Assembly: GCF_000166775.1 (NCBI RefSeq)
Contig: NC_014720.1
Location: forward strand, 2,636,001-2,700,000
Direction of reading: 5' to 3'
Length of the DNA stretch: 64,000 nucleotides
Origin: Caldicellulosiruptor kronotskyensis 2002
GTDB lineage: Bacteria > Bacillota > Thermoanaerobacteria > Caldicellulosiruptorales > Caldicellulosiruptoraceae
Shown here: in pieces, positions 1-64,000 of the stretch
How positions within the stretch are numbered: the stretch's first letter is position 1
How the letters are laid out: each line of letters begins with the position of its first letter
Made by a program: the position numbers and the translations under genes
The notes under the pieces: generated by a model
The model's input: the letters and a program-made list of their open reading frames with translations, nothing else
Told to the model about the DNA's origin: nothing
Database searches by the model: none

Positions 1-2
1 AA

Positions 3-854
3 GTCCTTAGTGGTTCTGTTTACGTCAACAAAGACTTGGCTGTTTATAATTTTCCACAAATTTATTCAAAACCATTATATGTAAAATTCAGTGATACTTA
101 CAAGAATATGCCCATTCAGATTGATGTCGAGAAATATACAAAGTTGTTTGATGTCAGATCTAATAAACAGCTTCAAGAACTGGTGGCAAGCTATGCTGCG
201 GTTTTGATGCCTCAACTTGCAGCTGCTATTAAGTCTTCTGACAAAAAAGTGGAAATTGTCTTTAGCGATGGAAAAAAACAGAGCTGTAGCGAAATCATTT
301 TTGAATTTAACAAAAACTCAAGCTTAGAAATTGTAAAAGCGATTTTAACAAAAGCAGCAAATGACACTAAAACAAAAGAGTTTATACTTCAAGTTTTAAA
401 ACTAATACTTGAGGATTCAAAAGCAATTCTTCAGACTCAGATGCTACCTGAAGGAGAAGGACTAAACGCTGAGGATTTAGATGTAGGTGAAATCTTAAAT
501 CAGGTAAACCAAAACTACACTCAAGCTGTTAACAGTGCTGTTTATGCCATTGATGAAGTAAAGCCGCAGATTCCACCTTTTACTCTTCAGTACAGAATGA
601 TGATAGACGATAAGAATAACTTAAAAGGTGAAAGATTATACTTTTATTTGAAAGACTCCAATGATTTTAAAATTATGTTTGACATAAAAGGTGTTATAAA
701 TTCTTTAAATGCAAATATTAAGGTGCCCAAAATCGATATATCAAAAGGCGCTGATATGTCAAAGCTGACTAATAAAGATTTTGAAACTATGCAGAAGAAT
801 TTAGAAAATATATTTAAAAAGCTGGGCTTGCCAGTAGAAGGAATGAAGATGTAA
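3..854 (+). CDS. Unrecognised protein, C-terminal part (5' end outside window)
   Basis: The reading frame is open from the first bases of the window (in-frame codons from position 3), so the TTG at 36 is probably internal and the gene starts upstream. About 283 residues are visible. They are soluble in character, with mixed alpha/beta composition, no membrane segment and no motif I recognise. The C-terminal half (from about base 560) contains a beta-rich stretch (PPFTLQYRMMIDDKNN) followed by a lysine-rich helical tail. An intrinsic terminator follows 32 bases after the stop, so this is the last gene of its transcript. Because the N-terminus is missing, a signal peptide or anchoring domain cannot be judged. 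The existence of a real gene is well supported by length and codon use; the function is unknown. Confidence 0.75.
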   Translation, partial: VLSGSVYVNKDLAVYNFPQIYSKPLYVKFSDTYKNMPIQIDVEKYTKLFDVRSNKQLQELVASYAAVLMPQLAAAIKSSDKKVEIVFSDGKKQSCSEIIFEFNKNSSLEIVKAILTKAANDTKTKEFILQVLKLILEDSKAILQTQMLPEGEGLNAEDLDVGEILNQVNQNYTQAVNSAVYAIDEVKPQIPPFTLQYRMMIDDKNNLKGERLYFYLKDSNDFKIMFDIKGVINSLNANIKVPKIDISKGADMSKLTNKDFETMQKNLENIFKKLGLPVEGMKM

Positions 855-885
855 CGCAATTCAATATATTTTTATAGAAAAATTT

Positions 886-925
886 AAGGAGCTGCCAAAG
901 TTTTGAAAAACAGCTCCTTTTTTTG
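886..925 (+). terminator. Intrinsic terminator after the first gene
   Basis: Arms AAGGAGCTG (886-894) and CAGCTCCTT (911-919) form a 9-bp stem followed immediately by a run of T. It ends transcription of the plus-strand gene finishing at 854. Confidence 0.85.
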
Positions 926-964
926 TTTATTTTTTTTGGCTAGACTTTTGACTTTTAAAGCTTA

Positions 965-1183
965 TTATAATCTTTTATATGGTTGTCTTATAACATTATT
1001 ACCTAAATCACTAGCAACATTTGACATTTCAAATCTTAAGAGCCATAAAACTATATCAAGCAGCACAGAACCTGCCAAAAGAATAGGTTTATATTCTTTT
1101 GGTAACAAGGCGTGAACAAATTCTAATCCAATACCAATTGCAATATACATCAAATATTTTGAGCCAGAGCCTTTTTTATCCAT
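965..1183 (-). CDS. Small hydrophobic membrane protein
   Basis: A 72-residue protein starting at ATG 1183, with AAGGA a few bases upstream as ribosome-binding site. It begins with a short basic segment (MDKKGSGSK), then has one or two hydrophobic stretches (LMYIAIGIGLEFVHALL and PILLAGSVLLDIVLWLL) and a polar C-terminus. It is predicted to sit in the cytoplasmic membrane with two short spans. I recognise no family. It is convergent with the first gene and may share the terminator between them. The neighbouring TnpB fragment gives no hint of function. Likely real because of the start context and membrane topology, but small enough that it could be spurious. Confidence 0.5.
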   Translation of the reverse strand: MDKKGSGSKYLMYIAIGIGLEFVHALLPKEYKPILLAGSVLLDIVLWLLRFEMSNVASDLGNNVIRQPYKRL

Positions 1184-1202
1184 CCATTTTTCCTTAATGT
1201 CA

Positions 1203-1367
1203 TTAGTATAATCCTCTGTATTTCCTGTTGCTTTTCCTTACTATTCCACATCTGCTACATGTCTGTGAGGTATAGCTCTCATCCACTTCTACATACTCTA
1301 TACCACAGTTACTGCACTTTGTTCCAAGTTTCATCTTGAACTTCTCAAATGTTTTAACTATTATCAT
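1203..1367 (-). pseudogene. TnpB (IS200/IS605) zinc-ribbon fragment
   Basis: Minus-strand reading from 1367 gives 54 residues matching the C-terminal part of TnpB/OrfB: a basic lead-in (FEKFKMKLGTKCSNCGIEY), VEVDESYTSQ, then TCSRCG and a basic NRKYRGLY ending in a stop. The CxxC of the zinc ribbon and the DESYTS segment of the RuvC region are visible. The rest of the transposon-associated nuclease is absent on both sides, so this is a scrap. A similar stretch occurs in the larger TnpB pseudogene at 17957-18856. Confidence 0.8.
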
Positions 1368-1407
1368 TCTCTTCACTCAAATAGTTCAGTTATAAAAGAA
1401 TATTAAG

Positions 1408-1445
1408 AAGAGGTTATCTAAAATGTGTTTGTTAGATAGCCTCTT
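1408..1445 (-). terminator. Terminator of the 1476-2405 gene
   Basis: Inverted arms at 1408-1421 and 1432-1445 (AAGAGG.TATCTAA type, one G-T pair) lie just downstream of the minus-strand stop. The T tract is weak, so efficiency is uncertain. Confidence 0.55.
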
Positions 1446-1475
1446 AGCTGAATAAAACAATAATATTTTTCATGT

Positions 1476-2405
1476 TTAACCTATTACATACTCATCAGTG
1501 TTGTAAATTTGACCATCTTGATGGTTCACACCCTTATTATAGCTATTTATAAAATTATATGGTAGATATTGCAACACTATAAAGTAAGGCACTGCTATAA
1601 GGTAAAAAACAAATCCTATCAAACTTAAAATAATAAATAATACACTCTCTTGAGATGTTTCTGTTTTAAATAATGTATCAACAATATAAACTGGTATTTG
1701 GAAAACTATTGATACCAAAATACTATAAATATAAGCTGCTATTACAAATCCCATTTTCCCCTTTGTAAGCTTTAAGCTCTCTTTAACACTTTCTATAACT
1801 CCTATATTTTTATCCACCAATGCTGCATTTGCAAACATTAATCTTAATAACAGGTAAACACCTAATACTATACCAACAATACCAATTATAATCAGAGCAA
1901 AGCGTGCTAAATTATCGACAGCATCGGTACTAAAAGCTATACCTATAATACCTATAAAAAGTATTGACCCAACTATAAGTGTTAATAAAAATCCCAGTCC
2001 AACTATTTTCAAGGCCATCATCAGATTTTTTTCTTTTATTCCGGCAAAGAAAATTTCAAAAGGCTTTTTGTATATATCCTTTTCTCGTGTTATTTCAATA
2101 AAGGTCTTTACAAGTGGATATTGAATAAAAGCTAATACTAACAATACCCACATTATAAAAAGTAGAATCATCAAAATAATATAGAAAATAAATTTGCTAC
2201 TTAAAAATGGAAAAACATTCTTATCATTTAATAAACCTAATGTAGACATATCCACACCCATTAACATAGCCAATAAAATACCAAGTATTAGTAAAACCAC
2301 AACTGCCAAAGTACCAAGAATAAATGATATAACCAATAGACCCAATATGTATCCATAGTATCTTTTTGTGAAGAAAAATGAGTCTTTTAAGAAATCTTTA
2401 AACAT
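1476..2405 (-). CDS. Polytopic membrane protein of unknown function
   Basis: A 309-residue integral membrane protein with about six hydrophobic segments: around residues 17-45, 68-95, 130-155, 165-190, 215-240 and 260-290. A short basic cytoplasmic N-terminus (MFKDFLKDSFFFTKRYYG) precedes the first span. The overall pattern, and the segment near residues 190-215 (NAALVDKNIGVIESVKESLKLTKGK), resemble the integral membrane domain seen in glycerophosphodiester-phosphodiesterase-like and 'YciC-like' membrane proteins. In those families the charged loop is followed by another span. That comparison is recollection of a pattern, not a confirmed family. It is transcribed alone, with its own terminator downstream and the esterase terminator upstream. 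A role in membrane homeostasis is possible but unproven. Confidence 0.7.
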   Translation of the reverse strand: MFKDFLKDSFFFTKRYYGYILGLLVISFILGTLAVVVLLILGILLAMLMGVDMSTLGLLNDKNVFPFLSSKFIFYIILMILLFIMWVLLVLAFIQYPLVKTFIEITREKDIYKKPFEIFFAGIKEKNLMMALKIVGLGFLLTLIVGSILFIGIIGIAFSTDAVDNLARFALIIIGIVGIVLGVYLLLRLMFANAALVDKNIGVIESVKESLKLTKGKMGFVIAAYIYSILVSIVFQIPVYIVDTLFKTETSQESVLFIILSLIGFVFYLIAVPYFIVLQYLPYNFINSYNKGVNHQDGQIYNTDEYVIG

Positions 2406-2481
2406 CTCAGACTTCCTCCTTTTACCTGTGAGATAAATTTATATATTTTTAAAATACCACATTTTAATTAGATTGAAAACA

Positions 2482-2520
2482 AAAAGGCTAAAGCATTTTT
2501 TGGTATTGCTTTAGCCTTGC
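2482..2520 (-). terminator. Terminator of the acetyl xylan esterase gene
   Basis: A 12-bp perfect stem (AAGGCTAAAGCA / TGCTTTAGCCTT) is followed on the minus strand by TTTTTGTTTT. It is placed 28 bases after the esterase stop. Confidence 0.9.
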
Positions 2521-2547
2521 TAATACAAAATCCTATTTTTCAGTTTT

Positions 2548-3513
2548 TTATTTTAACATCTCCATAAGATACATAAATATCTTGTCATTTAAGTAGAAAA
2601 TCTGTTCATGTCCAAAGTCAGGGTAGATGAGCATTTGTTTTTTGGACTGTATTTTATTGTAGGCAGCAAACTGAGTAGATGGTGGGCAGATTGTGTCCAT
2701 AAGACCTGTAACCATTAAAACCTCTGCTCTTATCCACTTTGCAAGATGCTGAACATCTATGTAGCCAAGCTTTGTAAATATCTCATCTTCTCTTTCATGA
2801 AGAGGGTCTCTAAATCTGAAATATGTTCTTATTTCTTCATAAGCGTCTTTTGCTAAATCCATCTCCCAAACTCTCTTGTAGTCACAAAGAAAAGGATAAA
2901 CAGACACAACCCTTGAAATATAAGGAGATAAAGCTGCACAGGCAAGAGCAAGCCCGCCACCTTGAGAATATCCTAATGCTGCAATTCTTTTTTCATCTAC
3001 TTCTGGCATGTTAGCTATTATCTTTGCAAGCTCAGCTGTATCTAAGAAAATCTGCCTGTATAAAAGCTGGTCTTTATCATCGTCAAAACCCCTTATTATA
3101 TGTCCTTGAACCGTGTTGCCCTTCACACCACCAACATCTTCTGAATAACCATTTTGTCCTCTTACATCCATTGCAGCAACTATGAAACCTGCAGCAACAA
3201 GTCCAAATTTGTCACTCCAGTCGCCAGAATACCATTTGTATCCATGAAACATCAAAATTGCAGGGCATGGCTTCTCAATTTTTTTAGGTTTTATAAGCTG
3301 AACCCTTATTCTTGCTCCTTTTACTCCGGTAAAATACATATTAAAACACTCAGCATATGGAGCTTCTACTGACTCTTCTTTGACAATCTCTACATTGGGT
3401 TCAACCTCATCCATCTCTTTTAATGCCCTTTGCCAGTACTCATCAAAGTCTGGCGGACACGGATTTGTCCCCATATACGTTTTTAACTTTTCAAGCGGCA
3501 TTTCAAAAACCAT
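2548..3513 (-). CDS. axeA: Acetyl xylan esterase / cephalosporin-C deacetylase, family CE7
   Basis: A 321-residue alpha/beta-hydrolase of the CE7 type, which removes acetyl groups from short xylooligosaccharides and other small acetylated substrates. The catalytic serine lies in GYSQGG (near residue 182), the aspartate in VTGLMDTICPPS (near 271) and the histidine in DFGHEQ (near 302). The RGQ motif typical of CE7 is present (DVRGQNGYSED), as is the N-terminal NPCPPDFDEYWQ signature. Length matches the family (about 320). No signal peptide is visible, so action is cytoplasmic, on imported oligosaccharides. The gene is monocistronic. ATG at 3513 is preceded by AAGGAGTGAGG. A perfect 14-bp palindrome in the leader suggests sugar-responsive repression. 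Confidence 0.92.
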   Translation of the reverse strand: MVFEMPLEKLKTYMGTNPCPPDFDEYWQRALKEMDEVEPNVEIVKEESVEAPYAECFNMYFTGVKGARIRVQLIKPKKIEKPCPAILMFHGYKWYSGDWSDKFGLVAAGFIVAAMDVRGQNGYSEDVGGVKGNTVQGHIIRGFDDDKDQLLYRQIFLDTAELAKIIANMPEVDEKRIAALGYSQGGGLALACAALSPYISRVVSVYPFLCDYKRVWEMDLAKDAYEEIRTYFRFRDPLHEREDEIFTKLGYIDVQHLAKWIRAEVLMVTGLMDTICPPSTQFAAYNKIQSKKQMLIYPDFGHEQIFYLNDKIFMYLMEMLK

Positions 3514-3536
3514 ATAACCTCACTCCTTTTTGGATA

Positions 3537-3550
3537 TTCGTATATACGAA
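3537..3550. promoter_or_regulatory. Perfect palindromic operator upstream of axeA
   Basis: TTCGTATATACGAA is its own reverse complement. It lies 24 bases upstream of the esterase start, between a possible AT-rich promoter (about 3560-3600) and the ribosome-binding site. Its length and symmetry suit a GntR- or AraR-like repressor; the actual regulator is not in the window. Confidence 0.6.
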
Positions 3551-3667
3551 GAAAATACATAATATATTATCTTACAAAGTAAAAAAAATGTGATAGGGAT
3601 TATATCTCATTTTTTCAATATTTGTCTCATTTATTTTCTTATGCTAAATTGTATTCCTAAAACAAAA

Positions 3668-3712
3668 AGCAGGACTGTTTTCTCACTTTAGCATTTCAAA
3701 TCCAGCCCTGCT
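3668..3712 (-). terminator. Terminator of the fru-pts operon
   Basis: Arms at 3668-3677 and 3703-3712 (AGCAGGACTG / CAGCCCTGCT, one mismatch) are followed on the minus strand by TTTTTGTTTT, just after the ptsI stop. Confidence 0.85.
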
Positions 3713-3722
3713 ATTTTTTATT

Positions 3723-5414
3723 TTACTGCCAATTTAAAAGCTCTTTTACACGAAGGTTTTCTTCCTCAAACCTTGTTTGTAAAATTTTCTTCTTTACATT
3801 TAATATCTTAGAAGGATTTAAGCTTAGCTCATCAATACCAAGTCCTATCAAAACAGGAACAAATTCCTGGTTTGATGCAATCTCTCCGCACACCCCAACC
3901 TCTATGCCTCTTTTGTGAGCATTTTCAACTGTCATCTTAATAAGTCTCAAAACAGCCGGGTGCAAAGGATTGTACAGGTACGATACTTTATCATTTGTCC
4001 TGTCAATTGCAAGGGTGTACTGGATAAGGTCATTTGTTCCTATGCTAAAAAAGTCAGCTTCTTTAGCCAAAATATCTGAGATAACTGCTGCAGCAGGAGT
4101 TTCTATCATTATACCAATTTCGATGTTTTGTGAGAAAGGAATATTTTCTTTTTTGAGCTCTTCTTTGGCTTCCTGGATAATCCATTTTACCTGATACACT
4201 TCATCAATACAGGTTATCATAGGAAACATCATTTTGAGTTTTCCATAAATAGATGCTCTTAAAAGCGCCCTTAGCTGAGTTTTAAAAAGCTCTTTATTTC
4301 CTAAGCAGAGCCTGATAGCTCTGTACCCCAAAAAAGGATTTTCTTCTTTATCTATATTCAAATATGAAATATTCTTGTCTCCCCCAACATCCAAAGTTCT
4401 TATAATAACCGGCTTGCCTTCCATCTTTTCAAGTACAGTTTTATAAACTTCAAACTGTTCATCTTCTGATGGTGGCTGGCTTCTATCCATGAACAAAAAC
4501 TCTGTTCTGAAAAGCCCAATTCCTTCTGCTCCATTTTTCAGGGCAGCGTCAATCTCTTCTATATGCGCAATATTTGCAAACAGTTTTATCCTTTTCCCAT
4601 CTTGTGTCTTGGACTCAACATACAAAAAGCTTTTTAACTCTTCTTTTCTCTTATTTTCTTCCACAATCTTCTTTTCATACTCCTTTATTAAATCCTCTTC
4701 AGGATTCACATAGACAAACCCCTCATAGCCATCTACAATCAGAAAATCTCCGTCTTTTATTTTATTGATTATATCTTCTACACCAACAACTGCGGGAATT
4801 TCGTATGTTCTTGCAATTATTGCTGTATGAGAAGTTTTGCCACCTTTCTCTGTGACAAATCCCCGCACATTTTGTTTATTTATTTGGGCTGTTTGTGAAG
4901 GAGTAAGGTCATGCACAATCAAAATACTGTCCTCAGGAAGATTTTTTAGGTCTATTTGTTTTTCTCCATTCAAAATTTTAATTAGTCTCAAAGCTACATC
5001 TTTTATATCATTTGCCCTCTCTCTCATATATTCATCTTCTAAGCTCAAAAGCATATTTTCAAAAAACCTTGCCGACTCATCAATGGCAAACTCAGCATTT
5101 ATCCCTTCTTCTATCTTTCCTCTTACCATATTTACAAATTCTGGGTCGTCAAGGATTAAAAGATGGGCATCAAAAATCATTGCGTTTTTTTCGCCTAAAC
5201 TTTCCTGAGTTGCAGCTTTTATCTTCCTTATCTGTTCTTTTGCTTTTTCTATGCTATCCAAAAAGCGTCTCAGCTCAGCACCAGTATTCTCTATTTTTGT
5301 CTTTTTGATTGTATATTCACTTTCTTTGATTACAACTGCTCTCCCCAAACCAATCCCTTCTGAGACAGGAATGCCTTTTATCACCACACTATTTACCCCC
5401 ATCAACTTACTCAT
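3723..5414 (-). CDS. ptsI: PTS enzyme I (phosphoenolpyruvate-protein phosphotransferase)
   Basis: A 563-residue cytoplasmic enzyme that takes phosphate from phosphoenolpyruvate and passes it to HPr. The N-terminal swivelling domain carries the phospho-accepting histidine in GGKTSHTAIIAR (near residue 195). The C-terminal PEP-binding barrel shows GIGLFRTEFLFMDR, IRTLDVGGDKN, FFSIGTNDLIQYTLA and the active cysteine region GVCGEIAS. Length is close to the usual 570. The start codon at 5414 overlaps the end of ptsH by 8 bases, so the two are translationally coupled. It is the last gene of the fructose operon and is followed by a strong terminator. Clustering with fruK and the fructose permease means the general PTS proteins are made together with the fructose system. 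Confidence 0.96.
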   Translation of the reverse strand: MSKLMGVNSVVIKGIPVSEGIGLGRAVVIKESEYTIKKTKIENTGAELRRFLDSIEKAKEQIRKIKAATQESLGEKNAMIFDAHLLILDDPEFVNMVRGKIEEGINAEFAIDESARFFENMLLSLEDEYMRERANDIKDVALRLIKILNGEKQIDLKNLPEDSILIVHDLTPSQTAQINKQNVRGFVTEKGGKTSHTAIIARTYEIPAVVGVEDIINKIKDGDFLIVDGYEGFVYVNPEEDLIKEYEKKIVEENKRKEELKSFLYVESKTQDGKRIKLFANIAHIEEIDAALKNGAEGIGLFRTEFLFMDRSQPPSEDEQFEVYKTVLEKMEGKPVIIRTLDVGGDKNISYLNIDKEENPFLGYRAIRLCLGNKELFKTQLRALLRASIYGKLKMMFPMITCIDEVYQVKWIIQEAKEELKKENIPFSQNIEIGIMIETPAAAVISDILAKEADFFSIGTNDLIQYTLAIDRTNDKVSYLYNPLHPAVLRLIKMTVENAHKRGIEVGVCGEIASNQEFVPVLIGLGIDELSLNPSKILNVKKKILQTRFEEENLRVKELLNWQ

Positions 5415-5667
5415 TTAGATTCTCTAATAAATCCACTAAACGTTTTAAAGCTTGGTCTTCATCTTCGCCTACAACTTTGAGAATAATCTCATCACCTTTT
5501 TTAGCTCCCATTGCCAAGATGTTTAAAATACTTTTTGCATTTACTTCCTTCCCGTCTTTTATAATAAAAATATCACTTTTAAACTTCCCCGCTTCAGTCA
5601 CAAATATGCTGGCAGGCCTTGCGTGAAGACCTGTTGGATTTTTTAAAACAACTTTAGCTTCAACCAT
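5407..5667 (-). CDS. ptsH: HPr phosphocarrier protein
   Basis: An 86-residue phosphocarrier, starting at ATG 5667 with a strong GGAGGAGG ribosome-binding site; the open frame extends further upstream but that part is not protein-like. The catalytic histidine is in PTGLHARPAS (His15 region). The regulatory serine segment AKSILNILAMGAKKG (Ser46 region) is intact, so it could be phosphorylated by HPr kinase and serve carbon catabolite control, as is usual in Firmicutes. It relays phosphate from enzyme I to the adjacent fructose IIA. It lies downstream of a small hairpin that separates it from the IIBC gene and overlaps ptsI by 8 bases. Confidence 0.95.
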   Translation of the reverse strand: MVEAKVVLKNPTGLHARPASIFVTEAGKFKSDIFIIKDGKEVNAKSILNILAMGAKKGDEIILKVVGEDEDQALKRLVDLLENLNE

Positions 5668-5707
5668 TTTAAATCCTCCTCCGCCATATGATAAGTTTAT
5701 TTGAAAG

Positions 5708-5735
5708 AAGAAAAGGCAGGCACTCACCTGCCTCG
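5708..5735 (-). terminator. Hairpin between fructose IIBC and ptsH
   Basis: GGCAGG-TGAGTG-CCTGCC (5715-5732) with a T/C-rich tail on the minus strand forms a short terminator-like hairpin. It may reduce readthrough into ptsHI, or act as an RNA processing or stability element. Confidence 0.6.
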
Positions 5736-5747
5736 AAAGCTTTTTAT

Positions 5748-7112
5748 TCATAGTTTCTTTGGCTTTAAAACCGAAACTATAAGTGCTGTTACAACTGTTC
5801 CTATTGCAATAGCTACCGCATACAAAAGCAAATTTCCTACAGCGTTTGGTATCGGCAGTACAAATATCCCGCCATGTGGAACTGCCAAAGTACATTTGAA
5901 CAAAATACTCAGGGCCGAAGTTACTGCTGATCCAATCATAATAGATGGAATAACCCTCAGTGGATCTGCAGCAGCAAATGGAATAGCACCTTCAGTTATA
6001 AATGAAATCCCAAGGAAGAATGCCGCCTTTCCTGCTTCTCTTTCTTCTGTTGTAAATTTATCCTTTGCAATTAAGGTTGCAAGCGCAAGTCCAAGTGGTG
6101 GTGTCATGCCAGCTGCCATAACAGCTGCCATTATTGTTGATGGCTGACCTGCCGCCAGAGTTGATACAGCAAATGTATATGCAGCTTTGTTGACAGGTCC
6201 ACCCATATCAAACGCCATCATCAAACCCAAAATTATTCCAAGTAACACAGCGCTGCCACTGCTCATGCTCTTGAGCCATTCAGTCATTGCCTTATTTAAA
6301 GCTGCAACAGGTTCACCTACAACATATATCATACCCAAACCAATAATCAATGTTGACAAAACAGGAAGTATCAATACTGGCATCAAACCTTCCATTGTCT
6401 TTGGTAGCTTTATGGTTTTCTTAAGCCATGCAACTAAATACCCAGCTGCAAACCCTGCAACAATGCCGCCCAAAAAACCTGCTCCAAGCTTATTTGCTAA
6501 AAGCCCACCAATCATTCCTGGTACAAGCCCAGGCCTGTCTGCAATCGAAAATGCAATAAAGCCAGCCAGAATTGGAACCATGAGATAAAATGCACTGCCA
6601 CCACCTATGTCCATGAGCGCTGCTGCAAGTGTTCCTTTTTTCTCAAAAGCTTTAATTCCAAATGCAAAAGATATTGCAATTAAAATACCACCTGCAACAA
6701 CAAATGGAATCATATAAGAAACACCTGTCATCAAATGCTTGTAAACACCAGTTGCTTTTTCTTTTGCTTCTTTCTTGGCCTCAAAGACCTTGTCAACATA
6801 ATCTTTCTTTTCCATGTTCATTGCTTTTGTGATAAGTCCTTTGGGGTCTTTGATAGCATCCTTTACACTTGCCCGAACAATTGGAAGCCCTTGGAACCTG
6901 TCCTCATCAATCTTTGTGTCGCATGCAAGTATAACTGCATGTGCCTCTTTTAAATCTTCGGGTGTTATCTCGTTTTCTGCACCGACAGATCCTCTTGTCT
7001 CAACCTTGATTTCAACCCCAAGCTCCTTTGCCGCCATCTGAAGTGCCTCTGCCGCCATGTATGTGTGGGCAATTCCAGTGGGGCAAGATGTGACAGCCAC
7101 AATTTTTTTCAT
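5748..7112 (-). CDS. fruA: Fructose-specific PTS enzyme IIBC
   Basis: A 454-residue membrane permease that phosphorylates fructose to fructose 1-phosphate during uptake. The N-terminal IIB domain (residues about 1-100) carries the phosphocysteine in TSCPTGIAHTYMAAEAL. A linker of about 30 charged residues leads to the IIC domain, with about eight or nine membrane segments; AFDMGGPVNKAAYTF and GISFITEGAIPFAAADP are typical fructose IIC motifs. I chose ATG 7112 because GAGGAGG lies 9 bases upstream; an ATG 18 bases earlier overlaps that ribosome-binding site. The IIA domain is a separate gene directly upstream (21-base gap). It belongs to the fruR-fruK-IIA-IIBC-ptsH-ptsI operon. Confidence 0.95.
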   Translation of the reverse strand: MKKIVAVTSCPTGIAHTYMAAEALQMAAKELGVEIKVETRGSVGAENEITPEDLKEAHAVILACDTKIDEDRFQGLPIVRASVKDAIKDPKGLITKAMNMEKKDYVDKVFEAKKEAKEKATGVYKHLMTGVSYMIPFVVAGGILIAISFAFGIKAFEKKGTLAAALMDIGGGSAFYLMVPILAGFIAFSIADRPGLVPGMIGGLLANKLGAGFLGGIVAGFAAGYLVAWLKKTIKLPKTMEGLMPVLILPVLSTLIIGLGMIYVVGEPVAALNKAMTEWLKSMSSGSAVLLGIILGLMMAFDMGGPVNKAAYTFAVSTLAAGQPSTIMAAVMAAGMTPPLGLALATLIAKDKFTTEEREAGKAAFFLGISFITEGAIPFAAADPLRVIPSIMIGSAVTSALSILFKCTLAVPHGGIFVLPIPNAVGNLLLYAVAIAIGTVVTALIVSVLKPKKL

Positions 7113-7133
7113 CTTCCCATTCCTCCTCATTTT

Positions 7134-7583
7134 TTATTTTTCTTCAAAAGCAGTTATGACATCTTCAAAAGACTTAGCATTATATAATTTTTTTCTCACA
7201 TCTTCATGCATAAGTTTTCGTGATATAAAACTCAATACATGAAGATGTGTATCATCCGCATTTTCAGGAACTGCAATTAAAAAGAATATATATGCAGGCT
7301 CTCCATCCATAGAATCAAAATCTACCCCTTTTTTAGAAACACCAAAGGTAATACAAGGCTCTAAAACTGAACTATCTTTTCCATGAGGAATTGCAATGCC
7401 CATACCTATACCTGTTGAAAATTCTTCTTCACGTTTTATAACTGCCTTTTTAAACTTTTCTTTATCAGATAGTTTGCCATCTTTATGAAGAAGCTCTATA
7501 AGTTCATCAATAACTGCCTCTTTTGTTTCTGCCTGCAGATCAAAAATCATTCTTGATGGTGAAAACAAAGCTTTTATATCCAT
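7134..7583 (-). CDS. Fructose-type PTS enzyme IIA
   Basis: A 149-residue cytoplasmic IIA of the fructose/mannitol class (PTS_EIIA type 2). The phosphorylated histidine is in GMGIAIPHGKDSSV (near residue 65). The C-terminal segment DDTHLHVLSFISRKL is also typical. It accepts phosphate from HPr and passes it to the IIB domain of the next gene. Its start overlaps the end of fruK by 10 bases, indicating coupled translation. In many bacteria this domain is fused to IIBC; here the permease is split into IIA plus IIBC. There is no fused HPr-like (FPr) domain, consistent with a separate ptsH downstream. Confidence 0.93.
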   Translation of the reverse strand: MDIKALFSPSRMIFDLQAETKEAVIDELIELLHKDGKLSDKEKFKKAVIKREEEFSTGIGMGIAIPHGKDSSVLEPCITFGVSKKGVDFDSMDGEPAYIFFLIAVPENADDTHLHVLSFISRKLMHEDVRKKLYNAKSFEDVITAFEEK

Positions 7584-8521
7584 TTGAATTCCCCCAGCCT
7601 TTCTAATTTTATTTTTTCTAAAAACCCCTCAATTTCATTTTTTTCAGGCGCCTTTACACCCTCCTTTGAGACTTTTGCCGCTGCACAGGCTAAAGCAAGC
7701 TTGAAAATAGATATATCATCCATATTTTGCGAAAGCCCATAAGAAATAGCCGCAACCATTGAATCGCCAGCACCTGTTGTGCTTTTTACTTTAGCCTCAG
7801 CTGCCTTTGCAAACAGCTCCATATTTTCTGTCACAAAAACTGCACCCTTTGCTCCCATCGAAATCAAAACCTTTTTTATCCCACTTTCTATGAGTCTTCT
7901 TGCTGAACTTACAATTGAACTTAAATCATTTTCATCCACATCAAAAAGGCATTTAAATTCATGGATATTTGGCTTTATAACATCTGGCTTTTCTAAAACA
8001 CCGCTCTCAAGCGCTTTTCCGTCGGCATCATATATAACCTTTGCACCTTTTCGTTTTAGCATTCTTATAAGCTCTACATACACATCCTCATCTACACTAG
8101 GTGGAAGGCTTCCTGAGAGCACAAAGATGTCATCAGTTTTTGCTATCCTATCTATCTTTTCAAACAAAAGGTTTATGTCTTTCTTCTTCACTTCAAAACC
8201 ATTTTGATTGAGGTCAGTATAAACCTTTTGTGCCGTCTCAACAATTTTGATGTTTGTTCGTGTAAGACCATCCACAAGGATGAAGTCAAAATCAAGTTGC
8301 AAGTCTTTTAAATATTTCAAAAACCAATCCTTGTTGTCATTTCCTAAAAAACCAAGAGCAATTGATTTTCCGCCCAAGGATTTTATAACCTTTGAAACAT
8401 TTATGCCTTTTCCACCTGCATCTATTAAACAATGGTTGCTTCTGTTTACTTGCCCTTTTTTTAGCTCATCGATATACACTGTCATATCTATTGCTGGATT
8501 TAGTGTAACTGTATAAATCAA
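7574..8521 (-). CDS. fruK: 1-phosphofructokinase
   Basis: A 315-residue PfkB-family sugar kinase that converts fructose 1-phosphate to fructose 1,6-bisphosphate. The N-terminal TLNPAIDMTVY and DAGGKGINVSKVIKSLG are diagnostic of 1-phosphofructokinases and tagatose-6-phosphate kinases. The C-terminal STTGAGDSMVAA holds the anion hole and catalytic Asp (near residue 253). The fructose permease next to it makes the fructose 1-phosphate assignment the natural one. The gene starts 27 bases after fruR and overlaps the IIA gene by 10 bases. Cytoplasmic. Confidence 0.95.
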   Translation of the reverse strand: MIYTVTLNPAIDMTVYIDELKKGQVNRSNHCLIDAGGKGINVSKVIKSLGGKSIALGFLGNDNKDWFLKYLKDLQLDFDFILVDGLTRTNIKIVETAQKVYTDLNQNGFEVKKKDINLLFEKIDRIAKTDDIFVLSGSLPPSVDEDVYVELIRMLKRKGAKVIYDADGKALESGVLEKPDVIKPNIHEFKCLFDVDENDLSSIVSSARRLIESGIKKVLISMGAKGAVFVTENMELFAKAAEAKVKSTTGAGDSMVAAISYGLSQNMDDISIFKLALACAAAKVSKEGVKAPEKNEIEGFLEKIKLERLGEFKWI

Positions 8522-8548
8522 TTTGATCCCACCTTGAAATTTAAAGTT

Positions 8549-9301
8549 TTAAGTTATGACCTTCACACCAAGTTTTTCGTACTCAGCTCTTTGTCTGTCA
8601 TCCATCTTATCAGTTATAATATAATCAAGCCTTTCCACAGGACATATGAGTGAAAAAGTAACCTGGCCAAATTTTGAACTGTCTGCGACCAAAAAAACCT
8701 CTTTTGCATTTTCTATCATTGCTCTTTTTATAGCAGCTTCAACATGGCTTGGTGTTGTTACTCCAAATTCTATCGACACTCCGTTTGCTGCCACAAAAGC
8801 TTTGTCAACCCTAAATTGCCTGAGTACGCTTTGTGTTATATCTCCAACAAGAGCTTTTGTCTTTGTCCTTATAACTCCTCCTGTCACAATCACTTCAAGA
8901 TTATCATTGTTAGAAAGTTCATATGCTATATTTACTGAGTTGGTTATTATAGTTATATTTTTTGCAGTAATGTTTCTTGCAATATACTGGGTTGTTGTTC
9001 CAGAGTCAAGGATGAGAGTATCACCATCGTGAATAAAGCTTGCTGCAAGCTTCCCTATGTACTCCTTTTCTTTTGCAAACTTGTCTTCTTTTTCTGCAAA
9101 AGAAGGCTCAAAAGAGGTAATAAAATTGTTGACCGCCCCACCATGGGTTCTTTTTATTATCCCCAGAGCTTCAAGCTCCGCCAAATCTCTTCTTATGGTA
9201 GACTCTGACACACCAAACAGCTTTGCAAGCTCTGAAACCTTAACACTTTGCCCACTTTTTATCATCTGCGCAATTCTACTTTTTCTTTCCTCTGCAAACA
9301 T
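8549..9301 (-). CDS. fruR: DeoR-family transcriptional repressor of the fructose operon
   Basis: A 250-residue regulator with an N-terminal DeoR helix-turn-helix (VSELAKLFGVSESTIRRDL, residues about 21-39) followed by LEALGIIKRTHGGAV. The C-terminal DeoRC sugar-phosphate-binding domain contains LILDSGTTTQYIA, VIVTGGVIR and LVADSSKFG. The start at ATG 9301 is chosen because AAAGGTG lies just upstream; the open frame reaches 16 codons further back through the operator region. As first gene of the fructose operon it probably represses its own transcript and is released by fructose 1-phosphate or fructose 1,6-bisphosphate, by analogy with Firmicute FruR. Two direct repeats downstream of the promoter are the likely binding sites. 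Confidence 0.92.
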   Translation of the reverse strand: MFAEERKSRIAQMIKSGQSVKVSELAKLFGVSESTIRRDLAELEALGIIKRTHGGAVNNFITSFEPSFAEKEDKFAKEKEYIGKLAASFIHDGDTLILDSGTTTQYIARNITAKNITIITNSVNIAYELSNNDNLEVIVTGGVIRTKTKALVGDITQSVLRQFRVDKAFVAANGVSIEFGVTTPSHVEAAIKRAMIENAKEVFLVADSSKFGQVTFSLICPVERLDYIITDKMDDRQRAEYEKLGVKVIT

Positions 9302-9316
9302 TTTATTCACCTTTCG

Positions 9317-9361
9317 TTTATGCTCATTTTGATGAATGAATTTAATCATTTATGCTCATTT
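9317..9361 (-). promoter_or_regulatory. Paired direct-repeat operators for FruR
   Basis: TTTATGCTCATTT occurs exactly twice, at 9317-9329 and 9349-9361, 32 bases (about three helical turns) apart. On the transcribed strand each reads AAATGAGCATAAA. They lie just downstream of the -10 element and upstream of the fruR start, a position suited to repression by a DeoR protein. Confidence 0.7.
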
Positions 9362-9373
9362 ATGATTAATTTC

Positions 9374-9402
9374 ATTATAGAACATGAAAGCTGCCCTGTC
9401 AA
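9374..9402 (-). promoter_or_regulatory. Consensus sigma-A promoter of the fructose-PTS operon
   Basis: On the minus strand TTGACA (9402-9397) and TATAAT (9379-9374) are separated by exactly 17 bases, a perfect housekeeping promoter. Transcription should start near 9367, immediately ahead of the FruR repeats. Confidence 0.9.
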
Positions 9403-9486
9403 GCACCTTTTACAAAAAATATATGCCTTCTTGTCTAAATTTGTTTGATTTGCACATACATAATAAAATGATATTGTGAAAAGTGA

Positions 9487-9639
9487 AAAAATAAAGTTTT
9501 GCAGGATGAAGAAGGCGTTCAGATTATGAGAGTGCTTGGCAAAAATATGGCTTGGCTTTTGAAGCTTGTTGAAAATGGAAAAGGCAGCATCTTGGAGCCT
9601 GCAAAAGAACCAAAAGTAGTTACCAATTTTATAAGGTAA
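9487..9639 (+). pseudogene. Flavodoxin-family oxidoreductase, C-terminal remnant
   Basis: After an in-frame TGA the plus strand reads 50 residues ending at 9639, including QIMRVLGKNMAWLLKLVE and EPKVVTNFIR. This resembles the C-terminus of multimeric-flavodoxin (WrbA-like) NADPH/FMN oxidoreductases, where a 'LGKNMAWLLK' helix is followed by 'W-TNFIR'. No start codon or FMN-binding N-terminus exists upstream, so it is a relic. The identification is from memory of the family and is moderate in strength. Confidence 0.5.
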
Positions 9640-9645
9640 CAAAAA

Positions 9646-9686
9646 AGAGGGGTTTTGGAAAAACTTACTTACTTCCAAGCCCCTCT
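9646..9686 (-). terminator. Terminator after the deacetylase fragment
   Basis: AGAGGGGTTTTGGA (9646-9659) pairs with TCCAAGCCCCTCT (9674-9686). The minus-strand side continues into a T-rich tail (TTTTTTGTT). It probably once ended the polysaccharide deacetylase gene and could also stop plus-strand readthrough. Confidence 0.75.
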
Positions 9687-9706
9687 AATGTTCTTGTTAT
9701 CTATTA

Positions 9707-10060
9707 TCAAAGCTTTGTTATCTTCCCACCTTCAACCTTAACAATCTTATCATCTACAGAAATCCAGACGTCAATTGAAGATGGGTTGTATACAAAGTCG
9801 CCGTTTGCTGAAAACTTGAGATTTTGCAAGGCTTTTATGTAATCAACAATCTCGATGTTTGTTGCATACCAGATATCTGGTTGATTGCTAACCATTTTGC
9901 AAAACTCTTCAATTAAATCCCAGTTGTTGTCATTGTCAAACTCATAGCTGTGTCCCCAGACATAAAAAAGATACAAATATTGCTTCTTATAAAAGCTTAA
10001 AAACTGCTCTGCAAGTTTTAAAAGATTATGGTTATGGTGGCAGGTTGCTTTCCATTCATT
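9707..10060 (-). pseudogene. Polysaccharide deacetylase, C-terminal fragment
   Basis: The minus strand carries about 117 residues resembling the C-terminal half of a NodB-fold deacetylase: EWKATCHHNHNLLKLAEQF, then LFYVWGHSYEFDNDNNW, IWYATNIEIVDYIKAL, and a beta-rich tail. An in-frame TAA lies immediately before the first matching codon, and no catalytic N-terminal half is found upstream, where the GH13 gene ends at 10097. A TTG at 9976 could permit translation of 89 residues, but these would lack the metal-binding residues. This looks like a decayed gene left next to the GH13 gene. Confidence 0.75.
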
Positions 10061-10096
10061 TTACCTCTTTGTTTGTGCAAGGAAAGTGCCAATTTT

Positions 10097-12175
10097 TTAT
10101 TTTATCTTTAAAATTTTTATATCAAGAGTTTCCATATCAACTGTAACGCGTGGAAAATCGTAAACATGATTTCTATCTCCTTTTAGAGAATAGATACACT
10201 CAATTTGCCTTCCTTTTCCTACCTCAAATAAACCTGCTTTCATTAAATCCAAACTGACTTTTCTTTTTCGCAAAATATCGGCATTTGCAACTACAATCAG
10301 GTACTGTTTTCCATGTTCAGTAAAAAGTTTGTATCCAAATGCTAAGACAAATTTGCTGTTGTGAGGAATCTTGAAAAAGTTTTCTTTGCTCATAAAGTCC
10401 AAATATTCTTTTCTTATCTTAGCTACTCTTTCAATTAAAGCTATCATTTCATCTGCACCTTCGTTTGTCCAGTGAAGAGCGTATCTGTCAAAAAACGCAA
10501 GTCTACCATAAAGAGGGTCTGATTTAGCAAGCATAAATTTGCCTTCTGGTTGCGGGTCAAGACCTAAGTTCATTGGCTGAACTTCATAAACTTCCTGCCC
10601 GCACGTAACAAAAGGCACGCTGTTTGGTAAAAAGAAATTTAAAACTGTCGCAAACCGTGAAAATTCTCTTTTCCCAAGCCTTGAAGCTGCGCGCGGACTG
10701 TCTGGGATTTCACATGCCGCAAAAACAGGAACTTCAAGCTGCAAAAGTATATCCAAAACCTTTTTTAGCGTTCCTTGATAGTATCGTGGCTCTCTTGCCC
10801 AAAGATCACCTATTATCATGTCATACCCTGACTCTTTTGCTTTCCTGTGCGCATTCATCGAAAGTTCTTCTGCAATAAAGCAAAATTCAGGGTCTACTTT
10901 TCTGGCATTTGAAATTATCATATCTTCCAGCTCTTTTGGAAGAGCGTGACCCATGTCAATCCTTGCACCATCTATACCAAAGTTTTTTTGATAATGTACA
11001 ATAATGTTTGCAATTTTTTCCCAAAGTTCTTTGTTTGGTTTTTTTCCTTTAAAGATATTTCCTCTTATAACATCAAAAAGAATATACGGCGGCTGGGTTT
11101 CATCCACATACTTTGCAGACTGTACAGGATGGTCAAGATAAAGCCTCAAATATGTCACATCTGTCCAAGGTGGCTGCGGGTCATTAAGACAATCTGAAAA
11201 AGCTGGTGCAGTAGTTATCCCAATCTCTTTTTCAATTAGCTCGAAAAAGTCAAGGTTTTTGTCTTTTTCGCACCTTTCTTTTATACTCTGCCATTTTAGG
11301 GGATCAAACTTGTCAGGTGATGGCACAAACTTTTTAATGTGCTTTTGCACAGCCGGGTCTTTGTATATAAGTTCAATGTTTTCTTCGTTTGCCTTTGTAA
11401 ACTCTTTTATCAAAGTCAACTTTGGTGGTCCGTAGTCTTTCAAATCCTCTACTTTAATCCAATAAAACCAGTCTGGATGTTCCAGTATGAAATCAGAATC
11501 TCTTGCAGATGTGCGTGGAATAATATCAATTATAAACCTTATATCAAGAATATGGCACGCTTCAACCAAAGCTTTGAACTGTTCATCTATTGAAAGTTCA
11601 TCAGCCATAGGGTCAAAAAGCACTGGGTCAAGTTCAAAAAAGTTCTTGACTGCATAAGGCGAGCCCATCTCACCTTTTTTATACCTTGTGCTGTTTTTGG
11701 TAATTGGAAGTGTATAAATAACATCAAAGCCCATTCTTTTTATAATTGGCAAGAGTGCAATTGTCTTTACAAATGTTCCTGTATCTCTTAAATCAAAAGC
11801 ATTTTCAAGCTCAAGTTCTCTACTACTATCATGATCCCATGCCGAAAATGTACGAATTTGCATACCATATACACTGCTCTTTTCAATCCAGCTGCTGTAA
11901 CTTTTTTCTGAAGGTCTATTATCCTTAGAAAGTATCTTAGAAAGTGGCTGAAGATAATCAGTATTATTTTTCATACAAGGCAAAATTGCTTTTTCTATCG
12001 CCTGTGCAACAAATTTATAAGGGTTTACTGAGATTGTGCCATCATTGTTTTCCTTTTTTTCAACCCCATCATAGCCGAAACTATCCCACACCTTTGGTAT
12101 TCTGAAATCGTTTTTCTCATCCCATTCTTTTGCTTTATTATTAAGAATATCAACAAGCTTCTTTAAAGCTGACAT
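10097..12175 (-). CDS. Atypical GH13 alpha-amylase-family protein
   Basis: A 692-residue cytoplasmic protein (no signal peptide) with a GH13-type barrel. The nucleophile region is DGARIDMGHALP and the acid/base region is FCFIAEELS. However, conserved region I reads DIIPRTSARDSD where most members have D...NH, and region IV reads CEIPDSPR where most have HD. The transition-state-stabilising histidines therefore appear replaced. The N-terminus (residues 1-110) is helical. Substrate is unknown: a maltodextrin-active transferase, an intracellular glucan enzyme or a non-catalytic relative are all possible. I chose ATG 12175, with GGGGAG upstream, over an ATG at 12247 that would lie within the promoter. 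A LacI-type operator controls it. Confidence 0.8.
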   Translation of the reverse strand: MSALKKLVDILNNKAKEWDEKNDFRIPKVWDSFGYDGVEKKENNDGTISVNPYKFVAQAIEKAILPCMKNNTDYLQPLSKILSKDNRPSEKSYSSWIEKSSVYGMQIRTFSAWDHDSSRELELENAFDLRDTGTFVKTIALLPIIKRMGFDVIYTLPITKNSTRYKKGEMGSPYAVKNFFELDPVLFDPMADELSIDEQFKALVEACHILDIRFIIDIIPRTSARDSDFILEHPDWFYWIKVEDLKDYGPPKLTLIKEFTKANEENIELIYKDPAVQKHIKKFVPSPDKFDPLKWQSIKERCEKDKNLDFFELIEKEIGITTAPAFSDCLNDPQPPWTDVTYLRLYLDHPVQSAKYVDETQPPYILFDVIRGNIFKGKKPNKELWEKIANIIVHYQKNFGIDGARIDMGHALPKELEDMIISNARKVDPEFCFIAEELSMNAHRKAKESGYDMIIGDLWAREPRYYQGTLKKVLDILLQLEVPVFAACEIPDSPRAASRLGKREFSRFATVLNFFLPNSVPFVTCGQEVYEVQPMNLGLDPQPEGKFMLAKSDPLYGRLAFFDRYALHWTNEGADEMIALIERVAKIRKEYLDFMSKENFFKIPHNSKFVLAFGYKLFTEHGKQYLIVVANADILRKRKVSLDLMKAGLFEVGKGRQIECIYSLKGDRNHVYDFPRVTVDMETLDIKILKIK

Positions 12176-12236
12176 CTTTCTTATTTCTCCCCTTTTTTGA
12201 ATTTTTCCTACATTTAATTTATACCCATATAGCTTA

Positions 12237-12265
12237 ATTATAAGCAAACGTTTGCAATTTGTATG
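12237..12265 (-). promoter_or_regulatory. Promoter with LacI-family operator for the GH13 gene
   Basis: GCAAACGTTTGC (12244-12255) is a perfect 12-bp palindrome with the central CG typical of LacI/GalR-family and cre-like sites. It sits between a TATAAT (12242-12237 on the minus strand) and a weak -35 (CATACA, 12265-12260), so binding would block RNA polymerase. The regulator is not encoded here. Confidence 0.7.
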
Positions 12266-12321
12266 AAATTATTTTACCATACAAAACTCAAATTTTGTAG
12301 TGGCTTTTTCTGAAAAGCAAA

Positions 12322-12363
12322 GCGGCTCTGGCATATTTTGTAAAATTCCTTCCCCAGAGCCGC
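12322..12363 (-). terminator. Terminator of the SPFH gene
   Basis: GCGGCTCTGG (12322-12331) pairs perfectly with CCAGAGCCGC (12354-12363). The minus-strand tail TTTGCTTTT follows. Confidence 0.85.
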
Positions 12364-12398
12364 ACTTTTCATAAACCATGTATGCAAAATCTTAAAGC

Positions 12399-14423
12399 TT
12401 AAGATACATTACTTTGCTGCTGTAGCCCCTGAGAAACCTGTTCAGTTTTCTCTTCTTTTTCATCTTCTTTTGCAAGAAGGATTGAATTTAGTATTTCCTG
12501 CTTTATCTTTTTGACATTCTCATCCTCTGTCTCTTTTGCCTTGAATTCAACACCAAGTTCTTTTGTCAAAAGCAAAGTGAGTAGCATTTCAAACGCATTA
12601 AATGAAACTGAAGATGATTTTTCACCCATTGAAACAACTGTCTCAGGAACTATATCAATACCAGTTTTCTCTAAAGCCTGAGTAAACTTGCCCATGACAT
12701 CCTGCAGAACTTGATACTGAGGTCCACCATATGCCTTTACCTGTTCTTCTATTGCAATTGCCCGACCAATACCAATTCGTGCTTCTTTTTCTGCTTCTGC
12801 CTCAGCCAAGGCTTTTATCTTTTGAGCTTCTTGAAGTGACCTCTGATATTCTGCCTTTCCTTGGTTTGTCTGAATCTGAATATTTATCTCAGACTCTGTC
12901 AAAAGTTTTTGCTGGGCAGCCCGAGCTTCTGCCTCTCTGAGCTCTCTTTCTTTTTCAGCTGCTTTTTGCTGGCGTGAGTACGTCTCTATCTGCTCAAGAG
13001 CAATTTGCCTGTCGCGAAGCTGCTCTAAAATTGCGTCTATCTTGTTGTCGTTTGGAGATGACATTGGTGTTCCTATCAAAACCTCTTCAAGCTCTAAGTT
13101 GTAATGAGCAAATCTCTCTTTCATCTCAGCTGATGCTATCTTTTGAATCTCATCTCTTTGCTGAATGAGCTCAATGAGGGTCTTTTTCTGCCCTATATTT
13201 TTAAAGTATGCAGATACCATCGGGTCAAGAGTCTGTTCAACAAGCATCTTCAAATCTCCAAATCTCTGGACAACCAAAGGAGCTTTCCTGTAGTCTATGT
13301 GTAGAACAACTGCCAATGGTAGCGACGGTTCAAACGCATCTTTTGTGATTAAACTTACTTCTTTGAGGTTTTCGTCATAGCGGTGCGTACCTGTCTGGTT
13401 ACTTATCCATTTTAGAATTATGTTTGTAGTGGGAACCTTTACAATTTTGCCAGCGTAGGTGTTAAATGCGTATTTTCCAGGCATCAGAGGATCTTTCCAA
13501 ACACCTCTGTATCCTTTTTCAACAAGCTCACCATGTTTGTAGTCCTCACCAGATGTATCCTGCCCTTTTGGACCAACATATGATACAACAACTCCTACAT
13601 ATCCAACTTCAATTACCGTTTTGTCTATCAGCTCAACTGTTGCAAACAGGCGGTTTATAAAGTATGTCCCCTCAACAAGAACCTGAAGCTGTCTTCCACG
13701 AAATCCCCCTGCTTTTAAAAACTTTTCAGGGTCCTGGAAGTTGTTGTGATAAGTCTCAGGGTCAGATGGGTCATCGCCAACCGTCGGTGCGACAATATCA
13801 CCACTTGGAAGTGATGGTCCGTCGTGTACAGTTACAATCCCAACCTTGTCCTCTGTTATTACAATCGGCCTGAATGCATTTCGTGATTTTAAAGTCTGGA
13901 CCATCTTCTCTATCATCTCTTTTTCCTCTTTGTTGCCCATCGGGAGATAGTAAATCTTATCTTCTGTGATGACTATAAACTGAGCAAGGTTAAAAGCATA
14001 TGTTCCTTCTCTCAATATTGCCCTTTGAGGTCCTCTTTGTCCTCCATTTTCTAAAAATGCACGTACATCTTGGAAATTATTGCACTCTGGAACAACTCTG
14101 CCGAGCGTCTGAGTAGGCTCGAGCGGTTTCCCATCTCTTGCAAACACATAACCAATTTGACCCTGCGGAATTGTAACAAGCGGAACAATATGAACTTTGT
14201 ACATAAGCGGTGTCCTAAAATGAATACCACCTCTTAAAACCTCTGGCTGAAAGCCTGCTTCGCCATGTAGCGCTATAATCTGTTCATCCAGTGAACCTTT
14301 GAAAGACCACCATTTTTCGACAATACCCACTTTGTCATTCGGAATCACTCGAAGACCTATGAGCTTTAAAAGTAGATAAACTGCTACCAGCAAAATACCA
14401 AGCATAATTAAAATTTCAATCAT
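12399..14423 (-). CDS. Large SPFH (band 7/flotillin-like) membrane protein
   Basis: A 674-residue protein with one N-terminal membrane span (residues about 4-24, ILIMLGILLVAVYLLLKLIG). Next come segments with an SPFH-like beta pattern (DKVGIVEKWW, GQIGYVFARDG, DKVGIVTVHDG, VEVGYVGVVVSYVG-like). An SPFH core spans about 320-480 (GTHRYDENLKE, LVEQTLDPMVSAYFKNIGQ). A long alanine/glutamate-rich coiled coil covers about 480-590, and a charged tail ends the protein. Residues about 88-160 and 191-270 look like an internal duplication, each with 'NNFQD...L..GG.RG.Q...L.EGTY.N'. Flotillin-like proteins scaffold membrane microdomains; no NfeD-type partner is adjacent. It is transcribed alone, with its own terminator. 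Confidence 0.85.
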   Translation of the reverse strand: MIEILIMLGILLVAVYLLLKLIGLRVIPNDKVGIVEKWWSFKGSLDEQIIALHGEAGFQPEVLRGGIHFRTPLMYKVHIVPLVTIPQGQIGYVFARDGKPLEPTQTLGRVVPECNNFQDVRAFLENGGQRGPQRAILREGTYAFNLAQFIVITEDKIYYLPMGNKEEKEMIEKMVQTLKSRNAFRPIVITEDKVGIVTVHDGPSLPSGDIVAPTVGDDPSDPETYHNNFQDPEKFLKAGGFRGRQLQVLVEGTYFINRLFATVELIDKTVIEVGYVGVVVSYVGPKGQDTSGEDYKHGELVEKGYRGVWKDPLMPGKYAFNTYAGKIVKVPTTNIILKWISNQTGTHRYDENLKEVSLITKDAFEPSLPLAVVLHIDYRKAPLVVQRFGDLKMLVEQTLDPMVSAYFKNIGQKKTLIELIQQRDEIQKIASAEMKERFAHYNLELEEVLIGTPMSSPNDNKIDAILEQLRDRQIALEQIETYSRQQKAAEKERELREAEARAAQQKLLTESEINIQIQTNQGKAEYQRSLQEAQKIKALAEAEAEKEARIGIGRAIAIEEQVKAYGGPQYQVLQDVMGKFTQALEKTGIDIVPETVVSMGEKSSSVSFNAFEMLLTLLLTKELGVEFKAKETEDENVKKIKQEILNSILLAKEDEKEEKTEQVSQGLQQQSNVS

Positions 14424-14611
14424 CCTAATTACAACACCTCTCTCATTTTATTTTTTCACATCTTCCTTCATTTTTCGACAAAGTTCGACTTAATATTACA
14501 TTTAATGTTTGTATTGCATTAGTTACCTTATAATAATACCATATTTAATTTTTGTTTTACAATCCTGTAACTAAAATTGTTTCCTGTCTCTATTTATAAT
14601 AACGCTAATTT

Positions 14612-17600
14612 TTATTCAAATGTTGCGAAAAATTTTTGGATTATATAGTAACTTTTTTTGAGTCTTTCTTTAAAAGTTATATCTTCCCATGTTCTTAGCT
14701 TATGTTCTATTAACCTGCCATTATTCCTCAGAACAATATCTGACAATTTGCCATTTTGTAACAAAGCAAAATAAAATATAAAGCTATCTGTTTTTGTTGT
14801 TTTTAGCATATCCCTTTCTGGCTGTAAAACTAATCTGTTATCGTCCAGTACAGTTTTGCTTGATGGGTCAGATACATTCAAAAGCCCCCATGGTATTCGC
14901 ACATAAACTTTATTCTTCTCTATATACCATGTATTTCTTGAATCATCAAACTTGCCTTTGGGAAGAATACTAAAATTGTGGAATATAGCAGGGATTTTCT
15001 TTCCATCCTGAGTAACTCTTTCTTTGTTTATCTCAAAGATAATATCCTCGAATCTGCCAGAAATAGATTTTTCTGAGCTATATCTGCCTTTTGTCCAATT
15101 GTAGCTCGGGATTACCTGAAGCTTTGCTTGGTCCTTTTTTGCTCTCAGTAAAAACTCTATCCCTGTTGGCAAAACAATTTTTTTATCTCTTGGAATTATA
15201 AACTCTCCTCTTTTTCTATCATATGTGTCAATACCTATTAAAAGCTCAGTTTCTTTTGACAATTCTTCAGATAAATTAATTGTTAAATACAAATATTCAG
15301 CATTTGAAGATATCTCTATATCCTTTATTTTTTTGCTTCCTGAAACTTCTTGTTTTTGGTCTGGGGGCAGAGCCTCGTTTGCCAAAATACCGTAGTTTTG
15401 CTCAGGGTCAAGCCTGTTGTGCCAAAGAACATGTCTTTCATATGGAATCATGAACGGTTCTGTGATCCATGTCTTTTTTGCCCATTCATCCATCCATTCA
15501 AAAATAATCCCACCCATGTATCCTTCTTTTTTTATTGCTTTCATCATTCTTACAATTCCGTAACCTTGTGTCTTTTCATCAATTCCACCGTGATGATATC
15601 CGTTTGGATTTTTATGAGCAATTCCTACAGATGTAGATAGCCCAAACTCTGCAACAAGTATTGGAAACTTTTTGTGTGCTTCTTTAAGTTCCTTTAGATA
15701 ACCACCATATAAAAATTCACCTTGTTCATCTTTATAAAGCTTATATTTTTCTTCATTATTCATAAAATCCGGATAGTTAGGATATATATGATAAGCTATA
15801 AATATACCTGCTCTGTTTTTTGTACCAATATCAAAATTATCAATCTGTATCTGTGCTTTGTCATTGTATTCTAAATCCTTTCTCCCCTGAGCGTTAAATT
15901 CTGAGGGGTGGGAAATCGGGTCAAGAGTTGGCCATGAAACTATCCCAACCGGATGTTGCATTGAATACCTTTTTGTTTCATACTCAAGAGCATAGTCACA
16001 GCACATACCAAGCCACACTTCTGATGGACTTCCTTTAACTTTTACATATTTTCCTTTATATTCTTTTATATTGTTTTTGACATCTGTTGTTATGACTTCA
16101 TCCGGCTCAAGCTCTCGTCCGATAAGTATTGCAATTGTGTACATCGAAACGTCAAAATTGTACTTACCATATACTCTACCCATTCTCTTCGGAATGTCAG
16201 CCTTGCCGTGCAGTGCATCAATCACATACTCTATCTCTTTTTTAAATTCTTCTGTATACGACTTGTTCAAATAGTTTTTGTCTGGCACTTGTTCATCTGG
16301 CCAAATCTCTTGAACAAGATATAATTTTTTTGAACTTGTAAGATTAAAAATCTTTAAAGCCTGATAGAATTCTGGGGGTGCAAGCGTATAAAGCCTTACT
16401 ACATTTGCATTCATATCTGATATCATCTTGAACCATTTAAAATATATGTTCGGGTCGTCTGGCATTTGGGTAAAGTATTTGCCTGGAAGAGCTAAGCCCA
16501 GATTAACGCCTTTTATAAAAAACTTTTCCCATCCATTTTTGGTAAACACAAAAAGTTGTTTACCTTGTATTTTAGATTTTAAAGTTATACCATCTTCAAT
16601 TTCTACACTTTCATAAACATCTTTTTTAACTAATCTTTTTTGGTGTGCTTCTGACAAAATCTTTTTCATAACAGGAACATATACCTTCCAGTAGAAGGCA
16701 TCCTGAAACCCACTTTTTTCAAATGTAAAGATTTGATGCAATCTATCAGCTATGCTATAAAAATAAAAACCACTTTTTGCAGGAAAATCAGCAAAATCAC
16801 CTGCAAAATAATATGAAGTGTAATCAACAGATTTATATTTTAGAATTGCTGGAAATATTTGTGGTATATTATATTTTTTCAACTTATCTTTTCCTTTTTC
16901 AGATAGATTGAACTTAAAATTTGCTATTTTCTGCGCTCCTTTATCCTCTATAATCTCAAACCAGTAATAAAATCCAACATTGTCATAAGCATTATAATAA
17001 TTTTTATAATCTTTATTGAATTCTACTGCTATAGGCTTTTTTGAAAAGTCTTTCCCTTTTTCCAAAACCAGAATGTCTCCTGCCTCAGATAAAATAATAA
17101 TTCCTGCACCTTTAAAATTCCACTTTGTTTTGTATTTTTCCTCAAAAGTTTTTATAAGAAAATATGGAACCTCCACACCTCTTTCAAGGTTTGAATAATA
17201 CCTACCATACCATCCAGTCCATTTTATTCCAAAAAGCTTTTGAAGATTTTCAGATACAGCTTTTTCTGTTGGATGCTGTAATATATTGAATTCACCAATC
17301 AAAATATTATTTTTGAGACTTGCATTTATATATAAAAGGTCATCCTTTGTAACCTTGCCATACACAAGTTCAGACTTTGTATTTAACTTTGAGTCTTTTT
17401 TTAAATCATCTTTGTACACACCATATGCATCTGTGATATAAATCAAATCTGGAAAATCCTTTTCTAAATCTTTCACATTGATATTTCTTATGCTATAACC
17501 ATTTCCACTGGGCTTAAAACCAAAATAATCTTGTTTTAAATCATATTTTTGATTATTCGAATTCTTGATTTTTTCAAAATTAAAAATCCAAAAAAGTCCT

Positions 17601-17767
17601 CCATGTTCACGATAATCTGTCTTTGGAACAGTTTTGTCAATAATCCATACATCAAGCTCTTTCACTGGCTTTGTTATCCATTGTAATAAGGGTATAATTA
17701 GTACTATAACTAATATTAGGGAAACAAAGAAAATTAATAACCTATGTGTAAACAAAGTTTTTTTCAT
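14612..17767 (-). CDS. Membrane-anchored protein with glycoside-hydrolase-like TIM barrel
   Basis: A 1051-residue protein. Residues about 8-30 (LLIFFVSLILVIVLIIPLL) form an N-terminal anchor, placing the remainder outside the cell. Residues about 35-400 are an unrecognised domain that may resemble a GATase-like fold (LIYITDAYGVYKDD, GAGIIILSEAGDILVLEKG). A barrel similar to GH2/GH5 enzymes starts near residue 435 (FIKGVNLGLALPGKY, NANVVRLYTLAPPEFYQAL). Candidate catalytic acids lie in ILVAEFGLSTSVG and GGIIFEWMDEWAKKTW. The C-terminal 250 residues are beta-rich. I do not recognise an exact family; a cell-surface hydrolase or polysaccharide-synthesis factor is the inference. It is flanked upstream by the TnpB relic. 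Confidence 0.75.
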   Translation of the reverse strand: MKKTLFTHRLLIFFVSLILVIVLIIPLLQWITKPVKELDVWIIDKTVPKTDYREHGGLFWIFNFEKIKNSNNQKYDLKQDYFGFKPSGNGYSIRNINVKDLEKDFPDLIYITDAYGVYKDDLKKDSKLNTKSELVYGKVTKDDLLYINASLKNNILIGEFNILQHPTEKAVSENLQKLFGIKWTGWYGRYYSNLERGVEVPYFLIKTFEEKYKTKWNFKGAGIIILSEAGDILVLEKGKDFSKKPIAVEFNKDYKNYYNAYDNVGFYYWFEIIEDKGAQKIANFKFNLSEKGKDKLKKYNIPQIFPAILKYKSVDYTSYYFAGDFADFPAKSGFYFYSIADRLHQIFTFEKSGFQDAFYWKVYVPVMKKILSEAHQKRLVKKDVYESVEIEDGITLKSKIQGKQLFVFTKNGWEKFFIKGVNLGLALPGKYFTQMPDDPNIYFKWFKMISDMNANVVRLYTLAPPEFYQALKIFNLTSSKKLYLVQEIWPDEQVPDKNYLNKSYTEEFKKEIEYVIDALHGKADIPKRMGRVYGKYNFDVSMYTIAILIGRELEPDEVITTDVKNNIKEYKGKYVKVKGSPSEVWLGMCCDYALEYETKRYSMQHPVGIVSWPTLDPISHPSEFNAQGRKDLEYNDKAQIQIDNFDIGTKNRAGIFIAYHIYPNYPDFMNNEEKYKLYKDEQGEFLYGGYLKELKEAHKKFPILVAEFGLSTSVGIAHKNPNGYHHGGIDEKTQGYGIVRMMKAIKKEGYMGGIIFEWMDEWAKKTWITEPFMIPYERHVLWHNRLDPEQNYGILANEALPPDQKQEVSGSKKIKDIEISSNAEYLYLTINLSEELSKETELLIGIDTYDRKRGEFIIPRDKKIVLPTGIEFLLRAKKDQAKLQVIPSYNWTKGRYSSEKSISGRFEDIIFEINKERVTQDGKKIPAIFHNFSILPKGKFDDSRNTWYIEKNKVYVRIPWGLLNVSDPSSKTVLDDNRLVLQPERDMLKTTKTDSFIFYFALLQNGKLSDIVLRNNGRLIEHKLRTWEDITFKERLKKSYYIIQKFFATFE

Positions 17768-17845
17768 TGCTATACACTTTCTCTCCTTTCTCGTTATGCC
17801 AATGTGGATATAATATATTTACCCAAAGTAAACTACTGTCTACCT

Positions 17846-17956
17846 GAAGAGGTGGAGGCTTTGTGAGAAGTTGGACAGCAGCTTAAGCTACCCTTATTCT
17901 CACAGGGTGGTTCACACACCCACTACTGGGTTATCTGCTTCTTCGCAGACTCTACC
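17846..17956 (-). other. Right-end hairpins of a decayed IS200/IS605-type element; possible guide-RNA scaffold relic
   Basis: Just past the tnpB remnant lies a cluster of inverted repeats: TGTGAGAA (17862-17869) with TTCTCACA (17897-17904), an inner AGCTTAAGCT, and CCCA-GTAG-TGGG near 17920. IS605-family right ends fold like this and overlap the omega/reRNA scaffold that guides TnpB. Function is unlikely because TnpB itself is broken. Confidence 0.45.
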
Positions 17957-18856
17957 TTATACCTTCACAAGTATGTTTATCGCTCCATTTATATCCGCAT
18001 TTACTCCATACCCACACTTTCTGCATACATACAATCCCCTGTATTTCCTGCTATTTTTGCTAACATGTCCACACCTACTACATCTATGCGATGTGAAACT
18101 TTCATCTACTTCCACATACCTTATACCATAATACATGCACTTTGATTTTAGCTTCCTTTTGAACTTGTCATATGGTATCCCCCACAAAATTTTGATTGTT
18201 TACAACCCCAAGCTCTATCTCCTGCTTTATACCTTTCATTTCCCAAACAACTAATGCAGATATTTGATTGTTCAAACAGTGCTTGATTATTAAACTCGCA
18301 TCTTGATTCAAAAAGTTGTCAAACACACTCAATCTCAAACCACCTGCCACCAGGCCTTGGCACTATCCTGACTTCCTTTATCTTCTTACCTGAAACAGTT
18401 GCTGGCAGGCTAAAATACAGGTACCTTACCCCAAACTCTTTTGCAAAACCTCTGCTAAGGCTTACTCGTACTTTTTTGTCTTCTATTTTAGACTGGTCTT
18501 TCGGAAAAACAATCTAGTACATCCCATCCTTTGGCAGGTATTTCGGTACTGAAACTTTTTCATCTACTTTTCCATCTTTTTTGACTTTCAAAAGATTTAG
18601 AAAAGACTTAAAGGCTTCATCCACTGAAATAAGTGTTTGCTGGGCAACCTGAGAAAGGCAAAAGTTTGTAATTTATATTTTCCTTTACAAAATGATATAC
18701 ACTCTCATATGGCAGATATTCCTGAGTTTTGAAATACTGTTGTCTTACACGATACAAAGAATAGTTGTACAAGTTTTTAGAAAAGTGACACAACAGACGC
18801 AAAAGTTCGTATGTTTGTTTATTACACCTTATATGATTCTTCTGTGTTTTGTACAT
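17957..18856 (-). pseudogene. tnpB: Degenerate tnpB (IS200/IS605 OrfB)
   Basis: Pieces of one TnpB are spread over three frames. The N-terminal piece (18856-18617, MYKTQKNHIRCNKQTYELLR...SLYRVRQQYF) goes out of frame after KLLP. The middle continues as DEAFKSFLNLLKVKKDGK... with an internal TAG at GMY*IVFPKDQ, through VRVSLSRGFAKEFG and KEVRIVPRPGGRWFEIE. There it meets a deletion, followed by ISALVVWEMKGIKQEIELG. The C-terminal piece (18187-17957) has VDESFTSHRCSRCG and YVCRKCGYGVNADINGAINI, i.e. the zinc ribbon and the last RuvC aspartate (NADINGA). At least two frameshifts, one stop and a deletion show it is dead. It sits directly upstream of cmr2. Confidence 0.9.
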
Positions 18857-18883
18857 TAGAAATCACCTGATAAAAAATTTATA

Positions 18884-18911
18884 TTGATTTACTTTGCATA
18901 TATGATATAAT
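18884..18911 (+). promoter_or_regulatory. Putative promoter of the cmr operon
   Basis: TTGATT (18884-18889), a 16-base spacer and TATAAT (18906-18911) lie about 60 bases before the cmr2 start and just outside the tnpB relic. This is a good sigma-A-like match. Confidence 0.65.
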
Positions 18912-18969
18912 TATACAAAAAATTTCATTGTTTGCTCAAGCATGTCGGAATCTATCTAAAACATGAAAG

Positions 18970-21921
18970 GTGATTAAGGTGAGTATATGGAAATTAAAGT
19001 TGAAAGCTTTTTTACATGACCCCATTAATAAACAGTGGGTGCTTAACTTTGATAAAAATGATTTAAGCACTAAAACCAAGCTCAAGATAGATAATTTTGA
19101 GTGTCCAAAAAACAGAAATCACAAAGAAGCAATTCACGAAATAGTAGCAGAAAAATTTCTCAATTACATTCTTCCTGGAGAATGTACAAAGGAATTATTA
19201 CCAATCATTAAAATTGCAGACAGAATTTCTTACCCGATGAATGAAGTATTAAGTGAAAAACTTAAAAGTAAAACAGAAAAAATTAGAGACCATAAAGATA
19301 TTTGTTTTCGAGATATTTATATAGAAAAGCTTGAAGAAAATGTGATTTGTAAAGATTTTGAAAATAAGCATCAAGAACTTGAAGAATTTTTCAAATTATT
19401 GGGAAATTTTTGCTCTGTAGTAACTTGTAATGATGAGGAAAAAGCAAAAACAGCCTTTTTAATACTCTGGCAGTATGTTCCCGATTTATTCAAATGGGTA
19501 AATATCCATCCAGCAGACAGTAGAATACCTTCTCATTCAATTTACAACCACTTAGTTCAAACAAGTGCAATCACCACAGCCATTATAGATGTTGATAAAG
19601 TTTCCTCAGAGAAATTAGTGGGTAGTATCCCAGCATTTTTACTTTTCACTATTGGTCCTGTTCAAAGCTTTATTTCAACAGCACGTAAAACTCAAGATTT
19701 ATGGGCAGGAAGTTACATTCTTTCTTACCTTACATATAAGTGCTTAGAGCCTCTGATAGATAAGCTGGGACCTGATGTTGTAATTTATCCTAATTTGAGA
19801 GGGCAACCTTTAATTGAAAGGTGGATTTATAAAACTTTTTCCTATGCAAAAGATGAAAATAACCATGTTGAAAAGTTTATTAAGTTTATTAAAGAAAAAT
19901 GTTGCAATTTAGAAAACGAAGACAACGAGAAATTGTTAATTGCAAATATTCCGAATCGATTTTTAGCAATTATACCCTATAGCAAAAAAACAATAGTTAA
20001 GGAATGCAATAGCGCTCTTGAAAATGTACTTAAAAATTTTGCCATGGAAATTGTGAATATTATTAAAGAACAATATTTAGAAGGAGAAGAAATAAATCCT
20101 TCTCTTCAAAATGAAATAGAATCTCAATTAATATCATACTTCCAAATTTACTATGCAATATTACCCTGGACTACCAATGAATGTAATTTGCAAAATAGTG
20201 GCACGATTCCTGGTGGACTAAACTGCAAAAGTGTATTTTATGAACATAAAATTTTATTTAAAGAAAGCGAAATTCGAAATTTAATAGAAGAAATAATTAG
20301 AGTAAACCAAGGTCTTAAAAGTGGGGAAGAGATTGATCCATCTAATGCTGGCATAGGTAGGGCTTATCCATTATTACTTGATCTTTTAGAAAAACTTTTA
20401 GGAGCAAGAAAAAGTATTCGAGACATTCAATTTATACCCTATTATAATAGAGAAAAATGTCATTTGTGTGGTGAAAATGAAATAGTCTTTTTAGCTAAGG
20501 ATGAAGAAAAAAATAAACTATACTGGCACAAACTAAGAGAAAAAAGCCCTGGTCTTTTGAGACAAAACGAAAGGCTTTGTGGGGTATGTTTATTTAAAAG
20601 ACTTTTCCCAAAACTGCTTGAGAAAGAATTTGGCTTTCAAATTTTGTCATTTCCATCTACTTCAGAAATTGCTTCTATACCAGTCAAGGTAGAGCTGTTA
20701 AAAAGTAATCAAAAATTTATTGAAGAATTTGTAGAGAAATATAACAAATTTAAAAAGTCAATTGAAGCAAGTGGCAAAAAACTTTCTTTATCTGAAACAG
20801 TACCTGCCTTGAAAAAATTTTCTGGTGATAAATATCAATACTTTTGTTCCATTGACGGTCAGTGGCTTATGGAAGAAAGTTACTCAAAAGAGTATCTTAA
20901 GAATGAATTTGGAATTGAAAATATCGATGAAAGCATTCTTGAGAATATAAGAAGTTTTTTGAAAAGTGCAAACTTAAATTTCTCAAGATACTTTGCAATT
21001 TTGCAAATGGATGGCGACCATATGGGCAAATGGATTAGAGGATTTGGAAAAACTGAAAAAGATGAAATTAAATTCCCCACAATTAGTGAAACTATTCACC
21101 CTAAGGTATATGATGAATTGTTGAAAAATTCAAACGAGACTGAAAAAGAGAAGCTCAAAAGCCTCTGTGATAAAACACATCCTGTTACACCTACATACCA
21201 TCAAATGTTAAGCAGTAGATTGTGTAATTTTGCTCTGCATGACGTCAGAAGAATTGTTGAAGAAAAATATTTTGGAAAATTGATATATGCGGGTGGCGAT
21301 GACGTTTTAGCCTTGCTTCCTGTAAACACTGTTTTAAATTGTGCATATGAGCTTCAAGAACAATACAAAAAAACAGTAAACTCTCGGGCTACAATGAGTG
21401 CAGGAATTGTTATAGCTCATCATAAATATCCTTTATCTCTTGCTTTAAAAGCAGTAAGAAGTGCAGAAAAAAAGGCAAAAAATAAACTTGGCAGAAATGC
21501 TTTTTGTGTTCAGCTTATAACCCACTCTGGCGAAATCAGAGAATGTGGCAGCAAGTGGAATTTTGTTGAATTTATAAATAAAATTGCATTTGACCTTCAA
21601 AATGGTTCAATCCCAAAAGTATTTTGCAACCAAATTGTTGAGGCTATGAATCAACTATTAGATATTGAACAGGAATATGTTTTAAAACAAGTGGTAAATG
21701 TTTTAGAATTGGAAATAAAAAGGTTGTGGACAAGAAAGAAAAAATATGAAAACTCTGTCTTAAATATAGAAGATATAATATATTATTTTAGAGAATATGT
21801 AACTGAAAATGGCAATACTTTTGATAATTGTAAGACGTTTAAAACACAAAATATCTTAATGTTTGGCTATCTTTTCCCTTTAGCAAAATTTCTGACTGGC
21901 AAAAGTGATCTTAATTTATAA
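18970..21921 (+). CDS. cmr2: Cmr2 / Cas10, type III-B large subunit
   Basis: Up to 983 residues. It is the signalling and scaffold subunit of the Cmr complex, expected to make cyclic oligoadenylate when target RNA is bound. The N-terminus shows KLKAFLHDPINK with the His-Asp pair at 16-17. A zinc ribbon lies near 497-540 (CHLCGEN ... ERLCGVC). The first Palm domain has TIGPVQSFISTARKTQDLWAGS. The second has LQMDGDHMGKWIRG and the catalytic YAGGDDVLALLP (GGDD about 775-778), intact. GTG at 18970 is listed; a GTG at 18979 has the better-placed AAAGGTG ribosome-binding site and may be the true start. It is first in the operon cmr2-3-1-4-5-6. Confidence 0.96.
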   Translation: MIKVSIWKLKLKAFLHDPINKQWVLNFDKNDLSTKTKLKIDNFECPKNRNHKEAIHEIVAEKFLNYILPGECTKELLPIIKIADRISYPMNEVLSEKLKSKTEKIRDHKDICFRDIYIEKLEENVICKDFENKHQELEEFFKLLGNFCSVVTCNDEEKAKTAFLILWQYVPDLFKWVNIHPADSRIPSHSIYNHLVQTSAITTAIIDVDKVSSEKLVGSIPAFLLFTIGPVQSFISTARKTQDLWAGSYILSYLTYKCLEPLIDKLGPDVVIYPNLRGQPLIERWIYKTFSYAKDENNHVEKFIKFIKEKCCNLENEDNEKLLIANIPNRFLAIIPYSKKTIVKECNSALENVLKNFAMEIVNIIKEQYLEGEEINPSLQNEIESQLISYFQIYYAILPWTTNECNLQNSGTIPGGLNCKSVFYEHKILFKESEIRNLIEEIIRVNQGLKSGEEIDPSNAGIGRAYPLLLDLLEKLLGARKSIRDIQFIPYYNREKCHLCGENEIVFLAKDEEKNKLYWHKLREKSPGLLRQNERLCGVCLFKRLFPKLLEKEFGFQILSFPSTSEIASIPVKVELLKSNQKFIEEFVEKYNKFKKSIEASGKKLSLSETVPALKKFSGDKYQYFCSIDGQWLMEESYSKEYLKNEFGIENIDESILENIRSFLKSANLNFSRYFAILQMDGDHMGKWIRGFGKTEKDEIKFPTISETIHPKVYDELLKNSNETEKEKLKSLCDKTHPVTPTYHQMLSSRLCNFALHDVRRIVEEKYFGKLIYAGGDDVLALLPVNTVLNCAYELQEQYKKTVNSRATMSAGIVIAHHKYPLSLALKAVRSAEKKAKNKLGRNAFCVQLITHSGEIRECGSKWNFVEFINKIAFDLQNGSIPKVFCNQIVEAMNQLLDIEQEYVLKQVVNVLELEIKRLWTRKKKYENSVLNIEDIIYYFREYVTENGNTFDNCKTFKTQNILMFGYLFPLAKFLTGKSDLNL

Positions 21922-21963
21922 AAACATAAAGGCCTAATAATTATATTTGAGGTGGTTCAAAAA

Positions 21964-23193
21964 ATGATGCTAAAATTTGAATTTAAACCCTTTGATGTCC
22001 TGTTTTTTGGAAGTGGAAAACCTTTTAACAGGGGAGATGATGCAAGTTCTATCTTTCCCCCGTTTTCGCATACCTTTGCTGGAGCAATATCAAGAAAACT
22101 TACAACTTTTTTCAAGATAGACTCTTCAAAGGCGATAAAATTTATATATGGCCCTTTTGTAAAAAAGCTTTCAGTAACATCCAAGGAGGAAACCATATTT
22201 TTTTCTATACCTTCAAATATATATACTACCAGAAAAGAAGATAATTCTAATTTTTTCTGCATATTAAACCCATTAGAAAATCAAGCATTGAAGCTATTTT
22301 CTCCTCAAAATACTAATAAGCCAAATACAATCTCTACATTTTGTGTTTACACTAAGGATGAAACTGAAATTGAACCTTTCACAGGATTTATTTCAATAAA
22401 ATATTTAAAACATTGGTTAGACGGTTCGTTAGAAAATAAACTTTCAGATACGCATAATGACACTGAAAATAAAAGAAACATTATTAAGCTTGATGAGATA
22501 TGTCAAAACGATGAGCGAATTGGTATAAAAATGAATTATAAACAGGGAACTGTTGAAAAAGAAAGCGGAGTTTACAGAATATCTTTTAAAAAACTCAAAA
22601 TTGAGCCTGCAGAAGAGTTCTCGTTTGTTGTGTGGGTAGAATTTAATCTTGAAGATGAAAATATCAAAAAAGCAAATATAGGATATGACCAAATAAAGGC
22701 TATCTTTGAAAAACAACCACGTGTGCTAAAAGTTGGCGGTGAGTCAAAAATAGTATTTTACAAGATTGAAGAAGTTTCATTTTTTGATGAAATAAAAGAG
22801 CTTCTTGAAATTGAAAATACCTTTGTTGGATTTTTAAAGTTTGAAAATAATAGTTTATCAATATTGCCTGAGAAAATTATAAAAATAGAAAAAGGCGAAA
22901 AAGTTCAAATTTTATTTCTCACACAGGGAGTATTTGATAACTTTTTGCCAGATTTGCTCAACAAATGTGGCTTTAGAACTACAAGCATGACAATGAACAG
23001 TTGCCTCAATGTAACACTATATTCATCAAAAATTACAAGATTTTTCTCAAAAGCAATTCCAGCTGGCACAGTAATCTGGGCAGTTGCTGAAAAAGATATT
23101 GAAATTTCATCAGAAAATACTTCATCTTTGTCAAAAAATAGCTTTATTGGTTCAAATCTTGTGCTGATTAGAAAGGAGAAAACGAAAAAATGA
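21964..23193 (+). CDS. cmr3: Cmr3 (Cas5-group RAMP)
   Basis: About 409 residues. Cmr3 binds the 5' handle of crRNA next to Cmr2 at the base of the type III-B complex. The N-terminal FEFKPFDVLFFGSGKPFNRG and PPFSHTFAGAISRKL are typical, as is the C-terminal KAIPAGTVIWAV. I start at ATG 21964 because GAGGTGG lies 7-8 bases upstream; a GTG at 21952 is within that ribosome-binding site. The stop overlaps the cmr1 start by 4 bases (ATGA), so translation is coupled. Confidence 0.93.
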   Translation: MMLKFEFKPFDVLFFGSGKPFNRGDDASSIFPPFSHTFAGAISRKLTTFFKIDSSKAIKFIYGPFVKKLSVTSKEETIFFSIPSNIYTTRKEDNSNFFCILNPLENQALKLFSPQNTNKPNTISTFCVYTKDETEIEPFTGFISIKYLKHWLDGSLENKLSDTHNDTENKRNIIKLDEICQNDERIGIKMNYKQGTVEKESGVYRISFKKLKIEPAEEFSFVVWVEFNLEDENIKKANIGYDQIKAIFEKQPRVLKVGGESKIVFYKIEEVSFFDEIKELLEIENTFVGFLKFENNSLSILPEKIIKIEKGEKVQILFLTQGVFDNFLPDLLNKCGFRTTSMTMNSCLNVTLYSSKITRFFSKAIPAGTVIWAVAEKDIEISSENTSSLSKNSFIGSNLVLIRKEKTKK

Positions 23194-24377
23194 GGGAATA
23201 TACCTTTTACTGTGAGGTTGTAACTCCTCTTTTTATGGGTGGGAGCAAACCAAAAAATTTAGAATTAAGAAGTCAGTCTTTTAACGGGCTTTTTAGGTAT
23301 TGGTTTCGAATTGGAGGAGGAGGAGATTTAGAAGATGAAAAAAGAATATTTGGTTTGGGAGGAAATAATGCCAGAAAAGGACTTGTGCAGATAATAGTTG
23401 TTGAAGAATCTTCTGCTGAATTGAAAAAAGGCTTTTATTATCTGAGTAATTTTTTAGAAAGATCAGGTCGAGAAAATTCTTTTTTCCCACCTGGTCAACA
23501 GTTTAAGTTAATCTTTCGTTTTTCACCTTTAGCAACAGAAGATGATATAAAAAAGTTCTTTTGTAGTGTTTGGCTTGCTGTAAACCTTGGTAATTTTGGT
23601 GCAAGATCAAGAAGAGGTTTTGGTTCTGTAAAAATTACCAAAATAGAAGGTGCTGATTCAATATTTGATTTTCTCCAGTTTACTCCTCAACCTTCATTAA
23701 AAGATTGGTTTAATAATAATCTTAATGTGATAAAAAGTACTTTGTTTTCAAAAGAAAGGGAGTGCATTCCTTGTTTGTTTAACAATAGTGTTGAAATATA
23801 TTATCTAAAAAAAGACAACTTAGAAAATTCCTATAATAAATGGGTTGCTAAAATATATGAAAATAGAAAAAGCAACAAATATATACCGAATTTAAAAACA
23901 TCAGATTTTCATTTGGATAACCCTTTAAAAGCATTGTCGTTTATGGGCTGTTTACTTATGGGATTTAGAAGCTATTATCTGCCTGATTATGAAAATTTAA
24001 TTTCTGCAATTAGAAATCCTACGTTTGCAGCAAATAAGGGAATAATAATTGAAAGGGCAGTGTTTGGTTTGCCTTTGACTTTTAGAATTGGGGAAAGCAA
24101 TTATTTTGTAAACGCGTATGACAATAAAAAAGACACTAATAATAAAAAAGACACTAATAGTAGACGGGCATCACCTTTGTGGTTCAAAATATTGTCAAAT
24201 TCTTTAAACAGCGTCGAATGTTTGTTTGTAGTAATGAAGTCTGATTTTTTACCAAATAACATGGAAATAAACTTAAAAATCCAACAAAATAAAATAAAAT
24301 GTTTAACAAATAATTGGAACGCTATAGATACTTTTATTAATACGTTAAAAAGTTATGGAATAATTGATAATATTTAG
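23190..24377 (+). CDS. cmr1: Cmr1 (RAMP subunit)
   Basis: A 395-residue Cas7-group protein that caps the distal end of the Cmr filament and contacts target RNA. The opening (YTFYCEVVTPLFMGGSKPKNLELRSQSF is its pattern in two parts), FNGLFRYWFRIGGGG, and NFGARSRRGFGSVKI (the glycine-rich RAMP loop) identify it. It overlaps cmr3 by 4 bases and ends 34 bases before cmr4. A lysine-rich low-complexity stretch of duplicated KKDTN units is seen near residue 314-322. No missing motif was noticed. Confidence 0.92.
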   Translation: MREYTFYCEVVTPLFMGGSKPKNLELRSQSFNGLFRYWFRIGGGGDLEDEKRIFGLGGNNARKGLVQIIVVEESSAELKKGFYYLSNFLERSGRENSFFPPGQQFKLIFRFSPLATEDDIKKFFCSVWLAVNLGNFGARSRRGFGSVKITKIEGADSIFDFLQFTPQPSLKDWFNNNLNVIKSTLFSKERECIPCLFNNSVEIYYLKKDNLENSYNKWVAKIYENRKSNKYIPNLKTSDFHLDNPLKALSFMGCLLMGFRSYYLPDYENLISAIRNPTFAANKGIIIERAVFGLPLTFRIGESNYFVNAYDNKKDTNNKKDTNSRRASPLWFKILSNSLNSVECLFVVMKSDFLPNNMEINLKIQQNKIKCLTNNWNAIDTFINTLKSYGIIDNI

Positions 24378-24411
24378 GTTTAATAAAGAATAATATCAAA
24401 GGAGTGATAAT

Positions 24412-25518
24412 ATGTTTAAAGATGTAATCTTGACCACATATTATTGTGAGACTCCTCTACATATGGGTTCTGGACAGAGTATATCATACGTAGACCTGCC
24501 AATTCAAAGAGAAAAACACACAGATTTCCCTGTTATCTGGTCAAGCAGTATCAAAGGTGTTGCCAGAGATAGGGCTTTGAGAAGCGGATGGAGTAAAACA
24601 AAACTTTTATATATTTTTGGTTCTGAAGCAGATGAATCTCCTGACAATTTAGTTTCATCTTGTATAAGCTTTACTGATGCAAAAATACTTTTTTACCCTG
24701 TTCGTTCAGCAAAAGGCATCTTTGCTTGGATAACTTGCCCATTTGTCATAAAAAGATTTATCCAAGAAATAGAAGGTGCAGGTATTTTATGTAATAATCA
24801 TGACGTGTTAAATGCAATAATTAACTGGATTACTTATATAGAAACTCCTATATCTCAAAACAAAGTGGTGTTGCTTGACAGCAGTGCCTATATAAAGAAT
24901 ACTTCAGAAAAAGTAATGCTGGAAGAATTTGAATTCTCATCAGAAGTTAAAAGTGATACTGTAATTATTAACTTTTATAAAGATATCCTTCCAACAAATA
25001 TACTTACAGAAGAACTTGAAAAGAGATTAGCAATAGTCCCAGATGATATTTTTTCAGTTTTTGTTAAATATGCTGTTGAAATTAGAACTCGAATAAGAAT
25101 AGACCAAACAACAGGTGTTGTTGAGGATAAAGCACTATTTACCGAAGAACTTTTGCCTTCAGAGAGTATTTTTTACGGATTTGTTTTTACAACTGACCCG
25201 TTTTTCGGTATTGATAATGATTTATATAACATATTGACATCTTCTTTTATTGATTGGGAAAAATTGGGTAATTCTGTTTCCTCTGAAAAGTTAAATATAT
25301 TAAAAGAAGCAGCTGGAGAAAAAAGTGAAAATGGAGCTAATAAAACAGAGAACAGGTATTTGTCTTCTAAAGATGTTATCAATCAACTTGAGAAACTACT
25401 TGATAATGGACTTCTTCAACTTGGTGCAGATTCAACTCTTGGAAGAGGTTTTGTAAAGGTAAAAACTACATCAATACTGTTTTCAAACTCCAAAGATAAG
25501 CAGGAGGCAGAGAGCTAA
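24412..25518 (+). CDS. cmr4: Cmr4 (Cas7-group backbone RNase)
   Basis: A 368-residue backbone subunit that cleaves target RNA at 6-nucleotide intervals. The catalytic-loop aspartate appears as D28 in SYVDLPIQREKHTDFP, and the RAMP signature VIWSSSIKGVARDRALR follows. The C-terminal glycine loop is ADSTLGRGFVKVK. GGAGTG lies upstream of ATG 24412. It ends 1 base before cmr5. By motif, the RNase activity is expected to be intact. Confidence 0.94.
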   Translation: MFKDVILTTYYCETPLHMGSGQSISYVDLPIQREKHTDFPVIWSSSIKGVARDRALRSGWSKTKLLYIFGSEADESPDNLVSSCISFTDAKILFYPVRSAKGIFAWITCPFVIKRFIQEIEGAGILCNNHDVLNAIINWITYIETPISQNKVVLLDSSAYIKNTSEKVMLEEFEFSSEVKSDTVIINFYKDILPTNILTEELEKRLAIVPDDIFSVFVKYAVEIRTRIRIDQTTGVVEDKALFTEELLPSESIFYGFVFTTDPFFGIDNDLYNILTSSFIDWEKLGNSVSSEKLNILKEAAGEKSENGANKTENRYLSSKDVINQLEKLLDNGLLQLGADSTLGRGFVKVKTTSILFSNSKDKQEAES

Positions 25519-25519
25519 A

Positions 25520-25897
25520 ATGAGTATAAAAAGCATAGAACAAGAAATAGCTCAGTTTTGTTTTAATGAAATTTCAACTTATAAAAAAAATGTAGAAAGT
25601 CAAAGTGATAAACTTTCAAGGTTTAAATCTGACATAAGGCGACTTCCAGCCATGATAACTAATAATGGTCTTTTGGCTACCATGGTATTTTATAAAAAAA
25701 CTAATGAAGATGTTTATAATATAATAAATAGTTGGTTTTCTTATAAGCGACAAAATATTGATTTAATTGAATATTTAACTAATGATGTAGACTATGAAAA
25801 GCTTCTTTTTAAAACCTCTGAAGTTCTTAAACTTGCTGACTGGTTAAAAAGAATTGTTGAGGTGGAAATAAAAGATGAGAAAACAACAGAAGAGTAA
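25520..25897 (+). CDS. cmr5: Cmr5 (small helical subunit)
   Basis: A 125-residue, mainly helical protein matching the size and position of Cmr5, the inner-filament small subunit (Cas11 equivalent) of type III-B. RRLPAMITNNGLLATMVFYKK is the family-like core (seen as RRLPAMITNN and GLLATMVFYKK), and a C-terminal TSEVLKLADWLKRI follows. The start is 1 base after cmr4; AGGAGG lies 13 bases upstream. The last 23 bases overlap cmr6. Confidence 0.9.
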   Translation: MSIKSIEQEIAQFCFNEISTYKKNVESQSDKLSRFKSDIRRLPAMITNNGLLATMVFYKKTNEDVYNIINSWFSYKRQNIDLIEYLTNDVDYEKLLFKTSEVLKLADWLKRIVEVEIKDEKTTEE

Positions 25898-26936
25898 AAA
25901 TCCGAAAGGTAATCAACAAGCAAATTGGCAGTCAAATTTAGCCATAGCAGAATGTGATAACTTTTCACTTGCTTTTTCAAAAGGTGTTTCTATTGAGATA
26001 TGCAAAAATAAAAATTTTGATCTTATAAATCAAAAAAACAAAAAAGAATACTTACAATCAATTTCTATTAGCAAAGCAAAGGAAAAATTATCTTTTATTC
26101 AAAATCAAATAAATTACAAATTGAAGAGTATTGAAGAATACTTGCTTGCTAATCACTTTTTAAAGGTTATTGATATTAATCTGAAAAACATATCAAGACT
26201 GGTTGTAGGTTTGGGATCTGAGCATGTTTTCGAAACATCCTTAACTCTTGATTATATTTGGGGAATTCCTTATATACCATCTTCTGCAGTCAAAGGCGGA
26301 TGTAGGGCTGCTGCATTCTGGGAAATAGTTTCGTTAATATTAAATAATTATGATAAAAAAGAATCTCAAAAAGAAATTTCTCAAGACGCAATTGATGAAG
26401 TAGCAAGATATATTTTCCAGAAATTGTACGATGAAGATATTTATTTTGAAAACAATAAACTATTAGAACTTAGTGATATTGATAAAAGAATTTTACTATA
26501 TAAATTCATATTTGGGACAAAGAATTTTGAAGGCTTATTCACATTTTTAGATGCATATCCTCAAAATCTATCGGGATTAGCCCATATATTCGAATTAGAC
26601 ATAATAAATTCTCATTACCCTGACTATTATAGTAATCCCAAAGATATACCAGCTGGGGATTGGTATAATCCACAACCTGTTTACTTCTTAGCAGTAAAAC
26701 CAGGAATCGAATTTAAATTCACTGTATTTTATGACCAACATCGTTCTGAGAAGTTAGTAAAATCTTTTGGGACAGGAAGCATATATTCTGAGCTAATCCA
26801 ATTATTAGAAAAAAATAATTTTGAAATTCTTAGAAACACCATAAAAACCTCTTTAAGCTTTTATGGCATAGGCGCAAAAACACGGTTAGGTTATGGTTTA
26901 TTTGAAATTTTAAATGAACAAGGCAATTCCATTTAA
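25875..26936 (+). CDS. cmr6: Cmr6 (RAMP subunit)
   Basis: A 353-residue Cas7-group subunit near the distal end of the Cmr filament. Characteristic parts are LVVGLGSEHVFETSLTLD, WGIPYIPSSAVKGGCRA, FLDAYPQ, DWYNPQPVYFLAVKPG and the terminal GIGAKTRLGYGLFE. The N-terminal about 60 residues are polar and less conserved in appearance. ATG 25875 has GAGGTGG 9-10 bases upstream, within the end of cmr5. It closes the operon and is followed by a hairpin terminator. No CARF-domain effector (Csm6/Csx1-like) follows. Confidence 0.93.
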   Translation: MRKQQKSKNPKGNQQANWQSNLAIAECDNFSLAFSKGVSIEICKNKNFDLINQKNKKEYLQSISISKAKEKLSFIQNQINYKLKSIEEYLLANHFLKVIDINLKNISRLVVGLGSEHVFETSLTLDYIWGIPYIPSSAVKGGCRAAAFWEIVSLILNNYDKKESQKEISQDAIDEVARYIFQKLYDEDIYFENNKLLELSDIDKRILLYKFIFGTKNFEGLFTFLDAYPQNLSGLAHIFELDIINSHYPDYYSNPKDIPAGDWYNPQPVYFLAVKPGIEFKFTVFYDQHRSEKLVKSFGTGSIYSELIQLLEKNNFEILRNTIKTSLSFYGIGAKTRLGYGLFEILNEQGNSI

Positions 26937-26943
26937 AGCAAAG

Positions 26944-26985
26944 GGGTGAGGAAATTACTACTACAACTTCCTCACCCTATAGTTT
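26944..26985 (+). terminator. Terminator of the cmr operon
   Basis: GGGTGAGGAA (26944-26953) pairs perfectly with TTCCTCACCC (26968-26977), followed by a T-rich tail (TATAGTTTTATT). It lies 7 bases after the cmr6 stop. Confidence 0.85.
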
Positions 26986-27049
26986 TATTCATTGATAAAT
27001 TTTGAGGTATCATAAATATATAACTTTTGTTTAAAACATAAGTAATCTT

Positions 27050-27370
27050 TTATTTGCTTTTTTTGTGATTTAATTTTTTCTTGACATACTTATTGAAGTT
27101 TGAGTATGTTCCTATTGTCTCATCTTTTGATTTAAAATACTCATAAACACCCTTGACTGTAACTCCTTTGATAGCAAGCTTTGATTTTATCTCATCATAG
27201 TATTTGTCCCATTTACTTGGTTTATTTCTATTCTTAGGTTTTCCTTCATAACCCTCATAATATTTTTTAACTGTTCTTATATCCATCCCATATATTCTTG
27301 CAAGGTCTGAAAAGTTAGGTTTCATTTTCATCGCCCTTATCATGTTTAAATGTGCTGTTAAGTTCTGCAT
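27050..27370 (-). pseudogene. IS21-type transposase (IstA-like), N-terminal fragment
   Basis: A 106-residue reading frame contains a helix-turn-helix (FSDLARIYGMDIRTVKKYY) followed by RNKPSKWDKYYDEIKSKL, as at the N-terminus of IS21-family transposases. The DDE catalytic core is absent, so it is truncated and inactive as a transposase. Just outside its start, 27405-27435 carries an AT-rich terminal-repeat-like stretch (ATGTTCAATTTTGTACATT). The remnant sits exactly between the cmr operon and the trailer end of the CRISPR array. Confidence 0.75.
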
Positions 27371-27460
27371 TTGATATCCCTCCTCACTATGAGAAAGGAT
27401 ATCATATCAATGTTCAATTTTGTACATTCTTATACTCCACTTTCAGTACATTTTTATTTT

Positions 27461-30400
27461 ATTATTAACACTCATAGTTCAGATAAAACCTAAAGCAACA
27501 GGGCAGGTAAAGTTTACAGGTAACGAGTTTACATCCCTCATAGTTCAGATAAAACCGAAGTTTGCGGTAGGTATGCAAATGAAGTATATCATTGTTTACA
27601 TCCCTCATAGTTCAGATAAAACTAGTTCAGCAAAGGCGTAGCTATTCAGGGCATAGCAGTTTACATCCCTCATAGTTCAGATAAAACGCAACAGGAAAAA
27701 CAACAATTTTTGACGCATTCACAGTTTACATCCCTCATAGTTCAGATAAAACAATCCTTATCATCCAGATTTGTATTGTTCGCTTGATGGTTTACATCCC
27801 TCATAGTTCAGATAAAACTTATTAGGTTTGAATTATTATGACGAACAATTATTTGTTTACATCCCTCATAGTTCAGATAAAACCAGTTTTGGTACTTAAC
27901 AAGAAGGACTTAAAAGCATGTTTACATCCCTCATAGTTCAGATAAAACGTATCTTCAGGTGCTGTCTGTGTTGAAATATCATCGTTTACATCCCTCATAG
28001 TTCAGATAAAACAATTTCCTAGCCTCCTCAATTGTGATTCTGCCTTCAGTTTACATCCCTCATAGTTCAGATAAAACCTTCTCTATATGTAGCTCTCTCA
28101 TAATCTTCCACCAGTTTACATCCCTCATAGTTCAGATAAAACATCAAAAGAAGCAGATGAAGATACAGCAGCTTTAGCAGGTTTACATCCCTCATAGTTC
28201 AGATAAAACGCAAATCGAAACATTGCAAAAACAAGTAGACTTTTTGAGTTTACATCCCTCATAGTTCAGATAAAACTCTTCGTTAGTTATTTGCATGTCA
28301 AAGTAAATGTCTTGGCCAGTTTACATCCCTCATAGTTCAGATAAAACTCTGTCAGAGTCAGTTTTTGTTCGACATTGATTTTAAGGTTTACATCCCTCAT
28401 AGTTCAGATAAAACCGACAGCGATATTTTGAGAGTCTGCAAGAACAAGCTTTGTTTACATCCCTCATAGTTCAGATAAAACAAGATTGAAGAATATTTAA
28501 GTGAATTACGTAAGACAGTTTACATCCCTCATAGTTCAGATAAAACGACACTATAATTGAAAAATGAATGTAATCAAAAAATGTATACATCCCTCATAGT
28601 TCAGATAAAACTCACATACTTGTTTCCCTAAGTATCTTGATCCTGAGGTTTACATCCCTCATAGTTCAGATAAAACCAAAAGTTCATAGAAGACAAAAAA
28701 ATACTGTATTCAGTTTACATCCCTCATAGTTCAGATAAAACAGGACGAAGTGGTAAGTGGAAGGGTTGTTCTTTTGACGTTTACATCCCTCATAGTTCAG
28801 ATAAAACTCTATTGTTTTTATAAATCATAGCCAAAATGGTGCTGGTTTACATCCCTCATAGTTCAGATAAAACCGATATAGAAGACTCTTTGATACAAGG
28901 ACTTATAACATGTTTACATCCCTCATAGTTCAGATAAAACATAAATCCATCGTAATTGAGATTTGAGAATGCCCCAGCGTTTACATCCCTCATAGTTCAG
29001 ATAAAACAAAGACTTTCAGTGTTACTAAAAAAATTATCTCAGCTGTTTACATCCCTCATAGTTCAGATAAAACATCGTTGTAAAAGAATATATTGATGAA
29101 GCGGTATCGTTTACATCCCTCATAGTTCAGATAAAACAACAAGGCGAGGTGAAAAGATGAAGAGAGAAATAAAGTTTACATCCCTCATAGTTCAGATAAA
29201 ACCTTCCCAAAATGCATCAACGAAAATGTTCACGTAGTTGTTTACATCCCTCATAGTTCAGATAAAACGGTTGTAAGTGAGACGACTCTCACGTATGCAA
29301 CCGTGTTTACATCCCTCATAGTTCAGATAAAACAACGCAGCAGTGTAAAAGAGCCATCTAAAACATATGGTTTACATCCCTCATAGTTCAGATAAAACTG
29401 TTCAGCATGAGGAAAAAAGTGAATTTAACATTGACATGCGTTTACATCCCTCATAGTTCAGATAAAACTATCTCGCCAAGCCCCTGCTCAAGAAAGAGCT
29501 TCAAAGTTTACATCCCTCATAGTTCAGATAAAACTTGATATATCCCTTGATAAACAAGGCAATCTAATAAGGTTTACATCCCTCATAGTTCAGATAAAAC
29601 ACAGTACCAGCTATATTAAAAGCTCTCGCATTATTTCGTTTACATCCCTCATAGTTCAGATAAAACTTTATAGCTACTGATAACCTTGTCCATATTTCCG
29701 ATAGTTTACATCCCTCATAGTTCAGATAAAACCATTGCTCTATCCTCGGTCGATTTCGTACAACAATATGTTTACATCCCTCATAGTTCAGATAAAACCA
29801 TTGCTGCTTTGTTACATTGGTGCTGGTTGTCCATGGTTTACATCCCTCATAGTTCAGATAAAACCTTCAGGAACGCATAAACGAAGAAGGGCCTATTGAA
29901 GTTTACATCCCTCATAGTTCAGATAAAACTGGCAATGGCGAGGTGTTGCGTTGAGGAGCAGTGCATGTTTACATCCCTCATAGTTCAGATAAAACCGACA
30001 CTTCAGACGCTGCAGGGAAGTATGTAGACAGAGTTTACATCCCTCATAGTTCAGATAAAACCAAGAGATTGAAAAACCCTTGATTGTAACAAAAAAGGGT
30101 TTACATCCCTCATAGTTCAGATAAAACAAATTTTAAATTCTTAAAACACTTGATTTGTCTGGCGTTTACATCCCTCATAGTTCAGATAAAACTATGACAG
30201 CGCCTTTTATAAACGACAGCTGAAGAAAAAGTTTACATCCCTCATAGTTCAGATAAAACCAAGGCTGGGCTGGAATAGGGTATCATTTTTATGTCGTTTA
30301 CATCCCTCATAGTTCAGATAAAACATTTCCTCGCTTGCAATGTTTAAATTAGTAGATAAACAGTTTACATCCCTCATAGTTCAGATAAAACTTCACCTCA

Positions 30401-33400
30401 TAATTTTGTAAATCTTTTGATTAGATGGTTTACATCCCTCATAGTTCAGATAAAACAAACTATATAACGCAGAAATTTATACCCTCAATGATAGGTTTAC
30501 ATCCCTCATAGTTCAGATAAAACATTCCAGAGGCGGATGTTGAAAAAGTAAAAAAACATCGTTTACATCCCTCATAGTTCAGATAAAACCAGGTAGTTTT
30601 TATACATTAATTAGACAATTTCAACAGTTTACATCCCTCATAGTTCAGATAAAACTCTTGAAATACCTATTGATTATAAAGACGTCAACGAGGTTTACAT
30701 CCCTCATAGTTCAGATAAAACACTTAAAATAAAAGAAAAAGGGTGGCGAATAAGAGACGTTTACATCCCTCATAGTTCAGATAAAACCATCTTTTAGCCC
30801 TCTTAAGTTCATATAATCTGCAAGGTTTACATCCCTCATAGTTCAGATAAAACTTGAATATAATTATCTATTTTTTCGTTCCACTCAAAATGTTTACATC
30901 CCTCATAGTTCAGATAAAACTTTTTTAATACTATCAATATATTCAATTTTATTAATTGTTTACATCCCTCATAGTTCAGATAAAACAAACTCAATAACAA
31001 ATGCAGACGAGTATTGTTTAGAGGTTTACATCCCTCATAGTTCAGATAAAACATATGATGCGCGTGTAGTTTCGATTAATCGCAATAGGTTGTTTACATC
31101 CCTCATAGTTCAGATAAAACTCAACAACATTAAACATATTAATCTCGGCCGAACTAATGTTTACATCCCTCATAGTTCAGATAAAACAAAGATTTGCCAA
31201 ACATATTAGCCAATGCCTGAAATTCGTTTACATCCCTCATAGTTCAGATAAAACTGAAAAAGAAATTTTAGCAATGTATATGGTGGTTGAAGTTTACATC
31301 CCTCATAGTTCAGATAAAACTTGTTCAATTTTCTGTTCAATATACTCTTTAATGCCTTGTTTACATCCCTCATAGTTCAGATAAAACTATCACAAGCTTC
31401 ATAACATAATTACCAGTTAATAAGTTTACATCCCTCATAGTTCAGATAAAACGAAACACAAGCTGGGTATCAACCGATGGGGCTAATAAGTTTACATCCC
31501 TCATAGTTCAGATAAAACTTTACAGTATTCGATTGCCTAATTCCACCCTTGATGTTTACATCCCTCATAGTTCAGATAAAACCATCGCCTCACAGGATGA
31601 AGTCTTAGAGTTTCTTACAGTTTACATCCCTCATAGTTCAGATAAAACTTTGTGTAGGTTTTAATTAAATATTCAAACAATGCTACGTTTACATCCCTCA
31701 TAGTTCAGATAAAACTGTTCACAATTTCTGGGGCATTGACATTACTTTTATGTGGTTTACATCCCTCATAGTTCAGATAAAACTATGCTGTTGATTATGC
31801 GCTATTTTCAAGGGTTAAAGAGTTTACATCCCTCATAGTTCAGATAAAACTCCCAACATTGGCTCTACTGAAACAAATCTTACCGCTGCGTTTACATCCC
31901 TCATAGTTCAGATAAAACTCATCGATGACTTGGGCAAGGAGAAGGTAACAGATGTTTACATCCCTCATAGTTCAGATAAAACCATGATGGACTTGACTTT
32001 GAACTTTGTCAATATCAGTTTACATCCCTCATAGTTCAGATAAAACATTTCCTTTTTATCACCGCGCACATACCAATTGATTTCGTTTACATCCCTCATA
32101 GTTCAGATAAAACTAAATTATTGCTTTCATAGTAATATCCAGCATTGTAGTTTACATCCCTCATAGTTCAGATAAAACTAATACGTCTGCCCATTGATTT
32201 CAGCAATCTCTGTGTTTACATCCCTCATAGTTCAGATAAAACTGGGGTAAGATAGTATCGACAATTTCAACTGCAGGAAGTTTACATCCCTCATAGTTCA
32301 GATAAAACTTGTAATACAGCTTGACAAAGCACGAAATTTAAGATAGTTTACATCCCTCATAGTTCAGATAAAACTGGGATGGTCCAGGCAATGAGAAAAA
32401 ATTAAGAATGTTTACATCCCTCATAGTTCAGATAAAACACCTATTCTTTTCTGTAACATACCCAGACATATTATCGTTTACATCCCTCATAGTTCAGATA
32501 AAACGAGAGCTTAACTGTGGCGAAACAGTTGCAAAAAATCAGTTTACATCCCTCATAGTTCAGATAAAACCAGTTTTGGTACTTAACAAGAAGGACTTAA
32601 AAGCATGTTTACATCCCTCATAGTTCAGATAAAACAAGAAGAAAACAACTTAGTATTGGTCGAGCAGTTGTGTTTACATCCCTCATAGTTCAGATAAAAC
32701 TCCCTCAACTCCATAAATTTCAATTATTCTTCCCCTGTTTACATCCCTCATAGTTCAGATAAAACTATGCACTTGATATTAAACCGACTTTTACTGAAGT
32801 ATCGTTTACATCCCTCATAGTTCAGATAAAACCTGGTGGCAAACCAACAGAACTTGCCACGACTGTTTTGTTTACATCCCTCATAGTTCAGATAAAACTC
32901 TCTTCTAAGTTTGCCGTAAAGGCAAGGACCTCTTGCGTTTACATCCCTCATAGTTCAGATAAAACCAGTAAAACTTCTTTTACACATGAATACATACCAA
33001 ACACGTTTACATCCCTCATAGTTCAGATAAAACAAGAACTTATGACCGTCTTATAGAAATGTGTTATCCAGGTTTACATCCCTCATAGTTCAGATAAAAC
33101 AACATGCTACCAGACGCAGACGCAGGTGTAATTAAAGTTTACATCCCTCATAGTTCAGATAAAACTGCTTCCCTGTGCGATTGCGGCTCAAAGTATGCGT
33201 AGTTTACATCCCTCATAGTTCAGATAAAACCTTCCATTAAAACATCACCTACTTTCTATACTTTTTGTTTACATCCCTCATAGTTCAGATAAAACAGGCC
33301 AGTGAAGCCATTAAGGCAAGAGATGATATTGAAGTTTACATCCCTCATAGTTCAGATAAAACAAGGCCACATGTCCAATATGTGGTGAGGCAACAACTAG

Positions 33401-36400
33401 TTTACATCCCTCATAGTTCAGATAAAACCATCCATTTATCTGCTTCAGAACCGGGTCCTTCTTTAGTGTTTACATCCCTCATAGTTCAGATAAAACGATG
33501 AACTATATAAAACAACTCAACGCCTTTTATGATGTTTACATCCCTCATAGTTCAGATAAAACCTTGGGATACATGAGGAGAGGCTAAAGAATCTTGAGGA
33601 AGTTTACATCCCTCATAGTTCAGATAAAACCATAGAAGAGAAGGTGAATGAGATGTGCGTTAAACTGTTTACATCCCTCATAGTTCAGATAAAACTGGAC
33701 GACGTATCTACTGGACGCTGAAAAGGGTATACAGGTTTACATCCCTCATAGTTCAGATAAAACCAAGAAAAAGCGTTGATAATGGCTTGTAGAAGGATAG
33801 AAGTTTACATCCCTCATAGTTCAGATAAAACTTCAAACCTTCCTTAAGTTTTTTCATCATTTCCTTTGTTTACATCCCTCATAGTTCAGATAAAACTAGA
33901 TATCAGGAAAACGACATTAAGCTTAAAATCAGATTGTTTACATCCCTCATAGTTCAGATAAAACCTGGATTTAACAGGCGCAACAGTGAAGCTGGTAATA
34001 AGGTTTACATCCCTCATAGTTCAGATAAAACCCTTTTTATTTCCTCGACAATTGCGTAAAGCTCACTGTTTACATCCCTCATAGTTCAGATAAAACTCCA
34101 TGCTGTCAACTGCCGAGATGATAATCCCCTCTTGTTTACATCCCTCATAGTTCAGATAAAACAATAATAACAGTAACAAGAGCACTATATTCTCTTTGTT
34201 TACATCCCTCATAGTTCAGATAAAACTATGACAGCGCCTTTTATAAACGACAGCTGAAGAAAAAGTTTACATCCCTCATAGTTCAGATAAAACCATTGCA
34301 AATAAAGCAATTAAGGCAGCTTTAGTAAAAAGTTTACATCCCTCATAGTTCAGATAAAACGGAAATGTTGTTTTCGACCCTCGGCTGTTCAAAAACGTTT
34401 ACATCCCTCATAGTTCAGATAAAACTATCCCTTTATTTTCACTTTCTTGAAAAGCAAACCAGTTTACATCCCTCATAGTTCAGATAAAACTTCGTCCAGT
34501 AGAACTACGTCGTATTTTTTCATGAAAGTTTACATCCCTCATAGTTCAGATAAAACATGTCGAATTCGTAATGTTCAGTTTTGCCCAGAAACGTTTACAT
34601 CCCTCATAGTTCAGATAAAACACGTACCATTTGTTCCAGCCCGAACCGCCCCAACGATGTTTACATCCCTCATAGTTCAGATAAAACCAATAAGCCAAAT
34701 TTACAAAATACAGGACAAACAATAAGTTTACATCCCTCATAGTTCAGATAAAACAGTTGTTGAAGCGAAAGAAGATAGCGCCGCTACAAGTGTTTACATC
34801 CCTCATAGTTCAGATAAAACAGTATGAAGTGAAGCACATAAATATGAGAAATTATTTCGTTTACATCCCTCATAGTTCAGATAAAACTTATTGGAGTGTA
34901 TACAGGAGCAGTTCTTGTTTGGTAGTTTACATCCCTCATAGTTCAGATAAAACTAGTTCTGGTGCATCAGGCGGTGCTATTCGGTCATTGTTTACATCCC
35001 TCATAGTTCAGATAAAACACTTCTTGAACCTTTTGTATCAATTCTGCGTATTCACCGTTTACATCCCTCATAGTTCAGATAAAACTATTACATATTGCTT
35101 GTCCACAATGTCATAGCCAAGGTTTACATCCCTCATAGTTCAGATAAAACTAGATTAAAACAAGCAGGATTAATTGACTTTAAACCGTTTACATCCCTCA
35201 TAGTTCAGATAAAACTGTCACATTGAATTCCTTACCAACCTCATCCAAAGTGGTTTACATCCCTCATAGTTCAGATAAAACAAGACATGAAAAAAATCCT
35301 GCCAATTTTCATTGATGTTTACATCCCTCATAGTTCAGATAAAACAGGTCTCTTTTAAAAACTAATTAAAGAATAACTAAAGGTTTACATCCCTCATAGT
35401 TCAGATAAAACCGGGAGCTGAGTTTTGCTTGTCAAAATATATTCTTGCGTTTACATCCCTCATAGTTCAGATAAAACCTTGTGTTGTTCTTCTACATCGA
35501 TCACCGCTTCAATATTTACATCCCTCATAGTTCAGATAAAACTTTATTTCACTAAGCAAGTTTATCATTGTCCCAAAAATGTTTACATCCCTCATAGTTC
35601 AGATAAAACTTAAAATATCCGAAGTCATTACACCGGCTTTCTATGAGTTTACATCCCTCATAGTTCAGATAAAACAGAACTGGGGTAAAATAGCTTCAAT
35701 CTTTGCAACAACGTTTACATCCCTCATAGTTCAGATAAAACCTTCAAAGTCTTGTCTTAGAGCTTCAACATCTCTGACGTTTACATCCCTCATAGTTCAG
35801 ATAAAACTGGTGGTTTGAGCCGAGACAGACGACACTCTTACTTGAGTTTACATCCCTCATAGTTCAGATAAAACAGACAAAAGCCTGCGAATTGTGGCAC
35901 TTACAGATAATTGTTTACATCCCTCATAGTTCAGATAAAACAGCTTCTTTTAAAGACAATATGAGGTAAGAAGTTATTGTTTACATCCCTCATAGTTCAG
36001 ATAAAACTAAGGATAGTCTTTCATCTCTCTCTCTGATTTATGTTTACATCCCTCATAGTTCAGATAAAACAATCTGTTAGACCACAAAAAAGACTACTTC
36101 AAACTACGTTTACATCCCTCATAGTTCAGATAAAACCTTCTACTTGCAAGTTTGTAAGTGCCCATTTTAAAACGTTTACATCCCTCATAGTTCAGATAAA
36201 ACTAAGCAAACATGGTTTGTGTGAACGCTGCGGTAGACCGTTTACATCCCTCATAGTTCAGATAAAACTTGGCAGAAGGGTTTATTGAATATTGCAAACA
36301 GAGGTTTACATCCCTCATAGTTCAGATAAAACTTTTGTACACTTCAGGGTCTTTTGGGACAGTTCCAGTTTACATCCCTCATAGTTCAGATAAAACTAAC

Positions 36401-39104
36401 TTTATCTCTTACAGTTTCTGTTGCAGGATTCCAGTTTACATCCCTCATAGTTCAGATAAAACTTACGGACTTTGCACATAAAACAACTCATGCAAAAGGG
36501 TTTACATCCCTCATAGTTCAGATAAAACAAGGTCGTTTATAATTATCTGTTTTCTTTCCTTAAGGTTTACATCCCTCATAGTTCAGATAAAACTTTATTT
36601 CACTAAGCAAGTTTATCATTGTCCCAAAAATGTTTACATCCCTCATAGTTCAGATAAAACTGAGTGTTTGCAGAATTTTTCTATAAATTCAATAGGCGTT
36701 TACATCCCTCATAGTTCAGATAAAACTTGAAGTCAAGGGCAAATCGCGACGTGCTAATAAAGGTTTACATCCCTCATAGTTCAGATAAAACTTGTTTGGG
36801 ATGAACTGTTATCAAGCTTCTCAGGTGGTTTACATCCCTCATAGTTCAGATAAAACTTTTTCAATTTAGTAGCCGTGTTTACGAGAACGTTGTTGTTTAC
36901 ATCCCTCATAGTTCAGATAAAACACTTCTTGTTGCTTGAATGTAAGTATCTTGATAAGCGTTTACATCCCTCATAGTTCAGATAAAACCATAACAGCATA
37001 CATACAAGTCCACCGACACAAGAGTTTACATCCCTCATAGTTCAGATAAAACGAAAGAGTTCAAGATGACACTTGAAGAATTTATAGAAAGTTTACATCC
37101 CTCATAGTTCAGATAAAACCCAATACATTGACTATCGCTTTTATCCCAAGATTGCATGTTTACATCCCTCATAGTTCAGATAAAACTTCACAAATATGAT
37201 TTTGAATTAAAAACTATGACAATGTTTACATCCCTCATAGTTCAGATAAAACAAAGATAGAAACAAAGTTGTTGAATTATTGGGACAGTAGTTTACATCC
37301 CTCATAGTTCAGATAAAACAAATCCTGCCAATCAAATTGCATCAAAATAAGAACAGTTTACATCCCTCATAGTTCAGATAAAACCTTGCAATTACTTCTA
37401 CAAATTTTATTTTCGCATTAGCGTTTACATCCCTCATAGTTCAGATAAAACGACAAAAAACAAAATAAAATACTTAGATTGTGTAGAAGTTTACATCCCT
37501 CATAGTTCAGATAAAACCAATACGGTTTATTAAACAATACATGCCAGACGTAGTTTACATCCCTCATAGTTCAGATAAAACAATGTACATACCTTACTGT
37601 TACCAACATTTCTTAACTCGTTTACATCCCTCATAGTTCAGATAAAACTTTACCAACTGACAGATGTTCATTTTCACATCTTTGCGTTTACATCCCTCAT
37701 AGTTCAGATAAAACGAGTGTTTGTAAGTGTTATTGTCTGTACTTCACCTTCTGTTTACATCCCTCATAGTTCAGATAAAACTTTGAACAATGCACTAAAA
37801 ACGTTCATATAGCAATTTTGTTTACATCCCTCATAGTTCAGATAAAACAAAGAATGCGACATAAGTCCAAGAACCTTTTACCGAGTTTACATCCCTCATA
37901 GTTCAGATAAAACTAAAAGCCATTTCTAACAAAAAGTCGCGTATAAAAGTTTACATCCCTCATAGTTCAGATAAAACTTGTATAAAAATTCAAGATTTTA
38001 GTATAAAAATTAAAAAGTTTACATCCCTCATAGTTCAGATAAAACTTACCTGATCCCAGTTAGAAACACCTAATGTAAAAAAGTTTACATCCCTCATAGT
38101 TCAGATAAAACTGTGCAACAGCAAATAAATGAGCTGTTAACAAAAGATTAGTTTACATCCCTCATAGTTCAGATAAAACTACATTCAAACAGACGCTTAT
38201 AAAAATCTTCAAAATGTTTACATCCCTCATAGTTCAGATAAAACTTATCTACAACGCTAACCCTGTCGCCCAACAACAATGCGTTTACATCCCTCATAGT
38301 TCAGATAAAACTGTTGAATTTTTAAAAACTGTCGACACTTCTGATGCAGCGTTTACATCCCTCATAGTTCAGATAAAACTAACAATCTTTGAAGCATAAG
38401 ATGATCATTTATATATGTTTACATCCCTCATAGTTCAGATAAAACTCAGTTGCTATTCCTTGAACCCATAATTATTTATTGCGTTTACATCCCTCATAGT
38501 TCAGATAAAACCAGGGTACCGGTAAAACATTAGTAGCTATTGCTCTTATGTTTACATCCCTCATAGTTCAGATAAAACTGCATATTATTGCTACAGTTCA
38601 CGACGCTATTTTAAGTTTACATCCCTCATAGTTCAGATAAAACTATAAAAATTCACTTTCACTATTTATTTCTAAGATGGTTTACATCCCTCATAGTTCA
38701 GATAAAACAGGCGTATAATTTCAACTATATCATCGAGGGGTATTTGTTTACATCCCTCATAGTTCAGATAAAACCAACTTTTGAGACGCTAAAAAAACGG
38801 TCGGGAGTATGTTTACATCCCTCATAGTTCAGATAAAACAACGAAGAGGTATTCCTGACATCATAGGGTGTTATAAGTTTACATCCCTCATAGTTCAGAT
38901 AAAACAAAGAAGTTGTTTATGAAGAAGAGTACAGAGATTCTAGGTTTACATCCCTCATAGTTCAGATAAAACTGATATCTCCGAAAAATCAGCTAAACCT
39001 TATCTTTCCGTTTACATCCCTCATAGTTCAGATAAAACTTGGTCAGCAGGGTTAGTCCCGCTGCCAATTGGCTTCGTTTACATCCCTCATAGTTCAGATA
39101 AAAC
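27461..39104 (-). CRISPR. Very long CRISPR array: 177 repeats, 176 spacers
   Basis: The repeat is 29 bases. In the transcribed (minus) sense it begins GTTTTATCTG and ends GGATGTAAAC, so Cas6 cleavage would leave the 5' handle ATGTAAAC. I traced every unit by eye and counted 177 repeat starts, with unit lengths of 63-71 bases (spacers 34-42, mostly 36-38). The leftmost repeat (27461-27489) is degenerate in its first ten plus-strand bases, which marks the trailer end. Single-base variants occur at 28583 (GTATAC) and 35514 (ATTTAC). Orientation follows from the handle, the trailer decay and the leader promoter on the right. Three spacers are exactly duplicated: 27884/32571, 30193/34227 and 35543/36594. 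Apparent open frames in the array are repeat artefacts. Confidence 0.98.
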
Positions 39105-39341
39105 CCATTAATAATAAATATCCTCTTTTCTAGGCTACATTTAAATTATAACCTATTAACAAATTTTTAACAACAAAAATAGATTGCAGCGAGGGGGCGG
39201 TTGGATTCTGTAAGGAGTTGGTAAAGAGTATTGAAGGTCTTGTAAGAAAAGAAGGCAGAAAGATTAAAATCATATTAGGCCTCGCTGCAAAATGGTTTAG
39301 TTTGGAAATGCACATTCAACCCTTGTTTTATTTTAAAACCT
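39105..39341 (-). promoter_or_regulatory. CRISPR leader with crRNA promoter
   Basis: This 237-base non-coding stretch separates cas2 from the first repeat. On the minus strand TTGTTA (39173-39168), a 17-base spacer and TATAAT (39150-39145) form a promoter starting transcription near 39138, about 34 bases before the array. The right-hand part contains a GC-richer inverted pair, GCAGCGAGG (39186-39194) with CCTCGCTGC (39282-39290), that could form a long-range stem. The small open frame here is not protein-like. Confidence 0.75.
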
Positions 39342-39605
39342 TCAAATTATAACAGAATCATAGTTTTTTTCTTGTCCTAAAACCTTTTTGTTGCATACAA
39401 GTTTATAATCCATCTCATAAAAATACACCGAATCTTCATCCTTTTCTATGACCGATAAAAGTTCCCGTTTGCATTTTTCAAGCTTGCCGTATGTAATTTC
39501 TCCTTCAAAAACTGAGTTTTGAACCCATGTGAAGTATTTTTTCAAAATTTTTCTTACCTTGTTGACTCTCTTTTCATTGATGTCGTATGTAACTATTACA
39601 AAGAT
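39342..39605 (-). CDS. cas2: Cas2, with ATC at the expected start codon
   Basis: Adaptation nuclease-fold protein that pairs with Cas1. The frame encodes FVIVTYDINEKRVNKV, including the catalytic-type aspartate of VTYDI, then RKILKKYFTWVQNSVFEGEI (a typical Cas2 segment) and a normal C-terminus. Counted from the codon before FVIVTYD, the protein is 87 residues, the usual Cas2 length. That codon, 39605-39603, is ATC, not ATG. A Shine-Dalgarno-like GGGGAGTGAT ends 5 bases before it, right for initiation there. The ATG at 39612 overlapping that site is in another frame and stops after 12 codons. Within the frame, the next ATG-type start would remove the N-terminal strand. Either AUC initiates weakly or Cas2 is truncated. 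Confidence 0.85.
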   Translation of the reverse strand: MFVIVTYDINEKRVNKVRKILKKYFTWVQNSVFEGEITYGKLEKCKRELLSVIEKDEDSVYFYEMDYKLVCNKKVLGQEKNYDSVII

Positions 39606-39631
39606 GCTTCATCACTCCCCTGAGGAATAAT

Positions 39632-40618
39632 TTACCACCATGCTTTGAGTGGTGAATATACCTGATCGCCTATAAAATGCTTTATCAGCTTGTAGCACTC
39701 AAGTCTTATAAATCCCTTATAGGAAACATTTCTATTCAGCTGTCTGTGACGAACTGTAGTCTCAAGCTTGCTTTGAAATTCTTTTAAAAATATTTTCTTC
39801 CCTTCTTGATTTAGATAACAATAATTTAAATCTTCATCAAAATGCTCAAGCTCTAACTGATGGTTATTAAGAAGCTTAAATATTACAGTATCAACAATCA
39901 ATGGCTTGAAAATCTCAGAAATATCAAGGCTAAGCGAAAATCTCTTTTCGCTTGGTTCATGCAAAAAACTTATGCTTGGGTCAAGCTGAGTTTGATAAAT
40001 TTGAGATAAAGTGTGACTGTAAATCAAGCTATTTCCAAACGAAATAAGAGCATTGATGGGATTTGTAGGTGGTCTTTTTTCTCTTTTTTCCATTGAAAAA
40101 TCTTCTGGAAGAAATTGATTAAATGATTGATAATATATATTTCGAATTCGCCCCTCAAGTCCCATTAGCTCTGAAATACTTGATATATTAAACCTTCCTT
40201 TTTCCCACTCATCCTCAATTGCAATCAAATAAGCCTCAGCTTCCTTTCTTTCTCTCAAATTTCGCATCATATGGTATACTGCCGACTCGACAAAACAATA
40301 TGCTAAAAATAATCTTTTTTCTCTATCAAGATAATGAAGGGCTTGCCTAACCACAACATCTCCAGACACATTTTTCTTGCGTGGCAAGAAACTCCCCGCA
40401 TAAAAACCATAGTAGTTGTAAAAATGAAGAACAATACCGTATTGAGAGATATAGTTTAGAGCTTTTGTGTTCAAATCGACTTCTCCAAAGATGTGAATCT
40501 GTTCAACGTTTTCTATATCAATTGCCTTCTTTTCAGCACCCATTTCAAAATAAAGTGTATTTTCATGCCTTCTTAGTCTTCCATTTGAAGTAATATATAA
40601 GCTCTTTTGCATTACCAT
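39632..40618 (-). CDS. cas1: Cas1 integrase (type I-B)
   Basis: About 328 residues. Cas1 inserts new spacers at the leader-repeat junction. The N-terminal beta domain starts KSLYITSNGRLRRHENTLYF. The metal site is visible as the Glu in GLEGRIRN, the His in SFLHEPSEKR and the acidic DISEIFKP. PPTNPINALISFGNSLIY is also diagnostic. The ATG at 40618 follows GGGGG by 5 bases and begins 1 base after the cas4 stop; an earlier in-frame ATG (40639) lies inside cas4. It ends 26 bases before the cas2 frame. All catalytic residues appear present. Confidence 0.95.
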   Translation of the reverse strand: MVMQKSLYITSNGRLRRHENTLYFEMGAEKKAIDIENVEQIHIFGEVDLNTKALNYISQYGIVLHFYNYYGFYAGSFLPRKKNVSGDVVVRQALHYLDREKRLFLAYCFVESAVYHMMRNLRERKEAEAYLIAIEDEWEKGRFNISSISELMGLEGRIRNIYYQSFNQFLPEDFSMEKREKRPPTNPINALISFGNSLIYSHTLSQIYQTQLDPSISFLHEPSEKRFSLSLDISEIFKPLIVDTVIFKLLNNHQLELEHFDEDLNYCYLNQEGKKIFLKEFQSKLETTVRHRQLNRNVSYKGFIRLECYKLIKHFIGDQVYSPLKAWW

Positions 40619-40619
40619 T

Positions 40620-41144
40620 TTACCCCCAGCAAAACTCAAAGTACGCGCACGACTTGCAAATCTTTTGTTTTTGCGCAGGCGGCGGAATAGATTTTGTTGT
40701 AATTTCTTCTATCTCTTTTAAAGCTTGCTTTACTTTTTCTTCGTACTCAGGGGTAAGTTTTAGCACCTCTTTTCTTTTTTCTTTTGGATAATTGATTATA
40801 CCTTGCTTTTGAACTCCTTTTTGCTTGAGATAGTAAAGGTAATACATAACCTGCATTATGTCAGCTTCTTTCATTTTACTGCTATACTTTACTTCTCTGA
40901 TACTGCCGTCTGACATTATGTCTATTGTGATTATGTTATCAATCAAGATTTCCTTACTTTTTTCTTTAGGATATGAGTATTCATGCAAAAGTCTTCCTAA
41001 AAGAACCTTATCTGATTTGTTTTCGAAGGTTATATTCTTGCTAAAAAGCCATAGTTTTCTTTTGCAAACATAAAGATAGTTAATTTTTATAGCCTGGAAT
41101 TTTAGGTCTTGAAATTCTTGAGAATTTTCCATGCCAAATTTCAC
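40620..41144 (-). CDS. cas4: Cas4 exonuclease
   Basis: A 174-residue RecB-like nuclease with an iron-sulfur cluster that trims prespacers and helps choose PAM and orientation. The first cluster cysteine is in YLYVCKRKLWLF (C27), the last three in CKSCAYFEFCWG (C163, C166, C172). The nuclease core is reduced to recognisable pieces: GRLLHEYSY, a strand reading REVKYSSK (lysine of the E-x-K motif) and KEADIMQVMYYLYYL. It lies between cas3 (8-base gap) and cas1 in the operon. Confidence 0.93.
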   Translation of the reverse strand: MKFGMENSQEFQDLKFQAIKINYLYVCKRKLWLFSKNITFENKSDKVLLGRLLHEYSYPKEKSKEILIDNIITIDIMSDGSIREVKYSSKMKEADIMQVMYYLYYLKQKGVQKQGIINYPKEKRKEVLKLTPEYEEKVKQALKEIEEITTKSIPPPAQKQKICKSCAYFEFCWG

Positions 41145-41152
41145 TCTCTTTT

Positions 41153-43891
41153 TTAGAGAATAAAACTATCTTCTATACTTTTCTCTTCTTCAGCTTTTAT
41201 TAAGCCTTTCTCATTATTGTATACAAAATCATTGTTCAAATATACACCTGAAAGCCAACGTTTAAGTCTTCTTTTCCACTTACTATCCATCTCAATTTCA
41301 ATTGTAAGTTTATTATAAACAGACTCTAAGTCTTTTGAACAAAAATGCATAACAATATATTTTGACAAGACACCCCTCTTAAATTGCGTAAAAAGCATCC
41401 TTTTATTTTCTTTGCCCTGTTCTATTGTTTTTATAAATTCTTGAATATCCTTTTTAAATTCTTCAAACTTGTTCTTGGGAATAATCTGTACACTATAAAT
41501 TTCTCTAAAAATCTCTTCTGCTTCAGATTTTTTATCTGACATCAATCCACTATCTAATACAATAAGGGTATTGTAAAAATCCTTTAAATATCTACCTTTC
41601 TTTTTCATTGTAGAATAAAATAAAGTTACCAAAATGTACTTATCATATTCTGACAGTTCAATTTCTAACTGGTCTAATTTTGCTAACCAATCATGACTGA
41701 AAAGAAGAGAATTATAGACACTTTCTTTATTCTTACCTTTATCCTTTTTACCTTTATTTTTATTATTTTTTTGAACAAGGATTAAGTCTGCAAACTCCTC
41801 TCTAAAAAACTCCTCAATACCATCATCGTCAAATTCTTGTTGAAAAGTTTTGTCTAATAAGCTCCCCAAATTAGATTGATTATATCTTGCTTTCCACAAC
41901 CAAGCAAGTGAAAGATTAATAAGTTCCTTTGTATAAACTCTCTGCCCGCCTGATTGCAAATTATTGCTATCAAATATAAGTACATTTACATTTGGCTCAT
42001 TATGATATTCTTTTTCAAAAGCTCTAAAAGGGTAATCTAATTTTAATTTCTCATCATTGCTTTTATTGACAACTTCATTATTTTGATAAATATATCTTCT
42101 CAAAATTCTCCCCATTCTTTGGACTAAGCAGTCAAGCGGGCATATCTCTGTATACAAAAAATCTGCATCAATATCTAAAGAAGCCTCAACTACTTGGGTT
42201 GCAACAAGTATTTTGCCAATATTCTCGGTTTTAGGATTCTTAAACTCATTATTTATATAATCAAATTCTTTACTTTCTCTATCTTTCAAAGTAAATCTGG
42301 AATGAATAAGAAAAATTCTTTCTTTCAATTGTCCATCTGCACTATTTTTCAATTTATCATACACACTCTGCGCAAAACCTACAGTATTCAATATTATAAG
42401 TACTCTTTTGTTATTATTTGCTTTTTGCAAAATTTCTCTAATTATTTCATCAGGAATATCAAATTGCTCATTTTCGATTTTAATTAAATTTAGTTTTATT
42501 TTGTGTTTGTAAAGTTTACTAAATGCATCTTTTTCTTCCTCATAAATATTTATAGTATTTACATTATCATAAAAGTCAGGAATTACATCTTTTAAATAAT
42601 CCATTACAAATTTTGGCATAGTAGCAGTCATTAAAAGAAATTTCCCACCCATTTTATATACCCATTCCATAAATTTTGCAATTATAGCACAAGCTTTTGG
42701 CGAATATGCCTGTATTTCATCAACTGCTATTCGGGAATATGAAAGAGAAACAAATATCTTTTCAAATCCAGGAGGCCTCAATGCATATGGAAAAAATTGG
42801 TCTCCTGTTGAGATTATTACAGGATATGATAGTTGTTTTGAAAGCTCATACAACTTTATTGAGCCAGTTTCATCTGAATTTTTATCCAACAAATAAATAT
42901 CAGCATCTGAATGCAAAAGCCCTGTCTTGTCACATCCAAATACATTTTTAGCTCTTTCAAAAGTGTTATTTACTGATGCTCTGAGAGGTAAAGTATAAAA
43001 AAGCTTTTCTCCTGATGACCATAAAAAAGCAAACTCTGTTTTACCATAACCTGTTGGTGCTATTAGAATAACGTTTTTTTCTGAACATTTTTCTAACTCT
43101 TTAAATTGCCAAGCATTATCTCCAATTTTACTTGAAATAGTTTTAGCAACATATTCTTTTTCTGGTGCATCAATTTCAACATTTTCTAACTCTTCTTCTG
43201 CTCCCTCTTCTTCGCACCACGAAGCAAAATGGTCGCAACGCTGTAAAATCCCTGATATAAAAATCCATTCTTTTTTAACTTCACCCCTGAGTGGATGATA
43301 GTCAAATTTGTAAGGAGGAACTACTAAATTCACAAAAAGTCTGTGGTTTAAAATAGCTTTCAGCCATGTCATATTAACATTGATTAATTCTTTATATCCA
43401 TCATAATTTGAAAGCTTTCCAAACTCTTTAGCAAGATTTTCTTTTAATTCATCTTTCCATTCATGAATTACCTTTTCACACACCTGTTTCAATTGCTTAT
43501 TTTCTAAAGAAATTATCTCATCAAAATTATCTCTCCAATGATGATACGCAATCGCTGAAATTATATAATTTAAATATTCTTCACTATCAAACTTTTCTTT
43601 TAGCTTGTCTATATTAATCCAAAAAACAGAAAATAATGAATGTGGAATTTCATAAATCACATCCCTTGGATAATATTCAATATTTCCTAAAGCTTTTATT
43701 TGAAAAGATGGCAATACTTTCCCCAAATCATGAAGAAATATTGCAACTTCAGTCGCATTCAAGATAAATTGATTATCTGAAAATTTCTTTTTAAAAAAGT
43801 TAAAAACCTTTAGTACATCAGAGACATGGTCTGATAAAGTAACTATTTTATTATTTTTCTCATCCACCGACTTTGCCCAAATTTCACTCAT
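41153..43891 (-). CDS. cas3: Cas3 nuclease-helicase (type I-B)
   Basis: About 912 residues. Cas3 degrades DNA recognised by Cascade. The N-terminal HD nuclease has SDHVSDVLKVF, FLHDLGKVLPSF and AYHHWRDNFDE. The superfamily 2 helicase follows: Walker A in LIAPTGYGKTEF, AVDEIQAYSPKA for motif II, LLMTATMP for motif III, and VATQVVEASLDIDADF with LVQRMGRILRR for motifs V-VI. I start at ATG 43891, with GAGGAGGG upstream, overlapping the end of cas5; an ATG 15 bases earlier lacks spacing. The HD and helicase parts are fused in the usual order, and all motifs seem intact. Confidence 0.95.
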   Translation of the reverse strand: MSEIWAKSVDEKNNKIVTLSDHVSDVLKVFNFFKKKFSDNQFILNATEVAIFLHDLGKVLPSFQIKALGNIEYYPRDVIYEIPHSLFSVFWINIDKLKEKFDSEEYLNYIISAIAYHHWRDNFDEIISLENKQLKQVCEKVIHEWKDELKENLAKEFGKLSNYDGYKELINVNMTWLKAILNHRLFVNLVVPPYKFDYHPLRGEVKKEWIFISGILQRCDHFASWCEEEGAEEELENVEIDAPEKEYVAKTISSKIGDNAWQFKELEKCSEKNVILIAPTGYGKTEFAFLWSSGEKLFYTLPLRASVNNTFERAKNVFGCDKTGLLHSDADIYLLDKNSDETGSIKLYELSKQLSYPVIISTGDQFFPYALRPPGFEKIFVSLSYSRIAVDEIQAYSPKACAIIAKFMEWVYKMGGKFLLMTATMPKFVMDYLKDVIPDFYDNVNTINIYEEEKDAFSKLYKHKIKLNLIKIENEQFDIPDEIIREILQKANNNKRVLIILNTVGFAQSVYDKLKNSADGQLKERIFLIHSRFTLKDRESKEFDYINNEFKNPKTENIGKILVATQVVEASLDIDADFLYTEICPLDCLVQRMGRILRRYIYQNNEVVNKSNDEKLKLDYPFRAFEKEYHNEPNVNVLIFDSNNLQSGGQRVYTKELINLSLAWLWKARYNQSNLGSLLDKTFQQEFDDDGIEEFFREEFADLILVQKNNKNKGKKDKGKNKESVYNSLLFSHDWLAKLDQLEIELSEYDKYILVTLFYSTMKKKGRYLKDFYNTLIVLDSGLMSDKKSEAEEIFREIYSVQIIPKNKFEEFKKDIQEFIKTIEQGKENKRMLFTQFKRGVLSKYIVMHFCSKDLESVYNKLTIEIEMDSKWKRRLKRWLSGVYLNNDFVYNNEKGLIKAEEEKSIEDSFIL

Positions 43892-44711
43892 CTTTACCCT
43901 CCTCAAGGTCGGCTAAAAATACAGGGATATTATCTTCTGTATCAAAATAAGTAGTAATATCACCAAAATCCCCATTATTTAGTTTCACTTTGACATATCT
44001 AAAGTTTCTAACTCCATTCTGAATTTTATAAAAAGAAGTTATATTGTAAGCCAAGCCATTAACCTTTTTAAAGTCAAAATTTCCATCAAATCCAAAAACT
44101 TTTTCAGGAACCCAGAAAAAATTTTTGTAGTTTCCATTAATTTTATCAATTATCAAATCAACATATCTTATATCTTCAATTAATATCCAGTCTTCAGCTC
44201 TGCCTAAATGTATAACAGAAGTTCTATTGATAGGATTTTCAAAACTACTTTTTATAATATCCAAAAACTCTTTGTCACAATGATACAAATAAATTAAAAT
44301 TCTTACGTTATGCAAAACATCTGCAATACATGGCATCTGCCCACCGATGTGTTCAATGTGGCCACCAACATATCGATTTGTTATAGAGCCAAACCTTTCT
44401 ATATGATTTCCTATATTCAGGTTTCTCAACCAAAAGTATTCTTCAACTTTGGTTTCAAAATTTCCACAAACTCCCATTTTAATTTGTTTCAATTTGTGAT
44501 ATAAACATTTGCAGTTTTTATTTACACAAGGCTCCTCTTGCCCTGGTATATTCTTAATACCAAGAACATTTGCTATCAAACCTAAAACCGTCGAATAAGG
44601 TGGAATAGGGTATGTATGTCTTCTTTGATAACTAAATGGTATCCTAAAATGTGCTTGCGGTTGATATATCTTCATTTTTAAAGTATAAATAGAATTTTTA
44701 GTCTCTTTCAT
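43884..44711 (-). CDS. cas5: Cas5 (type I-B, Tneap-like)
   Basis: A 275-residue Cascade subunit that caps the 5' handle of crRNA. The N-terminal segment KMKIYQPQAHFRIPFSYQRR followed by HTYPIPPYSTVLGLIANVLG is characteristic of the Cas5 of Tneap-type I-B systems. A cysteine-rich insertion (CVNKNCKCLYHKL, near residue 62-74) is unusual and could bind metal. A second methionine at residue 13 is an alternative start. The gene overlaps cas3 by 8 bases. A 48-base gap to cas7 is the largest in this part of the operon. Confidence 0.9.
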   Translation of the reverse strand: MKETKNSIYTLKMKIYQPQAHFRIPFSYQRRHTYPIPPYSTVLGLIANVLGIKNIPGQEEPCVNKNCKCLYHKLKQIKMGVCGNFETKVEEYFWLRNLNIGNHIERFGSITNRYVGGHIEHIGGQMPCIADVLHNVRILIYLYHCDKEFLDIIKSSFENPINRTSVIHLGRAEDWILIEDIRYVDLIIDKINGNYKNFFWVPEKVFGFDGNFDFKKVNGLAYNITSFYKIQNGVRNFRYVKVKLNNGDFGDITTYFDTEDNIPVFLADLEEGKDE

Positions 44712-44759
44712 TTCTCTTCCCTTCCTGATTATTTGCCTATGGATGGACTGCTTGTTGTA

Positions 44760-45878
<1,119 letters not shown>

Positions 45879-46424
45879 TTAACCCTCCTTATTTTTTTCC
45901 TTATTCTTTTCCTTCTCTTCACCTAACAATCCACTTAAAAATGAATATACCATCACTTTAAAGCTTTCAACAGAATACTTTGGACTAAAAGCTTTTACAA
46001 AATCTTTGCCAACTTCCTCTTGTGCATTTACAAATTCTCTCAGAATAATATGAAAAACTTCTTCTCTCTTTCCTAACCTTGTTAATTCAAGAACTCTGAA
46101 AGTTATTGCTCTGGGCACTTTTTTGTCTTTATCAAAAAACCTATCATAAACCTTACTTTTTCTTAAATTTTCTCCATACCATCTTAACCTTTCACAAAGT
46201 TCACTAACATTCTGTAAAGAAAATTCCTTATACAAACTCCAAAGTTTAATTTTGTCTTCTCCTTTCGCATTATTAGCTGCCCATTCTAACATTTTTTCCA
46301 GTTCAAATCCAAGATTCTTGTATGAATTAATTGTCTTTGCAAAATCCTCAAATTTAATTTTATTATGAAAAATCGATTCTTCTAATGCTCTCTTAAGCTC
46401 ATCAAAATTAAACCTCTCATTCAT
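45879..46424 (-). CDS. Small helical protein between cas8 and cas7; probable separate Cascade small subunit (Cas11-like)
   Basis: A 181-residue, charged and apparently all-helical protein (FNFDELKRALEESIF, LEKMLEWAANNAK, SELCERLRWYGENLRKS, YSVESFKVMVYSFLSGLL) with a lysine/glutamate-rich tail. It begins 1 base after the cas8 stop and ends 3 bases before cas7. I do not recognise the sequence. In many type I-B systems a small subunit comes from the C-terminal part of Cas8, by internal translation. Here Cas8 is short (420 residues), and this gene occupies the place of that C-terminus, so a detached small subunit is the reasonable inference. An unrelated accessory protein is possible. Confidence 0.7.
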   Translation of the reverse strand: MNERFNFDELKRALEESIFHNKIKFEDFAKTINSYKNLGFELEKMLEWAANNAKGEDKIKLWSLYKEFSLQNVSELCERLRWYGENLRKSKVYDRFFDKDKKVPRAITFRVLELTRLGKREEVFHIILREFVNAQEEVGKDFVKAFSPKYSVESFKVMVYSFLSGLLGEEKEKNKEKNKEG

Positions 46425-46425
46425 A

Positions 46426-47688
46426 TCAGAGCCTCCTTTTTTGTTTTTCCATTATCAATAGATAAAGTTCAAAAAGATTTTGAGAAATTTTTATTAAATC
46501 ATTTTTTTCTTTAGCTAATCGAAAGTAATGAGCAATAAACTTATCATCTTCGTCTGATTCATCATCATTTCCTTTGTTACTTTCTCCTGACAGTTTTTTT
46601 AAGGCTATCTTAAAAACCTTTTCACCAATTTCCATAATTCTTCCATAATTTTGATTTAATACTAAATTTAAGATGCTCGTTTCTCCAATTTCACTCAATA
46701 TGCTTGAAATTTTTCGATTCAAAAGTAACGAAATTACCTCATGAGGTAAACTATAAAAATCTATCTTATATTTTGGTTTCCCTTTAATTTTAAACATTAA
46801 TTTGCTGACAGCTTCAATATTCATCATAGTCCATTTCCCAAGCTGAATATTTGTTTTTAATGCCATCTCCATTACAGACATTCCCAATAACCTTCTTACA
46901 TCAGCTGTTTTTGCTTTCTCGTTAACAGCTTTGATATACTTATTCAAATACCACATCACTTGAAATGATTGAGCATTTATAAAAATTTCTGAACCGTCTT
47001 CAAGCTTAGTAAGAGCCAAATGATGATGGATAATAAAATATAAACATATCGGACAGATTCTTAACGATGTACTATTATTCCAAAATGAGTTTGGAAATTT
47101 TCCTACCGACGATCCTAATAAAGAAGAATGCATTAAGTCAAATTTAAAAAGTCTTTTTTCTAATTTGCTGTTTTCATCTGGCTCTACAGCTCTTTCAATT
47201 CCGCAAAAATCACATCTATGAGTAACTCTATTATTAGTTATAGAAAATAAATTTAGTAAAATTGTTATAAATTCTTTTCTATCTCCTTGTTGTACAAGGT
47301 TACGATATAGCATTTCATTGAAAAATAATTTATCAAAAGCTTTAATAAGTTTATAACCAAATCTCCCCATTGCAGCAAAATATTCTTTATGCTTTTCATT
47401 ATTACTTTGTTCTTTTTTTTCATCATTTTTCTTATTCTTTTTTTCTAACCATTCTTCAATATCATCATTCTCAGTTAAATACTCTACATAATAAACTAAA
47501 GATTTAGGTATATCTTCTTTACCTATTTTGACAGGTTCAAAAATTGCTTTATCTATAGCTAAACTACCATCTTCATTTAACCAACTTTCAACTACATCCT
47601 CACCTAATTCCCTTGAAATAACACTTAAAAATCCAATCACCGAAGCATTATAGAGCCAATTACCTGGATATAATATAAGCTTATCCAT
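46426..47688 (-). CDS. cas8: Cas8 large subunit (Cst1/Cas8b1-like)
   Basis: A 420-residue protein that recognises PAM in Cascade. The start DKLILYPGNWLYNASVIGFL is typical of Cst1, and two CxxC pairs form the zinc site: CDFCG (C159, C162) and CPIC (C212, C215). A low-complexity Lys/Asn/Glu linker spans about 82-100. The protein is mostly helical after residue 250 and ends in a basic KQKRRL. It is short for this family, and the following gene may supply the missing C-terminal small-subunit part. It lies 5 bases after cas6. Confidence 0.88.
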   Translation of the reverse strand: MDKLILYPGNWLYNASVIGFLSVISRELGEDVVESWLNEDGSLAIDKAIFEPVKIGKEDIPKSLVYYVEYLTENDDIEEWLEKKNKKNDEKKEQSNNEKHKEYFAAMGRFGYKLIKAFDKLFFNEMLYRNLVQQGDRKEFITILLNLFSITNNRVTHRCDFCGIERAVEPDENSKLEKRLFKFDLMHSSLLGSSVGKFPNSFWNNSTSLRICPICLYFIIHHHLALTKLEDGSEIFINAQSFQVMWYLNKYIKAVNEKAKTADVRRLLGMSVMEMALKTNIQLGKWTMMNIEAVSKLMFKIKGKPKYKIDFYSLPHEVISLLLNRKISSILSEIGETSILNLVLNQNYGRIMEIGEKVFKIALKKLSGESNKGNDDESDEDDKFIAHYFRLAKEKNDLIKISQNLFELYLLIMEKQKRRL

Positions 47689-47693
47689 TTTTC

Positions 47694-48485
47694 TTACCTC
47701 ACCACCTCTACAAACCCAAACCCTTGACCCCGTCTAAATCCTATGCCGTTTTGATACAGTTCTTTTAAATCCTCTGGGTCTCCTGATAGTTCAAACAAAC
47801 CAGAAAATCCTGTCAAAAACATTATATCTTTGCCTGTTGTTTCAACAAACTCAGAAATTCTGTGTTTTACAACAATCTTTTGAATATTTATTGGTCTGAA
47901 AGTCAACCTCTTTTGCAGTCCTTTGTTTTGCCCTCTCAAAAGACGAATATTTCTTATCCCAAAGTCAACAACTTCATTAAAAATGTCCTCAAAACCTTCA
48001 TCGTAAGGCAAAACTGGCACCTTTTTGTTGCCTTCTTTTTTCTCAATCAAAATTGGAGCAAATGTTTTGAACATCATAGTTGATCTAAATTGTTCTGGTT
48101 CTCTTACCAAATACATTCTCTTTAATTCAATTTTGCAGTTTTCTGTTAAGTGGCATGGATAGAGGCGATTGTTGAGTAAGCTATTGTACATGTTTACAAA
48201 AAATTCATAGTCGGATGTGGAAATATTTAGCATAATATCTCCTCTGAAAAAAACTGTATCATCTTGAAAGTTCATATTGGGAAGATTAACTGAAAAAACA
48301 AATGGCTTTTGCCATTTATTCTTTTTTTCACCCCACCAGTAAATTCTATTAAAGTAGTCTTTGTCATATAGAGAAAGGGCACTTTTTAAAAAACTCATAA
48401 AAATAGTTCTGTAGTAAACTGGAAGACTATGTCCCTCACTTTGATTTTCAATCACCTTAAAAATGAACTTTGCTCTCACGTACAA
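47694..48485 (-). CDS. cas6: Cas6 crRNA-processing endoribonuclease
   Basis: A 263-residue ferredoxin-fold RNase that cuts each repeat 8 bases before its end. A candidate general-base histidine is in SEGHSLPVYYRTIF (H19). The C-terminal glycine-rich RAMP loop is GIGFRRGQGFGFVEVV. The start listed is TTG 48485 (AGGTGG 4 bases upstream); GTG 48479 is an alternative with longer spacing. It is the first gene of the type I-B operon and the only Cas6 in the window, so it must make crRNAs for the Cmr complex too unless another copy exists elsewhere. Confidence 0.93.
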   Translation of the reverse strand: MYVRAKFIFKVIENQSEGHSLPVYYRTIFMSFLKSALSLYDKDYFNRIYWWGEKKNKWQKPFVFSVNLPNMNFQDDTVFFRGDIMLNISTSDYEFFVNMYNSLLNNRLYPCHLTENCKIELKRMYLVREPEQFRSTMMFKTFAPILIEKKEGNKKVPVLPYDEGFEDIFNEVVDFGIRNIRLLRGQNKGLQKRLTFRPINIQKIVVKHRISEFVETTGKDIMFLTGFSGLFELSGDPEDLKELYQNGIGFRRGQGFGFVEVVR

Positions 48486-48747
48486 TATCCCACCTTTTTT
48501 AATATTCTAATCTGTATGATGTCATTAAATTATATATTTCGACATTAATTGCTAAAATCCTTCTTTATTTTTGAAAAATTTTAAAATTTTTAGATGCTTG
48601 AAAGATAGTTTATGGCATAAATTTATTCTCATATTTTATTATTTTATTTCAAAACTAATCTGGCTTTTTAAGCAAAAAATTTTTTTGAAATTTTTTATTA
48701 TTTTTTGCTACTATATTTATAGTTAAATCTCTTTTGGAGTGAAAATT
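48486..48747. other. Divergent intergenic region, cas6 / membrane protein
   Basis: 262 very AT-rich bases between divergent genes. On the minus strand a TATAAT near 48529-48534 could serve cas6, but its -35 is poor. On the plus strand TTGAAA (48684-48689) with TACTAT 18 bases later could serve the membrane protein. I see no gene or RNA here. Confidence 0.4.
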
Positions 48748-50076
48748 ATGGAAAAAGCCAATCAGTTTATTACAAAGTATGTATATCTTTTTGCAATAAC
48801 AAGCCTTGTCTTTCCAATATTTATTATGCTTTCTTCAATGGTAGCTCCAGTGGACGTATCCAATATTTTTTTGGCATTTGTGGTCATGGACATTTTGTTC
48901 TTGCTAATACCACATCTTATTCGCACAAAAAGCAAGGGAATGTGGGAAAAGATTTTAAATATTTTGTTTATAATAATAGTCCCACAAGGTTTTGCGTTAA
49001 TTGTGTTAAAGCCATACGGTTTTTTTGAAATGTTTCTCGGGCAAGTTTTTTGCATGGGACTTTATATACACTCATATTTAATATTCGAAAAAGAACAGGT
49101 CTCCCTTTCACTTGGAGCAATCTTAGCAGGTCTTTGGGCTATAATAATCGTGGGAGCAGTATCAAGTTTTATGAACATCCCAAGAAACATTACAAACCAA
49201 TATACCACCTATTCAATAATATTTTTGGTGACAAGTGTCTATCTCATAAACAGGGTTAACTTGGAAAACCTGTTGAGCAGAAGATATAGAAGAAAAAATA
49301 GCATATCAAACAGTATAAGTTATATTAACCTATTTTTGAGTATTGGATTTATCGTAATACTTCTTCTTCTTTTCAAGTTCAAAGGACTTGCACCATATAT
49401 TGTTTCATTTATTGTGGAAGTGGTAAAGTTTTTGCTCAAAGTAATAAAGAAAATCCTTGACTTTTTAAACTCTTTGTTTGCCACAACAAAACCACAGACA
49501 GATACAAAAAATGGATTAGAAGAATTTCTTAAAACAATGAGACCTGCAAAAAAGAGCTTGTTTGCTCAAATCCTTGACTTTATTGGTTATGTTCTTGCAT
49601 TGTCAATTTTGGGATTTTTGATATACAAGGCATTAGGGATTCTTGTAAATATATTGAAACAGATGATGGCAAACTTTTTGCTCTTTTTGAATAGCATTGC
49701 TAGTAATCTTCAGATTGAAGAAAGAGGGCAAAACTATACAGATGTAAAGACATTTATCTTTGCAAAAAAATCCAAGCATCAAAAACTCAAAAACGTTAAA
49801 GCTAAAAAAGTACATTTTGAAAAAATTAACGACTTAAATTTGCGACTTCGAATCATCTTTAAATTTACAATGGAATATTTTTATCACAGAAAAAATTATG
49901 TGCTCAAAAGCTCTTACACCCCACTTGAGATGGGAAAGACTATCTCAAAAGGTGAACTTTTAAATGCTGATGTTGTGAACAAGCTTGTTGAAGAATATAA
50001 CAAAGTTAGATATAACAGGGAATATAAGGTATTGTCTACCGAAAATTTTGAACGTTTTTTGAAAAACCTCAAATAA
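48748..50076 (+). CDS. Membrane protein with DUF4129-like C-terminus
   Basis: About 442 residues. Four to six membrane spans fill residues 10-185, one lies near 195-215, and two more lie around 265-310. The cytoplasmic or external C-terminal tail contains YTPLEMGKTISKGELLNADVVNKL then VEEYNKVRYNREY (in two parts). This matches my memory of the DUF4129 domain found in transglutaminase-linked membrane proteins. No transglutaminase gene is adjacent, which is unusual. ATG 48748 follows GGAGTG by 7 bases; a GTG at 48739 is part of that site. Function is unknown; envelope-related by family association. Confidence 0.7.
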   Translation: MEKANQFITKYVYLFAITSLVFPIFIMLSSMVAPVDVSNIFLAFVVMDILFLLIPHLIRTKSKGMWEKILNILFIIIVPQGFALIVLKPYGFFEMFLGQVFCMGLYIHSYLIFEKEQVSLSLGAILAGLWAIIIVGAVSSFMNIPRNITNQYTTYSIIFLVTSVYLINRVNLENLLSRRYRRKNSISNSISYINLFLSIGFIVILLLLFKFKGLAPYIVSFIVEVVKFLLKVIKKILDFLNSLFATTKPQTDTKNGLEEFLKTMRPAKKSLFAQILDFIGYVLALSILGFLIYKALGILVNILKQMMANFLLFLNSIASNLQIEERGQNYTDVKTFIFAKKSKHQKLKNVKAKKVHFEKINDLNLRLRIIFKFTMEYFYHRKNYVLKSSYTPLEMGKTISKGELLNADVVNKLVEEYNKVRYNREYKVLSTENFERFLKNLK

Positions 50077-50150
50077 ATCTATTACTTCAAACTTGCATAC
50101 AAAAAGCAAAATCCGAATAAGTTATTTATTGAGAGATTAAAGCGCTAATT

Positions 50151-51014
50151 TTGAGAAAGCAGATGAGATTTAAAAGATATATCCTTGTGATAATAGAAAG
50201 AACAAAGCTATGCAAGTTCTTTATACCCTTTCTTGCTCTTTTTTGCTGTATTACATTACTGCTTGTGTATCTTTTCTACAATCCGAAACCAAAAATAAAA
50301 GAAGCTGCCAGCCAAACATTATCATATGTTGCTATTATTTTCGAAGATGCTGGAATGGATGAGGAAGAAGTACAAAAGCTTTTGAGTATAAACGTACCGT
50401 TTGATATTGCCATAATTCCTTTTTTGCCTTTTTCAAACAAGATATCACTTGCCTCTTATGAAAAAGGAAAAGAAGTTATTCTTCACCTATCGATGGAACC
50501 TGAAGATCAAGATACCATTTGGCTCTGTCCAAGAAGTATAATGAATTCAACGCCAGATGATGAGATTGAAAAAATTTTCAAAGATGCTCTGGCAAATGTA
50601 GCATATAGCAAAGGACTGAGCATTCATCTTGGTACACTTGTCTGCAAAAATGAAAGAATAGTAAAAAAGCTTTCTGCTATTGCTAAAGAAAATAATTTGT
50701 TTATAGTAGACTCTACCTTTTCCTCAGAGTCACTCTTTGCAAAAATAGGAAAGCAGATGGGACTTCAAGTAGTCATACCAGACATTGTACTTGATTCAAG
50801 AAATGAGCTAAAACCAATACAAGACAAGTTTAATCTTCTTTTTAACATAGCAAAGAAGAAAGGATTTGCAGTGGCAATAGGTCACCTTGGAACAGATGGT
50901 GGTATCACAACAATTGAAGCATTCAAGCAGACCATTCAAAAGGCTGAAAAAGAAAATATAAAGTTTGTATTTGTTTCAGAGATTTTAAAGTTTCAAAAGG
51001 AAAATATTAAGTAA
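50151..51014 (+). CDS. Divergent polysaccharide deacetylase (YibQ-like)
   Basis: A 287-residue protein with an N-terminal membrane anchor (FFIPFLALFCCITLLLVYLF, residues about 22-41) and an extracellular NodB-like fold of the divergent polysaccharide deacetylase family. Family-like parts are YVAIIFEDAGMDEEEV (where others have DDxG), DIAIIPFLPFS, KEVILHLSMEP, SIHLGT and IGHLGTDGGIT near the end. The first acidic motif reads EDAG and not DDAG. TTG 50151 is listed; ATG 50163 may be the real start. It may act on cell-wall or capsule sugars. The two genes downstream and upstream are also envelope proteins on the same strand. Confidence 0.78.
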   Translation: MRKQMRFKRYILVIIERTKLCKFFIPFLALFCCITLLLVYLFYNPKPKIKEAASQTLSYVAIIFEDAGMDEEEVQKLLSINVPFDIAIIPFLPFSNKISLASYEKGKEVILHLSMEPEDQDTIWLCPRSIMNSTPDDEIEKIFKDALANVAYSKGLSIHLGTLVCKNERIVKKLSAIAKENNLFIVDSTFSSESLFAKIGKQMGLQVVIPDIVLDSRNELKPIQDKFNLLFNIAKKKGFAVAIGHLGTDGGITTIEAFKQTIQKAEKENIKFVFVSEILKFQKENIK

Positions 51015-51106
51015 TTTTAATTGAATCTTTCTTTTCACCGCAATATAATTAATATTCAGAAACACAAAAGAATAAGAAGCGGAAAGGAGATAAAAGAATA
51101 AAAGAC

Positions 51107-53329
51107 ATGAAGAAAAACCTTGTTGCAGTTTTGATAACACTTGTCTTTTTCACAAATCTATTTTCTTTTATCAAGGCACAAGCATTGCAGAGCACACCAG
51201 AAAAACCTTTATTTGCCGCAAAACCAAAAGGAAACTATATTGAGATTTTGAGGGGAAGTCAAGCTATTGCCAAGATATTGCCACCCGAACTGTTAAATGA
51301 ATCTCCAGCAAAAAAGGAAGAGACACAAACAATTCAGCTATCGTTTATTGAAAATGGGGTGGTTAACTGGAGGATTGAAAAAAGTGAACCTTCAGACCTT
51401 TTATTTTTGTCAGACGGCAAAAATAAAACTTTAAAGCTTAACTTTCATACATTAGATGCATTTTATAAAATAACCTCGCCATATATTGCTTTCAAAGACC
51501 AATATCAATCTGCCCGGCTTACCTTCAACTACAACTGTGAATTTAAAAGATTTCCCCAGCTCAAAGATGATGAAACAATCAATGTAGAAATCTCTATTTT
51601 TTCTGAAAACAAAACAAAAATACTGGTGCTTCCTGAAAAGATAAAAGTAACTTCTGGCAAAGGGACATTTAAAACCTCTTTTTCTATCCCGGTGGATAGT
51701 AGGTATATAAGTTTTGAGATTTCTCAGACAAGCCACAATTTAATAAGCTGTGAGTTTGAAAATTTCAAGATAACTCTTATAAAACCTTCAAAGTACACCT
51801 TCTTACTGAAAAATGTTCAGGTTTACAACAACTATATTGAGCAGGAGTTTGAAAATGGCTTTCAAAAGCTTACCAGAAGAATATTTGTCTCATCCTCTCA
51901 GGATGTTGTAAATGTAGAAGAGACTTTAAAAGCAAAAGAAGACCATCAAGTTTTCAAAGAATACTCCTTAGTTGAATTTGAGTCAAGACCCCTTTTTATT
52001 CTTAAAAGAGATTACAAGCTCGAAAAATTTGCAAAACCGATGTATGTTACAGATTCCCTTTCAGATTTTTATTTAAAGCTTGAGAACTGTGCTATAGGTT
52101 ATGCAAATAATTATGATTCAATCGAAACATATAACCTGAAAAATAAGGCAAATGTATTTATGTTTCTTTCAAATTCTGATGATATAAAGTATTTTGTGAT
52201 TGGGAAAAACAAAGAACATATATACACCACTACACAGCTTTTTAGAAAAGGATTTGAAAAGACATATGTATATTCAATTTTTCCAGCAGAATACACATAT
52301 TCGATAAAATCAAGGTCGCCAAACGCTACAAAAGCTATTTTAATATTTTCTCATCACTCTGACTCAAATATGATATCAATCATAAAAGCTATGATGTTTG
52401 GCACAACAGATACCAAAGACCCTTCTTATATGAAAAAGGGATTTGTAGGATATAAAATACCAATAACATGGGGATTCTTCTACAAATCAGTAAAAGGAAT
52501 ACCTGGATTTGATAATCCAGAGTACAAAAAACTCATAGAGTTTTTAGCTCAAAAGAAAATAGAAGTGGCTTTGCACACAGCATCACCAGTTGCCAAAGAA
52601 AATACTGTTGAGCTTATAAAAAAAGCACTGGAAGATACAAGCTATTTAAAGCTTGATGACTGGATTGACCACAGTCTATCTGACGGCACCCGAAGTGCAG
52701 CTTTAAAGAGCGAAGGTGCTATTCGTGGTAGCAAAAACTATTCATTTGACCTTTTTTTGAAACACGGGTACAAATACTGCTGGTCGTACCTTGACGTAAA
52801 GCTTGACACTCTCAATATGCTTCAGCCTGACAAGGTTACATGGCATCCGCAGATTTTTTTCAAAAACTACAACTTTGGAGAAGGTGACTCGCTTTACCAA
52901 TGGAACTCGGTAAGATTCAGAAATCTTCCAAAGATGCTTTCTTCACCTCAGCTTGACAAACTTGTAAATGAAAATGGAGTGTGTATTATTCATGACTATT
53001 TTGCACACCCTATGCAGAAAAATAAACTTTTTGTTGTGAGAAACAAAAACGTATATATCTCGCCGCAGTTTGATAAAAGTCTAAGACTTATTGCAAACCT
53101 TATGAGCAAAAAACTTTTGTGGGTACCAACAGTAAAAGAGTTTATTGAATATGAAATAGCTCTCAAAAACGTGCAAATAACGCCGCTTGACTCAACAACC
53201 CTTGTTATAGATAACAAAAACTACTCTGAAATGAGAGGTTTTACACTTATTTCACTTTTGCCCAATGGTCAGGAAAAAAGAATTATTATTGACTTACTTC
53301 CAGGTATAAACCTCATCACGGTTCACTAA
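51107..53329 (+). CDS. Secreted protein with possible deacetylase-like C-terminal domain
   Basis: A 740-residue protein with a clear signal peptide (MKKNLVAVLITLVFFTNLFS, cleavage expected near AQA). Residues 40-420 are beta-rich and unrecognised. The C-terminal part (about 430-690) has WGFFYKSVKGIPGF, KIEVALHTASPV, WIDHSLSDGTRS and CIIHDYFAHPMQ, with histidines spaced as in metal-dependent NodB-type folds. That comparison is tentative. The Shine-Dalgarno (AAAGGAG) is 17 bases from ATG 51107, too far. An in-frame ATA at 51098 sits at ideal distance. The upstream neighbour is a deacetylase-like protein, so the two may work on the same envelope polymer. Confidence 0.7.
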   Translation: MKKNLVAVLITLVFFTNLFSFIKAQALQSTPEKPLFAAKPKGNYIEILRGSQAIAKILPPELLNESPAKKEETQTIQLSFIENGVVNWRIEKSEPSDLLFLSDGKNKTLKLNFHTLDAFYKITSPYIAFKDQYQSARLTFNYNCEFKRFPQLKDDETINVEISIFSENKTKILVLPEKIKVTSGKGTFKTSFSIPVDSRYISFEISQTSHNLISCEFENFKITLIKPSKYTFLLKNVQVYNNYIEQEFENGFQKLTRRIFVSSSQDVVNVEETLKAKEDHQVFKEYSLVEFESRPLFILKRDYKLEKFAKPMYVTDSLSDFYLKLENCAIGYANNYDSIETYNLKNKANVFMFLSNSDDIKYFVIGKNKEHIYTTTQLFRKGFEKTYVYSIFPAEYTYSIKSRSPNATKAILIFSHHSDSNMISIIKAMMFGTTDTKDPSYMKKGFVGYKIPITWGFFYKSVKGIPGFDNPEYKKLIEFLAQKKIEVALHTASPVAKENTVELIKKALEDTSYLKLDDWIDHSLSDGTRSAALKSEGAIRGSKNYSFDLFLKHGYKYCWSYLDVKLDTLNMLQPDKVTWHPQIFFKNYNFGEGDSLYQWNSVRFRNLPKMLSSPQLDKLVNENGVCIIHDYFAHPMQKNKLFVVRNKNVYISPQFDKSLRLIANLMSKKLLWVPTVKEFIEYEIALKNVQITPLDSTTLVIDNKNYSEMRGFTLISLLPNGQEKRIIIDLLPGINLITVH

Positions 53330-53335
53330 AAAACA

Positions 53336-53376
53336 AAAGGGGCTTTAGGAGTCAATTTTTCGCCTAAAGTCCCTTT
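53336..53376. terminator. Bidirectional terminator between the secreted protein and spoVG
   Basis: AAGGGGCTTTAGG and CCTAAAGTCCCTTTT form a stem with one G-T pair, flanked by A and T tracts. It can serve both convergent genes. Confidence 0.8.
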
Positions 53377-53402
53377 TCCTCCTTTTAATTTCAGCTAATA
53401 TT

Positions 53403-53669
53403 TTATTCTCCAGCTGAGATAACAGCTTCATACTTCTCAATCACAGCTTTTTGAACCATGTCTCGCGTCTCCTGGTTTATTGGATGAGCAATATCTTTAA
53501 ATTCGCCCTCAGGTGTTTTGCGGCTTGGCATAGCAATGAAAAGCCCGTTTTGCCCCTCGATAATTTTGATGTCATGAACAACAAAACAATTGTCAAATGT
53601 CACAGATACAATAGCCTTCATTCTTCCTTCGTTTGTAATCTTTCTAATCCTAACATCTGTCACCTGCAT
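53403..53669 (-). CDS. spoVG: SpoVG regulatory protein
   Basis: An 88-residue small nucleic-acid-binding regulator, conserved across Firmicutes and linked to sporulation septation and gene control. The sequence starts [19 protein letters not shown] and includes [23 protein letters not shown] 53669 is preceded by GGAGG with 8-9 bases spacing; an ATG at 53684 overlaps that site. purR lies 120 bases upstream on the same strand, the order seen in Bacillus (there with ridA between). Confidence 0.96.
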
Positions 53670-53789
53670 AAGTCCATCCTCCATGTTAAAATTTAATGTT
53701 GTTATTTTATATAATTCTCCACTTTTTAATCTTTCCCTTTATCATTTTTAACAAAAATTTCTTTCTATTTGGTGCATTTTGTATAATTT

Positions 53790-54608
53790 TTATGAAATAA
53801 CCTGAGGGTTGATAGAAAAGATAATTTTTTTATTTTCGGCATCAAGTTCCTCAAGAATCAAGAGGCTTTTGTAATCCACATCAACAGACTTTTTGTCTTT
53901 TGTTGCAATGAGCACCCCAACACCAACTAAACTTGACTCAAACTCTGAAAGTAATTCTTTCATGCCTCGCACTGTTCCACCGCCGCGCATAAAATCGTCT
54001 ATAAACAGTACCTTTGCACCTCTTTTTATAGACTTTTTTGCCATTGTCATTGTTTCAATTTTACCAGTTGTACCAGAAATATACGAAATATTGACAGTTG
54101 ATCCTTCTGTAAACTTGCTTGAGTTTCTCGCAACAACCAAAGGTTTATTGAAATACTGGGCAACATACGATGCCAAAGCTATACCTTTTGCCTCAACAGT
54201 GGCAATGTAATCTATATCTTTTTCTAAAAATAACCTTACAAATATTCTGGCAGCCTTTTTTATAATTTCAGGATTAAAGACAATGTCGTTTATATATACA
54301 AACCCGCCTGACACAATTCTTTCAGGATTTTGCAAATCATTTTTGAGAAACTCTAAAAACTCCAGTTCTTCCTCTTTTTTCATAATAGGAATATAATAAA
54401 CTCCACCCGCAGCACCGCTAACTGTTTCAAGCCTTCCCTGCCCTGTTTGCTCGAATATTTGAGATATCAAATCTATATCCTCACTCAATGTGGATTTTGC
54501 GCAGCTGAGTTTTTCACAAAAAAAAGTAAGACTAAAAAGTTTCATCGGATTTTGCACAAGTGTGCTTGTTATAAAAATGAGCCGCTCTTGTTTACCAATC
54601 TTTTGCAA
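53790..54608 (-). CDS. purR: Purine operon repressor PurR
   Basis: A 272-residue regulator with an N-terminal winged helix (FFCEKLSCAKSTLSEDIDLI) and a C-terminal phosphoribosyltransferase-like domain. The PRPP-binding loop is KVLFIDDFMRGGGTVRGM, and AAGGVYYIP, GGFVYIND and VEAKGIALASY are family-like. It represses purine genes and is relieved by PRPP. I place the start at TTG 54608, because GGAGGTG lies 7 bases upstream and homologues start at this point; the frame continues 45 codons further with non-protein-like sequence. It precedes spoVG. Confidence 0.93.
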   Translation of the reverse strand: MQKIGKQERLIFITSTLVQNPMKLFSLTFFCEKLSCAKSTLSEDIDLISQIFEQTGQGRLETVSGAAGGVYYIPIMKKEEELEFLEFLKNDLQNPERIVSGGFVYINDIVFNPEIIKKAARIFVRLFLEKDIDYIATVEAKGIALASYVAQYFNKPLVVARNSSKFTEGSTVNISYISGTTGKIETMTMAKKSIKRGAKVLFIDDFMRGGGTVRGMKELLSEFESSLVGVGVLIATKDKKSVDVDYKSLLILEELDAENKKIIFSINPQVIS

Positions 54609-54729
54609 AAAAGACACCTCCAGAAATACAAAAGAACAAGGAATACTTTTAATATTAAAATATTTATTGTAAATAATTATATCACAACTTCCGAATGATA
54701 CAAAAATTTTTTGAGCGAACGTTCGATTT

Positions 54730-56568
54730 TCACACCACCACAAACTGACTCATATATAGATTATAATAAAACCCTTTCTTTGCCAAAAGCTCATCATGTG
54801 TACCCTGTTCGATAATTTCACCATTTAATATGACAAGGATGAGGTCTGCATTTCTAATAGTCGAAAGCCTGTGGGCTATTACAAAACTTGTTCTTCCCTG
54901 CATGAGCTTTAGCATTGCGCTTTGGACAAGCTTTTCTGTTCTTGTATCGATGTTACTTGTTGCCTCATCTAATATAAGAATTGCAGGGTCAGACAAAATT
55001 GCTCTAGCTATAGCCAAAAGCTGACGCTGACCTTGGCTTAAGTCCATTCCGTTGTCTGTAAGCACTGTATTATAACCATGCGGAAGATGCTTTATAAAAT
55101 CATGTGCGTTTGCCATCTTTGAAGCTAATATCACTTCATCGTCAGTGGCTGAAAGTTTTCCATATCGAATATTTTCTTTCACAGATTCTGAGAATAAAAA
55201 TGTATCTTGAAGAACAATCCCAAGTTTTTTTCTGAGACTTTGCCTGTTTATCTTTCTTATGTCAGTACCATCAATTAAAATCTGACCACTGTCGACATCA
55301 TAAAATCTGCTAAGCAAATTTACAATTGTAGTTTTACCGCTTCCAGTTGGACCAACCAGTGCTACCATCTGCCCAGGTTTTACTTTGAAGCTGATATTTT
55401 TAATAACAGGCTGACCTTTTGTATATGAAAACCACACGTTTTTGAATTCAACTTCGCCTTTGATGTCTTTCAGGTCAATTTCATCTTCTAAAGAGGTCTC
55501 TTCTTCCTCATCCATTATCTCAAATACTCTCTCTGCTGCGGCAAATGCAGATTGAATTTGATTGAACTGGTTTGCAAGCTCGTTGAGTGGCCTTGTAAAC
55601 TGTCTTGCATACTGAATAAAACTTGCAATTGTGCCAACTGTTATAAAACCTTTTAGTGCCAAAAAACCCCCTGATGCCGCAACAATGATAAACGCAAAGT
55701 TGTTCAAAAGGTTCATAAGAGGCGGAATAATTCCTGAAAATATCTGTGCTTTTATTCCAACCTGTGTTAGTTCCTTATTAACTTTTTCAAACTTTTTAAT
55801 TTCTTTTTCTTCTCTTGAAAAAACCTTTATAACCTTCTGACCTGTTATATCTTCTTCAATTATGCTATTTAAACTTCCCAATAGCTTTTGGTTTTGAGAA
55901 AACAACTTTCTTGTTCTTGATGCGATAAGATTAGTAAGCCAAAACATAAGCGGCACAACTGTCAATGTTAAAGCTGTCAAAACAGGGCTTAATAAAAGCA
56001 TAACAACAATCGAACCTGTAATTGTTATAATACTTGAAAATATTGAAGTCAAGCTTGCGTTCAATGTGTTTGTGACAACGTCAATGTCGTTTGTGAGTCT
56101 CGACATCAAATCCCCGTGCGCTCTTGTGTCAAAAATTTTTATTGGCAGTTTTTGAAGTTTTGAAAAAAGTTCATTTCGCATCTTAAAAACAACTCTTTGC
56201 GAAATTACCATCATACCATAGCCCTGAAGATAAGCAAAAATTGAATTGATAATGTAAATCCCTATCATTGCCAAAACTATTTTATAAAGTCCATTAAGTT
56301 TTCTGGGAATTATATAATTGTCTATAGCTTTTTGAATCAAAAGGGGAGAGATAATCTGCAAAATTGCACCTATTGTGATAGTTAAAAATATTCCTAATAG
56401 CAAAAGCTTAAACTCTCTAAAATATCCCCATAACCTTTTTAAAGTAGCTTTCAAATCCTTAGGTTTTGCACCTTTGGATGAAAATCTGTGCCCTGGTCCT
56501 CTTCCCGGCACAGGACCTGGTCCAAATACAGGTGGCTGAAATGTAGATTGTTGTCTCCTATCAGGCAA
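54730..56568 (-). CDS. ABC exporter half-transporter with canonical Walker B (TM288-like)
   Basis: A 612-residue half-transporter: six membrane spans (about 55-330) plus an ATPase domain. Walker A is GPTGSGKTT, Walker B LILDEATSNID with catalytic Glu, and the H-loop IAHRLS. The signature motif is LSQGQ where LSGGQ is usual, as in the TM288 partner of the heterodimeric exporter TM287/288. The N-terminal 25 residues are Pro/Gly-rich (GPGPVPGRGPGHRF). It overlaps its partner gene by 8 bases and lies in an operon with a MarR regulator, so it is probably a multidrug or lipid exporter. Confidence 0.92.
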   Translation of the reverse strand: MPDRRQQSTFQPPVFGPGPVPGRGPGHRFSSKGAKPKDLKATLKRLWGYFREFKLLLLGIFLTITIGAILQIISPLLIQKAIDNYIIPRKLNGLYKIVLAMIGIYIINSIFAYLQGYGMMVISQRVVFKMRNELFSKLQKLPIKIFDTRAHGDLMSRLTNDIDVVTNTLNASLTSIFSSIITITGSIVVMLLLSPVLTALTLTVVPLMFWLTNLIASRTRKLFSQNQKLLGSLNSIIEEDITGQKVIKVFSREEKEIKKFEKVNKELTQVGIKAQIFSGIIPPLMNLLNNFAFIIVAASGGFLALKGFITVGTIASFIQYARQFTRPLNELANQFNQIQSAFAAAERVFEIMDEEEETSLEDEIDLKDIKGEVEFKNVWFSYTKGQPVIKNISFKVKPGQMVALVGPTGSGKTTIVNLLSRFYDVDSGQILIDGTDIRKINRQSLRKKLGIVLQDTFLFSESVKENIRYGKLSATDDEVILASKMANAHDFIKHLPHGYNTVLTDNGMDLSQGQRQLLAIARAILSDPAILILDEATSNIDTRTEKLVQSAMLKLMQGRTSFVIAHRLSTIRNADLILVILNGEIIEQGTHDELLAKKGFYYNLYMSQFVVV

Positions 56569-58297
56569 TTTTGCCTTCCTCCTCTCCAGTTTGAGTTAAG
56601 TAAATCTCTCTGTATATTGGACAGTTTTTCACAAGTTCATCATGTGTGCCAATTGCAACAATTCTACCTGCGTCCATAACAATTATCTTGTCTGCATGTT
56701 TTATTGACGATATTCTCTGGGCTATTATAAATGTTGTTGTCCCTCTCATGTACTCTTTAAGAGCTGCTTGAATCTTCTTTTCAGTTGCCATATCAACAGC
56801 AGATGTGCAATCATCTAATATTAATATTTTAGGCTTTTTCAAGATTGCTCTGGCAATCGAAATTCTTTGTTTTTGTCCACCAGAAAGGTTTACCCCGCGC
56901 TCAGACACTTCTGTGTCATACCCTTTTTCAAAACTCATGATAAAATGGTGAGCTTGCGCTGCCTTTGCAGCTTGTATTATCTCTTCCATAGTGGCATTTT
57001 CGTTGCCCCATGCAATGTTCTCTTTTATAGAACCCGTAAATAGAATTGTGTCTTGTAAAACTATGCTTATGCTCTTTCGCAAAACCTCAACATCATAGTC
57101 TTTTACATTTATATCGTCAATCAGCACTTCGCCTTCTTGAACATCATAAAGTCTTGGAATTAAACTTACCAAGGTGGATTTACCAGAACCGGTTGTACCA
57201 ATAATCCCAACTATCTCGCCAGGATTTGCAACAAATGATATATTTTCAAGCGCCGGACTTTCTTCATCTTGGTTGTAGTAAAAGGTTACATTTCTAAATT
57301 CTACCTTGCCAAATTCAATTGGTTTTTTAATGGCGTTTTCTTTGCTTTTGACATCAATGCTGCAATCCAAAACCTCGTTGATTCTTTCTGCAGATGCGCT
57401 TGCTCTTGTGATAAATAAGAAGATATTTCCTATCATCATGAGAGAAAACAATATTTGCATAGTGTAATTTATAAACGCCATGAGCTGCCCAACCTGAAGG
57501 TGTCCATATTTTACTTCAAACCCGCCAAACCAAACAACGCCAACCATCGCCATATTCATGACAAATCCAAAAAGAGGCATTGTTATTACAACAACCCCAA
57601 AAGCTTTCAAAGAGGTTTGTAAAAGGTTCTGGTTGGCATCATAAAACCTTTTTTGTTCATGTTCGTGTCTGACAAAAGCTTTTACAACTCTGCTTCCCAA
57701 GAGATTTTCGCGCATCACAGCGTTTACCCTGTCTATTCTTTTCTGGAGCTGGGAAAATAAAGGAAAGCTAAATTTTATCATGAAGTAAAAAATAAGTATT
57801 ACAAATGGTATAGAGACAAATAATACCAAAGATAGTTTTGGGTCGATTGTGAGAGTCATTATAATCCCACCTATGAACAGAAGAGGTGCTCGCACAACAA
57901 TTCTCAGCATCATCATGACAACATTTTGGATCTGAACAACATCATTTGTGAGTCTTGTAATCAAAGTTTCTGGTCTGAACCTGTCTACGTTTTTAAAAGA
58001 AAAAGCCATGACTTTTTTGAAAAGTTCACTTCTCAAATCATATGCAAAGTTCTGGCTTGCAATGCTTGAAAACACAACACAGCCACCGCCACCAACCATC
58101 CCAATTAAAGCTGCTAAAATCATTATTAGACCTGTTCTTAAAATATATCCTATATCTCCTCTTTTGAGCCCAATATCAATTATCTTCTCCATAAACCTTG
58201 GCTGCATTAGGTCCATCAAAACTTCCAAAAGCATAAAAAGCGGAGCTAAAATCACTGCCCACTTATAAGGTTTTAAATACTTAAAAAGTTTTATCAT
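56561..58297 (-). CDS. ABC exporter half-transporter with degenerate ATP site (TM287-like)
   Basis: A 578-residue half-transporter with six membrane spans in residues 15-300 and an ATPase domain. Walker A GTTGSGKST and signature LSGGQ are normal. The Walker B follows as LILDDCTSAVD, with Asp in place of the catalytic Glu, and the H-loop reads IAQRIS with Gln in place of His. One of the two ATP sites of the heterodimer is thus non-hydrolytic, as in TM287/288. It overlaps marR by 17 bases and its partner by 8, showing a tightly coupled operon. Confidence 0.92.
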   Translation of the reverse strand: MIKLFKYLKPYKWAVILAPLFMLLEVLMDLMQPRFMEKIIDIGLKRGDIGYILRTGLIMILAALIGMVGGGGCVVFSSIASQNFAYDLRSELFKKVMAFSFKNVDRFRPETLITRLTNDVVQIQNVVMMMLRIVVRAPLLFIGGIIMTLTIDPKLSLVLFVSIPFVILIFYFMIKFSFPLFSQLQKRIDRVNAVMRENLLGSRVVKAFVRHEHEQKRFYDANQNLLQTSLKAFGVVVITMPLFGFVMNMAMVGVVWFGGFEVKYGHLQVGQLMAFINYTMQILFSLMMIGNIFLFITRASASAERINEVLDCSIDVKSKENAIKKPIEFGKVEFRNVTFYYNQDEESPALENISFVANPGEIVGIIGTTGSGKSTLVSLIPRLYDVQEGEVLIDDINVKDYDVEVLRKSISIVLQDTILFTGSIKENIAWGNENATMEEIIQAAKAAQAHHFIMSFEKGYDTEVSERGVNLSGGQKQRISIARAILKKPKILILDDCTSAVDMATEKKIQAALKEYMRGTTTFIIAQRISSIKHADKIIVMDAGRIVAIGTHDELVKNCPIYREIYLTQTGEEEGKIA

Positions 58298-58781
58298 CTT
58301 TCCTGCTACCCTCCTTTTTTTCTAAACAACACCCTATCATTTTCAATACAAGCGTTTTTAACCTTTTGAGCAAGTACCACAGCTCTTCAATTTCATCCTC
58401 AGAAAGTCTTGAAAGGTTTTTCTCTAAATTTTGGTTTACCCACTGGGTATGAAGACTTAAAAGTTCTTTGCCTTTTTCTGTTGTCTGCACTATTGAAATT
58501 CGTCTGTCAGACTCATCTTTAAGCCTTTGAACATATCCTTCTGCGATAAGCTTATCTACAATAGGTGTAAGGTTTGGTGCTGAAATGTTAAGCCTTTTTG
58601 CAAGCTCAGACATGTTCATAGGTCCAAAAACGTCTGTGATATGCAAAATGTGAATAAACCGTGGTGGCAGTCCATATTTTTCTGAAAATTCGTCTTTTTT
58701 TAAAATATTCTTTGTTATCATTGGAAAAAGAGACAGCATGTTTTCTGCAATCTGATTTATCATCTCTTTTGAAATATTCAT
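58281..58781 (-). CDS. MarR-family transcriptional regulator
   Basis: A 166-residue regulator with winged helix: LHITDVFGPMNMSELAKRL, ISAPNLTPIVDKLIAEGYV and RLKDESDRRISIVQTTEKGKE (in parts). It is first in the operon with the two exporter genes, so it probably represses them and responds to a transported ligand. GGAGTGG precedes ATG 58781. The intergenic region upstream (58782-59017) is AT-rich; no clear palindrome was identified. Confidence 0.92.
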   Translation of the reverse strand: MNISKEMINQIAENMLSLFPMITKNILKKDEFSEKYGLPPRFIHILHITDVFGPMNMSELAKRLNISAPNLTPIVDKLIAEGYVQRLKDESDRRISIVQTTEKGKELLSLHTQWVNQNLEKNLSRLSEDEIEELWYLLKRLKTLVLKMIGCCLEKKEGSRKDDKTF

Positions 58782-59024
58782 ATTTTCACCACTCCTTTTA
58801 AAATAATTTGATAATCCTGAAAAAAAGTAATATAATATTTTTAAAATTTACCTTTTCAACATGTCGTGAGTTTAAAATCGTTATTTAAATATAAATAATA
58901 AAAATGCTATAAGTCTGTAGTATCAGTACTTATAAGCATTCAAAATAATTATTTTCATATAATAATTATACTACTATAACCAGTTTGAAGTCAAAAATAT
59001 TATATACAAAGGAGAATTTAAAAT

Positions 59025-59762
59025 ATGACGGGGCTTGGAACTATAGTAAATGCACTTGCCGTTATTGTAGGCTCCACTTTGGGACTGATCTTAAAATTTG
59101 GGATACCAGAAAGATTTAAAGCAACAATTATGCAGGCAATATCTCTTTCTGTTATTTTTATTGGAATTTCTGGAGTATTGCAGGGAATTTTTAAAGTACT
59201 TTCAAATGGCAAGATAGACAGGCAGTTTATAATGCTTATGATTTTTTCTCTTGTGATTGGCGGGCTTGTAGGAGAAATTTTGAGAATTGAAGATTTTTTG
59301 GAAAAGCTTGGCGATAGAATTAAAAAGGCTGTATCAAGCATGATAAAATCAGAAAATTCAACATTTACAGAAGGTTTTGTCACAGCAAGTCTTGTATTTT
59401 GTGTTGGAGCTATGGCTATTGTAGGAAGCCTTGAAGATGGGCTAAACCACAACTTTAGTATTCTTTTTGCAAAATCTATTTTAGACGGTGTAACCTCCAT
59501 AATATTTTCAGCAACACTTGGAATTGGTGTTATGTTCTCAAGCGTTGCTGTGCTTTTATATCAAGGAAGCATAACACTTTTAGCAGGATTGATAAAACCA
59601 TTTTTGACAGACACAGTAGTTTTGCAAATGTCAATGGTAGGTTCTGTTTTGATATTCGCAATTGGTCTTAATATGCTTGGTGTATCAAAAATTAAAGTTG
59701 GCAATCTTCTCCCTGCAATATTCGTGCCCGCCTTTTATTATGCAATAACTACCTTGATATGA
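59025..59762 (+). CDS. DUF554 membrane protein (YdfK-like)
   Basis: A 245-residue polytopic membrane protein of the DUF554 family. The start TGLGTIVNALAVIVGSTLGL, EGFVTASLVFCVGAMAIVG and LVLQMSMVGS-like C-terminal spans with GLNMLGVSKIKVGNLLPA are characteristic. About seven spans are expected. Biochemical role is unknown; it may be a transporter. GGAG is about 9 bases before ATG 59025. Monocistronic. Confidence 0.92.
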   Translation: MTGLGTIVNALAVIVGSTLGLILKFGIPERFKATIMQAISLSVIFIGISGVLQGIFKVLSNGKIDRQFIMLMIFSLVIGGLVGEILRIEDFLEKLGDRIKKAVSSMIKSENSTFTEGFVTASLVFCVGAMAIVGSLEDGLNHNFSILFAKSILDGVTSIIFSATLGIGVMFSSVAVLLYQGSITLLAGLIKPFLTDTVVLQMSMVGSVLIFAIGLNMLGVSKIKVGNLLPAIFVPAFYYAITTLI

Positions 59763-59875
59763 AATGAGATAAAATAAAGGGTATAATTGTTAATAGGGGT
59801 GTAAATCTTTCTTAAGCAAGTTTTGTCGGTAACCGGCACCCGACTAATAAAATGCCGGCTCGTAAGTTCTCAAAA
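59763..59875 (+). other. Intergenic stretch with CCGGCA/TGCCGG pairing
   Basis: Between the DUF554 stop and its likely terminator, GTCGG-TAACCGGCACC-CGAC (59826-59844) and ACCGGCA with TGCCGGC (59832-59859) allow alternative pairings. I see no gene; this may be a small structured leader or an old terminator. Confidence 0.3.
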
Positions 59876-59910
59876 AAGAGCCCTCATTTACAGAGGGCTC
59901 TTATTCTATA
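59876..59910 (+). terminator. Terminator after the DUF554 gene
   Basis: AAGAGCCCTC (59876-59885) pairs perfectly with GAGGGCTCTT (59893-59902), followed by a T/A-rich tail. Confidence 0.8.
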
Positions 59911-59964
59911 TATTCTAAAAAAGGGGAAATAATCCGTGAAACCTCAACTCCACTTTTTATCCAA

Positions 59965-60062
59965 ACTCCTCAACAAAGAAAGGGGCGGAGGCAAAGGATA
60001 GAGTTCCTTTGCGCTTTTGCCGCCCCTTCCAAAATCTATTCTAAAAGGAGGAGTCTCTTTTT
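59965..60062 (+). ncRNA. Candidate structured RNA with three nested stems
   Basis: Three nested inverted pairs are visible: ACTCCTC (59965-59971) with GAGGAGT (60048-60054), AAGGGGCGG (59980-59988) with CCGCCCCTT (60020-60028), and GCAAAGGA (59991-59998) with TCCTTTGC (60005-60012). A run of T follows at 60058-60063. It is much GC-richer than its surroundings. It may be a small RNA with its own terminator or a large readthrough terminator. No known class was recognised. Confidence 0.5.
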
Positions 60063-60175
60063 TGCATCATCTGATCTTTTCTCATTTTCCTTTCTATATA
60101 ATATTTAACCCAAAATTTTTTAAAAAAGTATAAAGAAATGTTTAAAAATTTGTAAACAATCTTTTAACAAAAACA

Positions 60176-60187
60176 TGACAAATGTCA
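60176..60187. promoter_or_regulatory. Palindromic operator-like site before the ABC-2 operon
   Basis: TGACA-AA-TGTCA lies 82 bases upstream of the ATPase gene, in the right place for promoter control. The regulator is unknown; the two-component genes that seem to begin at the window end are candidates. Confidence 0.45.
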
Positions 60188-60268
60188 CTACAAAAATTTT
60201 CTTCAATAGTATATTCTAATATTGAAAGAAAAATCCTATTTAAATATTTAAGAAGGTGATGAAAAGTT

Positions 60269-61234
60269 ATGATTGCACTTGAAGTCAAAAACCTTGTAAA
60301 AAGATACGCAAATGTCTTGGCTCTTGACAATCTGTCACTGACAGTCAAAGAAGGCGAAGTCTTTGGACTTTTAGGACCAAATGGCGCAGGAAAAACCACT
60401 TTTATAAACTGCATACTGGGACTCACAAACATTGACAGAGGCGAAATTTATATATTCGAAAAACCTTTAAACAAAGCTTTAAAAGAGTTAAAATCACAAA
60501 TTGGAATTGTACCACAGGAAATTTCGCTCTACAGCAACCTAACTGTGTATGAAAACTTAAGCTTTTTTGGTTCGCTTTATAACCTCTCAGGGAAGCTTTT
60601 GAAAGAGAGAATAGAGTTTGCTTTAGAGTTTGTTCAGATGCAGGATAGCATCAAAAAACAGATCAAAAAACTGTCTGGCGGGATGAAAAGAAGAATAAAC
60701 ATTGCAGCAGCTCTTCTTAACAGCCCCAAACTTCTTATTATGGATGAGCCAACTGTTGGAATTGACATATACTCAAGAAAGCTAATTTTGGACTCTGTTC
60801 AGAAACTCTCTGAAAGCGGCATTACAATAATTTACACAACCCACTACATCGAAGAAGTTGACAGAATCTGTACATCTGTTGCGTTCATAAATAAAGGAAC
60901 AATCATAGAATATGGCTCAAAAGAATTTTTATTAAAAAAACTGTCAGATACAAATATTATCAGGATAAAATTGAGCAAGATTTTAGATGAGGTTCTGACA
61001 AAAATCAAAAACTTAGATGGAGTTGAAAGTGTAGCTTTTACTGGAGATGAACTTACAGTTTCTGTTGAAAAGTCAAAAAATCTTATAAAAGAGATTGTCG
61101 AAACTTTGTCTCAGGATGGATGTGAAATACTTTCCATATCTTATGAAAAGCCCACAATGGAAAAGCTCTACTTTGCAGTGATGGGCTATACCATAGATGA
61201 AAAAGGAGAGATTGTCCATGAGAGCAGCAGTTAA
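60269..61234 (+). CDS. ABC-2 type transporter, ATP-binding protein
   Basis: A 321-residue cytoplasmic ATPase. Walker A is GPNGAGKTT, the signature LSGGMKRR, Walker B LLIMDEPTVGID and H-loop YTTHYIEE. The C-terminal about 90 residues beyond the ATPase core (IRIKLSKILDEVLTK onward) are the extra domain common in drug and antibiotic exporters of the DrrA/NatA type. AAGGTGATG precedes ATG 60269. The end overlaps the first permease gene by 17 bases. Confidence 0.93.
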   Translation: MIALEVKNLVKRYANVLALDNLSLTVKEGEVFGLLGPNGAGKTTFINCILGLTNIDRGEIYIFEKPLNKALKELKSQIGIVPQEISLYSNLTVYENLSFFGSLYNLSGKLLKERIEFALEFVQMQDSIKKQIKKLSGGMKRRINIAAALLNSPKLLIMDEPTVGIDIYSRKLILDSVQKLSESGITIIYTTHYIEEVDRICTSVAFINKGTIIEYGSKEFLLKKLSDTNIIRIKLSKILDEVLTKIKNLDGVESVAFTGDELTVSVEKSKNLIKEIVETLSQDGCEILSISYEKPTMEKLYFAVMGYTIDEKGEIVHESSS

Positions 61235-62363
61235 AGCCTTTTTATATACTTTAAAAGAAAATGCTATGAGTATTCCTCTTCTTTCTATAATGCTAATTTT
61301 CCCAATCATCTTGATTTTCATCCTTGGAAATGCACTATCTGGATATTTTAAGCAAGCCAACATTCCAAAAATGAATATAATCATTGTTGAAGAAAATTTA
61401 AAACCAAGCATTTATGATACCGTTTTGAAATATGATAAAACTTTTTTAAAATTATTCAATGCAGAAATTTTTTCTTCCAAGTCGGCTGCACTGAAAAAGT
61501 TTTCTTCATCTAATAAATATGTTGCTGTTGTGACATTCAAAGAGCATCAAAGGAATAACCATTCAAATTATAGTCCTTTTGGGAATTTTGATATTGAAAT
61601 CTCCTCAAAAGGGGGTTCACAAGAAGCTGGATTTGTCAAAGTGTATTTTAATATTTTTGCAAACTACTACAAATTTGCAAGAAGTATTTATTCTCCTTCC
61701 GACATACCAAAATCAATAAATTTTGAATCTGCATTTTCAGGTCGCTTTCCAAGAGCTCTTGATTATTATGCTGTTACTATGGTTGTTATGATGGCACTGT
61801 ACGGCAGTTTTGGTGGCATCGCAGTTATAGAAGAAGAAAGACGTCAAAATACCTTAATAAGACTTTTTTCATCACCAAAAAGCCCATATGCTATATTCAT
61901 TGCAAAAGCGTTTGCTCAAATGGTATTTTTGTATGTTCAGCTCTGTATTATTGTAATATTTTCAAAATACATTTATCATGCAAACTGGGGTAACAACTTA
62001 ATACTTGTATTCCTGCTTTTGCTTGTATACAGCATATTTGCTATACTTCTTGGAGTTTTTGTTGCTCTTGTTGCTAAAAACTATATAGTTTCAAATGTGT
62101 TGGTAAGCTCACTTGCTATTGTATTTACATTTCTGGCAGGAGGATATGTGAGAGTTGACTTAGGAGAGGGGTTATTGAGTACTTTGAGAGAGTTTTTGCC
62201 AAATTATGCTGTGCAATCAGCAATCTTTAGTGTAATTTACAATCCTGCGGATATAAATCATTTTAAAAACGCTATAACATATCTTACTCTTCTTTGCTCA
62301 GTCATTTTCATTATTTGTACACTCTCGATAAGGAAGGTGAAATCATGGCAGTTTTCAGGATAA
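61218..62363 (+). CDS. ABC-2 type permease, first subunit
   Basis: A 381-residue permease with one N-terminal span (about residues 16-40), a large external loop (about 40-180) and five spans in the C-terminal half, the usual ABC-2 layout. VIEEERRQNTLIRLFSSPKSPY is the typical coupling segment (seen as EEERRQNTLIRLFSSP). I place the start at ATG 61218, preceded by GGAGAG, within the end of the ATPase gene. It overlaps the second permease by 19 bases. Confidence 0.9.
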   Translation: MRAAVKAFLYTLKENAMSIPLLSIMLIFPIILIFILGNALSGYFKQANIPKMNIIIVEENLKPSIYDTVLKYDKTFLKLFNAEIFSSKSAALKKFSSSNKYVAVVTFKEHQRNNHSNYSPFGNFDIEISSKGGSQEAGFVKVYFNIFANYYKFARSIYSPSDIPKSINFESAFSGRFPRALDYYAVTMVVMMALYGSFGGIAVIEEERRQNTLIRLFSSPKSPYAIFIAKAFAQMVFLYVQLCIIVIFSKYIYHANWGNNLILVFLLLLVYSIFAILLGVFVALVAKNYIVSNVLVSSLAIVFTFLAGGYVRVDLGEGLLSTLREFLPNYAVQSAIFSVIYNPADINHFKNAITYLTLLCSVIFIICTLSIRKVKSWQFSG

Positions 62364-63460
62364 ATATAAAAAGGCTATTAAAAGATAAATTTAATCTATT
62401 TTTGATGATTGTGCTTCCTTCTGTTGCAGTAGCTCTTTCGACATTTTTCACAACAAGTGTTGTTGAGACCACATACAAGATAGGAGTTATTATTGACAAA
62501 GATAAAAGCAACACAGCCGAACTTGTAGAGCAGCAACTCAGAAAATGCTTTGATGTAAAAATTTTTGACCCTCAAAAGTCTATTGCAAGCCAGATGGTCC
62601 AAAGCGGAGTTGACTGTGTTGTTGTGTTAAATAATAAGGCAGTTGATGATATTATAAACGAAAAAAGTAAAAATATTAAAATATACACCTTTGGCAAGTC
62701 TGAAACACACATTGTTTTAAAAGAATATTTAAACAGCATATTCAAGGTTCTTATTTCACAAAATAACATCAACAGCACAAGATTTTTAGAATCTTCTAAG
62801 TATATTTTTGAGCACTCACCTTTAGTATTAAGCAAACAACTTAAGCATGAGTCAAAAGCTATTTCAGTTTCATTTGCCTCAGGATTCTTTGTAATGTCAC
62901 TCTTCTGGCTCGCTTTAAATGCTTCAAACATTATACTAAAAGATTATCAAGAAAGAGTTATTATGAGGATTCTGTGCTCACCTGTTTCAAAACAAAGTTA
63001 CATTTTGCAATCTATATTGAGCATATTTGCGGTCATATTCTTACAGCTTTTATTCTTTATTGTGCTATGCAAGTATTTTTTCAGCTTTTCGTTTGGCGTA
63101 AACTTTTTGAGTGTATTACTGGTTCTTTCTATCTGCGGCTTTATGTTTGTTTCATTTGCTGTGATGTTCATAAGCATAGTAAATGATATTAAAAAACTTG
63201 CAGCTTTGAATTCTATGGTTGTAACAATCATGTGCATGGTTGGCGGCTGCTACTGGCCTCTTCACATTATGCCAAAGTTTATGCAAAAGTTAGCTCTTGT
63301 TTTTCCAACAACATATGCAACAAATCTTACGAAAAACATGCTAACAGGTAAACCCCTCGAAAGTATGCTGATTGACATATTGATAGTATTAGCATTTTGT
63401 GTGCTTTTTATCCTTGTTGGTATAAATCAGCTTTCCAAAAATGTAATTTCAAAAATGTAA
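62345..63460 (+). CDS. ABC-2 type permease, second subunit
   Basis: A 371-residue paralogue of the previous gene with the same layout: N-terminal span (residues about 15-38), external loop, then five spans. The coupling segment is LKDYQERVIMRILCSPVSKQ. ATG 62345 has GGAAGGTG 6 bases upstream, inside the previous gene. The two permeases probably form a heterodimer with the ATPase dimer. Substrate unknown; antibiotic or peptide export is the common role. Confidence 0.9.
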   Translation: MAVFRINIKRLLKDKFNLFLMIVLPSVAVALSTFFTTSVVETTYKIGVIIDKDKSNTAELVEQQLRKCFDVKIFDPQKSIASQMVQSGVDCVVVLNNKAVDDIINEKSKNIKIYTFGKSETHIVLKEYLNSIFKVLISQNNINSTRFLESSKYIFEHSPLVLSKQLKHESKAISVSFASGFFVMSLFWLALNASNIILKDYQERVIMRILCSPVSKQSYILQSILSIFAVIFLQLLFFIVLCKYFFSFSFGVNFLSVLLVLSICGFMFVSFAVMFISIVNDIKKLAALNSMVVTIMCMVGGCYWPLHIMPKFMQKLALVFPTTYATNLTKNMLTGKPLESMLIDILIVLAFCVLFILVGINQLSKNVISKM

Positions 63461-63546
63461 TTAAATAAATGCTTATATTTTCTCACATTAATCTCTCAAA
63501 TATGATAAAATGTTTGTAAGAAAATAATTAATTGATATAAAATACC

Positions 63547-64000
63547 ATGTTATCACTTATTGTGACTTTATATACCTTCTTTAGTCTATACATCAATCAA
63601 AAAATTTCAAAAGTTACAATTTTGTTTTTGCTTGTATTTTTGATATTAGATTTTGCAAAAACTGAATATTTAAAATCAAGATTTTTTGTTTTAACAATAT
63701 CTTTTGTCCAGTTTATCTTAATTACAATTTCCATCAAACTTTTTGGATGGGAATTTTCATTTTTTATTCCCTGCTCAATGAGCATATTCTGGGATTATAA
63801 AAACAAACTTGCATCGCTGCTAATAGCCTTTTTATTATTGATATTTATGTTCTTTGTACCTGCAAATTTTGCAAAAGATTATTTTTTAATCTGTATATTT
63901 GTTCTTTACTCAAAATCAGCTTTCCAAATGCTTCAAGAAAGCAAACAAAAGTATATTCAGAACATAGATAACCTGAGACTTTTAAATCTTCAACTGAGCA
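63547..64000 (+). CDS. Membrane protein, probable sensor histidine kinase N-terminus (runs off window)
   Basis: An open frame from ATG 63547 continues to the last base. It encodes about 151 residues, starting LSLIVTLYTFFSLYINQK. About five hydrophobic segments are followed by a charged helix (SKQKYIQNIDNLRLLNLQL) that looks like the linker to a dimerisation domain. With an ABC-2 transporter directly upstream, this layout suits an intramembrane-sensing kinase of the LiaS/DesK kind. No kinase motif is inside the window, so this is inference. The ribosome-binding site is weak. Confidence 0.6.
   Translation, partial: MLSLIVTLYTFFSLYINQKISKVTILFLLVFLILDFAKTEYLKSRFFVLTISFVQFILITISIKLFGWEFSFFIPCSMSIFWDYKNKLASLLIAFLLLIFMFFVPANFAKDYFLICIFVLYSKSAFQMLQESKQKYIQNIDNLRLLNLQLS

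Follow-up and report, generated by a model that had tools for sequence, protein, structure and literature searches.

A conserved near-cognate AUH codon as the probable start of type I-B cas2 in Caldicellulosiruptor

The type I-B cas2 gene described here appears to be intact and to be translated from a near-cognate AUH codon (AUC, AUA or AUU) that is conserved throughout the genus, a reading to which we assign a probability of about 0.85. Judged by sequence comparison, a canonical start is absent, and the AUH codon, the Shine-Dalgarno (SD) site in front of it and the spacing between the two have been conserved.

The gene lies in the window, i.e., the whole 64,000-nt stretch of DNA that was analyzed (C1:2636001-2700000 of a closed 2.84-Mb genome, G000), at the end of a minus-strand type I-B operon with the gene order cas6, cas8b1, 181-aa ORF, cas7, cas5, cas3, cas4, cas1, cas2. 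The interference genes, cas3, cas5, cas7 (Cst2), the 181-aa ORF, cas8b1 (Cst1) and cas6, occupy positions 41153..48485 (minus strand). Cas4 (40620..41144, minus) is the first gene of the cas4-cas1-cas2 adaptation module, and cas1 (39632..40618, minus; type I-B, TIGR03641), whose orthologues align from the ATG at 40612, has its stop 26 nt before cas2. The 181-aa ORF (45879-46424, minus), located between cas8b1 and cas7, gave no NCBIfam match; from where it lies, it may encode a Cas11-like small subunit. The interval that separates cas2 from the repeats (39105..39341, minus) is the presumed array leader, assigned by position; it is followed by a CRISPR array (27527..39104, minus) that runs away from cas2 and contains 176 repeats of 29 bp and 175 spacers. 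All but two of the repeats (174 of 176) are identical, the two variants, starting at 35542 and 28611, being internal. Since the array holds 176 repeats and 172 distinct spacers out of 175, adaptation has worked in this lineage. The same genome carries a second cas4-cas1-cas2 module (L169:9591-11372, or G000 C1 ~2,726,591-2,728,372) that is ~40-46% identical to the first; its cas2, which shows 46% identity and is accompanied by a cas1 and a cas4 of its own, has an ATG start.

The cas2 coding frame (39342..39605, minus) contains 87 codons and a stop when read from ATC, and the stop-to-stop frame in the ORF translation of the window is 88 aa. Codons 1-87 match the Cas2 profile PF09827 (E=1.1e-24; 86.8 bits against a cut-off of 23.8), the frame also matches TIGR01573 (E=3.7e-15; 56 bits against a cut-off of 24.5), and the sequences of solved Cas2 structures align with it from residue 2 onward. 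Hallmarks of Cas2 are present: the N-terminal strand, the conserved Asp (YD at residues 7-8), and adjoining cas1 and array. On the minus strand, the region of the start reads GGGGAGTGAT GAAGC ATC TTT GTA ATA GTT ACA TAC GAC. As can be seen, the strong SD-like 10-mer GGGGAGTGAT (39611..39620, minus) ends exactly 5 bases upstream of the inferred start codon ATC (39603..39605, minus), as originally predicted from the window. The frame opens after TGA TGA AGC, then ATC, and since the TGA at 39611-39609 (minus strand), two codons before ATC, is in frame, an upstream in-frame start is excluded in the window. No canonical start is found between this stop and the first conserved residue (TGA AGC ATC); the first ATG, GTG or TTG of the frame is the TTG at codon 21. 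The nearby ATG at 39612 is in another frame, which ends after only 12 codons (MKHLCNSYIRHQ, then a stop), also in agreement with the original prediction, whose sequence details all proved correct. Duplex energies were calculated with the standard anti-SD sequence, because a pattern search for the 3′ end of the genome's own 16S rRNA gave no match. On this basis the SD duplex of the window cas2 is -13.0 kcal/mol, approximately within the strongest 5% of 282 sampled ORFs (median -9.05), and those of the cas2 copies range from -9.4 to -13.0 against the same median.

When 60 relatives were searched, cas2 orthologues with 90-97% identity turned up in each of the 11 sampled congeners, and also on one contig of a mixed assembly, G036. 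Altogether, 14 copies were read, the one in the window and 13 further copies from 12 assemblies (11 congeners), and they were compared at the codon where other Cas2 proteins, once aligned, have their initial Met. This codon is ATC, ATA or ATT in 14/14 copies and never ATG: ATC in the window, L003, L004 and L005, ATA in L006 and L009-L014, and ATT in L007 and L008. In the nearest outgroups, ATG is found at the same codon or one codon earlier. An in-frame stop is located 2-3 codons upstream of AUH in all copies except L008. A canonical codon stands between stop and AUH only in L007 and L012 (TTG at -2) and in L008 (GTG at -3); these codons, which sit within or right beside the SD site, could serve as starts in those species.

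The gap between cas1 and cas2 varies from ~27 to 257 nt and is not alignable, so that looking there for a conserved RNA structure was unproductive. Despite this, the last 20 nt before AUH keep a GGAGTGA-like SD, (A/G)GGAGTGA(T) in most copies, and an 8-9-nt spacer, so that conservation resumes exactly at SD, 8-9 nt and ATH. The recurring in-frame TGA upstream of cas2 is part of the SD motif itself. Initiation at AUC, which the original prediction regarded as rare but possible, is thus matched in every congeneric orthologue by an AUH codon with its SD and spacing. Neighboring codons were considered as starts and rejected: codon 0 is AGC, AAC, AAG, AAA, ACA or AGA in congeners, with no common near-cognate, and codon 4, which is also AUH, lies ~18 nt from the SD core.

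Several features of individual copies were observed. Genome G008 carries two cas4-cas1-cas2 modules (L166 and L167) beside different interference genes, with identical cas1-cas2 gap and cas2 start region (ATA). The cas2 of G004 (L014/L168) diverges after ~codon 64 and ends early (YFYEHSCNERK), possibly as a truncated copy; its start is still ATA. Across L156-L168, the adaptation module is conserved (cas1 88-96% identical), and the interference genes beside it range from 87% identity down to unrecognizable, as if modules had been exchanged within the genus.

The first 20 codons of cas2 are under purifying selection. Fourteen of them vary only synonymously, 3 are invariant and 3 change the amino acid (I/V or F/Y type); among codons 21-87, 47 vary only synonymously and 13 change the amino acid. 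Since codons 1-20 vary mostly synonymously, this segment is translated. On a tree of cas1 and cas2 whose length is 1.54 substitutions per site, at least five changes within the genus fall on the third position of the start codon, and they involve only A, C and T. That G never appears there is not statistically significant: of 30 four-fold sites at which A, C and T all occur, 11 likewise show no G. It follows that AUG has been neither maintained nor regained; the pattern falls within the four-fold-site background, so it is no proof of selection against AUG, nor does it prove the originally proposed idea that the weak start throttles adaptation.

The main rival to adaptive weakness accepts the same start site and differs only on purpose: AUH initiation would be real but non-regulatory, the weak start being inherited and tolerated either because the cell can do with little Cas2 or because the strong SD makes up for the poor codon. 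The third-base changes look neutral and the missing G lies within background, as this explanation would have it. Against it, at least 5 substitutions have occurred without a return to AUG, a strong SD has been kept, and similar starts recur in other lineages, which suggests more than drift. We regard a merely tolerated start as a serious contender, at somewhat less than even odds; that the weakness is adaptive is a guess to which we would give about an even chance.

Much less probable is a start at the GTG inside GGAGTGA (or at the window ATG, 39612) followed by a programmed +1 frameshift within four codons. A GTG is indeed present in most copies, mostly one base out of frame with cas2, but this is because the SD motif contains GTG, and a GTG that lies within the SD core cannot be served by the same SD. 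In L011/L164 the GTG frame stops (GTG ATT TAA) before the cas2 frame, and in L008/L161 the GTG is already in the cas2 frame. The bases between GTG and cas2 are not conserved and present no common slippery site, and the window ATG is missing in most relatives. These observations make the frameshift very improbable.

Initiation at a downstream canonical codon has even less in its favor. Codon 21 is TTG in the window, as it is in the majority of relatives, but not in G011, G002, G005 and G036, where the next canonical codons are at 28-60. A start at codon 21 would remove strand beta-1 and the conserved Asp8, and codons 1-20 are conserved as protein.

Loss of cas2 in this strain through a recent point mutation or single-base insertion, or its apparent loss through an error in sequencing, would fit the ATG, GTG or TTG starts of most cas2 genes outside the genus, but is refuted by comparison, since every congener has a codon of the same non-AUG class, the SD-to-codon lengths match those of relatives, and the frame is intact and under purifying selection. 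The original prediction had envisaged a single ATG-to-ATC change, or a newly broken gene; neither agrees with AUH at this position in every congeneric orthologue and with the selection acting on the frame. The alignment with cas2 of related strains that it called for upheld the non-AUG start, and 13 further copies with ATC, ATA or ATT spoke against a sequencing error or fresh mutation. Its preference against a frameshift was borne out: a one-base insertion after an ATGAAG start was rejected because G002 and G010 share the exact SD-to-codon length without having ATG (GTGATAGAACATC versus GTGATGAAGCATC), and hence there is no inserted base.

The classic gene with an AUU, AUA or AUC start is infC, which encodes initiation factor IF3 and is autoregulated by it. 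We located infC in all 12 genomes and read its start in eight; it is ATA in 8/8. In the window genome, the ATA is preceded by AGGAGGTG, and its distance from the SD core, 9 nt, is the same as that in cas2. The sequence AGGAGGTGTTTTAAT ATA AAT AAY AAA is found at infC in seven loci (G000, G007, G002, G010, G005, G009 and G003), and infC of G006 differs by one substitution (TTTTGAT ATA). Thus, infC resembles cas2 in its conserved AUH codon and strong SD; the two differ in that infC is autoregulatory, whereas for cas2, a gene of a defense operon, IF3 would be an external regulator.

As a control, 257 conserved genes from a 400-kb collinear sample and the window were compared with G006. A rough filter flagged 36 of the 257, and a check of SD sites left infC as the only clear case without a canonical start, together with one doubtful ORF. 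The cas2 gene was not flagged in this comparison because G006 has TTG at -2. In a conserved 375-aa ORF (beginning YGIHKGFERNS; G000 sample L171-L190), the first canonical codon is a TTG that lacks an SD and lies inside the aligned part, and an ATT is preceded by AGGTGAT; this is a possible further non-AUG start.

At the cas2 AUH codon, the strong SD, being at a fixed distance, would hold the 30S subunit so that the codon is set in the ribosomal P site. Initiator tRNA would insert fMet there, so that the protein begins MFVIVTYDIN..., as Cas2 proteins usually do. Of the three AUH bases this tRNA pairs with two, and IF3 rejects many such complexes; initiation would probably be several-fold weaker than at AUG, with IF3 discriminating against it as for infC. 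The integrase needs four Cas1 to two Cas2. Cas2, encoded by the last gene of the operon, would presumably be kept below Cas1, which would limit spacer acquisition.

Canonical type I-B cas2 encodes the same Cas2 protein in the same cas4-cas1-cas2 order but differs in its start; in the samples read here, ~95% of all cas2 genes outside the genus begin at ATG, GTG or TTG. Of 127 cas2 loci taken from other organisms, 118 have a canonical start near model position 1, and the exceptions include ATT (L061, L120/L211, L222) and CTG (L096/L226, L230, L232). The phylum was also sampled evenly (149 genomes, of which 99 have cas2); of the 130 cas2 places read there, 125 passed a lenient start test; the failures were L255 (ATA), L329 (ATA), L341 (ATT), L316 (CTG) and L293, which has only far starts. 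Two of the places that passed did so only by virtue of a GTG within the gene, at codon 3; their true start is ATT (G184, L222/L260; G039, L274). Counting these and G080 and G153 (CTG), which belong to the same sample, non-canonical cas2 starts amount to ~8/150, or 5%, in the phylum. When motif errors were discarded, 10-11 of 237 distinct cas2 sequences were judged by eye to be real, compared with 1-2 of 257 control genes (Fisher p 0.002-0.009), an excess that is provisional, as a single genome supplied the control genes and the set of 237 is not fully random.

Of what a phylum-wide scan for the ATH pattern retrieved beyond the genus, just two loci proved to be Cas2: L120 and L131, the latter a broken copy. 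ATH also occupies this position in loci of Acetivibrio (L054, L056) and Hazenella (L053), but these were left out of the count because an in-frame GTG lies just upstream. Three sets look like small conserved lineages: G038/G074 (ATA and ATT; two families, same surroundings), G184/G039 (ATT, type I-C-like) and the CTG-starting group. Closely similar Cas2 proteins from several families of the phylum begin at CTG (L230, L232, L096/L226), and the CTG of L230 stands directly after a TAA stop.

Comparable starts are known for other genes. In Streptomyces, IF3 represses initiation at the GTC start of sigR, a start that determines the SigR:RsrA ratio (PMC5472188). Like cas2, sigR has a conserved non-canonical start after an extensive ribosome-binding site that holds an out-of-place GTG, is genus-restricted, varies in the third base between species and sets protein ratios within an operon; it differs in its codon (GTC/GTT), in encoding a sigma factor and in being experimentally proven (PMC5472188). 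In Staphylococcus aureus, infC (AUA), ccpN (AUA) and cvfC1 (AUU) all have an extended SD, and the two tested, ccpN and cvfC1, reach ~10-30% of AUG output (PMC13009471). These two share with cas2 conserved AUH starts, extended SD and a Bacillota host; they are different genes, and their starts were shown by Ribo-Ret and reporters (PMC13009471). Since AUH starts with extended SD are weak elsewhere, Cas2 would by analogy be low and IF3-sensitive relative to Cas1, and our best functional guess is that the weak cas2 start throttles adaptation. Near-cognate starts are an established kind of gene control, to which cas2 would seem to be a new addition; in the open-access papers searched, no cas2 with such a start was described.

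A broader proposal, which we consider doubtful, is that near-cognate starts are a recurrent, selected and IF3-sensitive brake on Cas2 that arose independently in several Bacillota lineages and CRISPR subtypes; if it is true, the rate of spacer acquisition is tied to the state of the translation machinery. The means by which cells hold spacer acquisition low enough to escape self-targeting are established in only a few model systems, and a genus-wide weak cas2 start would offer a one-codon handle on the question. Gene finders that accept only ATG, GTG and TTG likely miss or mis-start such cas2 genes, which would give intact adaptation modules the appearance of defective ones. That such starts recur in other lineages points to more non-AUG control of defense genes than has been counted so far.
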